From NCBI RefSeq assembly GCF_026210795.1, contig NC_089436.1, forward strand, positions 744,001-808,000: a stretch of 64,000 nt of DNA, read 5' to 3'. The notes beneath the pieces were generated by a model. The model was not told the origin of the DNA. It worked only from the letters and a program-made list of their open reading frames with translations, and did not search any database. How positions within the stretch are numbered: the first letter of the stretch is position 1; every line of letters starts with the position of its first letter. Positions 1 to 64,000 of the stretch are shown in pieces. The stretch comes from Rhizophagus irregularis (Eukaryota; Glomeromycota; Glomeromycetes; Glomerales; Glomeraceae). The position numbers and the translations under genes are program-made.

Positions 1-100
1 TATTGTAATTTCATTACACCGTCACGTCTAATTCATTTTATAATTTTATTACACCGTCACGTCTAATTCTTTTTATAATTTCGTTATACCGTCACGTCTT
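1..100. repeat. Short tandem repeat, about 36-bp unit
   Basis: Three imperfect copies of a unit containing ATTACACCGTCACGTCTAAT lie head to tail at the window edge, so the array may continue to the left. The following 150 bases hold degenerate repeats of a TTTTACCTTATA..CCGGAGACC type. No gene is visible up to about 317. Confidence 0.7.
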
Positions 101-316
101 TTTTTATCACATGTTATTTATTACAATTAAGGGGTAAATTTTCGTGTTGTATTTATTTATAAAATTAAGGATCTAATTTATAATATAAATTTTACCTTAT
201 TATATACTGAAACCTATACAAATTATTAATTAATTTTACCTTATAAACCGGAAACCTATTTTAACTTTACCTTACATACCCGGAGACCTTTATTTGTTAT
301 ATATATAATTTTACCC

Positions 317-1340
317 TTAACTATTAAGAGACCTAAAATTTAATTTTACTATAAATTTTACCACAGATTTTTGGACACCTATATTAGAAGTAAGCGGGGT
401 CCTGATGTAACAGACGTCTGGATGTTTATAATCTCCATCTTGAACAATATTATCGGCAGTTGGTGATTTTAGTAGGTGGGAATTAAGGAAAGGGTTTTCA
501 TCTTCAACTTTATTTGAAGTCGTCAAAATCTTTTGAATCTTATTTATAGCATCACAAATACTATGATGTATTACGGTTTTAGCTACCTTCTTCAATCCTT
601 TCTTATCCAACTGGAAGACAATCGTGAGCATAATGAATTGAAAAAGTGCATAAAGGTATTTAACATAATTACCCACCGTTGCAATTGAGTGCAAGCATCT
701 TTCAACTGGTGGCTCTAACACTTTCCAGTCCGATGGAAGGTTAGATAGTAAACTCTCGCTTAAGTTTAAAAACTCTCATTCCGCAATAATGTCAGTTAAT
801 TTCGGTCACATGTGTCTATTATACGCCACCAAATGGCACTAACTATAGAAAGATATCAGAATCATTCATATATTTTGATTATGGTAAACAATCATATAAT
901 TGTGAACTTACATTTCTGCCATCTGGGAAAGTGATTCGAAGTCAGTTGTGTCAGTTATGATGACAAGATCTTCACGAAGTTGATGAATCCGTTAGGAATT
1001 AGCTCTTTAAATTCCCAGCTTTTCTCAAGATTATGCTCTTTCTATCAGTGTATTCGACAAAAAGGCCAAATATATATATATATCAATGCAAAATATAAGA
1101 AGAAAAATAGAAAAATTATATAACTTACTACTTGTTCGTCATTAATGATATTGTTTCCATTAACATCTTCATTGTCTTCAGAAGTAGCATTCGACTTCTC
1201 AATTTCTGTAGGATCTGACTCATTGATTTCTGGAAATTTTCTTTTCTCTGATACAGAAGATCTAGTGTCTATAATTCCAGTATTGGCAGTCCCAGTATTG
1301 CTATTGACAGTCCCAATCCTCGTGAACGTTGGATAGTTTA
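317..1340 (-). pseudogene. Copy A of a repeated host gene family (unknown function)
   Basis: An open stretch at 317-721 reads VLEPPVERCLHSIATVGNYV..FQLDKKGLKKVAKTVIHHS on the minus strand. The DNA from about 410 to 1060 is clearly homologous to 24430-24990, and the similarity continues more weakly to about 1340, where an intron-like ACTTAC junction is shared. The 24430-25712 copy shows that the gene is read on the minus strand and has several exons. The lysine-rich and hydrophobic segments give no recognisable domain. Because copies recur and carry stops and frame changes, it is a repeated, probably mobile or decayed, gene family. I do not recognise the family. Confidence 0.5.
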
Positions 1341-2733
1341 AGTGAATTGATGGTTAGCCGATTTTGAATGATCCAGTACGATTGTTTTCCCAATTTTAGA
1401 CACGAATACGAACTGGTTGAGAACCCTAATGTAAATTTGATGAATTAGTAATATTCTTAAACAATACATCTTGGATTTCTATCTAATTTTCTATCTCACC
1501 AAGTAACATCAGAAAAACTTGAAGATTGTATGTCTGTGCTCTGGTGAGGTCAGTGTCAGGTCAACTCGAAGACTTGAATATCAAGCGAGCTTGAAGTTCG
1601 CCTGTGCCCAACACTAACTTTGTGGTTCAACTCGAAGACTTGAATGATAGAGAATTTGAAGATCTCCACCATACCACTTATTCTCTACATTCTTAATAAA
1701 CTCAAATTATAAATGTAATACTCAAATAATTTCTGTGCTTTTTTTCTCTTGAAACCTTTCCTTGATACAATGATCTCCTCAAGAGACAAAAGGTAGCACT
1801 CTATCAATTGCTGCTTCGTTTCCAGATGGCATTCGTTTAGAAATCCGATGATATCCCACTCTTCCGATTTTCGCTTAAAAAAATATTCATATATCTGTTT
1901 TTAGACGAATAAAAAGAAAGGGAAAAGTTATGTTGAAAAAAGCTCGTACCTTATGCGTAGACATAATTGTGTAGGTTAAAAAGAAAAAATTTTTCCATTA
2001 AATCGCATATTGTGTATTAAATAGATCTAATCACATGGTTATGGTATGTAACCATTTACACGATTACAATCAAAAAAAAACCCTATTAGGGTAAGCATGA
2101 TGATGGAAGGAATATTACATGGGCTGACAATCAAATTTAACAAAATGCTAACGCTCTGGACAATTAGTATACTTAGCGGTATACGTAGTATACAAAAACT
2201 ATACTGAAAAAAACAGTCTGCTTTATGGATTTCAATGCTTGATACTTTAACTTTCGCAATACATTTAATTAATACAAACATCCGATGAATATTTGAAAAA
2301 ATAAAATAAGATCATCCTAAGTTAGATAGTAAAATTGCATGGAGTCATAAACATAATGTAATTTGCTTTCGTCTGTTTTACTTATTGGTAGAATTCCTGT
2401 ATGTTTCCAACAATTAACAATAGTTTGTTGACTTACAGAATTCCAAGTATTTTATGCTGAAATCAATAGAATCATAAATATTTATATCATAGGAACAAGC
2501 TCTTTGTTAAGTTCTTGTAATCCTATTTATTTCTAGTACTGTGTTTGGATCATTGAAATTTACCATAAATCAAATTTTGATTTTGTAAAAAAAATCATTG
2601 CAAATTAATAATAAACATACTAACTTCAAAAGAATTAATGATTCCTGCATCATAAAGCTATAGATGAAATATGGTATTTGATGGCAAAAATTTATTTCTT
2701 CATTTATAGTATATACGAGGGCGGGCAATATTA
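1341..2733. other. AT-rich stretch without a recognised gene
   Basis: This contains a direct repeat of a CAACTCGAAGACTTGAAT motif at about 1563 and 1627 and otherwise AT-rich sequence. Short open frames at 2039-2281 and 2570-2779 on the minus strand are hydrophobic low-complexity translations that I do not support as genes. Confidence 0.5.
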
Positions 2734-3347
2734 ACATATCCAATATTTTAAGATAATCATTCCATATAGAAACTTGCACCCATGCAGTTGAATTTCAGCA
2801 ATAGCTTACTGGTAATTCTTCTTCTTTTTCCCATTTAATGCTTATGATTTTTGTATTTATGAATAAGCAATGGCTTTAATTTTTAGTACGAGTAGCATTG
2901 CATATAAAAAGTATTTTTTTAGATTTCTTTGTTCCAGAAAGAGGTCCTTGTGCTAATGTTTCTGATGGTTAGGTCCCAATATAATCCCAAAATTAACAAA
3001 ATTATAAATATAAAATTTATCACAATTAAAAATATCATTTAAGTTATAATCTTTAATCAGTTCACGCAAAATACCAATTTCTTCATCTAAAGTTTCCAAT
3101 GGCGCGCTTTTTGCGCAGTAGTATGATATCGGAAAAATTCTTGCCGAATGGGGTGTTGGCCCTTTTCATTAAAAATATTTTTTCACAATTAAAATAAAAA
3201 TAAGTTTACTCCTTAAATAGATAAACAATTAGAGAACAGTTAACTCCATTTGAGTTTATATAAATAAATAAATCATGCATATACAAATTTACAAATTTTA
3301 CTAACTTAATTTCACATCATGTGACTTTTTAATTGTATTTATTATAG

Positions 3348-4076
3348 TTGTTTCCGAAATTCAATTGGCAAATCCGAAATCCGAAATTACGAAATCGTAA
3401 TTAATTATGTAATTACGTAATTAATTACGTATTCCGAAATTCCAAAATTTGCATAATAGTGCGAAATTGCGAATATCTCAGGATCTAGTGATCAGATTTC
3501 GATGATCTTACTACCATTCGATTCGTCGCATCGAGACGAATCTAATGATATGTGTTTCATTTCTATAGCACCGATATTGATGGAGTAAAATTACTATAAA
3601 CATTTAATGAATTTTGGTGTCGGATCACGATCTAGTGATTAGATTTGAATAAATTTACCACCATTCGATTCGTCATGACGAGACGATTCTAATGGCGGTA
3701 AGATCATCTTTCTAGCATTGAAATTGGCGGAGCTATTACGCTATAAATATTTAAAAGTTATTGGTATCGGAGCGCGATCTAGTGATTGGATTTAATTGAT
3801 CTTACTACCATTAGAATCGTCTTATCGACACGAATCAAATGGTAGTAAGATCATCCAAAACGGATCACTGGGTGCCGAGTTATTATTTGTTAAAGTTTTT
3901 ATATATAAATCGGCCAAAATTAAGGCTAATTCTGGCCAAATATTTTCGTAATACGAAATTAATTACGGAGTCCGAAATTAATTACGGAATACGGAGTTTT
4001 TCTAATGAATTACTTAATAATTACAGAATTACGTAATTACATATTTCCGTAATACTAAAATAATTTCGGATACAAG
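3348..4076. mobile_element. 729-bp inserted repeat element with TCCGAAATT ends
   Basis: The element begins TTGTTTCCGAAATT and ends AATTTCGGATACAAG, which are inverted ends. It is flanked by TATAG at 3343-3347 and 4077-4081 (5-bp target duplication). The right arm of the surrounding inverted repeat lacks it, which confirms insertion. Inside are three diverged units of a hairpin module, GATCTAGTGATNNGATTT..ACCATTCGATTCGTC..GACGAATCTAATGG, at about 3480, 3625 and 3770. There are also many TCCGAAATTA/TAATTACGTAATTA palindromes. It has no coding capacity, so it is a non-autonomous element. Confidence 0.7.
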
Positions 4077-4199
4077 TATAGTATTTATACATAATAAATC
4101 ATCTTAACTCATCAATTCTATTAATTTTATTCATCTCTCAAACTCTACTCTTATAAATTCTATTCATTTCTCAACTCTCCAACTATTAACAGCAACTAA

Positions 4200-4380
4200 A
4201 ATAGCTGTTAACATCGCCACCCAACTTAAATTCGACGAAGAAGAAACAGAAGCATATCATGGGATGTCCTCACAACAAAGAAGAAGATTTAACGTCTTTC
4301 AAGACAATAATTCAAAAATTGCATATGTTCAAGCACTCGCGGACAGAAAAAAACTTGGCGAGAAAAATTGGTATGTTTAG
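4200..4380 (+). pseudogene. Gene fragment, left arm of the inverted repeat
   Basis: The frame reads NIATQLKFDEEETEAYHGM followed by a basic QQRRRFNVFQDNN segment and ends GEKNWYV at a TAG. A diverged relative lies in the opposite arm on the minus strand (about 6834-6540), starting MAVNIAIRLNFDEEG and ending in a GEKNRYV-like segment. The two arms therefore carry remnants of the same coding region. No domain is recognised and neither copy is intact. Confidence 0.45.
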
Positions 4381-5393
4381 CTAAAAGAAGCGTATTTTGT
4401 TAGAATATTATACTAAAACTATTTTAACATCTTCATCATTTCTTCACGTACCTTTTTTGTTAGGACGTTGGCTGCCCTATCAATCTGTACTTAATGTAAA
4501 TTCATAATTTTATTATTTAAACAATAATACATAAATATGATTCTAATACTAATAGTTTATATATTATTTTATTTTAAAATATAAATGTCAAATAATTAAA
4601 ATTTTAGTTTTGCAATATATATTTTCTTTATCAGCTTTATATTTAGTATTTTCAAACAATAACTACAAATTTTAAGAATATCTTCATTTGATTTTACTAT
4701 AGAAGATAAAATATTTTGATTATTATCTTCTACTAATGATTTATAACATGTCTTTTTGCCTTATGATATTCTAAATTAAATATCTGAAGATTATTCAAAA
4801 CTGTTGGTTATTATTGCAAATTTCAATATTAAATATTAATAAATAATTTCTATAATTGTAATAAATTAAACTGATTAACTTCTTCAAACCTGTATTATTA
4901 ATATACTTTATAATAAATTGCATCAAAATTTCAATTAATTCTACAGTAGCATCTTTTGCTAGAATCATTGGTAATGTGTAATGTTTTGGAAGTCAGGATC
5001 TACGTAAAATCCTTATTTTCCATAAAGATTTACGTGGATCCCTTCCCCCCTTAAAAAGTTTAAAGAATCCTTAGGGATATTTATTTAATTTTTATTAATA
5101 GGTTATTTATCAATTTTTATTAAAATCTATTTATTAATTTATATATTTAATGTGTATTTATTTATCTCTAATATTATTGTATATATTATGTATTTTTCCA
5201 GTTAATAAAAATAAAATAACAATTTAAATATAAAATACAAAGACAACTAACAAATAAAGTTAAAAAAAACATGATATCTCAAAAAAAAAATTCTTTTTAT
5301 TGCAACCTAATACAGAGAATTTTAATAACAGAGAAAAAAAATTTTTTATTTCGTAAATATATAAAATTTTTTTTTTTTTTTTAATGATCTATT

Positions 5394-5820
5394 GGCGGTG
5401 TCACCTATAAACCACACTAATATTAAGTGACTTCAAATTTTTATAAATTGTAAATTGAATAGTAAAAAGAAAAAACCAAACTGATAAAATGATATAGCAA
5501 CATGTACTGAACATTTCTATTGGATTATTTTATAGAATTTAATAAGAATTTTAATTAATATTATGGGTTAAAGTTGGATAATTTTAATAAGTAGCAATAA
5601 TAAAAATATAAAATTTCGGACTAGTTTTCATGTAATTTTTATGGATTTTACAAAAATTCCATGGAAATCCACAAGAATTCCATGTAATATGGCAAAAAAA
5701 AATTTTGCCGCTCACGCGGCAATTAATATTTTAACAAAGTACTTTAAAACATAAGTTACACAATATAAATAAATAAATTTCAAAATTTCGGACTATTGTT
5801 GTTTATAGGTGACAGCCACC
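5394..5820. mobile_element. MITE with GGYGGTGTCACCTATAAAC ends
   Basis: The left end GGCGGTGTCACCTATAAAC matches, as reverse complement with one indel and one change, the right end GTTTATAGGTGACAGCCACC. The interior is AT-rich and non-coding. No certain target duplication was found. It lies in the loop of the larger inverted repeat. Confidence 0.5.
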
Positions 5821-6539
5821 ATATATATACTTTATTGATATTAAGTTTATATACCATATAAACAAATTATCATGAGCTATATCCACCCAATAGGATGCGA
5901 TCATCAAAGTAAATATATAAAATTGTTCTGTATTGTTTACAGTATTATTCAATAAAAATATAATTAAACTATTTAAAACTTAAAAAATTTATTTTATTTC
6001 TATTGTCTTTTTACTACAAAGTGAAATGTTTTATATTTTTAAAGTTAAAATGTTGCACAAGATCAACTAATCAAAATTTAGACGTGATGAAAATAGAAAC
6101 GTAGCTATTATTAATAATTGAATCATTTGAACCATTGAAATAAAACTTTTCCAAGAGATATAGAGGCTTTAGTGAAAAAAACACAGATCATTGCTGGTAA
6201 AAAATTGATAAATATCGGTAAAAGTTTGGATAGTAATATCCCTATGATTATTAAAAACATATAAAAATAATATAATAATAATCAATATTGCCCCATCGTA
6301 ATTTATTTAAGAACGTGAAAATCTCAGTGATAAAAATCAGCGAATTCAACACTAATGAAAAATATTTTAGTTTTTCTTCGTCATTTTTATATTCAGTTGA
6401 AGCAAGAATAATAAGTACAAATAGGACAGTCACAGCAAACTAGTTTCTGACTAATGTTCTAACGAAAAAGGTATGTTAAGAAATGTCGAAGGCGATAAAA
6501 TAGTTTTAGTAAATATTCTAATAAACTAAATATGTTTCT

Positions 6540-6834
6540 TTTAGTTAACATACCGATTTTTCTCACCAAGATTTTTCTTTATCAACGAGTGCTTGAACAT
6601 ATGAAATTTTTGAATTATCGTCTGAAAGGGCGTTAAATCATCTTCTTTCTTGTGCTACAAATTTTAACTATTTGTCAACTGTTTTTCATATAATTTTTCT
6701 TGTTTTTCTGTTTGCCATATTTGATACTTCAAAAGATAAAATAATAATAGCATCTTTTTAGCGATGGCCATTACATGAAATGCTTTTGTTCCTTCTTCAT
6801 CAAAATTAAGTCGAATGGCGATATTAACAGCCAT
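6540..6834 (-). pseudogene. Gene fragment, right arm of the inverted repeat
   Basis: From an ATG at 6834 the minus strand reads MAVNIAIRLNFDEEGTKAFH and continues for about 56 codons to a stop near 6670. Further downstream another frame shows a segment ending GEKNRYVN. It is the counterpart of the 4200-4380 fragment. The stop and frame changes make it a remnant. The function is unknown. Confidence 0.4.
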
Positions 6835-7245
6835 TTTAGTTGATGTTAATAGTTAGAGAGTTGAGAGATGAATAGAATTTTTAAGAGTTGAGAGACGAAT
6901 AAAATTTGAGACAAGATGATGTATTTATGTATAAATATAATCAGAGAGTCACATGATGTGAACAAAGTTAGTAAAATTTGTATTTTTATGATTTATTTAT
7001 GTTTATTTATGTAAACTCAAATGGAGTTTTTTGTTCTCTAATTGTTTATCTATTTAAGGAGTAAACTTATTTTTATTTTAATTGTGAAAAAATATTTTTA
7101 ATGAAAAGGGCCAACGCTCTATTCGGCAAGAATTTTTCTGATATTATACTACTGCGCAAAAAGCGCGCTATTGGAAACTTTAGATTGAAGAAAGAGATAT
7201 TTTGCATGAACTGATCAAAGATTATGACTTAAATGACATTTTTAT

Positions 7246-7768
7246 ACAGGTCGAAAAGTGAAAAATCAGGCACCAATCAGTCACCAATCAGGTAGCTGAT
7301 TGGTGACTGATTGGTAACTGATTGGTGACTGATTGGCATTTTCGCCAAATACCGTTACCAATCAGGCAGTTTGCTAACTTTTGATCCAGTGATCAGAAAA
7401 GGATGAAATATAGCTCATTGGAATCGTCTCAACATGATGAATCTAATGGTAGTAAAATCGCATTTCTAGGATTAATACTTGATGAGAAATTAAGTAAAAT
7501 ATAAAAATAAAAATGTATCATTTATATTTTATTTAATTTTTTATTAACTATTAATCCTAGAGATGCGATTTTACTACCATTAGATTCGTCTTGTTGAGAC
7601 GATTCCAATGAGCTATATTTCATTTTTTTCTGATCACTGGATCAAAAGTTAGCAAACTGCCTGATTGGTGACGGTATTTAGTGAAAATGCCAATCAGTCA
7701 CCAATCGGTCACCAATCAGGTACCTGATTGGTGACTGATTGATGCCTGATTTTCACTTTTTGACCTGT
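7246..7768. mobile_element. Fold-back MITE, 523 bp, nearly a full palindrome
   Basis: The left half starts ACAGGTCGAAAAGTGAAAAA and the right half ends with its reverse complement (TTTTCACTTTTTGACCTGT). Both halves carry tandem copies of a CTGATTGGTGA motif and an inner GATTTTACTACCATTAGATTCGTC segment, around a short AT-rich loop. The flanks suggest a TTA 3-bp target duplication, which would fit PIF/Harbinger-type MITEs (tentative). The opposite arm of the surrounding inverted repeat lacks it. Confidence 0.75.
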
Positions 7769-8263
7769 GATTAATTGTGATAAATTTTACTTTTTTCTAT
7801 ATTTATAATTTTGTTTATTTTAAAGATTATATTAGAATCTAACCATCAGAAACATTACTTCTTTCTGGAATAAAGAAATCTAAAAAAGCAGGTTACTCTA
7901 CTTTTTATATGCAATACTACTCGTACAGAAAATTAAAGCCATTATTTATTCATAAATATAAGAATCATGAATTAGCAGTAATTTATTGCTGAAATTTAAC
8001 TGCATGGATGATTATCTTAAAAAATTGGATATGCAAGTGCAATTACAAAATCACAATATCCTTTTACTTGTTCCGATGTTAATTTGATATCATGTGTCAT
8101 TTTGACTGAATCAGAACAATTCTTTTTATAGTATTGTTGATTCATTGAAATACATACAGAAAAATCTACTTCGCAAATTTTTTAAACTAAATGTATTGTA
8201 AAATTAATGTCATAGTATAATGTATACAAACTATAATAAGATGCCCTAGTATAACATTAAAAG

Positions 8264-8561
8264 AGGACCCCAGATATCTAATATAAAGGTCATAATGGAC
8301 TTTTGGCCAAAAACACCCCTTTTTGCTGAAACTCAAAAAATCGTTTTTTGTAAATATCTCAGCATCCAGTAATTCAATTTTAATGAACTTTTTTTTATTT
8401 TGTAGCCCTCATTTAGCTCTACAATTTAAAAAAAAATTTCATCAAAATTGGACCACTGGATGCCGAGATATTTACAAAAAACGATTTTTTGAGCCCCTGA
8501 AAAATGGGCCAATCTGCCGAAAGTGTGACTTATGACCTGTTTTGGAGATATCCGGAGTCCT
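8264..8561. mobile_element. 298-bp fold-back MITE with 8-bp target duplication
   Basis: The element starts AGGACCCCAGATATC and ends GATATCCGGAGTCCT. It is flanked on both sides by ATTAAAAG (8256-8263 and 8562-8569). Long inner inverted segments contain CAAAAAATCGTTTTTTGTAA and its complement. An 8-bp duplication fits hAT-like transposition. The 70-residue open frame inside (8323-8535) is a by-product of the palindrome. It sits about 360 bp left of the Polinton. Confidence 0.8.
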
Positions 8562-8924
8562 ATTAAAAGTTACTGTAAAATATATTGTAAATTTAATTAT
8601 AAAATACAGTACGAATGCATTATCTAATGTAAAAATTAGGATGTTTCAAAGATGCCAAAGATGATTTACATCAACTGTATCCTTTATTGCAACCTTTTTC
8701 CTTTCCTTTTGTTATAATTGGATAGTCACGGATTTTTAAGCGACATAGCTACCCTAGTGACATAACTATAACAAGGTGGGAACCTGATTTGAACACTTGA
8801 TCCATTGATCGATCGGAACTGAATTTTCTGCAGATAAAGAATTTAAGCTATTAATAGTATTCAGTAAACTCCCTCTTATTACTTCCTTCCAGCCATTCCT
8901 TCGGCTCTTACTTTTTAGTAGTGC

Positions 8925-9407
8925 GTCGTCGGTCTGGATGTGTGTCTCGCTACCGCTCCACCCACCTCGGACTCACGTCCTCGCAGTACCTATATCTCGC
9001 TATCGCTCCACCTATATCGCCCCTACGGGGATCAGGAATCCCCATATATCCGCCACAATCTGGGACAACATATGGAACAAATATATATACCAAATAACTA
9101 GAAAATAATAGAAAAGGAAGGAATAACGGATATAATAAGAGGGTTGTCCCAGATGTGGCAGATGTGGCAGATGTTTCAGAAAAAATATGAGAGGACATCC
9201 CCCCAGAAAAAGTTTTATTTTTACCCCCAGATCCGCCACATCCGAACATCTGGAACAAGTCAGGATTCCGTCTAATAATCTATTGGAAGCAGTGAGACAG
9301 CAAACCAGGTAAATTAGTAGGTAAGCCCCTAGAAGGTCTATAGAGCCCAGTAAGACCAACCCCGTCCCGCCCCCGTCAGAAAAAATAAGTAATTGAACAA
9401 TGGGTAT
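8925..9407. repeat. Left terminal inverted repeat of the Polinton
   Basis: About 483 bp, nearly identical in reverse complement to 22792-23276, with few mismatches. The pairing stops just after AATGGGTAT. It contains short internal repeats of GATGTGGCA and two related CGCTACCGCTCCACC/CGCTATCGCTCCACC motifs near the tip, which could be transposase or terminal-protein contact sites (inference). Open frames inside it are not genes. Confidence 0.95.
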
Positions 9408-9445
9408 TGAGAATGAGCATATCAAGATAAGTTTAGAAGACAGTA

Positions 9446-9765
9446 CTAATCCGTCTTCTTCTTTTTTGCCTCCTTAAGGCATTTATCAATACACTGTTTA
9501 CACGTGTCATCAGAATCTAAGATTTTCTGTCCAAGTTTTTTGCATTGCCGATTGTAAGCCGTCTGCTGTCTCTTAGCAGCGGTTTCTTTCTTTTCTCCTT
9601 AGTCTTCTTCTTGATCACCCAGTCTATTCCAGTAAAAGTATTCTTATGCATACCACAAATTGTGCAGTCACCATGCAGCCGGTAACGCCCATTTGTAGTC
9701 ATATCTTGTATTTTACTAGCCGTCTCAGTTTCCTTCTTGCACTTTAGGCAGTAAAAACGTGTCAT
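9446..9765 (-). CDS. Small zinc-ribbon protein (frameshifted)
   Basis: The protein begins MTRFYCLKCKKETET and has a C-x2-C pair at residues 6-9 and a second C-x2-C in HGDCTICGMHKNTF. This pattern resembles the short zinc-ribbon proteins (DUF5679-like) common in large DNA viruses and related elements. After about residue 56 an A-rich tract (near 9590-9600) shifts the frame. The continuing frame reads QCKKLGQKILDSDDTCKQC and ends in a lysine-rich tail at 9446, giving another C-x2-C pair. It would be a basic, nucleic-acid-binding protein of about 105 residues. It is divergent from the integrase with about 45 bp between the starts. The exact role is unknown. Confidence 0.7.
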
Positions 9766-9809
9766 TTTAAGATTTGAAGTCTAAAACCATTCCTTTAATT
9801 TGTTGTAAT

Positions 9810-10897
9810 ATGTCACACTTAGAGAATTACTATAAGTACTACAATCTCTCCGGAGTACCAGCACGAATTCTAAAAGGTGAAGAGCACTACAACCTATACA
9901 AAAAGCCCCTAAAGGAAAAGTCAACAGAACGCCCAAAGGTAATTGTATGGAAACCAAATGCAACACATCAGGCAGATCTTGCAGAGATGCCAGTTGACCC
10001 CAAAGGATTCCACTATTTCCTCGTAGTGGTGGAAGTTGCAGGAAAGAGAGTTGATGCAGAACCCCTAAAGGATAAGACTGCAAATAGAGTTCTAAACGGG
10101 TTTGTCAAAATCTACAGAAGAAATCGTATTAAGCCACCAACACACAGACTGGAGACAGACTCCGGATCAGAATTCACTAACGACCAGATACGTGATTTTT
10201 TCCTGAACAGCCTAGGGGTAATGATGAGGTTCGGCGAACCAGGAAGGCATAAACAGCAATCTTATGCTGAAAGAGCTATCCAAGCCATCCAAGAACCCCT
10301 TCTTAAACGAATGGTAGCACAGGAGTTGAAAACTGGGGTGACATCCGTGGAATGGTCAGAAGATTTCCATAATATAGTGAGTAAAGTAAATGAACTCTGG
10401 CAGAGAAATCCCCCAGACATTCCGACAGGGTCACCCAAAGTGTCAAAAAAGACAGACCTCCTCTCTAAAGGAACACGTGTCAAGTCAAGTTAGATGAACC
10501 TATTTCTGTCTTGGTAACAAAGCAAGGAAAATTCCGTACAGGAGGCATAAGATGGAACCCAAACATTCGTGTAATCAAAAAAATGATACTCTCACCTGAA
10601 CAGCCTCCTACATATCTCCTTAATGGACCACATGGTCGATTAGGTGTATCCAAATGTGCATATACCCGAAAGGAATTGCAAGTAGTTCCTATTAATGAAA
10701 AGCCTCCACCTGACTCTGTGATAAGAGGACAACCTGAAAGATTTGTACCTGAGCAGATACTTCGGCATCGCATTAGAAAAGGTCAAGACCAGTATTTGGT
10801 TAAGTGGGAGAGATACCCAGATACAGAAGCCACTTGGGAACCTGCTGACCAGTTGAAGGAAGATGTCCCTGACTTAATTCGCAAATTTTGGGAATAA
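9810..10897 (+). CDS. Polinton integrase (rve fold) with C-terminal chromodomain, frameshifted
   Basis: This is a retroviral-type DDE integrase that would insert the element's linear DNA. The catalytic residues are visible: D in HQADLAEMP (D56 counted from the ATG at 9810), D in RLETDSGSEF (D117) and E in QQSYAERA (E154), with 36 residues between the last two. The first frame ends at a TAG at 10491-10493. The downstream frame (to 10897) carries a typical chromodomain, QDQYLVKWERYPDTEATWEP, as in other Polinton and chromovirus integrases. The break is a tandem 5-bp duplication, GTCAA twice at 10479-10488, and one copy would keep a single frame. An ATG at 9774 is also possible, but 9810 leaves room for a divergent promoter. 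The gene converges with the protease end of the Gag gene, 25 bp away. Confidence 0.9.
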
Positions 10898-10922
10898 AAA
10901 AAAATAGAAGAATTAAAGGGTC

Positions 10923-13868
10923 TTATTTTTTGTCTCCTCTATTCACATCAGGAACTATCGGGATAAAAACATTCTTCCCATCACAGGTAAAGGCTATATG
11001 TTCACGTGATTCATGGACATCATAATTGTAACGTTTCAGACATGTCCGGCTCAATCCAATTTCCCTATGCTTGTATCCATCTAAAACTGCAAGATCCTCA
11101 GTGATAGCATAATCAGGGGTAAGTTTGATTGACCTCCCTTTACCATGCCGAATGTCCTACCTGTTCCTGGAGCACCAGATATGTTGTATGTAATACTCTT
11201 GTCGATATTCAACCCTAATTCCTCAGCAGCTTCTCTCTGAATAAAAGACGCATTAGCACAAGTGTCTGCTAAACACTGAATTGCTATTCCATTAACCTCC
11301 CCATCCAGTGCTAAAAGATCTTTAGTATTCTCCAAACGAGCTATATCAATATCCATAGGATCGTATTCCCTAATATCCTCTTCTTGTTCCTCCTCAGCTA
11401 AGTCATCTGAAATCTCTATGACTTTTCTAGCAGATATCATCTCCTCCTGAAGAATCTCACGGAGTAATTTCCTAAAGTCTGCAGACCTTAACAGGCTTAA
11501 TAAGTCATTCTTAGTAACAGCTTTTGCAGGTGTAGACTTACTACCAGTAACTTTCACAGGAATCTTAACAGGGGTTGCTTTACTTTTCAAGGGTACACTA
11601 GAAGAGCTAACTGCTGTCTTATTTGGGGACGACTTAAGAAGTTTTGAGATACTCGAACCTACTTTTTTTTTGACCCAACACGAACCATATAGACATCACC
11701 ATCTTTTTCTCTCAATTCTACCTTTTCACCAAAACTCACAGTATCAATGTCCATAGCATCATCATTAAGATCAAGATTTCTCATTGCTCGGGCTAAATCC
11801 AGATCATCACGTCTATCTTTAGCCTTCTGAAGTTGATTTGTAAGTATTTTAGACGTCCCACGTTTATATCCCATAATAAGATCAATAGCATTTTGATGAT
11901 CATCCAAAGTCCACTCAGGAGCATCAGGGTCATCACCAACATCATGATCTACATAACCATCATCCCAATCAGGATCCTGAGGATCCTGAACAACACGTCT
12001 CTGTGGTTTTGGTCGAACAGGTTTAATCTGCTGTCTATAGACTGGTGGATTACGAACTGGCCGAGCCTGTAATTGTTTAAATTGCACCTGAAAATTCTTG
12101 GTAAGTTCGTCAGCTTGAGCCTTAAGTAACTTTTGTAATTGTTCTTGAGTAACCCCAGATGACTTTGATGTCAGTACGACAGGTTCCTGTTTTCCTAACG
12201 GAGGTTGAGTTACATCACTGTAATCTGCTTGAAGTCGTCGATTTCTATCTTGTAACCCCAAGCGCATTTCAGCCCTTCTCCGTTCTAAATTTCTCAGATG
12301 TTTAACCAAGTCATCAGGATTAAGATTACTAAACCTTTCTGCTTCAAAAATATTATCAGCCGAAAGACCTCTAAAGAACTGGTCGATAATAAGATCATCA
12401 GTTAGTTTTAGTAATTTACCAGCTCTCTTTACAGTTCTATAAAATGCATCAACTGGCTCATTTTCCTGATAAAGACTGTTAAAATGGATACGTTTCTTTT
12501 CATCTAAAATAGTTGGGAATTGTGTTCTAAGCCAATAAAGCGCCTGGTTAGGTTTAATACCTGGAAAAACTATAGAACGATTATTATTAGCAGCAACACC
12601 AGCATCTGCAGTAGCTGGAGCAGCTCTATCTGTCGGACGAGCACCAGCTCTTCCCCAAGCTTTATCTCCACCTATTAAATCATGGGTAGGAATAAATGCT
12701 GCTCTAATAGTTACTAATGCATTAGCTACATCTGTAGCATGAACATCTGCTTCAGACCCATTTACATAGGTACCTGCATTTGGTCCTCCTGCACCTTCTG
12801 GTATTACTAATGCTACAAAAGCAGCTAAATTAGCTCCACCTCTTGAAGTGATACCAGAAAGTTCCCAATTTTTTCCTGTAATTTTCGATCAAACCATTCA
12901 GCCGCTTCACCAGCCATGCAGCTTAAAAAGTATACCCAGTAGCTCTTTTCAAGACTCTGGTGGCCATCCAACAGCATATGGGTTAAGATTAATAGTATCA
13001 AGATAACCCATATAAAGCCTAACAAATGTATCAATATCATCAGTAGCTTTACCCTCAAAAATCGGCAATCCTATCGCAGTGGTAGCCATATCGTCTCTAG
13101 TGGATTGTTTAATATAGGTGGAGGAGGGTTCAATTGTCTAATTCGAAACCATTGTACCTGAATTCTAAGAGCAGCTATCTGTTGGAAAAGTCTATTCCTA
13201 AGTCTCCCTAATGTCTGAATCCCAAAACGCACCCTATTATTAGCATGTGCTAGCTGTACATTAACCTGTCCAAGTTGCGCATTAGCCAATACAAGTTGTC
13301 CTCCAGTCCGAGTAGCCCTCAGCCGCCAATGATTTAAAAGGATATTACCACGATTCACAGCATTTTGAGCCTCATTACGATCCCTTACTGCTTGAGTATA
13401 ATCTGCTTGTAATACATTACGTTCATGTCGTGCCTGATTACGTTCACCTATAGCCCGTCGACGAAGCTCTACCATAGTATCATAATCTCTTTGCAGGTTA
13501 TGGTTTTCTTCTATAAAATTATCATTGGCAGCACGTATAATAACTAATTGACGTTCTAAATTAGTAAACGTTTCATCAAATGCATTTATCTTACCTTGTG
13601 CAAAAACTAACAAATCTTTTGTAATACCAAGTTCTTCATGTTTTGCTTTACAGCGATACATTAATATATTAATAATATGTTTGATTTGATTATTTGCCTC
13701 CTGTATCTCTGAATCAACAGTTAAACGACCCCTGGTAGTCAATAAATTTGCATGAGCCTTTAGTATTCTAACTAATTCATCATCGTCTTTTTCATTGACC
13801 AAGTGTGCAGGAGGTGGTCCAGTAGGTTCTGAAGGAGTATAAACTGGAATTGGTGTTGATGTCGACAT
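10923..13868 (-). pseudogene. Retrotransposon-type Gag-aspartic protease gene captured by the Polinton
   Basis: On the minus strand the first frame (13868-13071, 265 aa) starts with a PSEPTGPPPAHL motif and continues as a long Q/N/R-rich coiled coil. A capsid-like part follows in other frames (about 13090-12310). It includes a GEAAEWFDRKL segment typical of Ty3-type and Rhizophagus Gag, then a region up to LRNLERRRAEMRLGLQ. A basic/acidic segment ends at 11659. The protease frame (from 11590) has CLADTCANASF, which matches the retropepsin active-site loop with the usual DTG changed to DTC. It continues after a frame change near 11148 with a REIGLSRTCLKRYNYDVHES segment and stops at 10923. Frame changes occur near 13085, 12955, 12875, 11665 and 11148. 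No reverse transcriptase, RNase H or LTR surrounds it. It lies 25 bp from the integrase end and 31 bp from the ATPase start. Confidence 0.85.
11659..11671 (-). promoter_or_regulatory. Possible -1 ribosomal frameshift site at the Gag/protease junction
   Basis: The Gag frame reads TCA AAA AAA AAG TAG on the minus strand. The protease frame is exactly the -1 frame, and A-AAA-AAG is a classical slippery heptamer with a stop directly after it. LTR retroelements commonly join gag and pro this way. The alternative is a simple length error in the 9-base A run, which is plausible given the other indels in this gene. Confidence 0.4.
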
Positions 13869-13899
13869 AGTATTTAAACTAAGTTAGAATAAAATTCAA
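13869..13899. promoter_or_regulatory. Short bidirectional promoter between Gag and ATPase
   Basis: Only 31 bp separate the ATG of the Gag gene (13868, minus) from the ATG of the packaging ATPase (13900, plus). The spacer is AT-rich (TATTTAAACTAAGTTAGAAT) and holds a TTTGAATTTTATT stretch on the minus strand, similar in style to the ATTGAA motifs upstream of other element genes. Transcription of both genes must start from this spacer or inside the neighbouring gene. Confidence 0.45.
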
Positions 13900-15123
13900 A
13901 TGGATCTTTATGTATACAATTTGGACGAGTACACGACCGACTCAAGACAAGGCAATGAGTTTGCTCCATCATGGCCCTTTCGATTAGCCATAGCAGGTAG
14001 CTCAGACTCAGGTAAGACAACTATGATCATTAATTTGTTAATGGGTGACAAGAAAGTAAAGGAGGATGGTAATCGGTATGTACTATGTGATGCAGTACTT
14101 TTAGTTGGCAGATATCTTGACGAGCCGAAGTGGGCAGTTGTACATGATTTTTTCGAAGAGGAGAAGATCCCATTCACTGCAGTAACCCATAGTGAGATTC
14201 CAGAGATTGACTCCTTCGACTCTACTCAAGCTACTGTGGTAATCTTCGAGGATCTGATGGATGCACCTAAAAAAATCCAGGATCTCATCACTGGTTACTT
14301 TACACATGGACGACACAAAAATATTTCATGTATTTATGTAGCTCAAAGATTCTTTGCCATTCCTAAGGCTATTCGAGAAAATGTTAACTACATCTCACTG
14401 CATGGAGGTCATGGGAGCCTTACAGATACTAAGAGAATCATTCGCCTATATACAGAAGAATCAGAGTCATTAGCACCAGTAATTGATAATCTTACTTTGC
14501 AACGTGAATTTGTAGTGTTTGATCTTAGACGGTCTAAAAGTGATCCACTGTCCATTCGAGTAAGATGGGATACTAGTCTCAGTTCGATCACAGAGCAATC
14601 TCAGTTCAATCCTAGTTCAATCTCAGTTCAATCTCAGTTTGATCCAAGTTTGAACCCAGTTCGATCTCAGTCTGAACCCAGTTCAATCACAGTTCGATCC
14701 AAGTTTAGTCCTTATGGTCAGAAAGCTGTATCTGAAGCAAAAAAAGGTGGACACTTGATTGAATTTGCTCGGGTATTTCCATCCCCTAAAGAGCGTCAAC
14801 ATTTACTTGTACCTGGTGTCTTAGCCAAGAATACAGATACCTGGATTAAATTTGTCTTTCGGGAAGCTTATGGACTTTCTGGTAAGACCCTAGGAGCTGA
14901 CTTTCAGGACTTCTTAGCAAAAGTACAGGGTAGGACTGCAAAGACTGAAACTCTGAAAACTGAGAATGTGAAGGAGTTATTCTCCCGATATGAAGCCCTG
15001 AAGTCTAGTCGCCCTCTGGATAATAAAAAAATAATAGAAGGAATTGAAGTCCTTCTACAGATCTTTTCTAAGAGCCACATGGACCGTCGAGCATTACAAG
15101 TAGGGATTAATAGTATCTTGTGA
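13900..15123 (+). CDS. FtsK/HerA-family (A32-like) genome-packaging ATPase
   Basis: This is an intact 407-residue frame. Walker A is IAGSSDSGKTT at residues 31-41, Walker B is ATVVIFEDL at 111-119, and a YVAQRFFAIPKAIRENVNYI segment at 147-166 matches the region after Walker B in Polinton and virophage packaging ATPases. Its role is ATP-driven translocation of the element's DNA into a capsid. Residues about 225-270 are a repeat of S-Q-F-(N/D)-P-S units, coded by a DNA minisatellite at about 14570-14710. A further domain of about 135 residues follows, ending KSHMDRRALQVGINSIL, so the protein is longer than a minimal A32-like ATPase (about 230-280 residues). It is divergent from the Gag gene. 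Retaining an intact packaging motor where no jelly-roll capsid gene is seen is notable. Confidence 0.92.
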   Translation: MDLYVYNLDEYTTDSRQGNEFAPSWPFRLAIAGSSDSGKTTMIINLLMGDKKVKEDGNRYVLCDAVLLVGRYLDEPKWAVVHDFFEEEKIPFTAVTHSEIPEIDSFDSTQATVVIFEDLMDAPKKIQDLITGYFTHGRHKNISCIYVAQRFFAIPKAIRENVNYISLHGGHGSLTDTKRIIRLYTEESESLAPVIDNLTLQREFVVFDLRRSKSDPLSIRVRWDTSLSSITEQSQFNPSSISVQSQFDPSLNPVRSQSEPSSITVRSKFSPYGQKAVSEAKKGGHLIEFARVFPSPKERQHLLVPGVLAKNTDTWIKFVFREAYGLSGKTLGADFQDFLAKVQGRTAKTETLKTENVKELFSRYEALKSSRPLDNKKIIEGIEVLLQIFSKSHMDRRALQVGINSIL

Positions 15124-15159
15124 GAATATCAAGTAATTCGTCTGCAGAAGCTCTAAGAA

Positions 15160-15664
15160 TCATAGCACTTTTTTACGGCCTTCAAAGTCAATCCTTAACA
15201 TCTTAGCCTTCAACCCTATTGCTCCTAAGGCACGAGAAGCAAAGTTCTTAGTCATTGAATTACTTATATGATTTACATAGTTCTCATAGAATGTATTGAA
15301 AGGCTTGTCGATACCATCTGGATATGTACCCCTTAGAAATTGATATAAGGCAATTTCTCCACTATCACAACCTATGGCTATAAGCTGTTCGAGAAGCCAC
15401 TTCCTAATATCTTCATATGGCTCTCCATCCATAATTTTCATATCCAGTCTTTGTGTAAACAATTGTGTAAAGTCCACATTACTTGCCTGACGAATGATCT
15501 GAACTAACTTATCCCTAGCAAGTCCCAAGGCTTAGAGGGTCATTCTCATCACTAATCTTCTTTATAATCTGTCTGTATAATACACTGGATAATCCTCTAT
15601 GTGCTGTTTTTGGAGTGATTACTCCACAGTTTTGGCACTGGTTTATTACGATTGATGTTGACAT
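15160..15664 (-). CDS. Unknown Polinton protein, about 168 residues (one frameshift)
   Basis: From an ATG at 15664 the frame starts MSTSIVINQCQNCGVITP, with one C-x2-C pair, and runs for about 45 codons to a TAG near 15530. A second frame continues LGLARDKLVQIIRQASNVDF and ends GRKKVL at 15160. A one-base change in the CTAAGCCTTGGG stretch would join them. The protein appears helical and charged. Its 3' end faces the ATPase end (37 bp). I do not recognise a family. Confidence 0.65.
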
Positions 15665-15709
15665 GGCTATCTTTCTTTATGTAAAAAAGAATTATTCAAA
15701 ATTAAGTAA

Positions 15710-16291
15710 CTATTCAGAGCAGTCCTTGCACAACTTGTCCGTTAAGTCACTTGGGCTTACAGGCATGAGACATTCCCTACACAACTCAATATTAAGCTCT
15801 GCAAGTCTCGGGGTATGGTCCTCCAAAGTTCGTGGACGACTGGAAGGACCGGAGGAAGGTGTTCCGTTAGTCGTATCTTGCTGTAAGATAAAATCATCAT
15901 ATTCATCTTGGTCAGCCTGAATAGCAGTCCTGATTTGTTGTATATCATTGAAAGTTAACCGCTGCCCATCAAGATTTTCCTCATTATAGCGTGTTTCATT
16001 GATGATTTCCTCTATAAGCGCCTCTTCTTCATAATGGACAAGGTAGTAATCCTCAACTACCTCATAGTCACTCTCAATCAGTCTATAATATGTTCTAGTA
16101 CCACGTCGAACATAACGTCCTGTATCTGTATTTAAATATACAGGTTGCTCTTCAGGTGGAGGTGCAGTTTGTCTACGGACAAGCCTTCCATCAATATAAT
16201 CATGGGATTCCATAACTATTCGATTAAAGGTATCTCCACCGATAATAATTGGACGTCCAGTTATAGGGTTAGCTATATAAGGGTAAGACAT
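15710..16291 (-). CDS. Unknown 193-residue protein with an NPxTGRxI motif and C-terminal zinc motif
   Basis: This is an open frame starting MSYPYIANPITGRPIIIGG. The NP-x-TGR-x-I..GG signature resembles the '2-cysteine adaptor' type motif in proteins of large DNA viruses, though the flanking cysteines of that domain are not present here. The middle is rich in E, Y and D. The C-terminus has CRECLMP...LCKDC, two C-x2-C pairs that could bind one zinc ion. Other proteins with this motif are often structural or adaptor proteins, so a virion role is possible but unproven. An AAATTGAAG motif lies about 40 bp upstream (16330-16338). Confidence 0.7.
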   Translation of the reverse strand: MSYPYIANPITGRPIIIGGDTFNRIVMESHDYIDGRLVRRQTAPPPEEQPVYLNTDTGRYVRRGTRTYYRLIESDYEVVEDYYLVHYEEEALIEEIINETRYNEENLDGQRLTFNDIQQIRTAIQADQDEYDDFILQQDTTNGTPSSGPSSRPRTLEDHTPRLAELNIELCRECLMPVSPSDLTDKLCKDCSE

Positions 16292-16356
16292 GTCTTTTTT
16301 CTGTACGTGTCTACATACCTAATAGTTTTCTTCAATTTACAATAACCAAGTGACAC

Positions 16357-16560
16357 GGTCATCAGTCCTTATCAAAAAATACAAGAATACCTGATGATAA
16401 GATTACATGGTCATCAGTCCTTATTAAAAAATGCAAGGATACCTGATGATAAGGTTACATGATCATCAATCCTTGTCGAAAAAATTCAAGGATACCTGAT
16501 GATAAGGTTACATGGTCATCAGTCCTTGTCAAGAAATATGAGGATACCCGATAAATAAGC
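16357..16560. repeat. Four tandem 52-bp units, each an imperfect hairpin
   Basis: Units start at 16357, 16409, 16461 and 16514. Each has GTCATCAGTCCTTGTC followed by a short A-rich loop and CAAGGATACCTGATGA, which pairs back to the first part. The array sits in the longest non-coding gap of the Polinton, between the 193-residue gene and the first F-box gene. It could be a transcription terminator cluster, a replication or packaging site, or a neutral satellite. The sequence cannot decide between these. Confidence 0.85.
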
Positions 16561-16642
16561 TACTCCTGTTGAGTCCATTCATTCCACTTCCAGTCCAGTC
16601 TCCAAGGATCGCCTCCCCATCTTTGTTCACTTAATGCATGCT

Positions 16643-16972
16643 CTATGGTTTCCCTCTGGGGTCCACGACCATCCCATTCCTAAGCATTTTCTCCATAATA
16701 TAAAGCTGATCCTCGGTGAGGCGGTCTATCCATCTTTTATAGAAGTCGTTTACATCTTCAAATGATATCCAGTCAATATTCCCTTTTTCAAACGGCTTTC
16801 CAAGAGCTTGGACATGCCCAATTGTAGTAGCATAATTTTTCCATCTCTTATATGCTTCTTGACGAACCTCCTGCCACCACACACTATCTACTTTACTCGC
16901 TGCAATAAGGTCAGTATCTGGGATCTTTGCAACAATGCGTTCGACTATTTCTACTGGTAATCGGTCCAACAT
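16643..16972 (-). CDS. F-box protein 1 of the Polinton
   Basis: This is a complete 109-residue frame. Residues 1-45 (MLDRLPVEIVERIVAKIPDT, then DLIAASKVDSVWWQEVRQEA) fit the F-box consensus: LP.E....I...I...DL......V...W. F-box proteins dock on Skp1 and bring substrates to the SCF ubiquitin ligase. No leucine-rich, WD or Kelch repeat follows, and the rest is charged helical sequence. An AATTGAAG motif lies about 30 bp upstream (17001-17008, minus orientation). Viral F-box proteins often redirect host ubiquitination, so a host-directed role is inferred. Confidence 0.75.
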   Translation of the reverse strand: MLDRLPVEIVERIVAKIPDTDLIAASKVDSVWWQEVRQEAYKRWKNYATTIGHVQALGKPFEKGNIDWISFEDVNDFYKRWIDRLTEDQLYIMEKMLRNGMVVDPRGKP

Positions 16973-17092
16973 GATGTTATGTTACTTATACTATAGCCAT
17001 CTTCAATTACTGTATGCCCATTACAAATGGATAAAAAATATAAACTAAATTCGTACGGGAGCCGCTTATGCAAGAAGTTCTGCTAAGGTTTT

Positions 17093-17536
17093 TCAGGCCT
17101 CGTTTTTAGTAATAGATCGCTTTGGGGGACCGGTTGATGAGTCCTTAGTCGCATTATAATACAATTCGAAGAGGGCCTCAAGTTTGTCTAAAAGAGCTTG
17201 TTTATTCTTGTATGATTCACGAATCTTTGCTATCTTAGCAGTATATGCTGCATTATCTGGGAAGAGTTTTCTGGCCACGAACTTCACATATGATACAGGA
17301 GAATTTGCCGTCTGGATTCGCTTGATATACTTCACATGATCCTGGACAAGGTAGCTGGTTTTGCTAAACCCAGATACTAATGCGACTACTATAGTGTCTT
17401 TTCAATGCACGGATAATGCGAGGACAGTTTCATCAGAGACAATGGTGAACTGATTGTGTGATGCATCATAAATAACTTTATCACTAATGCTGTCAGTGCT
17501 GTTAATAATGCTTGCTAATTCGGTATATGTTGACAT
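17093..17536 (-). CDS. Unknown Polinton protein, about 147 residues (disrupted)
   Basis: From the ATG at 17536 the frame reads MSTYTELASIINSTDSISDK and meets an in-frame TGA at 17402-17404. The same frame continues with SGFSKTSYLVQDHVKYIKRI to a stop at 17093. Between them another frame looks more protein-like (RIIRALKRHYSSRISIW), so a pair of compensating small indels is as likely as a single nonsense change. The C-terminal half is lysine-rich and helical. The promoter-like motif CTTCAAATT (minus: AATTTGAAG) is at 17578-17586. No family is recognised. Confidence 0.55.
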
Positions 17537-17649
17537 GATTCCTTATACTTTTTTGTACTTTGTAATAAATAGGAATCTTCAAATTGACTTTACATTCAAG
17601 CAAGAAAAAATATATATACCTACTGTAAATCCAACCGCATTCTTGGAAA

Positions 17650-19530
17650 TCATGTCCAGATAACCTTGTTTGCATTTTTCACATGGCAGTATCCTGCGGT
17701 TTCAAACTTGAGAGCTTTCAATGCTTTGGATGCATTTTCTGGACAAGTGATAAGTGTAGGACTACTCGGCTGTTCCTCTAGAATAAATCCATCTGTATGG
17801 ATGCGTCGTACTTTATCCTTATATGGTTCTAATAACTCTGAAGTCGTCTTCCGTCCATGTGCTAATAAGAATGGAGCGATCCTAGGATACTCACCCTTGA
17901 AGGGACTACCTGGGTTTGTGAACTGGAATCGCCACTGGTCAGATCCTACTGGTACGATGGAGTCAAGTGTGTGGCCTTCTGGAAACTTGAATGGATCTGT
18001 TTGATCTGTGGTGAGTATCTTGTAATTGCGTTTCCTCTGGCAGAGTGCTCCCCATAGTGTATTGAGAACTCTCTTTGCAACACGACCGGCCACGCCACCC
18101 TGGTTCTTTATATTGAAGAGAAAGTGGACATACTCACCAAATATTACAGTCCCAGGAATTCTTGCTTCTCTGTCATATATCAAGGCATTTGGCTTTCCAT
18201 CCTGGATTAACTGTATATCGAGTCCAAGTTTTTTTGCTCGTTGTAAGTCAATGAATGTATAGACTCCCCTCTTATTCTGTCGGAAGAGAATATCATTACC
18301 ACTTACCGCTTGCCTTGGGCGCTCCCGGAGCTAGCACGAAATAATCCATACAAGGCATAACCTCTATGGTCTACAAAGTCTTTGAGTATTTGAAACTTAC
18401 CTTGTCGGATTGGAAAGTTTGCATTTGATTGCTGAATACTTGGATACAAACTTGTCACGTCGTATTGCCTTCCATAGCCCTTCCATTCGTTGTCTGCCCA
18501 GATAAGACCTCCCATCATTGCATCACTTATCCACTCTGCTTCGACTGGGTCAAGAGGATCATTGGCTGGAACCCCTACACTAAACCGTTCAAAAAGCCAG
18601 AGTGCAGTTCTCTTGTACGACCAGTTGTGGTAAGATAAGTCAATTCCTAGACCCGAACTTCTTTGTAGCCTGTAGGAAGGAATCCCGCTCTTCATGGATC
18701 CTCTGGTATGTTTCCTCAAGTGTTTCATATATTCCAGTTTTACAATTCTTCTCGATAGGGATGAAGGAGTAACTATCAGAGTTCTTACCTTTCTGAAACT
18801 GTCCAACTGTAAGAGACTTAACTGTCTTACCATTGTATATTTTTACTACATTATTAACCCCATCTTCACGATAAACAAAGGGAGACTTTTGTTTTCTATC
18901 TAATTTGCTAGGGTGGAGTCTTCCGGGATTCAGTGCAAGAGAGTAGTGGCCTTCAGACAGGATAAGTGTTGCACGTCTGTCAGATTTGCTCTTAGAAATT
19001 CGAGTGGAATCCCCTACAATATTAAGTGCAAGGCTTCCTGCAAGTTGTTCAATCTTATCCATATATGAGACTGGAACTGGAGCATCACGATTGAGACCTA
19101 ATGCCTTTTTGATATACTCGGGCTTTTCGATTGACTTTGGCATTTTAGAGAATGTGCCGTAGATATATTTCAGGCATTCATACAGGCAATCATTTAGCTC
19201 CCCGTTGCAACCCCCTGCAACCGGTGGGGCATCTCTCACATAAATTATGAATCGTTCAAAATAATCAGGGTCTGCGTCATCCGGTAGTTGTGCTTCGTCG
19301 TAGTGGACTAAGAGTGAGAAGAGGCTGGCTGGTTGGTTTCCTGATGTCCATCCACCGGGTTTCCAGTTTTCATAGGGGAGCAGAATCTGAAATTTATGTG
19401 TCGGATACCGGGATTGGAGTCGCTGTCCAAATCTTGCTATTGCTCCTCTGGAAAATCTTGCGCCTGAATACTGTAATTCTTTGATATCCGGTCTTGTAGG
19501 TAAAGCACGGACAATCTCTGAATAAACCAT
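17650..19530 (-). CDS. B-family DNA polymerase (protein-primed type) with unusual N-terminal domain, frameshifted
   Basis: This is the replicase of the element. Three frames follow each other: 19530-18640, about 18690-18303 and about 18300-17650. Polymerase motif A is YDVTSLYPS, motif B is the KRVLNTLWGALCQRK segment and motif C is RRIHTDGFIL. Only about 60-100 residues separate the N-terminal domain from motif A, and I do not see exonuclease motifs. This would be short (about 620 residues) compared with typical Polinton polymerases (around 1000). Residues 105-200 of the first frame carry LNDCLYECLKYIYG and LILSEGHYSLAL, a Cys/His arrangement reminiscent of OTU-type cysteine proteases (tentative). 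Frame changes lie at about 18650 and about 18310. Confidence 0.88.
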
Positions 19531-19613
19531 TTGATGTATTTATGAATTGTGTTCAGTTGTAATATAGGTTTTTTATACAAAAAATATAAGATAACTAAGA
19601 AGTGCTTATCTTA

Positions 19614-20637
19614 TTAAAAGGAGTCAATCTTGCTGCATACACGATCAAGATCCTCTTCATCCCAGTCGTCGACAATTCCATTGGCGGCTTCCCATTCACG
19701 TTCCATATCAGTTTTTGGACATTCCTCGGGGATCTCTCGCGCTTTACCCTTATTCATCTTCATAGTTTCATAACCGGAGGTGGTAGGGATAATCTCGGCA
19801 TCATGATCCTCCTTATATGCTCTTATTAGATCTGCGAGTTCTTTACGGCTAGGTGTTTTAGGTAAGTACCCATTATATTCTATCCAGTCCTTGAAGCGGT
19901 CTACTACCTCCCTAAGGTAGTACTGGTACTCGTCCTCAATACGTGTTGTGGGACATTCCTCTACTTCAAATGCGAGTATTTCCCAGTCATAGTCGTCTGA
20001 CACGTCTTGGTACTTAGCCCATAAATCCTCACCCTGTATTGTAGAGATCATTGAAGACCTGGTCCTTTGAATTCTCGACCCATGGCTTATGATCCCATCG
20101 GTGCCTTTCATACCAAGCCCAGTGTGCTCGAGTACCTTCCTTTGGTTCAGGGTCCCAGTCAACTTCTAGTTCTGTGTCAGGTTCTGGGATAGGTTGCTTT
20201 TCAGGAGCCGGTTCTGGATCAGGCTTAGTAACAGATGCAGAAAATTCTGCGGGAGACTCGGGTTGTTGTTCAGGAGCTGGGTTCACAGTTGTAAAATCTG
20301 AGTCAGATAGCAAGTCATCTAAAACGTCGTAGTCATCATCAGCTTTAAATGCAGGTTCCTCAGCAGGCGGTTCATTTTCTTGATCAGGTTTCTCATCAGA
20401 TAGATAACAGTCCGAGAAGCTATCTATAGGTTCATCAGTATCTGACTCTATAGGAGCTGGAGATTCTTCAGGAATAGGATCCTCATTGATGACAGGTGCG
20501 GGTTTTACCTTCAAGGAATCGGGTTTGGGTGGTACTGGTGGTGAAGTCTTTTTGGGAACTACAAGTGCAGATTTCTCTTCAGTAGGCTTTTTCTTGACAG
20601 GGAGCGGGTTTTTCCTCAGCAGGTTTCTCTTGTACAT
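19614..20637 (-). CDS. Acidic, proline-rich C-terminal region of the helicase gene (out of frame)
   Basis: Two overlapping frames (20637-20029 and 20162-19614) follow the helicase. Near 20600 the helicase frame reads EEKPAP and a one-base change continues directly as VKKKPTEEKSALVVP. It is therefore most simply the tail of the helicase gene rather than a separate gene. The first part is rich in P, E, D and S with repeats of PEP and EEPA type. A tryptophan-rich motif (HWAWYERHRWDHKPW) follows. A second frame change near 20035 leads to a helical region (LREVVDRFKDWIEYNGYLPK) ending at 19614. The role is unknown. Acidic tails of this kind often bind proteins or mimic DNA. Confidence 0.6.
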
Positions 20638-22183
20638 CTTGTGGATTATTAGCAGGAATGCTATATATATTTGCCAAGAACTTTTCTAAGGCTTTGGGAT
20701 CAGATGCGGGCTTCTCAGGAGTTTCTACATCTATTCCTTCTATATTGATTTCATCTGTTTCGTGGATCCATTTTTTGGTGAGAAACTTTTTGTAAAGGTC
20801 CTCCCTGGATATGCTGTAAACTCGTGGTGTTGCCTTACCTACACGTATTTTTCTGCTATTTATACCCAACTCATTTGATAGGATTCTAGAAGCGTTTATC
20901 TTTGATAGGGGTGTAATGCAATGAGTTTCGCAGTATGAAGTATATACCCTATAAAATTCTTGAACAGGTAGGTCGGTTATATGATTTTTTACTATGAGGT
21001 AAGTGTCCTTTATGAATTGAAATAGGGGTGGGAGAGTTGATATGATGTGATCCTGCTTAGATATTGTCATAGGTGGTGGATTCCCATTGAAGTCTGGGTA
21101 AGTGTCTGCAATGGCTCTCAAGTAAGCATAGAATGCCTCACTGGCGCCTGGGTATTTCATAGCATCGCTGAGTTTCTTAAAGTAGTTAAGGTCTCCCTTG
21201 CGGGATGGTGACACATCCAAGAACACTGTGCGCCTATCGTCATTCTCCACTCTGAGAGCATTTTCATTGGTGAGTACAATAGTGGATATAAAGTTTTTGT
21301 AATGTGTTGGCGTCTTGTATTTTTCATGGATTTCCATTATGTCACCTGTTACCTTATCCTTCAACGATCGATACAGATTATTCCACTGGCTTTTTTCTGT
21401 AGGCATTTCCTCGAGGAGGAGAAGAATCTTACCTTGTAATTGCCCATTGAAACTTCCAAGAATCGTTTGAGGATCGCTGGTCTTATAAACAAGTTGAGTA
21501 CCTAAGACACTACGTTGAATGAAATCTGTTATAATACTCTTACCCCAACCCTGTCCGGATTTCAGGTAGAGAATCGAATACATTTTCCTTCCAGCTGCCA
21601 CACCGGCCAACCACTTTATGATATACTCAGTAAGATTCCAATCGCCTGAACACCAGATATCCTGAATGTGGGAGAAGATAAATTTAACTGCCTGATGGGT
21701 TGTAGACTCAAAATTGGATATCAGACGCAGGATATGGAGAAATCCTGGGAAGATATTGAGATAAAGTTGGCCACCTAGTTTAAAGATACGGGATTTTTGA
21801 GGGTCACAGGTAGCTACACATACAGTACTATATTCGATCATAAACCATTTGTTGATATTGAATTCAACCTTTTGTGAAGGACCTTGTTCGGATTGTGTGT
21901 AAAAGACTTTGGTAATTGGACGGATAAGTTTACTAATATTTTTATCGGGGATGTGCTCGAGGTTTTTGATTTCTGATCGCCACATGAAGACTCCATGTGG
22001 GTTGGAGCAGGGGATAAAGTAACTGCAAAGATAACCTTTAGCTTGATTGAGATCCCTCATATTCTTTGCAGCGTTAATGAGCCGTTTAAGCTCATCAATA
22101 CTAAAAGCCTTCTTCTGTTCACCGAACTTGGGGATAACTTGAGCTTGAGTGCTAGTTTGGGCAGTCATTTTTTGTTCTATCAA
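20579..22183 (-). CDS. Superfamily 3 helicase (D5/poxvirus-primase-helicase type)
   Basis: This is a 534-residue open frame. Walker A is SGQGWGKS (209-216), the Walker B-like motif is KILLLLEEM (252-260), SF3 motif C is STIVLTNEN (300-308), and an arginine-finger-like ENDDRR is at 313-318. SF3 helicases unwind the replicating DNA of small DNA viruses, virophages and some Polintons, here presumably working with the protein-primed polymerase. The N-terminal 200 residues contain no clear primase motif. The frame ends at a one-base break near 20600 and would otherwise continue into the acidic region to 19614, giving about 855 residues. An AATTGAAG motif lies about 30 bp upstream (22212-22219). 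Confidence 0.9.
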   Translation of the reverse strand: MIEQKMTAQTSTQAQVIPKFGEQKKAFSIDELKRLINAAKNMRDLNQAKGYLCSYFIPCSNPHGVFMWRSEIKNLEHIPDKNISKLIRPITKVFYTQSEQGPSQKVEFNINKWFMIEYSTVCVATCDPQKSRIFKLGGQLYLNIFPGFLHILRLISNFESTTHQAVKFIFSHIQDIWCSGDWNLTEYIIKWLAGVAAGRKMYSILYLKSGQGWGKSIITDFIQRSVLGTQLVYKTSDPQTILGSFNGQLQGKILLLLEEMPTEKSQWNNLYRSLKDKVTGDIMEIHEKYKTPTHYKNFISTIVLTNENALRVENDDRRTVFLDVSPSRKGDLNYFKKLSDAMKYPGASEAFYAYLRAIADTYPDFNGNPPPMTISKQDHIISTLPPLFQFIKDTYLIVKNHITDLPVQEFYRVYTSYCETHCITPLSKINASRILSNELGINSRKIRVGKATPRVYSISREDLYKKFLTKKWIHETDEINIEGIDVETPEKPASDPKALEKFLANIYSIPANNPQDVQEKPAEEKPAPCQEKAY

Positions 22184-22259
22184 ATCGAGTACTAATTTAT
22201 AGTTACCTAATCTTCAATTGCCGAATATTTTTCCAAAAATCTGCACTCCTACCAATTTA

Positions 22260-22330
22260 CCCTCCTGTAGTCCTATGGTCCTGCAATTCTGCGGTCCTCC
22301 GGTCCTCCGGTCCTCTGGTTATATCTGGTT
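22260..22330. repeat. CGGTCCTC microsatellite
   Basis: In the 219-bp spacer between the helicase start and the second F-box gene, GGTCCTCC-type units are repeated three to five times, with variants such as GTCCTATGGTCCTGCAATTC. There is no evident function beyond being repeat-prone DNA downstream of the F-box 2 stop. Confidence 0.6.
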
Positions 22331-22402
22331 ATCTTCTAGGGGTAAAAAAAAACTATAAACCACGAACCTTTACGACTGCTCTAAATCTTCCCTTCCCCTT
22401 TT

Positions 22403-22762
22403 TCAAACTACATATATCTGAAATCCAAACCGCTCAAGAGCTCCTTTTACTATAGTTAGCTTTTTTCTAGTGTCCGTTAACTCTTTACAAGCCTTTTGAT
22501 ACGCCTTCCATTCAAGTTCACGGAGGATACCCTCCTCCTCCAATGATTGGCCAAGAGCATCATTTGCTTTTTCCTTCTTTTCTACTGCCCTGTCGTATGC
22601 CTCCTCGGCTTTTTTATGCCACTTCCAGAGTACTCGTTCAGCTTCGGCTTTCCAGATTGGGCTGACTTCTAAAAGACGTGGCCCGAAATTGCTACTTGGA
22701 ATGTGTTCCAGGATATGGCCTACAAGTTCGGGAATTACTGATACTGCGTGCGGGGTATACAT
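22403..22762 (-). CDS. F-box-like protein 2 of the Polinton
   Basis: This is an intact 119-residue frame. Residues 8-46 (SVIPELVGHILEHIPSSNF, then LLEVSPIWKAEAERVLWKW) match the F-box layout (P.E....I...I......LL.VS..W). They are followed by a charged, probably coiled-coil helix (residues 48-110, KKAEEAYDRAVEKKEKAND). There is no substrate-binding repeat domain. The start lies only 29 bp from the inner edge of the right terminal repeat. The motif AATTGAAC (22801-22808, minus) is inside that repeat, so the repeat itself may carry the promoter. Confidence 0.65.
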   Translation of the reverse strand: MYTPHAVSVIPELVGHILEHIPSSNFGPRLLEVSPIWKAEAERVLWKWHKKAEEAYDRAVEKKEKANDALGQSLEEEGILRELEWKAYQKACKELTDTRKKLTIVKGALERFGFQIYVV

Positions 22763-22791
22763 GTTATCTGTCCTTATAGGTTACTTATGGT

Positions 22792-23276
22792 ATACCCATT
22801 GTTCAATTACTTATTTTTTCTGACGGGGGCAAGACGGGGTTGGTCTTACTGGCTCTATAGACCTTCTAGGGGCTTACCTACTAATTTACCTGGTTTGCTG
22901 TCTCACTGCTTCCAATAGATTATTAGACGGAATCCTGACTTGTTCCAGATGTTCTGGATGTGGCGGATCTGGGGGGGTAAAAATAAAACTTTTTCTGGGG
23001 GGATGTCCTCTCATATTTTTTCTGAAACATCTGCCACATCTGCCACATCTGGGACAACCCTCTTATTATATCCGTTATTCCTTCCTTTTCTATTGTTTTC
23101 TAGTTATTTGGTATATATATTTGTTCCATATGTTGTCCCAGATTGTGGCGGATATATGGGGATTCCTGATCCCCGTAGGGGCGATATAGGTGGAGCGATA
23201 GCGAGATATAGGTACTGCGAGGACGTGAGTCTGAGGTGGGTGGAGCGGTAGCGAGACACACATCCAGACCGACGAC
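22792..23276. repeat. Right terminal inverted repeat of the Polinton
   Basis: About 485 bp, the reverse complement of 8925-9407. The two differ by a few substitutions and single-base indels. The outer end CCAGACCGACGAC is followed directly by the target duplication AGTGC. High identity between the two repeats suggests recent insertion or gene conversion. Confidence 0.95.
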
Positions 23277-23281
23277 AGTGC

Positions 23282-24429
23282 ACCATTAAAATACTGTATA
23301 CTTCTGATTTTACTATCAATTTTATTTACCAGAAAGATTATTTATTTGGTGGATTATTTGTTTTTAATTGTTATTTTTAATGAATATTAGTGTTTTATCG
23401 ATACCTTACCAATATCATATTGATATCGGAAAAAATTTTATAGTTTCTGCAAGTTGCCTTCTCTTTGTCACTAACGTCCGTGAATGCATCTAATTCAAAT
23501 TGTGAAATTTCAAAATCTTCAACAGTTCGAAATGATGGTAATTCCGTCATTAAATGTTTTTATTAAATACGTATAATTTTGAGGAAGTATTTGTTTTAGA
23601 AATTCGGGTAAAGACGTAAAGTATCCCAAGAAATGATCTATAAATGAATTTTTTTATTAATATCATTTTTTAATAATAATTCAATATCATCTAACAAATT
23701 AAAGCTTCACGATAAATTTAACAATTAAAAATTTAAAATTTAATAATTAAAGTTTTACAACAGATAATTAATAAAAATTTAACAAATTAATATTCTACAA
23801 TAATATTTAAAAATAAAGATGATAAAAACATATCATTATTTAAAAAAAAAATAACAGAAATGAATTTTTAACAAAAATAAATGCAACGCTATAGACAAAT
23901 CAATGATATTTTAACAAATTATTAACAAAATAAAGATACATGATAAAAACATGCTACAGTACATAATATAATAAATACAGATAGTAACGAGAAGAATGCA
24001 TAATTAACTAGCTCTTCCATAATGATTATTTGCGTAACTTTCTAAAAATTTTTAAAAATAATGAATAAAATACTTTGATTTTAATATAAAAACATATATA
24101 TTAATTACAAACGTTAAGAGAAACTATATAAAAAATAAAAATGATAAAGAGGTTGTTCTACTTGAGAAAAGAGCGCATGAGAAAAAAAAATTAACAAAAA
24201 AAAGGAGAAAAAAAAGGAGTACAAGAAAACGTGGGACTTGAAAATTACATTAATATCCCCGTTCTGAATTTTCCATTGCGATATTTTATTATCGATCATA
24301 TTGTACCTAGTTTACATAACTTTCTTATTGACATTATAATAACCAAAATTTATTTATTTTCATGTATAAAGTTATTTCAAAATACTAGTTACATGTAACA
24401 ATTCTCATATTTACGTATAACGAAGAAGT
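23282..24429. other. AT-rich spacer without a recognised gene
   Basis: Very AT-rich sequence with A-runs. The 61-residue phenylalanine-rich frame at 24114-24299 is a low-complexity translation and is not supported as a gene. Confidence 0.5.
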
Positions 24430-25712
24430 TCAATAATGTAATAGACATCTGGGTATTTATAATTTCCATATTGAACAACATTATCGGCAGTTATGATTTC
24501 AGTAGGTGGAAAGTCAAGGAAAGGGTTTTCATCTTTGAAGTATTTATAGCACCACAAACACTATGATGTATTACAGTTTTGACTACCTTCTTCATTTCTT
24601 TCTTATCCAACTGGAAGACAATCAGGTTGAGTAACATAATTACCCACCATTGCAATTGAGTGCAAGCATCTTCAACTGGTGGCTCTAATACTTCCCAGTC
24701 CGATAGAAGGTTGGAAAGTAAACTCTCACTTAGGTTTAAAACTTTCATTCTGTAATAATTTCAGTTAATTTCAGATCACATGTATCAATGATACGCCACC
24801 AAACAGCCCAATAATAGAAAGATTTCATAATCATATATTTTGCGTTTCTGCTACTTGAGACAGTGATTTGAAGTCAGTTGTGTCAGTTGTGATGGTGAGA
24901 TCTTCGCGATGTTGATGAATTCGTTTAAGCCAATCAGAAATTGATTGTTCAAATTCCCAGCTTTTCTCAAGATTATGTTCTTTCTATCAGTGCATTCAAC
25001 AAAAAGGCAAAGAAGGCAAATTAATTACACAGCACAATACAAAAAAAAAACGCAAAAAAATAGAATAAAATATATGACTTACGACTTGTTCATTATCAAT
25101 GATATTGCACATATTTTCAACATTTTCAGTAGCGTCTGACATCGATTCCTATAGAATCTGGCTTATCAATTTTGGTAGATTTTCTCTTTTTTGATTTTTT
25201 TGATTCAATGTTTAAAGTTCCGTTGCTTCCACCATAGATATTGTTACCCAAAAATTGAATCAAAGGTCCATTAACCGTTTTGTTTACCGTTTTTCTTCCT
25301 CAAAAAAATTAATATTTTGGTTAATTAATAACGATCTTGACTAATCAATACCTTCATAATTCTCTACTTTTCCACTGGGTTGTCCGCAGACTTAACATCA
25401 AAGTAACTGTAGTTATTGACGCATCAGTGGTACCAGTGCTTAGTGGTGGTTATCCGTAGATTTGAGCATAGCTAAAACCGCAGTTTGCTGTGCCACACAC
25501 ACTAGTTTTGTGATTTCTATAGAACTCAATCACCGCCACTAAATAACTCACTGAAGTCATCATACTAGAATCATACTTGCCTTTCTATACCTATCTAACA
25601 GAAAACGTGCTTTATCGTATGAATCGTTGTTCAGGTCAAAAATGTTCTCAAAGAGATATAAGGTATTTTTCAATTTTTGTTTTAAAGTTTCTTCCTGTTT
25701 TTTTTTTGACAT
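24430..25712 (-). pseudogene. Copy B of the repeated host gene family
   Basis: Reading from 25712 on the minus strand, exon 1 starts MSKKKQEETLKQKLKNTLYL and continues FDLNNDSYDKARFLLDRYRK. Later exons encode a GPLIQFLGNNIYGG segment with a lysine-rich stretch (ESKKSKKRKSTK), and the distal part (24430-24748) encodes the VLEPPVE region also seen in copy A. Intron-like ACTTAC/CTAC junctions occur. Stops and frame changes are frequent. The 5' part (25235-25700) is repeated in opposite orientation at 32790-33127. Function unknown. The basic stretch suggests a nuclear protein. Confidence 0.5.
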
Positions 25713-25750
25713 CAAATATAACTCTACTCTGTATCTAAGTAAGTAACATA

Positions 25751-28700
25751 TACCGTATAATGGGGGCTACAGTACCCCGGGTATGATACAGATTTCAGAG
25801 GTTTTGACCTTATACCCCCACCATTGTGTGAGTTTTTATTATTAGTAGATATGTATAAAACTTATATAATAATTGGGTATTTATCATAACAATCATCGGT
25901 CATGTCACGGATCGGCATAGGGAACTGATTTCTATTAGAGGATCGACATGATTGCTGATCACTTTTTTAAAAACCGTTTTTTACTAAAATAAAAAAAATT
26001 TACATAATAATATGTACTGAAATTTTACATGTAGTTTTGTATCATGTCGGAGCTATTATGTATTAATTTTTGTCAGAATTGGATGATTATTGAGCTACTT
26101 TTACTATAAAAAACTTCTAAGTGAACGAAAAAATGCAAATTTTGATGTATATGCAAACATGAAAAAATCTTGTATTACCGTAGTTTGTAACACTAAGATA
26201 TTTGAAACTTCGAGATGGAAAAAATATATTTTTGTCTTCATATGGTTAAAAAAAACTGTCTATAACTTGCATCTCAGCTTTACTTTTACCCTATTTTTGC
26301 GGTTTTTTAAAAAATACTTAATTACAAATGTTAGAACACAATGATAGGTTTTCTTTAAACTCACTTTTTGAAAACTTTACAGAGGAATCAGAAGAGTTGG
26401 AGGACGACATAAGCAGTGATAATGAAGGGAGTGACTGTGAGTTTTTTGGTTCTTTTGCTGATTTTGACGAATGTAATATTAGATTTTTACATAGAATATC
26501 TGAAAATATTGATGTAACTAGTAGTTCTGACTCCGATATTTATGAAGATGAAATAAATGAAGACCTTGAATGTGAAAATGAGTGTAATAACGAACGATCT
26601 CCATGTAACAATAATAATGAATATCACGAAATTATAGCAGATTTAGAGTTAAAAGATTTGACGGCGTGTGTGGTAATTGATTTTATTAATGGTAAGTTTC
26701 AACGGTGTGGGCGAAAATGAAGGAAAGATAAGGCAATTGCGTAACCTTTTTGGCACATGGCAAATAGATCGTGACGCTGTTAAAGAAGTAAATGGTATTT
26801 TACCAAGATTGGGAGTTTGTGATTCACATTTTCAATTTGACAATAAATACCTGCATAAACCACGAGAAAAAAAATTTAAAGACTTTGAATCAGGAATAAT
26901 ACAATGGTGTAGATGTATGTCTTGTGATAAATTTGTGAATTTTTTTTCACGGGGTATGGGATGTGCTCAACATTCTTGGTATATAAATAAACATAATATT
27001 CAAGTATCATGTATTGGACAATATGGCTGTGAAGCGTTAAAAGAATGTGATCCTTTATGTGTTCAAGCATTTGATAATATTAAAAGATCAAGATCTATTT
27101 GCTGTTCATGTTACGAAAAACTTGGGGGTCATATTTATCAACGTCCAGGAAGAGGAAAAAAAGGAAGTACATGTGTCAATAAACAATTACATTTAGAAGA
27201 TATTAGTAAAGGGCTCGAATTTTTGGGTAATTGGTTGATTGACATTTCACGAACTCAAGATGAAGAATTAAAAAAACAAATATTGGTAGCGTTAGTTAAT
27301 ACTCTTATTCCTTTTGCGCCCCATTCATATTATAATAAAGAAACTAATAATCCTATTCCTATTTCTACAAGTAAAATTACTCAACCACCTAGTTTATTTC
27401 TGATTAAAGTGCTTTTTATTAAATTTTTTAAAAAAATAAATGACAACCCAAAAATAAACATTGACAATTTTAAGGAACTTGGAAGTATAATTGGAAATAA
27501 ATTGTGGAATTCACGATCAGATGTTATTGCAAATAAATCTTCCTTAGAATCACCACAAACTATCCAAGAATATTATAATGCATTTCCGAATTTTATAACT
27601 ACATTTTTTTGGGGAATAATTTATAAGTTGCAAGAAAAAAAAATAGAAATAAGTAATCGTCAGCAAAAAAAACGTAACAAGCCTCTTCAAACTGTTAATC
27701 ACAAAAAATTAACCAAAGTAGTGACATTTATTACCTCAATATTAATAGGATTTGCTTTTCCTTCTTTAAAAATTTGGTTACCTCGAGTTTTAGCAAGTTT
27801 GGTTCGTAGACCACGATTATTAAGTTCACTCCGCCAACTATTAACAATGTGTCATGTAACATCTCACACAGATAGATATGAAAGAAAGCTTGCTAATGTT
27901 CGAATGAAAAATGCTAATCCAACACAACGCCTAATTAAAAAAAATAATATTTGGAATTTAGCAATCATCGATAACATTGATTTCAAAGAAAAAAGTTTTA
28001 AGTTTGGAAATATTTACGATGTTACTCGAGAAAGTTCTCATGCAATATTAAGAATGGCCTTTCAAATACAGCTACCAATAGATATAATAAGGACTGGACC
28101 TGAAGAAATGGTTGAATTAACTGCAGATACACCGTTATTTGGTATGAACTCTAGGATAGATCAATTATTAATGACTTTTCAAGAAGTATTCAAAGAATTA
28201 TTAGATTTTAAAAATATCAATGGCGAATTATCTTACAGAAAAGATTTTGATGCTAAAAGCGTTAAAGATATTTTACTTTCCAAATTAGATTATGGATGTT
28301 TAGAACCATCACCTAATGTCGTTATCCTTGAACCCAGAAATAACCCCAATTCAGATGAAGAGATTTTAAATGCCGCTGAGATGTATAAAAAAGAATTTGA
28401 TTTAAAAGATTATGAATTTCTTGATATTGTTGCTGATGAAGCAATATATCGTAGATTAATTAAATGTAAAAAAAAATGGACAAAATTAAGGCACTCACCT
28501 AGGTCGGTGGCGCACGTCTAAGGACTTTTGCTCAGTACTTTTAGTTCTATTTTCAAGTTATGGATTATTAAGTTTAGCTTCACGTCTTGGTGTGCGATTT
28601 TTAGATAAACTTGAAATTGTTGTGGACTATCGTTCAACAGCTAGAGTATTAGATCTCTTGTGGGTTGCTGTAGGAATCGCTATTAATATTTATATTAATT

Positions 28701-30408
28701 TAAAAAAAATAAATTTTTCTGAAATTTTAGATGGTAAAAATGATACTCACATTTGTCTTAAAGTTTGGTACCTTTATTATAGATGGGCGGGTATTTGGAA
28801 AGCTCATAAAATGGGAATGCGTATAGGAAATTTCAGTATTCAAAAAGATTCTTTAGCTGCAGCCGCGCCTCTTTTTGCTAGTGCTGCTAAATCCAATTAT
28901 ACAACTGCAATTGCCCATTATCTTTCAACACTAGCTGCTTTTCCACAATTAGAAGAAAAGTTACGTTGTGTTCGGTTCTTTTAAAATTCCACGTGAACAA
29001 CATGAAGAAAACCATATCTGTTTAGGTTTTGATGAGGCGTTAGAGACGTTTGGAGTGAAATATGTTAAACAAAATGTCACCGGAAATACAATTGATGAAA
29101 AATGTCTTAAAGATCAAATAAAAGCAGTTCAGGATGAAAGGGCCAGGATAGATTTGCTAATATATGAATATTTAGATAATAAATCAATATTACCGGCTGA
29201 ACGAACTAGTAAATCACGAATGGCACCATTGTGGGATCTTGTAGGCGATCTAGTAGATATTTTTGGGATGTCAGATCCTTTGTCTCACGATCTATTTCAA
29301 GAATATCAACCAACTGAACTGCACCATCAAGGAGTTGAACGTCTAATTTCATACTATCAGAAAGGATTAGCGCGAATCAAAACAGTTTATCGACAAGAAG
29401 TTCTAGAAATAGAATGCAGAAACACACATGGTAGAAGAGCAATAGAAGTTGTTAGAACTAGATTGAAAGATTTTATCCAGCAAAAGAAAAATCGTCGGAC
29501 TAAAGTTAAATTATCTCAAGGTACATCACGAACAGGTGGATCTCGTAATGCAGATAATTTAGAATTGTCACACTTACCTAATGACCAAATCAGTTTACTA
29601 AAGAAAAAACGTAAACAAACAACCCCGGAAGAAGAAAAAATACTTGAGGCGTTATTAGTTTATGAAGATGAGTTACCAGACTCAGCTATTAATGAGGTTC
29701 TTGATAAACTTTCAAGTGATTGGAATAAAAGCTAAAGTTAAAGCAGCGTGGAGATACCGTAAATCTAAAATTCAAATTATAAATAATAACAATAATAAAT
29801 AATGTAAGTTTTTTGTTAAATTAACGTTATTTTACAAAATGAACAAATAAATACAATAAAATTTTAAAATTATAATCTAAACAATATTAATTACTGATTA
29901 ATTGGGTGCAAAAAACTATAAATTATAAAATTTCGGCAAAATTTATTAATCTAACCACCTTTTGTCGGATATGTTTTTCGATCGTACATAAAAAGTTACG
30001 TATAATTGGTAATTTAAGATCACGTTACGTTTTCATATAAACTTGCATCTCTGGGTTAAGTCCAAAAAAATAGAAAAGGTTGTTCAAATAGGAAATTTTT
30101 GTACAAATGTTTTTTTGCAAAGAAAATTATTGGAATATGTAGATTAAACCTTTAGTAAATAAAAGTAATTAAAATGTGAAGTTCGTTAACTTGAAAAAAA
30201 AGTTTTGTATTAGAACGGAATTTCACGTGATTTAACATTACACCAATTTCATATTAATGATCGGCAGTTCCTGTGACATGACCGATGATTGATAAGTAAT
30301 ACCTAGGTATTTATTAAATTATTTTAAATAATAAAATCGGTAGAAAATAGGAGTTCTTTTTTGTAGGGTACTGTGCATAGGGGGTACTGTGGCCTGCAAA
30401 ATACGGTA
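25751..30408. mobile_element. 4.66-kb DNA transposon with TACCGTAT...AGTACCCC ends
   Basis: The left end TACCGTATAATGGGGGCTAC continues AGTACCCCGGG. The right end, reverse-complemented, reads TACCGTATTTTGCAGGCCAC and continues AGTACCCCC. Subterminal inverted copies of ATCATCGGTCATGTCAC lie at about 25890 and 30275. The element may be CCGTAT..ATACGG with a TA target duplication. One large broken gene (26328-29735) fills the interior. The MITE at 56412-56685 has the same ends, so this family is or was active in the genome. Confidence 0.8.
26328..29735 (+). pseudogene. Large transposase-like gene (tentatively DUF6589-type), broken by frameshifts
   Basis: Four frames (26328-26720, 26677-28521, 28592-28984, 28968-29735) form one protein of about 1120 residues. 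The N-terminus is acidic (ESEELEDDISSDNEGSDC). A cysteine-rich block follows (CRCMSCDKF, CCSCYEKLGG). The core has WNLAIIDNIDFKEKSFKFGN, then FLDIVADEAIYRRLIKC, a GRWRTSKDFCSVLLVLFSSYG segment (28502 onwards) and a C-terminal FGMSDPLSHDLFQEY region. I associate this layout with fungal DUF6589-like transposon proteins, from memory and not from a search. The frame changes lie near 26700, 28497 and 28970. Conserved D/E residues of a DDE core are plausible but not assigned. Confidence 0.65.
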
Positions 30409-30472
30409 ATTGCTAAAACAAACTTTGAAAATTTCAAAGGAACGTAAATACTAATATTTATTGTTTATAATA

Positions 30473-31380
30473 CAGAGGACGATCAAAATTATCCGGCCAG
30501 TTTATTTTGCTAAAATTTTGTAGATCATGATGTGTTAATGTAATATAAATAAATATAATTTTGTATTTATAATCACAATAAACAAATTCCCATGCTTCAT
30601 ATTTTTCAAAAATATGATATCACCTATTGTATAAATTTTATAAATTTTACAATTTTGTGTAAACAAACTTAAAAATCTTAAAAATATCATAATTCCGCCA
30701 ATATTGGTCTGATAGACCTGTGCTTACCACCATTCGAATCGTCTCAATGAGATGGATCAAAAGAGCTATAAATCGTAAAATTTCAATCACAGGATCAGAA
30801 AATAATGTAGGTGACATTTAGGCTTTTAGAGCGTAATCATGTGATGAATATCGATCCTAAAAATATTAAATTATTACCATTCAAATCCTCCCAGTGAGAC
30901 GAATCTGATAAACCCAAAATTACAATATTTCAATCACTGGATCTCGAAATATCCTTAACATACAATTTTAAATTTTAAAATTCACGAATTTCGCAAACTC
31001 GAAAAATTTCATAATTTACATAGTATTACACTTGAATAATACCTGTAATTAATATGCAATATTATGGTATAATACTTTTTCAACATTATGCTTGCATACC
31101 TTATTAAATTTTCTGACAAAACTACTTGAAAAGTACTATGTTAAAGATGCATTAAAAGGTATTACTCCAGAATATTATAAAAAATTTATCAATGCCATAA
31201 CTAATTGAATTGGGAAGTTATTTTTGCAAATGGAGATAGAATTTATTATTAAATTTTTATCTAAATTAGTAAACAAAGACATAATGAATTTGTTTAACTT
31301 TAAATTTTATTATTGCTATATTATATATATATAAGTTTTTCCAACTTGAAAAGTGGCCGGATAATTCTGATCGCCCTCTG
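30473..31380. mobile_element. 908-bp non-autonomous Tc1/mariner-like element
   Basis: The left end CAGAGGACGATCAAAATTAT continues CCGGCCA. The right end is its near-perfect reverse complement (TGGCCGGATAATTCTGATCG, CCCTCTG). A TA dinucleotide flanks each end (30471-30472, 31381-31382), as in Tc1/mariner elements. The interior is AT-rich, has no long open frame and contains the same ACCATTCGAATCGTCTC hairpin-type motif found in the 3348-4076 element. Confidence 0.8.
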
Positions 31381-31382
31381 TA

Positions 31383-32230
31383 TATGTGTAAAAGAAAATG
31401 TATAAAGAAATAGGCACACCACAGATCACGTGCCCGAACTTTTTATGTTTCTATTTAATTAAGGTAATTTATAACCGATTTTAGTTAGTATCATAACTTA
31501 CTATACTTATCGGTATGTGAAAATCATTTTTATAATTATTATATAATTAATTCCATATGGACATCAATAAAAAGTTATTAAAATTTGTCTCTCACACGTA
31601 ATAATAATCATCGTAATTCCTCGTGAAAATCAACTTTCATTGGTTTTTTTTAAATTCAGAAGTGAGTTGAGAGAAACATATGATGATATCAAAGAGAGAA
31701 GGAATGCCGATATATAACAAGGGGAGTAATATGTCCATTTTATTTTGGGACATCTAAAGAGATGAGAAAATCGATTAACATCGTGATGACATGCTAATCC
31801 GAACTAACCTTATTATTACTTTTACGGAATATACAGATTGTAAATATATATCAATGATCAAAATAATAGTAGGTTTGAATTTTATTAGAATTTTCATCTT
31901 GATTATTGCTTATATTTGCAGGGGAAATGATCTCATCACGAAAATCTGATCAACCACCTCTCCTTAATTTAACAATAAAAGAATTTAACGCTATCCATAT
32001 GTAAAGGGCTTTTTTTAATAAGAATGTGCGAGAATAAATTAGTTCCCGTAATACATGTGACGTATTACAATAAAGAAAAAATAATACATGCAAAAAAAAT
32101 TATAAAATGTCTGGTAAATTTGCCCCATTGCATTGCTTTATTGATTATATGAAAAATATATATAAAATACAGGTTATTCTCTTTTTACAGAAATTTTGTT
32201 CTATGACTGCGAAAATAATCTATAATACTA
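31383..32230. other. AT-rich spacer without a recognised gene
   Basis: No open frame of note and no clear repeat. Confidence 0.4.
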
Positions 32231-32233
32231 GTT

Positions 32234-32409
32234 AGGGCAATGACATATATTAGCTAATATTTTAGGGGGTGGGGGAGTAAAAGAAAATCTTAGGTTACAC
32301 ATAATATAAACCATATGAAATGGTTGTGATTGGTTATAAAATCTTACCTGGGGGTGGGGGAGTAAACGTTACTATTAAAATAATATTAGCTAATATATGT
32401 CACTGCCCT
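32234..32409. mobile_element. 176-bp fold-back MITE
   Basis: The ends AGGGCAATGACATATATTAG and (reverse-complemented) AGGGCAGTGACATATATTAG pair over about 35 bp. Inside, two GGGGGTGGGGGAGTAAA-type G-rich blocks (about 32265 and 32350) lie in direct orientation. It is non-coding, and the target duplication is not clear. Confidence 0.65.
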
Positions 32410-32789
32410 TATAGTAAACAATCAAAATTATAACGCAAAGAATATTAAGTTGGCAGTACAATAGTAATTTATCCTGTGTTGATTACATTGTCCCTTTCTC
32501 TCATTCCATAAATTTTAGGTAAGTAAGCCTAGCACATAAATCATTACATTTCCCACACTTAGTCAAATACGGTCAACCGTACGACCGAAAAATTGAACTT
32601 TTTAATGATAAATACTCGATAAATACTCATGATGAATACTTATCATATTAATCATTTCTTTCGCGCTTGACACCATTAACAACCCGACCTGCACAAGTTT
32701 ACTTAGTACTATATTTCATGACTTTATATTCGATGTCAAACAAAAACCCGATACATAAGTATTTTAATTGAAGCTCTACGCGATGAAAC

Positions 32790-33127
32790 ATCAAGGAATT
32801 TTTAGATGAATGTGAGGAAGAAACTTTAAAACAAAAATTGAAACATACCTTATATCTCTCGAAAACATTCTTGGCCTGAAAGGTTCATACGATAAATCAC
32901 GTTTTCTGTTAGATAGGTATAGAAAGCCAAGTATGATGACTTCAGTGAGTTATTTACTTTGACGTTAAGTCTGCGGACAACCCAGCGGAAAGTAAAGAAA
33001 TATGAAGGTATTGATTAGTCAAGGTCATTATTAATTAACCAAAATATTAAATTTTTTTTAGGAAGAAAAACGGCAAACAAAACGGTTAATGGACCTTTGA
33101 TTCAATTTTTGGGTAACAATATCTATA
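32790..33127 (+). pseudogene. Copy C of the repeated gene family, truncated and inverted
   Basis: The sequence matches the reverse complement of 25235-25700. It contains the EETLKQKLK coding segment, the GATACGATAAATCACG region and the RKTANKTVNGPLIQFLGNN segment. About 130 bp in the middle of copy B are absent here. Similarity stops abruptly at about 33127. It is a truncated pseudogene lying opposite to copy B across the 25751-30408 transposon. Confidence 0.6.
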
Positions 33128-33303
33128 GAAACAAGAATGTATTTATAAATAAATTTTAATCTACGTGTCCAAAATTTATATGTTCAAAAACTGGTACATG
33201 AAAATCTGAAGATTACGTCGAATTTTGATTTTCATTATCCCATTCATCAAATAACTTCCTGGTTTTCAATTCCTTATGTCAAATATTTAAGTAATTCTAA
33301 ATC

Positions 33304-33637
33304 ATGGCCACCGTCAATGAAGGACTCTTACGTTTCGGAAATTGGATCATTATGTATGATCTTGGCGCAAGTGCCTTAACAAGTTCCTACGGTACCCACG
33401 CTACAGCATATCGGCAAGTTACTGATGCCTTAACAAGTAACGGTTTCGTAATGGTACAGCAAACGTATATCGCCATCCGACTGGTTGCACGTTGTTGCAC
33501 GCTGGGCGGCCGGGAATTTCCTAGGTAACGGTAACCCGCATGTTATTGACATCCGAATCGCGATCCAAGCGAGCCCGTTAATGGTAATGACCGGATTCGT
33601 CCGTGGAGGTCCTTTCCCACCAATTCCATTATGGTAA
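33304..33637 (+). CDS. Small unknown protein, about 108 residues (frameshifted)
   Basis: It starts MATVNEGLLRFGNWIIMYDL. After about 66 codons a tandem 10-bp near-duplication (GTTGCACGTT/GTTGCACGCT, about 33484-33503) changes the frame. The second frame reads AAGNFLGNGNPHVIDIRIAI and ends GPFPPIPLW at 33635-33637. Base composition is clearly richer in G+C than the surroundings, and both frames look protein-like, with glycine and hydrophobic beta-type stretches. There is no signal peptide and no known domain. A single-copy origin by transfer or membership of an expanded family are both possible. Confidence 0.5.
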
Positions 33638-33965
33638 AATAGATAGTTAATAAATAACGAAAAATATTTTATATTATTATTTGCTATAATAAATTTTTAA
33701 ATCTCAAGAAACAAAGTACATGAAACATGTGAAATATTGATTGCAGAAAAAATGGATCGTTTTATTAATGTAATAGCGTGATGAAGGTTTCCATGATATA
33801 TGACGAGATTACCTTCTTTGCTCTACGCTCTTAATATATTTTTTTGTCCTAGTTCTCTTAATATCAGGAAGGTTATCAACCTCTTTAACAAACCCACGAT
33901 CACTTCTATAACCATTTTAACGCCTCGGATCTTCCATAATATTTTCGGTAAGTACTATGTGACAG

Positions 33966-34211
33966 TCAGCCTTCGAGCAATAAATCCTTTCTGATGTATA
34001 TATGAGGAAGTACCAGTCCGAAGCTAGGATAGGTATAAGTTAGATGGAAAAAAAATTCACACAAGGGCCGGAAAATTTTACCAATGGTCACAATCCCATA
34101 GAGATAGTCAAACTCATCATCGAAAGCCACAGACGCTTTCCTTTTTCTCGCGTTCGTGTGGTAGGATGCCATATACATATTTTTCGGCTTCTTAAAGCCA
34201 TTGTGTAACAA
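33966..34211 (-). CDS. Possible gene fragment, 81 residues
   Basis: The frame starts LLHNGFKKPKNMYMASYHTN and then has a basic ARKRKASVAFDDEF stretch. It is in the same orientation as the decayed gene at 34462-35087 and may be its distal exon. There is no domain and support is weak. Confidence 0.25.
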   Translation of the reverse strand: MLHNGFKKPKNMYMASYHTNARKRKASVAFDDEFDYLYGIVTIGKIFRPLCEFFFHLTYTYPSFGLVLPHIYIRKDLLLEG

Positions 34212-34461
34212 ATTGAAAAAACCTTCTCAATCATAAAAATTCGTGCCCTAAAAAGTAAAACAGCATATCAGAAGAAAATGCTCCTCTATTAATATGTGCA
34301 CTTGAAAAGGTATACGCTTATATAGAAATTCTTTATTTTTCGTATTTCATTACATGATATTCAAGAGATACGCTTAACGTATCACGTAAATACAAAAAAA
34401 ACACACGAGACAAATGTACAGTATATGTAATCTATAATAACAAAGAAATATTTTCGTATCC

Positions 34462-35087
34462 TTATTCCTCCTTTTCGCGTAGAGACACATTTGACAGATG
34501 GGCTTGAGTATAGTTGTCGCAATGATCGCAATAAACGTGAGTATTTTGTCCAGAAGTGTCAGAGGTGGACTTGGGATGATTATACTTGCTATCCGCATTT
34601 TTTTTAGGATTAATCGGAACAATCACGCATTCATCTATATGAGTTTGATTCTTGGCCCTCTTCATCATTGGGAAAGTTTTCATCGGCCATTATTATTTCT
34701 TTAGAAACACCAGCCCCAGTTAAGTTCGAACCAACTTATTTTTCGTTGCCACCAAGATCACCTTCGCCGGAGTTCATCATACCCAATAACCCAATATATC
34801 TTTCGCTTCTCGTGTGAGGAAATCGAGCTTTTGGTAATCATCGGAGTTTTGTGATTCCTTTTCTTTTGCGAAATTATCTAGCCGTTCTGCAACTCCACGT
34901 TCCTATATGAAAGTTCCCTATTCTTTTTTTCAAGTTCCGTACACCTACGTTTAAAACTTTCTTTTTCTTGAGGTATCGCATGTAATCGTTTCTTGATAAT
35001 TTTATATCCTTTCCCAGAGTTTCAAGCAGTCCTTTTTTTTTCGGAGGAAGACTTAACGTTATTACGGTCCGTGTTATCTGTCATCAT
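34462..35087 (-). pseudogene. Decayed coiled-coil protein gene with a C-terminal CxxC motif
   Basis: From the ATG at 35087 the frame starts MMTDNTDRNNVKSSSEKKRT and meets a TGA. It then continues in frame as a coiled coil (RCTELEKKNRELSYRNVELQ). A frame change leads to ERLDNFAKEKESQNSDDYQK and LDFLTREAKDILG. Further segments include EIIMADENFPND and, in 34683-34462, THIDECVIVPINPKK, then HVYCDHCDNYTQAHLSNVS. The pieces follow one another in order on one strand, so they are parts of a single decayed gene. Function unknown. Confidence 0.5.
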
Positions 35088-35099
35088 TAGAGGTGGTGC

Positions 35100-37860
35100 T
35101 AACGTTTTAAAGAAGAGTGCGAGTTTCGTAAAAAATTTTTGTCAACTTCTCCAACCAGAAGTATTAACATTTTCCCATATGGAAAGAGAAAACATGTAAG
35201 ATACCAAATGTGTCAAATGTGCAAATGTGTTACCCAAGTGTCCTATTTGTAATTTTAGCACATTTTACTACAAACTATCCATTAACATGAAAACTCTGGT
35301 TGAACTTACAAACTTAATTTATTATCTTCGATGGACTCTGTAACAAAAAATTCGAGATTTCGTTGCACTTCACGAAGTCTATAGCACCTTGTTATTGTCT
35401 TTCCATCACGGAAACAATTTTTACAAAACAAGAAAGACTTAGTCTCCCCTATTGTATGATGCGAGATTGACAAGAGGTGCCATTGTGCAATAAAAGATAT
35501 GAGCAGAATTTTTTGCGATGTAATATTGTGGCGACGGAATATTTAACGGGATGAATATTAAATAGATGTCAACGCATGAGACGACTATATTGGAACCTTA
35601 TGTGGTACAGCACTGGACACCTATGAAAAAACTATTCAGTATATACGTAACAATGGACTACAGTTATTACGCTTTGTTCCATAAGAATATTTGTAATGAA
35701 GCATAGAAATATTGAAAGAGGCTCACTTCACGAGTTTGCATTTGTGGACGAACTAGGAATTAGGACAAACATGAGAATTCTTCAGGTTGGAATTTGTACA
35801 CAAAATGGTAAGTAGAATGAAACTCTTAGTCTTAGCTGAAGTACTTGACTGTATTTCGCTATAGTATTGTCATGGATCATGGTCGAGTGAAGGAGTTTTA
35901 AGAAAAAGCAGACAGATAATATGTTTTCCAATAGACGTTGAAGAAGCATTGTCTAACCCGTTTGTTTTCCTCATCATATAGGGCGGGCCATCACAAGACA
36001 ATTTAGTAGCTTTAGCTAGTTTCACTGAAACTGCCGGTGCCCACACAATGATCACAATAAACAACAGGCAATACAAGATATGCAGAGGACATACATTTAG
36101 TTGTAGCAAAACGTACATATTTTTTCAACTGCAAATACATTTTAGTAGTTGTTAGTACCGAAAAGAAAAGGAAGCAATATAGAGAGAATAGACATTGCTT
36201 CGCAATATTCTCCAGGCATTTCTACTGAAGGAAAAAACAGTGGCGAGTGATACAGTAATCCGATAACATCCACGTAATAAATAGGTATCAATGATATGGG
36301 TGTCAGATAATTTACATGCGTGCTAGAAAGTGGATAAATATTATTTGGATTACAGATATACTAAGGACAGACATTTGGTAATCGAAACAGAGAGATATGT
36401 AGTCTTTGTTTGTATTAGATGATTCGGATGGACTTTATTATCAATCATAAACAATGCTATTGCTAGTAGTGTCCAAGATTTTTTGCTAAAAGTGATAGTG
36501 ACTGACATAGTTCGACTCAACGATTTTAATGATCGAAGCGAAAGAGGATGAACTACACCTTGTTTTTCGGCATTCCGTTTAATATATATATATATATATA
36601 TACCTCTTCTTTTGTGGTTAACGCTTCGTCTATTGATTCATCGGTGATAGTCACTGGCGCAACACCAACCGTTCCACGCAATAACATGCCAAGCCATACG
36701 ACAGCACGAGCAAACTTCCTTTCCTCCCAGACTGCTGATTTTTGAAGTTATTGTATAGTTCAGTTGTTGGGATACGTAAATGAAAACGTGTTTACATCAC
36801 AGATTTGTAAATACGGTCCAGCTATGTTGAAGTGGCTAAAGCCAATGGCATTAGATAAGACGATGATATTATTTTCAGACAATAAGGCTAATAAAGAAAC
36901 CTAGACAATCCTAACCATCGTTAAGAATTTGAGACTGTTGTCGATTGGGATATACTCTTATTTGTAATACCCGATTAATAGTACTAGATTCTTTTTTAGC
37001 TTGCTTGTTAACTGTATATACTTTGTGAACGAGAACCATGTATTTGTAACGTTCTATTACAATTCTTCGTTTCGTGGTGGTTATACGTGGGTATCCCCAA
37101 TTGTCGAGTCAAAGCTAGAGTTCCTTGTTCCAGTAAGGACCAGGATCAGGTGGAATTTTGGAACTTGACTGAACAGCATCCTTCAGCTTTTCATGTGATA
37201 TGTTATTTATTATTGTATGGCGAACAATATAGTATGTAGAGTAGACACGTGTTTTCGATTGTAGAAAATAGTGCATATGTGGCCTTCGTTTGTATTGGAT
37301 TATCGAGATTTTCTAGTTTGGACTGGGCAATCCAACACGCTTCTCTTTGGAGTTTCTTTCAGCTAAAAAATTTCTTCAAACTAGTTATCGAAAACGTGGG
37401 ACGAGAGCACGTTAATAATATCATTTGTTTCTACAATATATCCCTAAGAACTAGTAGTAGCTTCTCTTTAGAGTTCCTTCGGAATAGCTAGTTTCACTGA
37501 AACTACTGGATGTACAATATTCAAGTAAATGGTTAATAGCAAAATGTATACGGGAAGAACGAGTAAAAAAATAGTCCATGAAATGGAAAACTCTGCTGGC
37601 TAAAGCCCTCCTAAGGTAGTGAACGGGAATCTAGTAGACACACTTCGTGATTCTTTTTCGTTGTTGATCAGAAAGGATTTTATAAAATCTCTTGGTAAAA
37701 TTTCACAGTTTAGTCCGTTCTGTAATTTCCCTAGATTCCCTTTATAATTTTCCTCGTTCCTCGAAAATTCACTTCTTTGAAGGTCCTAATGGACTAAAGA
37801 TTTTTTTGTATACATTTGTCTATTATTAATCTACGTAATTGATAATGTAAGTGAATAGTA
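35100..37860. other. Mixed-composition spacer, no supported gene
   Basis: Composition is less AT-biased than the surroundings and small open frames occur on both strands, none longer than about 80 residues. A TTTCACTGAAACT motif recurs at about 36020 and 37490. A (TA)9 tract lies at about 36583. The stretch may contain decayed genes that I cannot identify. Confidence 0.4.
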
Positions 37861-37869
37861 AAAAATGAA

Positions 37870-40270
37870 ACACAGAGCGTGGTTGAGCGGCAAGACGCTC
37901 ATAGAACTGGAGAGACTAAGAACCGCGTTCTTAGAGAATAATGTTTCCATAGATTTACAAGACAATAACGTAGATCATTGTAACACATAATTATTAAAAT
38001 CTGTATGATTTTTGCTCTTCGAGCAGTCTCCGACTGAGCAAAGCGAAAAAAATTATACAGGGAAATCTCTTGGCAAAATTTCTTGGCAAATCATTATCCT
38101 CCAGGTATTTCCCAAAAGGCGCTAAAGCGCAGTGACGATTGTTTCATAATTCCGGTAATGAGTCCAGCGTATATACTGGTGTGGGTTTATCATTACTATT
38201 GGTGTAGTCTTATTTTTCTCGAAAGTTGTTGCAGTCACTGTTAAACGCTAAAATATTGGATGACGTGGGAATTAATTTTTCGTATCTCACTAGAGGTGTT
38301 TGTTATATTCATTAGTCTAGTCCGTATATTTAACTAAGAAACCAGACTTATAGCTTGACTGTGATCCGAGGGGCACGATCTCGTTGTTCCAAGGTTACAC
38401 AATGTGTAGACATCCAATAACAATACAGGCACGTGATCTATAATTAAGCCGCAGAATCATAACTAATCATTCTGGGTTGGGATCTTAGTATTAGTAAATT
38501 TCTTTAGCATCGGAAATACTAGGCATTATTCATAATCTTTTACATATACACTGAACTTGAAATCTCTTCAATAAATCTCAATTTATCAAGCTTGTCATTG
38601 AAATCGAATCAAACGTTGTCTGTTTCTGCTCAACAATTGCTACTTTTGTCCCTCATCTAAATGGCTTTAAAAAAGAAGTCATTTTTTAAATAACGATTAT
38701 TATCCAAATCGTGGATAAAATATTCCTTTCAGATTTCATCAACTACCGTTAAAGGAAAGATTTTGCGTCGAGGATTATCATTGTGCCAGAGAATAAATAG
38801 GGGACAATCTAATTTCGCAAACCAGTCAATATAAATAAACGGATAGTAATGATCATAATTACCTTTGTGCTTGAAAATGGCTTTGATGATCGCATAGCTG
38901 TTATCATGATCGTTTTGAATTGATACTATATCATTCTTATGTAGATGACATTTACTTTGAAATAGCCTTCATTTCATGTAGGATGTGTATTCGTAAAATT
39001 TACACGATTTGTTAATTAGTGATGCATGGAATCCAAAACTATTATAGAAGAGCCAAGTCGGATTGAAATATTTGATGTTAGTTTTAATCATTATATTGTG
39101 AGCCGATACTGGTTTTTTTAGCTTTATATTTTGAATCCGGCTAAATTGGAAGCTAACTACAAAATCGATAATAAAGTAAAATAACAATAAAGTAATAATT
39201 CATTGTACAAATTGTTAGAGTCTTACCATATTACCATAATACACAATGAAATAAATTTACCGATCAAGAATTCAAATACTTTACAGGAATGTTTTAAATC
39301 GTGTATACATTGTGACCAAATCGTGACTAAATAATATAGTGGTTATATATCAGCAATAATAATGCATTAGAGCTATATGATAATTACGAACCTATACTAG
39401 TTAAATGTAGTCAGTATTAGTCTACATGCAGTTACTGCGCATTAAGACGATCACGACTTCGACACTGTTTATAAAGAATCTATTGTACAAGTTGTTACGA
39501 ATTAGTTTAAAATTTTTAAATGTATAGTAGATAGTTCATAAATACGGTTTAAAGTTTAGTGAGAATATAGAAAATATGTCGCAAAGAATTAATAAATGTA
39601 TCATTAAACATGTAGTAAATATGTCGTAAAGAATTAATAAATTTATTAATATAATTTAGTAAATACTTTGTAAATATGTAGTAAATACTGTATATCGCAA
39701 AAATTAATAGTATTATTACGAAAATTTAGTAAATACTTTGCAAAGAATTAATAAATGATTTGTTGCTACTTGTTCATGTAATATATAATACTTCGTAGCG
39801 AAGTGATAATATATTATATATAGCCTTGAAGAAATACATGTTTTTTATATATAAATCATTCCCAAAATCGTGACAACCTACCGCTGATGCATTCATCATC
39901 GTTACAATGATGAATAAAATGCGCTGTGTTATTTGTATCAAGTTCTCTTATAGGACGCGTATCCCGAAGCCCATAAACTGGACATTCTAACTTCTTTTGA
40001 TTGGTAATTTCGGACTTATCGATGAAATACTAAATCCTAAAAATTAAATATAATATTGCGCCCCAAATTAAATAATGTCACTAGATAAAGTCGTCCTCTA
40101 CAATACCTTAACTAGTTAACCATCTTAACCGGTTAATTAATCAATCAGTTCCAATCTCTAGACTTCATTTCTTATTTTATTCTAGGGACGCCATACAACT
40201 CATACTTTTAAAGGTAGATTAGGAGCGAATGAAAAAATTTTTATATCAGTTTTTGAAAGAACAAAATTTA
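37870..40270. other. AT-rich spacer, no supported gene
   Basis: A tRNA A-box-like TGGTTGAGCGG at about 37880 lacks a B box. Imperfect repeats of CTCTTGG(C/T)AAAATTTC occur at about 37690 and 38070. AT-rich direct repeats of the AGAATTAATAAATNTAT type lie at about 39590-39750. Confidence 0.4.
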
Positions 40271-41162
40271 TTATTTAGTAAAAAAAAAAAGGAGAAAGGA
40301 AGAGATAGCCGACACTGTGAGCAATTCCGGGAAGTTTGTCCAAAACTTTGTGTCCAAAACCCCAAACAGGGTGTTCGCCGCAACTGGTTTTGTGGCCAAT
40401 AAAGGCAAAACGTCGATTATTCCTTTCATGGCTAAAAATTGATCGCAGAAGCGCAAAAGTTTTACCCTCTTCTTCGGAAATGGTGGTAACAACATCACTG
40501 ACATGCAGACGATATTGTGTATTACAGTAATTCCATTATCTTCTACTGAAAAACAAATAAGTTCATAGTATCGACATGAACTTTCAAAAAATGCCACTTC
40601 ATAGCCCATTTTTTGGTATACTGATGCCAATTCTCTACAAAAGCCAGAATCGTTTGGCACATTTTCTTCGGCATGTTTTTTTGGTATACCTTCTTTAAGA
40701 TTATATTCGAGATATATTCATCTAGTGAAGAAATAATAAATATCTAATATAAGATTATTAATTAAAAAATTCATATAATTCAATAAAGAAACTTTGATCA
40801 AACCATCGCTTATATCTTCTTCGGGATCAAAGGGTTTTTCGACAATCAACCGTTTTAAGTGATAGGGAAGGTTCATTAAAGCATTATTTGTAGAAGAAAA
40901 ACGTTTGTCAATACCTCCGTCAAATAGATGGCGTACTGTAAACAATGTTGTATATCGTTTTAATAAGTCAAGTTCAATATTCTTTCAATTCGTTCATGGC
41001 ACAATATTTTTGAATATGCAGTGCACTATTTCTTTTGTCCCTACACCTGTATTTAACAATGTTGCATATTTCTTGCTGTTGCACTAAATGATAAATTAAC
41101 ATGTAAATTTGGAAGATTCTCAAAATCTTCAAACGCCCGTTTGTAATTATTGTAATAAACAA
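40271..41162 (-). pseudogene. Unidentified gene remnant with several frames in series
   Basis: Three minus-strand frames follow each other. The first is 41162-40974 (..ALHIQKYCAMNELKEY). The second is 40945-40718 (MFTVRHLFDGGIDKRFSSTN.. LPYHLKRLIVEKPFDPEEDI). The third, in the same frame after a TGA at 40718, contains YLEYNLKEGIPKKHAEENVP, then DSGFCRELASVYQKMGYEVA, and ends at 40271. The amino-acid composition is that of a real globular protein. A frame change near 40975 and the TGA could be introns missed by eye or true breaks. I do not recognise the family. Confidence 0.45.
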
Positions 41163-41859
41163 CAGAAATAATACAAGTCATAATCATTGCGTAATTTCAA
41201 CGTTTATTAATTACCTGCGAAAATAATTTCCTTTCACTATCTACTTTGATAAAAAAGTTAATCCAAGAATGAGAAAAAAGCATTAACTTGAACTCGCAAT
41301 CTAACCTGCTAGTAAAAAGCATAAAGTTCCAATTGATTTTCATTATTCTCTAGTATGTCTAGCTTAACAAGTTCACCTAATAATGATAAAAAAAGATATT
41401 AAGAAATAATCAGAATGAGGAACTGATTTTATCATTTTGTTTATTAAATGATAATAATGGAAAATGACAATCAGCTGATAATAATAATGTTGTTAATGAC
41501 GAAGAGAATTTAAATTATGATAAGGATTATAGAAATCTTGCTGAATTTTTTCTGCCTTTAATTTGAATGATACAGATTTCAATTTAGATCCCGAAGTTGC
41601 AAATTTTGATGATTTATGGATTTTTCTTTAAATATTTAAATACTAACAAGTGACTTTAACTACAAAATGCTGATTTAAAAATACCAGTTGATTCAGTTCT
41701 TTCAGGACTTTTTAAGAATGTTAAGTTCATTGATAACTCCATGGAAATAAATTTCATTCAGAAAAAAAATCTATTATAGATGTTGTCACCATTAAATGCA
41801 AAATCAAACACTTGGTGATTCTATTCAATTTCTAGCATTTTTTTTTATTCTCATATAAA

Positions 41860-42340
41860 CTAAATTATTAAATAGGAGTTTTATTTTATTTAATTCCCAG
41901 TATTTTTTTTATTTTATTCTTATATAAACTAAAATATTATACAAAATTTTGTTTTATTTTATTCAATTCCCAGTACAGATATTTTTTTTTTATTTTTACA
42001 CGAACTAATATATTATATAGGATTTTGTTTTATTTTGTTCAATTTTTAGTATAGTAATTCCTAGTATTTTTATCCATTTTCATATAAATCGCTTAATTTC
42101 CAGTATTTTTTTTTCCATTTTCATACCAAAAAATTATATAGGATTTTGTTTTATTTTATTCAATTTCCAATATAGCATTTTTTTTTTCATTCTTATATGA
42201 ACCAAAATATTATACAGGATTTTGGTTTATTTTTGTTTAATTTTCAGTATATAGGATTTTGTTTTGTTTTATTTTATTCGATTCCCAGTATTTTTTCCAT
42301 TTTCATACCAAAATATTTTACAATACAGTATTTTTTTCCA
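41860..42340. repeat. Degenerate minisatellite, 60-100-bp units
   Basis: About seven variant copies of a unit that contains GGATTTTGTTTTATTTTATT, then CAATTCCCAGTATTTTTTTT and CATTTTCATAYRAACYAAAA. It is non-coding. Confidence 0.7.
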
Positions 42341-42398
42341 TTCTGAACTTCAATCATTCACCATACCATACCATGCCACAATTGCCACATGCTAATAC

Positions 42399-42530
42399 TA
42401 TTACCTATAATAATATCCAAGAGCCTTGCTATTAAACATAAAAAGACACATTAATTTTAATTCTATCCTATTACCTATAATAATATCCAAGAACTTTGCT
42501 ATTAAACATAAAAAGACATATACTGTTTTC
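42399..42530. repeat. Tandem duplication, about 66 bp
   Basis: CTATTACCTATAATAATATC and the following bases, through TTGCTATTAAACATAAAAAG, occur twice in a row with few differences. Confidence 0.75.
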
Positions 42531-42868
42531 TATTTTTGGAGACATAATTTATCATAAGTATAGTACATGTATAGTACATAGTTTTCTTTTAAACCCATGT
42601 TAAGTTGTTAACCCACGCTCTTACCTTTTTTTTTTTTAAAAAAAAAGGTTCTATATAATCACATATAATTATTATACTTTTTAATTACAAATACCATGCA
42701 TTAATCACTAAATTGCATCCAAAAATAAATATTATGAATTACGATTTACACATTATTTCTAAGAATAAAAAAAAATATATATATTAAAAATGGAAACGTG
42801 ATGCAATATTATAAATCTTATAAATATTATTTATTATGTGTGTACGAATATTTTCATTAAAAAACCTT

Positions 42869-42899
<31 letters not shown>

Positions 42900-45800
42900 T
42901 ATAAAACTAAAAATATTTTTTGAAATTATGGGTCAGTAGATCTTCAGGTTTTATGGGAAACTGGTTCTTGGCATTTAATTAGTAAAAACTTTTTTTTTTA
43001 AAGTTGAAAAGAATTTTTTTTTTTTTTAAAAAAAAAAAAAAAGAATTTGAAGTCTCTAACTCGAACGAATAATTATAAACCAAAACCAAAAATTAATGAA
43101 ATGTTTGAAATCAGAAAGTTAAACTGAACCACTAATAATCATTGAATAAACGGAATATCCGACCGAATAATGTACAATTTTTTACTACGTATAATTATTA
43201 CAGTTATAAATTCTTTGGACTAGTGAAAAAAAAAAAGTCGCAGTTTAATCAAAATAAATATCCTGCAAAATAATTACAATTAAACTCATATACAATAATA
43301 ACAATAATAAATGTTACAGCCGAATGTAATATAAATTTTATTTTGGTGTTACTTTTAATAAATTTGATCTAGTCTATTTTAGAGAATAATTTTAATTAAA
43401 GGTATCCGAAATTTTTTTAGGCTTAAAAAAAAAAATAAAAAAAAAACATTTATGAGCCCAATAAAATAAAATAAATGTATAATGTTACGGGACAGCCGAT
43501 AATATCCGAAACAAATTTTTCGGAAAACTTGTGTATATACATGATTTTTTTTTCTTTTTTTATGTTACTTGTATAAAATTGATTACAAGGTAATTGATTA
43601 CAAGGTTATGTATAGCCCCTATCTATCTGCTATTACAGTTTTTTCCGCCAGATCGACCGGCAAAATGATCGGTATCCCGTGAAATACTAGCCGCCTAAGG
43701 TTTGGTTCCCTGACAAGTTTTTTTTTTTTTTGATTTTATACGTGTTATTATAAATTATATTTATAACTTGTATATTTATTTATAATAATAATAATAATAA
43801 TTATTATTATTATTATTATTTTTTTCGAATCATAAGATTCCTTATATTCCTTATGTACTTTTTGAACACTTAATTTACTGTAATCGTGTAATGTATCAAC
43901 GCTTTATTAACAAAAAAAGATAATTGATTCAATATACCCATTTAAGAGATAGTTAATAGTTTAAACCAGATAAAAAAATTACTAATTAAAAAAATATTAT
44001 ATTATGGTAAATCTTTCTATAATAAAGAAATTGTATGGAGGAAATTGTATCAAAAGATTGGTGGTTTTTTTTTTAACTCCCAAAAAAAAATGTTTTAAAA
44101 ATTATTTATTATTATTATTATATTATTATTTAATCGATGAGATACATCAATAACGATTGCGTTTTTTCATTCGATTAGAAAGAATTTATTGTTTATGCAT
44201 AAAACCAGTTTTAAATCTTGATTGTTGGAATAAATCAAAATTTTTTTTTGATTATCATTACCACGAAAGAGTATGAAGAGCGTATGATTATTGTGACGTG
44301 ATGCGAAAAAAGAATCGCCATATATGCTATATAAACTATATACAATATATATACATATAACTTTTTAGGTTTAATTTGTATTTCAATAAACAATCAAATA
44401 CAACCCAATCCCCCTCAATAACTTTTATTATTTATTTAGATTTACAAAATCACAAAAAAAAAAAAAAAAAAAATAATTTTTTGTGTACAAAGAAAATTTG
44501 CACAATAAAAAAAAACTTAACTTAGCGAATGAAGAAATAAAAGTAAAATGAAATGGAGATAGAATGAAATAAAATAAAATAAAATAATAAAAAATATATA
44601 ATAAAATAAATAAAAATAGAAAGAAAGAAAAGATGAATAATAATAAGATAAAAAAATAAAAATAAAAATAAAAATAAAAATAAAAATAAATAAATACATA
44701 AATAAAATGTATAAATGAATAAATGAATAAATGAATACCTTGAATAACTTTTTTGAAAATAATAACAAAAACTTTATTTTTAAAGTATTCTGGTCTAGAT
44801 TGTGACTTCTTAAAAAAAAAAATCTACTTCCTTTTTGCTCGAATAGTTTTTTGATCTACAAAATAGATTGCGGTTAAATTGTTTTCAAAAAAAAAAAACT
44901 TGTATCAAAGAAACAAAAAGTAAACGAATCATTTTTTTCAATCGAGAACCTTATTTCTTTCAAAGAAAAAGAAATGAATATCCTCATTTGAGTTTAGTCT
45001 TGATTTTTTAATTTTTTTCTATTATACAAATAAAAAAATCTTTTTTCTTTCTATTGTTCTAATAACAAAAAATTTTTTTTATTATTCTTACAAAAGTGGA
45101 ATCATTTAAAATTAATGAATCCAATTATAATTTCGTTTTTAATAACAAAAAGATTTAATAAAAAAAAAATAATTTGACCTTTTTAATATTCATTAATATT
45201 AAACTTTAAAAAAAAAAAAATTTATTATTTGTTATTGTTATTATTATTATTATTATTATAATTATATATATATACACACATTATATCATTATATATATTA
45301 TATATATACACACATTATATATATACATTATATATACACATTTATATATATATGTATACACATACATATTATATACTGTATATACAAAATAAACATAAGT
45401 TGTATGTGTGTATCGAAAAAAAAAATTTTTTTTTTTCCACCCAAATGTATGACAAGAGTAATTTGTGATCATGTTCTTTCTCAAAAAAGATAATTTTTTT
45501 CTTCCTTTTATTTTTTTTTAAGGTTTCAGGGGTGAAAAAAAAAAAACGGGTAAAACATAAAATTGAATGCAATCAGAAATTCAAAGAAAAAAAGAAAAAA
45601 AAATTTTATATATACTAGGCAATATATTGATTTTTTCGAATTAAAATTAAATATTTTGATTATTATTATTATGCACTTTTAAGAATTTGTACTTATTACA
45701 CGTGGGTTCAAAAAAAAAAAGTTAATCGATCTTTTATTAATTTATATTGTGTATCAATTAAATTCATTTATATTCGGCGATATTCGCTGCGGATCAAAAG

Positions 45801-48800
45801 AAATTATTAGTTATCATGTGGATTTCGATATGATTTTTTTGATCGGCACAAATATGACACAAGCCATTTAGGTATTTGAACGAAAAAAAAAATAAAAATT
45901 ATGTAAATGACAAGTAAAGAATTTCACGTGATGAAACCATCATGTGGTAGGACAATTCCCCGGTAGAATTTTAACATTTCCGTTCTGTCCCATTCAATCA
46001 TAAAGTTCGGACCTCGGACCATTCCATGCAAGGATGTGCCTGAAAGATGAAATTGGGCAGCTATGATCAAAAAAAGGAAATTCATACGAAAAAATTTTAC
46101 AATTTCAAAAACCTTACAATTTCAAAAAGAATCATAAGGTATGACGGAAATACACCGGTTATTCCGTCAAAAATTTATCCTCGTTTAAATTTGTAATTGT
46201 AATAATAGAGATTGTGAAGATCCCGAATACTCATAATATAACAACAATGCATAATCTAAGAATAAAATTGGAATTTTTCAATAAATGATAATAATTTCTA
46301 TTTATTTTTACTCTTTTTGAAAAAAAAAAGAAAAAAAAAAAAATTTTTTTTAAAAAAAATAATTTTTAATTAATCCATTTTTAGAAAAATTTTTTTTTTT
46401 ATAAACAAGTATGCAAGCAAGAGTACAAAACTTTAATGATGTTCTTCTTTAATCCTTTATTATATAGTTAAAGTAATTAATTTACCAAAAAAAAAAATTA
46501 TTAAAATTTATTCAAAAAAAAAAAAGATTGCGAATTACAGTCAGTAATCTTAAGATATATCAAACTAATAATTTTTCTTCTTTACACTGCATTTTGCAGA
46601 TAATGTGAAAATATAAATTGAACAATTTCATGTGTTCAATATTTCTTATTTTGTTTATGCATACATGCGCATAATTAACACATAAATAATTAGGATGAAT
46701 CTTTCTCGCAGAAATTCACTGCTCCTAATTTATATATGCATTGACATTTTTCTTTTTGTGTTCCATCCTAGAATTAATTCGAAAAGAAAAAACTTAAAAT
46801 ATATAAATAGAATATATTTATCTATCCATCTATCTATCATCTACGCATATAATTAAACAAAGAAAACCTTATGCATTTAATTTTAAAAATTTAATTAATG
46901 AAATCCTTTGTTTTAAAAAAAAATTTTTTTTTAAAATTTATAGATGTTAGGAAAAAAAACATGGCTTCACAACATTTTTTTGTCGATCCAAACGACCAAT
47001 AATGGGTTTTTCCGGATTTCGTCATAAAAGATAATTAAAACCTAATTAACCTAATTAATTCTAATTAACTTAATTAAAATGTATATTAAAATTAGAAACA
47101 AACAAGAGAAACAAACAATTTTTTTTAAGGGGAAGGAACATAAAATCTTTAATCATAAAAAACAAAAAAAAAATATAAAAAAAAATAAAAATAAAAATAA
47201 ATAATATTAATAATCTTAAATCATTTCTCTCATACATTATTAAAAAATTTTATTAAAGGTTTATTATTTATTTATTTATTTTTTTGTTTTTTTTTAAAAA
47301 AAAAAATTTTAAATATCCGTTTAACTCCGATTTTTCCGATTTAAGCTGTTAAACGTAAAACAAAAAACCAACAAAAATAGTCTCACCTCCTGCAACGGAA
47401 TATTTTGATTAAAATCTTCGATTCTTTTTTTTAATAAGATTTATAAGATTTTTATAAGATATGTTATTTTATGTTACAATAAATACAATAAATACAATAA
47501 ATACAATAAATACAATAAATAAATATTTAATTGTTTCCTGCACGTAATTTAAAGGATTGAAAAAAAATCATTTTATCGTAAAATATATTCTTAAAATGCA
47601 GGGAGAATTTCCAAATTAAACCGAATTTATGTTGGATTTTTCATTATCAAAAAAAAAAAGATTTTTTTAATGTGAAAAAAAAAAGAAAGAATCTTAAAAT
47701 TGTAACAAATAGAGGCGTACGTAAATATTTATTACATGGATTATTTTGAATAATTTAAATAATTGGTCTTTTTTCGATTTTTTTTTTCATGCAATGAAAA
47801 ATAAAATAAAATAAAAATAAAAAAAATAAAAATAAAAATAAAAAATAAAAATAAAAACAAAAAAAAGTAAAAATAAATAAAAATAAAATTCGAGAAGTAA
47901 AAAAAAAAAAAAAAAACAATTTTTTTTTAATTTAAATATCCAATACATCCAATACATCCAATACAAAGTTTTTCCAATTTTTCCCAGACTGTTTTAAAAA
48001 AAAAAAAAAGAATTTTTTTAATTTAAAATAAATAAATAAATAAATAAAATAAATATTATACTGTTATATATAAATAACGATAATTGAACACTGCAGATTG
48101 AATATGAAAATTAAATTATTAATGTACTTTAAACCGATTAAATTGACCAAATTAATTATTAATATTTTTGTCATTACTCTTTTTGGGAAGGTTTTGTTAT
48201 TAAATGATTGGGTAAATATTTTTTAAGGTTATAGAACTATAAATTTAACAAAGAACGTAGTTTTAACAGCTAATTCGAGGAAAACTAATGAATGAATGAA
48301 TAAATGGAAAGTTATTGATTTTAACTTATAATAATAATATTATATCATAAATTCCCAAAAGAAAAATCCCTGGACAATAACTTTATAAACCTTCAATGAC
48401 GAACCAACCAAAATCCTTTTTTCTTTTCTCCCAAAAAGATTTAACAATTTTGGGTACATCTATTTATTATGCCGAATATAAACAATCAATTCAATGTACA
48501 TGATAGGATTTACATTTAACCTTAATAACCTCCAATCCTACATGCGGTCAATACGCCATTTATCTTAGAAGAGTATATTATATTTATTATATATCTTTTC
48601 TTTTTAAGAAACTTTATTTGTTAATGAAAAAAATCTCTTTTTTTATTATTATTTGTTTTTGTACTATTGTTTTTATCCTTGTTTATCTGATATAATAGTA
48701 ATAAAAAACCTTATTTATATCGATTTTATTGGCTGTCAATGTGTAATATTACAATCATTAGAAAAATACATTTATAATAATTAGAAACTTGGAGATTTTG

Positions 48801-49637
48801 AGATAAAGATACCTTACATGGGTAGATTACTATAAATAGGATGCAAAAGTTGAATGTAAATTAAGCACATAAGCATTAGGATTTGAAAAAAATTACTTTT
48901 AGTAGGAGGATTACTTTAGCAACTTGGAGATTTTGTGCAAAAGTGGTCAATAAAAAGCGTTACATTTACTTTGGTAACTTGGAGATTTTGTGTAAAAGTG
49001 GTCAATAAAAACGTTGTATGTAAATTAAACATTATAATTAAAATACGTTACATAAGACATAAGAAGTACGTAAGTACTGTACGTAAGTTTTAAGAATATT
49101 TAAATTAACCAATAACCTGGTATTAATATATATTAATATGGGTGGTTGATCTGCGCGCCTTAATACTTCACATGGTAAATTGGCCATAGCTCATACACTT
49201 AAATAACTTTAAATAAATATTTGTAACCATATAATCGAATATTTATTGTATACATAAAAAAAAACCAGTTTTTTTTTTTTAAAAAAAAAGAGTCTCATAT
49301 TATCTCATATTATATTAATTGTAAATTATTTGGAGTTCCTTAATGTTAAAAAATGATGCATATTGATATCTATAAAAAATTTTCTTATCTCTCTCTTTTT
49401 TTTTTCTTGCTATAAAAATAAAGCAAAAAAAAAAAATAGATACAAAACATATATTTTCTCTCTCTTATTAAATTATTTAGAAGGATAAAAACTTATATAT
49501 ATAATAAATTATGAATAATGATTTAAAAAATTAATAATAAAATAATGTATGACAACAAAAAAAAACCACCTAAAAAATTATCCTGCTGAAAATATAAAAA
49601 TATAAAAATATATAAAAGATCTGATGTAATCAAAGAT
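42531..49637. other. Homopolymer-rich A/T region, no supported gene
   Basis: This is dominated by A- and T-runs, T(n)A(n) palindromes (for example about 42627-42648, 43016-43042, 46327-46362, 47280-47305, 49270-49290) and (AAT)n/(TTA)n microsatellites (about 42871, 43783, 44107, 45235). A TATATACACA microsatellite lies at 45255-45400. A 62-bp tandem duplication around CTTGGAGATTTTGTGNAAAA is at about 48915-49020. Frames such as 44517-44768 are translations of simple sequence. It may be the regulatory and untranslated territory of the neighbouring gene. Confidence 0.6.
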
Positions 49638-50742
49638 TTATTTTTTTTGAGCAATAAATCTATGGGAAGTTCTAAACGTTGTAAACTGATTATATTCCAG
49701 TTCTGCCATTTCCATCATATTATCATATTCTTCCTCTGTTATATTAAGATGGGACATTATCTGTTGCTTCATCTTGGATGAAAGATGGCGTATGTAGGAA
49801 ACCCCAAACTCTCCTGTTTTACCTGCCCACGTTCCAATTGGAGAAATAGCAATTTCATGATTTATACTTGAAACTTGGTTATCACCAAGTAACCAATCTT
49901 CGAATTTCTCACAAATTGAATTATTCATATTTATTGCAAGCACTAATATAAATTATGAAACGTTTATGAGAAATGTGTCACAATAAATTAATGAGTAAAT
50001 GAACAATTTTTACTTACAGGCTTGATTCATTTTTTCTAAATTTTTACCACATCTAGAAAGCTCCGAATCATTTTGCATGATTTCTAACCAAGAACCGGAC
50101 TTTGTAAGACGAAGTAATTCTCGCAAGACTGTTTCTTCCCATTCCTTTTGGGAAAATGAATCCCCTACCAGTCTTGCGAATACGAGGTCAAATGTGTTAT
50201 CTTCAAAGGGTAAACCCTCGATTATATTTCCGAGGGAAAATTTTAAATTTTTTTCATGGTGGTTTGTTGGAAATATTGGTGCTATATCTACCCCTATAAA
50301 ATTACTTTCAGGGTAATGTTTGGCCATTTCTAACGACCAGGTACCAGCGCCGCAACTATGTTTAATAAATTTTAATTTAATTAATTTAATATTATAAATA
50401 TTATATATATACATGTATGATGTGTATAATATATACTTACCCAATATCTAATACATTTGCGCCACCTCTTTTAAGAATTTCTTCAACAGGAGAAGAGAAA
50501 TTATTTTGCCACAAATGCCTTATTAAATAATGTGGATCTTCAAGCCACATTTTTTTTTCTTCGGTAGTTGCCGGTAAAGGATATTTCATTTCACCGCTCC
50601 TAGATTTACTGGCAATAATAAATTTCCTACCAAAACTAGTAGGGGTAGTTTGTGGATCTTGTCCTAAACAAGCAGGTCTCCTACGTCCATTATATTCGTC
50701 TCTGATTGAATTTGTATTCAATCTTCTCAACGCGTTGCCCAT
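49638..50742 (-). CDS. SAM-dependent methyltransferase (class I), three exons
   Basis: The exons are 50742-50441, 50355-50018 and 49942-49638. The introns are 85 and 75 bp, both GTAAGT...TAG, and the joined frame is 945 bp (314 residues). Exon 1 starts MGNALRRLNTNSIRDEYNGR. The SAM-binding motif I is VLDIGCGAGTWSLEMA and is split by intron 1. FIGVDIAPIFP follows as motif II, and LPFEDNTFDLVFARLV is motif post-I/III. The C-terminal part (ISPIGTWAGKTGEFGVSYIR) is helical, ending FIAQKK. It resembles the expanded fungal family of LaeA/UbiE-like methyltransferases, and the substrate is unknown. The N-terminal MGN could allow myristoylation (speculative). The gene is intact and is the clearest host gene here. 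Confidence 0.92.
49943..50017 (-). other. Intron 2 of the methyltransferase gene
   Basis: 75 bp, 5' GTAAGT (50017-50012) and 3' ATTAG. Splicing restores ...NQALLAINMNN.. in one frame. Confidence 0.88.
50356..50440 (-). other. Intron 1 of the methyltransferase gene
   Basis: 85 bp, 5' GTAAGT (50440-50435) and 3' CATAG. It interrupts the Gly codon of the SAM-binding motif DIG|CGAG. Confidence 0.9.
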
Positions 50743-52225
50743 TTTTATGATCTATAATGATGGAGTGAAAAAAATATTTTATCGTAATATGAAAAAGTAA
50801 ATCTTAAATTATTCTTAAATTTTCGTGATGAAAAGAGGTGAGAGGAATATCGAATTTTTAAAGGTAAAAAAAAGGGGGGAAGGAAAAAAAAAATGACGAG
50901 ATTATTAGATATGAAAAACAAAGAAAAAGGAAAAAAATATATATATAATTTTTTTTTTCTTTTTCAACAAATCAAACGATTTCGAAAGAGCGAGAAGTTT
51001 TTTTTTATAAAAAAAAAAAAGAATTTTTTTTTTCTAAAAAAAATATGAAAACCAAAAAAACGAAAGGAATAGTAAAAAAAATTATATATAAAAGAACCAA
51101 AGGCAGTTGACTAACTTTTTATTTTTTATTTTTTAAAAAAAAAATTTCATGATGAAATGTTGGGGCATTTATATTAGAAAAAAAAAATATTTTTTTTTTA
51201 TGTTAATTATTTCAAAATAACTGATATTATTTTATTATTCAATAGGTATAATATATACGGCATAAACCTATTTTGAAAGGGAGTGAAGCAGTAAAAAAAA
51301 AAAGAAAAAAGAAAAAAAAATAAATAAATACTCTAATTTAACTTGTATATAATGTACAATAATATAATAGTAATAATAATAAATAAATAAATAAAAAAAA
51401 AAAAGAGTTATTTTACTATTAAGTTTGTTTTATTGTATCCCGCAAAATATTTAAACTTTAAAAAAAAAATTTATTTAAAGCCAAAAATATATATATATAT
51501 ATATATTTTTTTTTATTTATTTATTTTTTTTTATTTAATATATTTTCTCTTTTTAAACTAAAAAAATTTTTTTTTTACCTTCGTAAATATTATTTGTGAT
51601 TGCATATTTTTAATTATTTTAGAGGACACTAAGTATAGTAAGTTTATTTTCCCAATAAATGGGACATGATTGGTTTCCACTTTCCAATCATAGTGCCCGG
51701 TATAAAAACCAGAAATTTAATATTCCTTTTAAGTAGTCATTCAAACTGTTATAAAGTCCTATGTGTGATCTACTTTGCATTACTTTTTATATTCTGAAAG
51801 AATTTAGAATTTTGCACTATTAAAATTAATAAATAATCTGTATATTATGTTGTGTTTTACAAAGTTTACAATATATACATAATAATAATTATATAATTAA
51901 AAAATTTATCCCTGCTTTTTTTTTCTTTCTTTTTTCTTTTTAAAAAAGAAAAAACAATCAACCTGTAATATTTCGCATAACGCATATATTATTAAAATAA
52001 TATCACAAAAAAAAAACGGAAAAATGAATATATATTCCGAAACAATTAGTTAACCGCCAAGGAAAGAAAAACTTTAAAAATAAAAAAAAAAAGTTAAAGA
52101 TTGATCTTGTAATATCGTACAACAACTCATGATTATAAATATTTATGAAATTATAATAATTTAAAAAGATAAATATAATTGGTTGTTTGATAAAAAAAAA
52201 AAAGACCCTGAATTGTTATAATTTT

Positions 52226-52258
<33 letters not shown>

Positions 52259-55200
52259 TTTTTTATTTTTTATTTTTTTTTTATATAATAAATTCACTAA
52301 AAATCAGTACCAACCTGAGCCAAAATCTCAATCAAAAAAAAAAAAACTTTCGTTTAAACAAATGAAGTACTTTTGTGATAATTTGCAATTGGTATCGTAT
52401 TCGAATATACTAATACAAATTTAGTTGTTCATTCAAAAAAAAAATCTATCCTTTATTTATCATTATTTTTGAACTCCTTGATACATTTACTGAAAATCTC
52501 CGTGTATCTATTATACGTGTACTATGTATACTGTACTTGTATGTGTGCAATCGAAAGTTCAAAAAAAAAAAAAATTTATGGCGAATCAAAATCAATGGCC
52601 TGTTTAATAATAAATGATTAGCTGTAGATTACACATGATTTGATACACTTTTTATAGACTTGTAATGATTATCAATTAGATTAATGACAGCTTCAGCTTA
52701 CAAATTCCCCCGCAAAATAATAAATTACTTTTTTTTTCTTACATATTAACAAATAAGCCTTATTTAGGATATTTATTGAGAGGTTCTTGTTCAGTTCCAA
52801 TTAAGTTTTCATTTGTAATAACATCATATTTTTTTTTAAAAAAAAAAGGAAAGAAATAAACAAATAAAATATAAATGAAAATAAAAAAAAACTAATTAAT
52901 ACTTTAATATTATATTTATTATATTTTATTATATTTATTATTATATTTATCAACCGAATATACACATAATAAATTAAGTGTTACATTATGCAAATCACGT
53001 CTCACATACTGGGGATGATCACTTTTTGAAAGATACGCTGACAATGAAAATGTATAACATGAGATGTGATAATCTTTTTGTACAAACCATAAACAAATAA
53101 AAAAAAAATTTAAGAATCCAGTCGTAAATTTTTTATTTTTTGAAAAAAAAAAAACTTATTGCGCGTAATTTTACGCGTAAAATTATTTTAATTTACGGTG
53201 TTGTATTACCCTTATGAAATATGGAAAATTGTTTTCTTGTTTAAATTTGAAAATGATCGAAACTTATTTATTTATTTATTTTAACTTTCTTTTATTTTGA
53301 TTACTTGATTACTTATGAAACTTTAATATTTCGCGTATATTCCGACCTTCCAATCATACTATACAGTTGAAAAATCATTCATTGTCCAATAGATTAAAAG
53401 GATAATTTAAAAAAGGATAACAAAATAAAAAAACCATATTTTTCTTTTTTTTTTCTTGGAAACTTTGTAATGGTTCTCGTATCCGCTTTTTATTTAAATA
53501 AATAAACGCACCCCATTTATGTAAGTACGATACAAGTACGATACAAGTACGATATAAGTACGAATTGGGTTCAACCACTTTTCGTCAATTGATTACAGTT
53601 AATAATTATATACCACATTTTTTTTTATGTGTTAAATTAAATATTCTCTTTTAAGCTGAAATCACTTTATATCAAGAAATTGGAAATTTGGCGTAAAAAA
53701 AAACATGATTATAAAAAAAAAAAAAGATCATGGGTTCATTGATAACCGAAATTACCGAAATTCTACGATTGGATTTTCACGGAATATCCGATTATACTTT
53801 GACCGACATTATTTATCTTTAAAAATAAAATTAAATGACGGAGGGTTTATACATAATAAAATTAAGTAATCAAGAATTATAAAAATATATAGTTATGTAA
53901 TCATTGAAAAAAGGAACTAGTCAGTTTAAGTTTAGATCTGTCAAAATATTTTAGATATTTTAGATATTTATATTAGATATTTTTGATCTTTTTTTCTTTT
54001 TACAAAAAAATATTTTATTATTATTATTACTATTATTTTCTATATACAGTATACATACAGTGAATGTACACACAGACGCAGATAAAACATACAATATATA
54101 CATATATACAACACATACATACATACATACTAACACATATGTGGCGACTTCTTATTATCCCATTTAACCCATTATAATAATAAATGATTTTATAGTTCAA
54201 AATAAAAATAACGAAATCATTTAGTGGTACATTACGCCAAATTTTTTCATAACATGGTACACCTTTAAAATTTTCGATTACTAAATTTGTGCAAAAAGGA
54301 CTTTATAATAAGAGTAGATTAAATGATAATATTAATATCAAAATTATTCGCTTTTTTTAAAAAAATATGTGCAAGCACAAACAATATTATTATATTTTAT
54401 TAGGATTGGTAATAAATTTACCCAAATTTTAATACTATTCTATCATATGTTTGTAAAAATTCTAACCTTATGACTTACACCAAAAGTTGATCACTTTATA
54501 TCGGTATTAATGTATCTTACACAAAAAAAAAAAGGGTCTGCAATTCTGCATAAAGAATTCCTTTCTGTTACACTTGAAAATGATTTTGGGTTGCCCGGGA
54601 TACTTTATGTCACGTGCACGTGTTTTCAACGTACAAAATTTCGGATTATTATTTTTCAAAAAGGGATCATTGTATTATTTATTAGTTATTATATAATTTT
54701 ATATATGTATATATATAATTTCGAGAACTTTTTTTTTATATACCCTTTTTTTTATTTTTTTATTTTTAAAAAAAACAAATAAAACTTTTTTACCAAACTT
54801 TTTGATTCTACCCGGCAGGTTGTGAGACAGGAATTTTTATTTTTCCGCATGACTCAATGATTTCATGATTTCATGTTTAGAATATCATTAGACAAACAAA
54901 GCCACATTTATATTTTTGTACAGTTTCAGGAATTTACAATAATGAATCAAAACAAAAAAAAAACATAATTAAATTAAATGTTTATGCTTTATGTTTGATA
55001 TGTTTTTGATTCGTTTTTTTTCACTTTTGAAATAAAAGTCATTTGCAACAAATAAAATTGAATAAAACTTTAGGTGGGGAAATCTGTTTATTATTGGTGA
55101 AAATCTAAATGTTTTTTTTTTAATTTTATTTTATTTTTTTTTTTTAGTATTCAAACTTGAGACATGAAAAAAATTTTTTTTTATTTTTTTTACAAATACA

Positions 55201-55788
55201 AATAAAAAAAAAACTCGTATGATTTATATGATTTAAAGTTTCAAACGTTAACATTGTTTTTTAATATTTATCATTGACATCATAATGCATTATGTACATA
55301 CATTTACCATTGTGACTCGTTTAAAACGTTTGTAATTTTACGTAATTCTCGTTGGTTAATTTTTTAAAGTTACGATTCGGAATTACGATTTGAAAATTTG
55401 ACAAAAAAAATCTGCTGACTAATATTAAAACCTTAAATTTGAATTGATTCGGAATTTTTTAATAAAACAATGCATTGATTATTAATAAAGAAAGTTATAC
55501 GTTATATTTATACCTTATTAATACAGTAATATTTATATATAGCATGTCAATTTTTGTTGAAAGATTGTTGTAATTAATGATATTCGATAATTTGTCAGTT
55601 TTTTTTTTTTGATTACTAAAATTATTTGAATTATTATCCGTTGTTATACTTGAATAAATTCGGGTCCATTCGGGTGAGCTCCTAGTATGAAACATGATGT
55701 TGGTGATTTCAAAAGAAGAATAGATAATGATCTCGAAGATTAATATACATGTATGTTGATTCCGTCAGAAGTATTGTTTTCGAGTGCT
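50743..55788. other. Homopolymer-rich A/T region upstream of the methyltransferase, no supported gene
   Basis: Same character as 42531-49637: T(n)A(n) palindromes (about 51000-51020, 51126-51147, 52829-52848), (TTA)n tracts (52226-52258), (TA)n at 51487-51505 and an ACATAC repeat at 54112-54130. Small open frames (53375-53578, 54510-54782, 55495-55695) are simple-sequence or short frames that I do not support. Confidence 0.6.
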
Positions 55789-55901
55789 AACCCTATAAAA
55801 ATTTCTGGGGAAAATTTCGATAAATGATCATTTTTCTAGTTTTCATTCCGAAAAAAACTTCGATATGTGATCAATTTTCTAAAAAAAATTTTTATAGGGT
55901 G
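55789..55901. mobile_element. Fold-back MITE, copy 1
   Basis: It starts ACCCTATAAAAATTTCTGGG and ends AAAAAATTTTTATAGGGT, with inner inverted GATAAATGATCATTTTTCTAG-like segments. A related copy is at 57559-57664. Confidence 0.6.
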
Positions 55902-56411
55902 AATTTGGTTTTTAATGTAAGTTACTTTGTAAAATTTACTTATAAAGTTCGTTTGATACAAAGCAAATTTTATATGATTTTTAAATATTTGCAGTTTTTA
56001 TAGTATTATGAAAATTTGAAAAACTATTATTATTTTTAATTTGTCATCACATATAGAATAGGATATCGAGTTTGCATTCAATAATGATATAGATAATTAT
56101 TGGGTCAATTTAATTATTGAGTCAAATTGTGGTTCCACACTCTCACTTGTAGAATACCTAAAAAAGTGTGGGTCAGAAGACTGTCAGAAGATATACTGTA
56201 ACAAAACCGTTCAATCATTTATATTGGTATAAGTATGATATGGCGATATTTTTCAAAAATGTTAGTTATATCGGAGTTTGTACTGTACGTTATAAGCGGA
56301 GTCCTACATTAAGATGATTGTAAATTGAGAATTATATATCTATTTTTAGCATTAAGTACATAAATCACGTGACTGTATTTGAATCACCCTCCAAGTAATT
56401 CTGGGCGTTAT

Positions 56412-56685
56412 TACCGTATAGCGCTGCATATAGTACCCCTGGTACTATTCACGGGGGATACTATAGGAGGAGGAGGGGGGGGGGGGGGGGGGGGGGGGGT
56501 ACTAAATAAATTAGTACATAAAATTTGAAAATTTGATTAGTTTTTCAAGTCGGAATATGATTAGTATCCGGGGTATTATTCAAAATCGAATTTTGATTAG
56601 TACCGAATGTGAATTTGAATAATACCCCGGTACTATTTGAAGGGGTACTATTACAAGGGGGTACTGTATGCAGCGCTATACGGTA
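56412..56685. mobile_element. 274-bp MITE related to the 25751-30408 transposon
   Basis: The left end is TACCGTATAGCGCTGCATAT + AGTACCCC. The right end is its reverse complement with one change (GGGGGTACTGTATGCAGCGC + TATACGGTA). The TACCGTAT..AGTACCCC pattern matches the ends of the 4.66-kb transposon, as does the possible TA target duplication. Inside is a run of 25 G (56475-56499) preceded by GGAGGAGGAGG, plus several GGTACTATT/AATAGTACC inverted segments. Confidence 0.75.
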
Positions 56686-56929
56686 AATGTCGCGTAGTGA
56701 ATTTTTCTTAGCGCCGGCCAAATTCAGAGCCGATAAAATTAGTTATTATTTTTATTCATCATTATTTGGAAAAAAATGGTTTAAGCAACTCCGACAAATG
56801 GATATTATTAATTGAGTAACCTTTATTGTATGTATGGTATAGTTTTTTATTTTATACAGTATAATTTTTTATCTATGCTGAATAGTTACTTCAAATCTTA
56901 ATATTTAAAGTCATCTTAATATTTAAAGT

Positions 56930-57005
56930 CAAATTTTTAACCCAAATCTTTAACCCTAATCCTAACTAATTCTAACCCAAATCCTATACCTGATCCTAAC
57001 CCCCT
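56930..57005. repeat. Degenerate telomere-like TAACCC repeats
   Basis: TAACCC, TAATCC and TAACCCAAATC variants recur about eight times. Fungal telomeres are usually (TTAGGG)n, so this may be a decayed interstitial telomeric tract or chance AT/C-rich sequence. Confidence 0.4.
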
Positions 57006-57558
57006 AAAAATATACCGTATAACTAACTATACAGTATAGGCAATAATAAAACCTATACCATACATACAACGAGCGTCCTGGTACCGTTATTATTTCGATG
57101 AGTTAACAACTATCAATGATGTGTATAATTGATACATAAAATTATTTTTTATATAAATCAGTCCGCGGTTGAAATTTGATCGATATTATTTGTTATATGA
57201 ACTTACAGTAGTTTAAAACTTAAAAAAACAAGTTAAATATTAAACTTTATATGGGTTCAATTTCAGTTTACATACAGTACGCTCTATTAATTTTTGTATA
57301 GGCGTGATAAGTTTGAGACATTGTAAAAGTGGATAGTATGAAAAGTACTTTGGACGATGGAGAAGAATATGATGATGGTAAAATCATCCAAGCGGAATAT
57401 ATGAACTATGAAGATGAGCAAATGCATATAATAAAATTGTACACAGTATTAGATCTGTGACTGTGATCAATGTATTACCATTTAACACTGCTTAAAATAT
57501 TTCCGTTTTAAAGACTAAGTATAAATCATGGTAATAAAGGATCTAGGTTTAATACCAT

Positions 57559-57664
57559 GCCTTATAAAAATTTTTTCAGAAAAATGATCATGTGTCCGAG
57601 TTTCTTCGGAATGAAAACTAGATCATTTATAGGAGTTTTTTCCAGAATTTTTTTTATAGGGCCA
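57559..57664. mobile_element. Fold-back MITE, copy 2
   Basis: CCTTATAAAAATTTTTTCAG at the left pairs with a TTTTTTTTATAGGGCC segment at the right. The inner ATGATCA/TGATC..AAAACTAGATCATTTAT arrangement matches copy 1 at 55789-55901. Confidence 0.5.
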
Positions 57665-57696
57665 GGTGGTTGAATGAATGAGTATATATGACTTCC

Positions 57697-58102
57697 GTGC
57701 GTCAGGTGTCGATTTGCGTCAGATGACAGCTGACGCGCGTCAGATGCCAATTTTGAATAGTTTCTTATAAGTAAACATCTTTATTTATTAATTAAATTGT
57801 CTTTTATTTTATAAGTAAATCTGTGCATCATAATTATTTGCGTATATCCTGAAAATTTCAAGTAAATACCATTAATGCTGAATTATATATTGCAGATATA
57901 TAATGTTATTCAAAGTTTTAGCTATAATTAAACATAAAATTTTTCAGTCTTAATGTGCCTTTATTGCCTAAGTAAATTAGTTCATCACATTTTTAAATAT
58001 ATTATAATGCTAAAATTTCAACACGTTCGGATTCATATTGGTGGAAATTTCCTTCTTTAAAATATGCAGTTGTCATCTGACGCAAATCGACATCTGACGC
58101 AC
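57697..58102. mobile_element. 406-bp MITE with GTGCGTCAGRTGTCGATTTG ends
   Basis: The left end GTGCGTCAGGTGTCGATTTG continues CGTCAGATGACA. The right end, reverse-complemented, is GTGCGTCAGATGTCGATTTG and continues CGTCAGATGACA. It therefore has 32-bp near-identical terminal inverted repeats around an AT-rich non-coding core. Confidence 0.75.
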
Positions 58103-58134
58103 AACATATATATGGTATGGTATTAAAAACTGGT

Positions 58135-58590
58135 ATGTATGGTTAGTATGGTACCTACTTTCATATTAAAATGCTATACAGTATACATCTTTGACCATAC
58201 CATATCGGTGTACCGTTGGTATGGTACTACAATCTCTATTAAAATTTCAATAGCATATATACAACGGAGGTCATATCATACTCATTATCGTCATACCGCG
58301 TACAACGAGGGTCATATCATATTCATTATCGTTGTACCGTTGGTATGATGCTACAATCTCGTATTAAAATTTCAATAGCATATATACAACGGAGGTCATA
58401 TCATACTCATTATCGTTGTACCGTTGGGTATGGTGCTACAATCTCGTATTAAAATATACCGTATAGCATACGTACAACGGAAGTCACATCATACTCATTA
58501 TCGTCATACAAGGGTCATATCATCGTTGTATCACACTCTCATATTAAAATCTATACGAGGCCATATCATACTCATTATCGTCATACCGGG
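58135..58590. repeat. Degenerate tandem repeats with GGTCATATCATACTCATTAT units
   Basis: Four to five diverged copies of a roughly 110-bp unit hold TACCGTTGGTATGGTRCTAC, then AATCTCNTATTAAAATTTCA and TATACAACGGAGGTCATATC. The 69-residue frame inside (58139-58348) is a repeat translation. Confidence 0.75.
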
Positions 58591-58710
58591 ATCTCCCTAG
58601 AGTAACCGTCTTTTTAACCATTAAATTTAAATTCAAAAGAATGAAAATTCTTAGATTTTTTTTTAAATGTTCTAAAATTCTATTCCTGAAAGCTCAGAAT
58701 AGGTGTAAAG

Positions 58711-58830
58711 CAGTGATGTGCATTTATGCTTCCATAGTACAATCCAAATGGCTTTATTAGAAAATTATGCTTCCAATCTTTCCAAAGGTGTTTCCAATAT
58801 TGCTTCCAATCTTCCAAGGGCACATCACTG
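58711..58830. mobile_element. 120-bp hAT-type MITE with perfect 8-bp target duplication
   Basis: The ends are CAGTGATGTGC and GCACATCACTG, flanked by GTGTAAAG at 58703-58710 and 58831-58838. CAGTG ends plus an 8-bp duplication are hallmarks of hAT elements. The 63-residue minus-strand frame across it is not a gene. Confidence 0.9.
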
Positions 58831-58838
58831 GTGTAAAG

Positions 58839-59480
58839 TAAGCATGTTTGTAAGCACCTTATCAAAGTCACTCCTTAATTTAAGATAATTTTGGTCATGT
58901 ACCGTACATACAAACGGGCAATATAATTTAACATCTGGAGCGGTTTAACTAATCGTTCTTTGGAATCAGGCTCATATACTGTAAGAGAATTTACTCTTAA
59001 TCAGAAATTAAAACTTTATTTGGGATGTAAATAAGTCGAAGTGGATGGCTCATTTGGAAATGATATTAAAGACAACTTCACATCATGGATTTCAAAAAAC
59101 AACAAAAACATAAATACGTAAATAAATAATTCATTCGTTCATACTTTTTATATCTGACGAATTTTTACGTGTTCCAAAGACAATCGCTAGTTGGGTTTAT
59201 GACAAGATAACAACAACACAAATAAATAGAAAAAGTTATTTATCTTAATTTATTTTACTTAAATTCTTAACGGGATCTTAGTATTACATAATATCATAAT
59301 TGATGCCTGCATCTTTGAATTTGAAAAAAAATTTACTAGGCTAGTCTAAGTAAAGTAAGAATCGAACTAATTAAGTTCAACGAAATGATAATTATCAATT
59401 TATCATCTCAGAAATGTTAACTGGTTAACCCCCAGTAAAATAAACCCCCAGTAAAAAAAATAAAATAAAAAATGTTAACC
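58839..59480. other. AT-rich spacer, no supported gene
   Basis: No open frame of interest. CCAGTAAAATAAACCCC-like pieces at 59430-59460 are the degenerate edge of the satellite that follows. Confidence 0.4.
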
Positions 59481-60157
59481 GGTAAACCCCCAGTAAAATA
59501 AACCCCAGTAAAAAAACAAAATAAACGAGTAATTTAATTACTCCTAGGAATGACGACACCTCTTCTTGGATGTCACGGTAAACCCCCAGTAAAATAAACC
59601 CCCAGTAAAAAAACAAAATAAACGAGTAATTTAATTACTCCTAGGAATGACGACACCTCTTCTTGGATGTCACGGTAAACCCCCAGTAAAATAAACCCCC
59701 AGTAAAAAAACAAAATAAACGAGTAATTTAATTACTCCTAGGAATGACGACACCTCTTCTTGGATGGCACGGTAAACCCCCAGTAAAATAAACCCCCAGT
59801 AAAAAAACAAAATAAACGAGTAATTTAATTACTCCTAGGAATGACGACACCTCTTCTTGGATGTCACGGTAAACCCCCAGTAAAATAAACCCCCAGTAAA
59901 AAAACAAAATAAACGAGTAATTTAATTACTCCTAGGAAGACGACACCTCTTCTTGGATGTCACGGTAAACCCCCAGTAAAATAAACCCCCAGTAAAAAAA
60001 CAAAATAAACGAGTAATTTAATTACTCCTAGGAATGACGACACCTCTTCTTGGATGTCACGGTAAACCCCCAGTAAAATAAACCCCCAGTAAAAAAACAA
60101 AATAAACGAGTAATTTAATTACTCCTAGGAATGACGACACCTCTTCTTGGATGTCAA
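59481..60157. repeat. 97-bp satellite, seven tandem copies
   Basis: Units start with GGTAAACCCCCAGTAAAATA at 59481, 59577, 59674, 59771, 59868, 59964 and 60061. The central copies are almost identical. Each unit has two AAACCCCCAGTAAAA half-units, a perfect palindrome (GAGTAATTTAATTACTC) and a conserved GACGACACCTCTTCTTGGAT tail. It is non-coding. High identity means recent amplification or homogenisation. Confidence 0.95.
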
Positions 60158-60224
60158 AGTATTCAAAGTATTACAAAATGGTATTATATTATTTAAAGTT
60201 TTTAAATGGTAATGGATTAATATT

Positions 60225-60530
60225 CGAAGATTGTATTATAATCCTCCTACTGGAGATTATTTGTATTATATTCCTCCTACTCGGAGATTATTTGTATTAT
60301 ATTTTCTTACTTCCTACCGGAGTATTATTTGTATTATATATTTATATTTAAATTTTAAATGGCAATGGATTAATATTCGAAGATTGTATTATAATCCTCC
60401 TACCGGAGATTATTTGTATTATATTCTTCTTACTTCCTACCGGAGTATTATTTGTATTATATCCTTCTTACCAGAGGATTGTATTATATTCCTCTTAACA
60501 TATTATTTGTAATATTTAAATCCTTAACCG
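60225..60530. repeat. Degenerate repeats of a TCCTACCGGAGATTATTTGT unit
   Basis: About eight variants of TATTATATTCCTCCTACCGG + AGATTATTTG occur in a row, including a larger duplication (about 60205-60260 and 60352-60425). Overlapping frames (60151-60351, 60231-60512) are repeat translations. Confidence 0.75.
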
Positions 60531-60977
60531 GATGATTGCAGCAATTGACTAATACGGAACCAGTACAGGATTAATCTCATAATTTCAGCAATTGATTTAA
60601 CTCTGAATCACTGTACACCTGCTGATTGAAATTGTAGGTGCACGAGGCAACCTACTGTACTAAATGTTTCTACCATTTAACGGTGTTAACTTGCTATTTT
60701 TTGTTATTTTGCAACAAACACCCAGTCTCACTAATTTGAGACTAAAATCTCACTGATGGTTATATATGTTCTTCAAATCTCACTATCGGTTATATGTGTT
60801 CTTGAAATCTAGCTAATGTTATTATGTTCTAGAGACGCGCTCCTGAACTAACATTATTAAAAAAAAAAAGGTTCTGAATTTTGTTAATTTCTTTTAATGA
60901 AACATGGTCTCCGGTCTACTAAGTATAAATGTTCGAATGCTCATGGGCTGTTCATCTGTTTCGTTTTAGCTCGCTGG

Positions 60978-61058
60978 CTTTCATTTTTGTTGTCATTTTT
61001 GTTGTCATTTTTGTTGTCATTTTTGTTGTCATTTTTGTTGTCATTTTGTTGTCATTTT
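60978..61058. repeat. 12-bp microsatellite TTTTTGTTGTCA
   Basis: Six to seven tandem copies of TTTTTGTTGTCA, directly downstream of the stop of the gene at 61064 (minus strand). Confidence 0.85.
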
Positions 61059-61063
61059 TGTTA

Positions 61064-61650
61064 TTAAAGTTCTTGGTCATTAGCCATGAACTTTATTAGC
61101 GTCGGTCGTGACCTAGCTATGTCTGCCTTTACAAATCTCGGGGTTATCATTATAATATTGGGTTTTGGGTATCCTAGCCAAGCTCGTGAGCCAGGAGCAT
61201 GACATTCGTAAACGATCTTGGTTGGATTATTTCCTGGAGGTAAAAATAGCGGCCGTTGCGGTATGTATTTGATGAACTCTGGGCGAACATAAACGCTCGG
61301 TGGTGCTTGGATTATAATTCTCTATGGCTTGCTGACGGACTTCAGATGAAGTCCTCATATTTAGGATTATAATTCTCTATGACTTTCGACTGAAGTCTCA
61401 GACGGGTCTCCTCATATTTAATATCATAATTCTCTATGACTTTCAATTGAAGTCTCAGACGGGTCTCCTCATATTTAGTATTATAATTCTCTATGACTTT
61501 TGAATGAAGTCTCAGACGGGTCTCCTCATATTTAGTATTATAATTCTCTATGACTTTCAATTGAAGTCTCAGACGGGTCTCCTCATATTTAGTATTAATA
61601 GAAGGTGTGGTGAGTGAAGATGTAGAGTGACAAAAGAACTTAGATATTAA
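61064..61650 (-). pseudogene. Gene or gene remnant with 19-residue repeats and a distinctive C-terminus
   Basis: On the minus strand, 61600-61342 encodes four to five copies of KVIENYNTKYEETRLRLQS, a 57-bp unit kept in frame with no stops. This suggests a charged helical or coiled-coil repeat. A second frame, open from 61321 to a TAA at 61064, encodes APPSVYVRPEFIKYIPQRPL followed by FLPPGNNPTKIVYECHAPG and SRAWLGYPKPNIIMITP, and ends FMANDQEL. A TAG directly before it means the two parts are joined by an intron (a CATAG|AG acceptor fits) or separated by a small frame break in the last degenerate repeat. The GC-richer C-terminal part looks truly coding. The family is not recognised. Confidence 0.5.
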
Positions 61651-62672
61651 AAGAAAAGCTTAGGTAATTTTATATTCATAATCATAGCTTAGTAGAATCA
61701 CCGGTGAAACATGTTTTAAAATAGGAATTAATAATAGAATTGAGTTGAGGGATATTTTTTTTTCCTTTTTTTTTTTGATTTGTTTTGTCGTTCGTGTGTA
61801 TGTATATATATATATATATATACATATGCATATATGTATACTCACTATACTGACGTGATTTTATCGTTTGGTTAATCGAAAGGAAAAACCTATCTTCCTA
61901 TCAATCAATTACACTTTTATGAGTTTTATGCAAAAACTTCTGATAAAGATCTTCAATGCATTCAATATTTGTAATAAATCTTATCATTTTCAAGAAAATT
62001 AAGTAATTCTCCTGAATCCATTACGCCATCATTTTTTTAATAAATATAAAGTTAGAAAATTATTGTAAATCCTTCATAGTAAAAATTTAAAGTTTTAATT
62101 TATCCAATTAAAAATCAAAAATTATTAATTAAATAGGGGGAAACGGAATATGAAAGGGGGTAATTTACATCTGATCATCGATTTAAGACTAAAGATAAAA
62201 TCTGTTTTTAAAGGGGTTTCCTTTTATTATTAATATGAAATAGTTTAAATGCAAAATTTTTTTTTTCTCACGTCCCTTAAAAATTGTACGTAATGACATT
62301 TGAAAAAAGCATTGACCACCATGATTTATAATCTGATGATCAAAAATAACAAAAATGACGGATTTATTATTCTTATCTCAATTCTATTACTGTATGTTTT
62401 TCTCTCTGATAAGGTTCTTCAAATAAACTTTAATATGGTAGTTACACCTAACAGTCAACTGTTATTTATATCGAAATAACATCACTCGTGCCACTGCATA
62501 ATGTATCATAATTTGGCAAGGATAATCTTTAAATTATATGGGAGAGTACTGCGGGAGTCAATAGAAAAAAAAGTCAATTTTTTATTGGTTCATTTTGCTG
62601 ATCACAGTCATGTGAACAAAAATTTCTGATTGGTTCCGAGTATTCGGCATTATTGACTTACCCGATTACAAT
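61651..62672. other. AT-rich spacer, no supported gene
   Basis: It contains a (TA)n tract at about 61803-61822. Two ATTGG (inverted CCAAT) boxes (about 62585 and 62629) lie shortly upstream of the gene at 62700 and could be its promoter elements. Confidence 0.4.
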
Positions 62673-62699
62673 TTGTTCGTAAAGAATTTTTCTTGCAAA

Positions 62700-63083
62700 A
62701 TGGCTCTTAGTTATCGAGATTATGAAAATTATGATGACCGCCAAAGTCAGTTGCGACAACGGCAAATCATTGAAAACCATGGTAAAGTCAACTTACACTT
62801 CCATCTTAATGAAATTGATCAATTATCGAATGTTCAATTACCGAATGTCAAATTCATAAATTACGGAGAAATGAACGTATTCGTTGAGAAATGCAAGATT
62901 TGTGAAAAAGCAATCGATAATAATCCCACCACTACCTGTTGCTGTTCAAATTCGAGTAATTCCACTCCCAAAATTAATTCCATTCCCAGTAATACTTTAT
63001 CTACCATTTTAAAATTTATTTCATTTATTATTATACTTTTTTTACTCTTCGTATTACTTGTAATAATATTTATTTTATTATAG
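62700..63083 (+). CDS. Small tail-anchored membrane protein, unknown function
   Basis: This is an intact 127-residue frame from the ATG at 62700, the first ATG in the frame (MALSYRDYENYDDRQSQLRQ). The N-terminal half is polar and charged (RQIIENHGKVNLHFHLNEID). A cysteine cluster follows: CKICEK at 65-70 and CCC at 80-82, possibly metal-binding or palmitoylated. Residues 101-127 (LKFISFIIILFLLFVLLVII) form one strong hydrophobic segment ending at the C-terminus, as in tail-anchored proteins. There is no signal peptide. Two ATTGG boxes are 70-115 bp upstream. The family is not recognised. Confidence 0.7.
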   Translation: MALSYRDYENYDDRQSQLRQRQIIENHGKVNLHFHLNEIDQLSNVQLPNVKFINYGEMNVFVEKCKICEKAIDNNPTTTCCCSNSSNSTPKINSIPSNTLSTILKFISFIIILFLLFVLLVIIFILL

Positions 63084-63881
63084 TTTACATTTTATATTTT
63101 TTCTTTATCTGTTATTGTATATCCGTTATATTTTATTTTTCTATCATACTCCTCATCAAACGAATAAGTAGTCGAAATAGGCGAGTTTATATTATTAATT
63201 CTAATGCCTTTATATAGCTTGCATCCTAGTGTGTTTTTAATAAACAGATCAGGTCAATCTTTTTTCTATGAATCGCATTTCTTTATGAGTTATTGGAGTG
63301 GGTTGCTGATTTTAAGTAATAGGAAATTTCGTACGATTGCGCATGATTTCACGTATAACGCGTAATTTCTTAACATTCACCCTACTCTCCTGTTATCATG
63401 AATTTAAAGGTATGTGACATGATTATCACTTTATAATGTTAATAACACTTTCCGTAGATGAGAAAATTAAAACGTCTTAGATTTTTAAGCGGTATCATAG
63501 TCTATCAACAAAATGCGTAATAAAGTGAAACGATCATTCCGTTCACTTATAGCAATTTATATCTGGGATCATTTCATAGAACTATGAACAATTGTGATGA
63601 ATTACTTGGTGATTGTTATAGTGATGGTAAAACAGATTATTCGAGGGATGATGATGGGGTAGTGATCACAATCACCACTTTGATATTAATTACTAATGAT
63701 GAAATACTCAAAAAAGAAATGTATATTATTTCAAATATTTTTAAATTTTAATGTTTGGGCTAAACATGGCATTTGATACTTGGTGGTAAAATCTGTGATT
63801 TTTTTACTCAAGATACTTATCATCTATGATTTTACCATCATGTCTTTTATTGAACAAAAAATATGAGAGATCAAAGTTAAT
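63084..63881. other. AT-rich spacer between two genes, no supported gene
   Basis: The 3' region of the membrane-protein gene, including AATAAA-like TTAATAAACA at about 63237. No other frame is supported. Confidence 0.4.
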
Positions 63882-64000
63882 TTATGCAAAAGCCTTTACT
63901 TTACCTACACCGCGAGATTTCTTATGTTTTTTCGATTTCTTCTTCAGTGTATGTTCCTTAGGAGCGTTCTTTCTGATGCCGTCGATTTCTCTGGTCTTGT
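63882..64000 (-). CDS. C-terminal end of a lysine-rich protein gene (partial)
   Basis: The minus strand from the window edge reads KTREIDGIRKNAPKEHTLKK, then a basic KSKKHKKSRGVGKVKAF tail and a TAA at 63884-63882. Basic tails of this type are common in nuclear and nucleolar proteins. An intron starting at GTAAAG within the last residues cannot be ruled out. Most of the gene lies outside the window. Confidence 0.5.
   Translation of the reverse strand, partial: KTREIDGIRKNAPKEHTLKKKSKKHKKSRGVGKVKAFA

What the first reader, a model, noticed from the sequence alone, without database searches (positions are those of the whole stretch)
10923..15123. Polinton carrying a retrotransposon Gag-aspartic protease gene where capsid genes are missing
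Seen: a Gag-type coiled coil and capsid segment (GEAAEWFDRKL) plus a retropepsin-like ADTCAN loop, in a compact slot between the Polinton integrase and packaging ATPase, without LTR, RT or RNase H. Also seen: no reading frame of the length or character of a double-jelly-roll capsid, penton or adenain-like protease, while the packaging ATPase is intact. Known: Polintons normally encode those proteins, and Gag shells with retropepsin processing are the retroelement solution to the same problem. Inference: this lineage may have exchanged its capsid module for a captured Gag-Pro, a hybrid of a DNA virus-like transposon and a retroelement.
Basis: partly seen in the sequence, partly recalled or inferred. 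Interest (0 to 1): 0.88.

Follow-up and report, generated by a model that had tools for sequence, protein, structure and literature searches.

The report
Polinton with a retrovirus-type capsid gene
A virus-like DNA transposon with about a hundred full or partial copies in the genome of a likely arbuscular mycorrhizal fungus carries a gene predicted to make a retrovirus-type shell protein (Gag) next to its protease gene, no gene for the usual shell protein of its kind was found in it, and it likely builds its particles from Gag instead, which would explain why no shell gene had been found in these elements.

Summary
The element spans 8925-23276 (14,352 bp), with ~480-bp inverted repeats and a 5-bp duplication. 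Between integrase and A32-type packaging ATPase, on the other strand, lie a coiled-coil ORF, a Gag and a retropepsin; no LTR, RT or RNase H was found.

It is not one insertion: of 99 Gag places in the same genome, 96 have the integrase and 89 the ATPase on the expected side and strand, and all 99 have at least one. Two subfamilies (Gag ~54% alike, ATPase ~86%) share this. Gag and protease show purifying selection. The best 50 fold matches of a Gag model are all retro-type capsids, though no E-value is below 0.027. Protease follows Gag in -1 at an A-run in six of six loci examined, from three lineages. More distant Polinton-like lineages of this genome have the same gene set, and Gag cores were exchanged between families. 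The window's own gag and pro frames are broken. That Gag forms the particle is inferred, not shown.

The parts
8920..8924 (.). Target duplication AGTGC, left copy
8925..9407 (+). Left terminal inverted repeat
9520..9780 (-). DUF5679 zinc-binding-like ORF
   Evidence: Pfam PF18930 E 1.6e-16
9771..10490 (+). Integrase core
   Evidence: rve E 2.2e-9
10469..10894 (+). Integrase C-terminal part with chromodomain (frame broken from the core in this copy; one frame of 376 aa in others)
   Evidence: Chromo E 4.7e-18
10926..11156 (-). C-terminal piece of the protease (other frame in this copy)
11084..11695 (-). Retropepsin-like protease, active-site loop ADTCAN
   Evidence: PF13650 E 3.2e-7; PDB best 7efy E 0.0058
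11659..11673 (-). A9 run before the Gag stop, candidate -1 slippery site; protease is in -1
11662..12888 (-). Gag, main frame (capsid C-terminal domain and tail)
12828..13089 (-). Gag N-terminal part, frames disrupted in this copy; ATG at 13087-13089 overlaps the coiled-coil stop
   Evidence: sequence; frames; other copies
13071..13868 (-). Coiled-coil ORF, 265 aa
13900..15123 (+). A32-type packaging ATPase, intact
   Evidence: Pox_A32 E 8.2e-10; PHROG terminase 3.3e-8
15160..15528 (-). Unknown U1 (191 aa in a relative)
   Evidence: no significant family
15710..16291 (-). Unknown U2, 193 aa; weak 2-cysteine adaptor motif
   Evidence: PF08793 E 0.0019 below cut-off; nothing
16643..16972 (-). 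F-box-like ORF (below cut-off)
   Evidence: F-box E 0.0056
17653..18842 (-). Family B DNA polymerase, in pieces
   Evidence: DNA_pol_B_2 E 3.5e-5 (below cut-off) and 0.16
20582..22213 (-). Primase-type helicase
   Evidence: DUF5906 E 1.2e-17; PHROG primase 1.1e-24
22792..23276 (-). Right terminal inverted repeat
23277..23281 (.). Target duplication AGTGC, right copy

Best explanation
The window holds a 14.35-kb Polinton that carries a predicted Gag gene and a retropepsin-like gene between its integrase and its packaging ATPase, and these likely form and mature the particle that the ATPase would fill with the element's DNA, in place of a jelly-roll capsid. Shown by sequence: gene order, recurrence in about a hundred places and in distant lineages, purifying selection, the -1 relation at an A-run, no LTR or RT found. 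Predicted: Gag has a retro-type capsid fold; most ribosomes would make Gag alone and a fraction would slip back one base to make Gag-Pro, as in retroviruses. Inferred: Gag assembles a shell, the retropepsin cuts it to maturity, the A32-type ATPase drives DNA in, PolB copies the DNA and the integrase inserts it; coiled-coil proteins (in other lineages with a membrane anchor) would be scaffold or membrane partners. The Gag-Pro block was probably captured from a retroelement before the lineages seen here split, and Gag cores were later exchanged between them.
For: Order DUF5679-INT-chromo-Pro-Gag-coiled coil-ATPase in 20 of 20 fetched subfamily-A copies (the 20 best of 99, the window's included). 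Of 99 Gag places 96 have INT, 89 ATPase, 86 both, 99 at least one, on the expected side and strand (about 1.4 chance pairs expected). A-B dN/dS: Gag 0.40, Pro 0.144, ATPase 0.094, INT 0.074. Foldseek and VIA rows shown are all retro-type capsids. Protease in -1 at an A9 run in 6 of 6 loci from three lineages. Second lineage: 13 of 15 Gag places of 75% identity or more have an A32 ATPase on the opposite strand within 4.2 kb. ATPases, proteases and integrases of the lineages are homologous. 24 of 105 second-lineage Gag proteins carry a core like the window's Gag; 31 of 225 proteins have a CCHC knuckle. ATPase kept under constraint although no MCP is found; nine MCP-less Polintons of Krupovic et al. 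had lost ATPase and protease too.
Against: No particle, cleavage or frameshift has been shown. Foldseek E-values are 0.027 or worse, Pfam Gag hits are below cut-off. The protease loop is DTCA, not the canonical D[ST]GA (canonical rule recalled), so activity is uncertain. No CCHC knuckle in the 120 listed relatives of the window's Gag. 26 of 46 second-lineage-type Gag places, all 45% alike or less, have no A32 ATPase found within 8 kb. How an A32-type motor would work with a Gag shell is unknown. Other jelly-roll genes in the genome are not excluded.
Confidence: 0.65

Rival explanations
1. Gag-Pro is a captured, conserved accessory module with another role, such as interfering with competing retrotransposons (as Fv1 or Ty1 p22 do, recalled) or guiding element DNA in the nucleus; the element itself is a capsidless transposon.
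For: Gag is the fastest-changing gene of those compared besides the coiled coil (A-B dN/dS 0.40), and Gag cores are exchanged between families, as a restriction or arms-race factor might do; 26 of 46 Gag places of the second type lack a nearby A32 ATPase.
Against: The protease and its -1 relation are kept in all three lineages examined, and so is the packaging ATPase in the main family, which a capsidless transposon would not need.
Confidence: 0.2
2. A jelly-roll capsid is supplied by a cryptic small ORF of this element or in trans by another element or virus, and Gag-Pro is additional.
Against: No unassigned frame of double-jelly-roll size; sequence searches of unknown ORFs gave no capsid; the literature names this fungus's Polintons as lacking a detectable MCP (passages of PMC7805220).
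Confidence: 0.1
3. The direction is reversed: these DNA elements had Gag-Pro first and retroelements of the host took it from them.
For: All organism-named proteins among the 120 listed relatives of the window's Gag are from Rhizophagus, and no adjoining RT was seen in the loci read.
Against: Retro-type capsids, CCHC knuckles and -1 gag-pro frameshifting are widespread in retroelements (established knowledge); the search sees only close relatives.
Confidence: 0.04
4. A single LTR retrotransposon insertion or a chance resemblance in this copy.
For: The window's own gag and pro frames are broken.
Confidence: 0.01

Closest known systems
Polintons/Mavericks (PMC4028283, section 4 read)
   Same: Integrase, family B polymerase, A32/FtsK-type ATPase, terminal inverted repeats
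   Different: There 46 of 72 encode a full jelly-roll MCP and 13 a split one, 74% the adenain-like protease; here neither was found, and Gag and a retropepsin are present
MCP-less Polintons of Glomus intraradices (R. irregularis) named in PMC7805220 (passages seen)
   Same: Probably the same elements; no MCP detected there or here
   Different: There the lack of MCP is told as the idea that some Polintons lost it for a transposon life; Gag-Pro is not mentioned in the passages seen
Ty3/gypsy-type LTR retrotransposons and their Gag descendants PEG10 and Arc
   Same: Predicted capsid fold, retropepsin, -1 frame relation of gag and pro
   Different: No LTR, RT or RNase H found; sits in a DNA element with PolB and packaging ATPase; ~95-residue insert in the capsid domain; no CCHC knuckle in the window's family

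Membership tests
Polinton/Maverick | retroviral-type DDE integrase | tested here: met
   rve E 2.2e-9, above cut-off
Polinton/Maverick | family B DNA polymerase (protein-primed) | tested here: inconclusive
   DNA_pol_B_2 E 3.5e-5 and 0.16, both below cut-off, gene in pieces; protein priming not tested
Polinton/Maverick | A32/FtsK-type packaging ATPase | tested here: met
   Pox_A32 E 8.2e-10
Polinton/Maverick | long terminal inverted repeats | tested here: met
   8925-9407 and 22792-23276
Polinton/Maverick | 6-bp target duplication (recalled, not treated as defining) | tested here: not met
   5 bp, AGTGC, in the one copy whose two ends were seen
Polinton/Maverick | double-jelly-roll MCP (usual, not universal: 46 of 72 full, 13 split) | tested here: inconclusive
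Polinton/Maverick | adenain-like cysteine protease (usual, 74%) | tested here: inconclusive
   no such family in the 20 frames scanned with Pfam; not sought by fold
Gag (retro-type capsid protein) | capsid (CA) fold | tested here: met
Gag (retro-type capsid protein) | CCHC zinc knuckle (common, not universal) | tested here: not met
   none of 120 listed relatives of the window's Gag; present in 31 of the 105 second-lineage proteins
Gag (retro-type capsid protein) | assembly into particles | not testable with these tools
   needs experiment
Retropepsin (clan AA) | family profile and catalytic D-[ST]-G | tested here: inconclusive
   profile met (E 3.2e-7); motif is DTCA in the window's family, canonical DTGS/DSGA in some relatives; activity untested
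-1 programmed frameshift of gag-pro | A-run heptamer with downstream frame at -1 | tested here: met
   sequence signature in 6 of 6 loci, A9 in 17 of 20 subfamily-A copies; slippage itself and a downstream structure were not tested
LTR retrotransposon | LTRs, RT and RNase H | tested here: not met

The most novel reading that the evidence does not exclude
Arbuscular mycorrhizal fungi host a clade of double-stranded DNA, self-replicating virus-like elements whose virions are built from a retro-type Gag shell, made as Gag and Gag-Pro by -1 frameshifting, matured by a retropepsin and filled with DNA by an A32-type ATPase, with Gag cores swapped between lineages. Such a virus would fit no viral realm that is defined by its capsid.
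Probability: 0.5. Interest if true: 0.97.

Novelty: new variant of a known kind. Interest (0 to 1): 0.88.

Why it matters
Polintons are held to be central to the origin of jelly-roll DNA viruses, and those of this fungus were a named puzzle because no capsid gene was found (PMC7805220, passages). A Gag-Pro block kept at about a hundred places beside a constrained packaging ATPase suggests that a DNA element exchanged its capsid for the retroelement solution. It makes testable whether a capsid can be replaced across virus realms, whether an A32-type motor can work with a Gag shell, and whether these abundant fungal elements are viruses.
Full report
THE ELEMENT. The window lies in an unnamed 146.7-Mb assembly of 32 contigs. 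The Gag of a sister copy is up to 98% identical to proteins of Rhizophagus irregularis DAOM 197198, so the host is taken to be that arbuscular mycorrhizal fungus (inferred). The element runs from 8925 to 23276, with inverted repeats 8925-9407 and 22792-23276 and a 5-bp duplication AGTGC; 13 other fetched stretches show the same end motif beside different flanks. Pfam finds DUF5679, rve integrase, chromodomain, retropepsin, A32 ATPase and DUF5906 helicase above cut-off, and F-box and DNA_pol_B_2 below cut-off. By gene content it is a Polinton.

NOT A SINGLE INSERTION. All 20 fetched subfamily-A copies (the 20 best of 99, the window's included) have the same order; three fetched subfamily-B copies show coiled coil, Gag, protease, integrase and ATPase too. 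By coordinates, of 99 Gag places 96 have the integrase and 89 the ATPase on the expected side and opposite strand (medians 1,183 and 1,003 bp); 86 have both and all 99 at least one. Conversely 91 of 106 ATPase and 97 of 114 integrase places used have a Gag place within 9 kb. The Gag search scored only 102 of 270 candidates; 12 of the 15 ATPase places without Gag have a protease match nearby. Gag is about 54% and ATPase about 86% identical between subfamilies. DNA identity between one copy of each drops to 33-71% across the coiled-coil ORF and the Gag core and is 73-97% on both sides, save one window of 61% after the Gag end: this block diverged faster or was exchanged. Constraint is clear all the same: A-B dN/dS is Gag 0.40, Pro 0.144, coiled coil 0.58, ATPase 0.094, INT 0.074; pooled within A 0.44, 0.31, 0.40, 0.23, 0.12 (20 A and 3 B copies, Nei-Gojobori). 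Gag dS near 1 is close to saturation.

FRAMESHIFT. The Gag stop follows a run of A and the protease continues in -1: TCAAAAAAAAAGTAG (A), ACAAAAAAAAAGTAA (B), GGAAAAAAAAAGTGA and AGAAAAAAAAAGTGA (second lineage), GTAAAAAAAAACAGGTAA (third lineage), 6 of 6 loci examined. The run is A9 in 17 of 20 A copies, A8 in two, A7 in one; one B copy (L030) reads through differently. Environmental relatives end in KKK too (P0019, P0021, P0064, P0073). The heptamer A AAA AAG or A AAA AAC is a known -1 slippery class (recalled). No downstream RNA structure was tested.

OTHER LINEAGES. Two remote protease matches (27-28%) led to a second Polinton-like lineage: A32 ATPase, integrase with a longer tail, an 805-aa coiled-coil/Gag frame, -1 protease (PF09668 E 1.6e-4, below cut-off), coiled-coil/membrane-anchor frame and a large family B polymerase (DNA_pol_B E 4.5e-41), with no unassigned frame of capsid size inside it; its own terminal repeats were not found. 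Of 46 Gag places of this type, 15 are 75% alike or more, and 13 of these have an A32 ATPase on the opposite strand within 4.2 kb, start to start. Of the other 31, five short matches have an ATPase within 8 kb (three on the opposite strand) and 26 have none. One of these 26, read 3.1 kb upstream, has a related integrase on the opposite strand (E 8e-19 to the second lineage's). A third lineage (L036) has a Gag end with a CCHC pattern seen by eye, a -1 protease-like frame without a Pfam match but 24% alike to the second lineage's (6e-9), coiled-coil and membrane-anchor frames, ATPase and integrase. L037 shows coiled coil, integrase and ATPase; its Gag lies outside the piece, if there is one. ATPases of four loci are 37-46% alike (its E-values are for a set of 19 sequences). 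Second-lineage Gags bear database names from Rhizophagus, Glomus, Entrophospora, Paraglomus, Cetraspora, Diversispora, Gigaspora and Ambispora (105 proteins); 24 of 105 carry a core like the window's Gag (best 2e-34, in a set of 105), so Gag cores have moved between families. The genome contexts of those proteins were not seen.

BREADTH. ATPase relatives are common in environmental contigs (228 proteins, best 120 listed). Gag P0043 and ATPase P0257 both come from an ENA contig listed as 9,782 bases, probably the same one (inferred). No relative was found in IMG/VR.

NO JELLY ROLL FOUND. No unassigned frame is of double-jelly-roll size, and sequence searches of unknown frames gave no capsid. 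A 2021 Microbiome paper (PMC7805220, passages seen) names the Polintons of Glomus intraradices (R. irregularis) among those without a detectable MCP and says that none was found still. PMC4028283 (section 4 read) reports full MCPs in 46 of 72 Polintons, split ones in 13, and nine MCP-less elements that had also lost ATPase and protease. Here the ATPase is kept and constrained, which argues for a particle. PMC8647823 (passages seen) lists Maverick among recently expanded families of this fungus, with numerous copies of low methylation.

WHAT IS SHOWN AND WHAT IS NOT. Shown: a conserved Gag-Pro block as an integral part of a Polinton family and of distant relatives. Predicted: capsid fold and -1 frameshift. 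Inferred: shell formation, maturation, DNA loading, origin by capture. Untested: any biochemistry, any genome-wide jelly-roll search, folds of U1 and U2.

Noticed in passing
L032, L034, L035 (G000:C8:3482500-3503000) and L033 (C7:4477500-4484000): A second Polinton-like lineage with Gag, -1 protease, A32 ATPase, integrase and a large family B polymerase with exonuclease domain.
   Followed up: partly
L036 (G000:C9:50500-58000): A third lineage with a CCHC pattern in Gag, a -1 protease-like frame, membrane-anchor frame, ATPase and integrase.
   Followed up: partly
window 16643-16972: An F-box-like ORF (below cut-off) in the Polinton, possibly a link to host ubiquitin ligases.
   Followed up: no
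window 20582-22213: A primase-type helicase (DUF5906), to my recall unusual in Polintons.
   Followed up: no
window 16322-16563: Four copies of a 52-53-nt direct repeat between U2 and the F-box-like ORF.
   Followed up: no
window 7253-7762: Dense inverted repeats outside the element with arms up to 231 nt.
   Followed up: no
P0095: A database protein that joins part of this Gag to PF20147 (a domain that I recall as Crinkler-type), possibly a fusion or a gene-model artefact.
   Followed up: no
Gag residues ~81-175 (numbering of P0019): A conserved ~95-residue insert in the capsid domain without a confident model.
   Followed up: no
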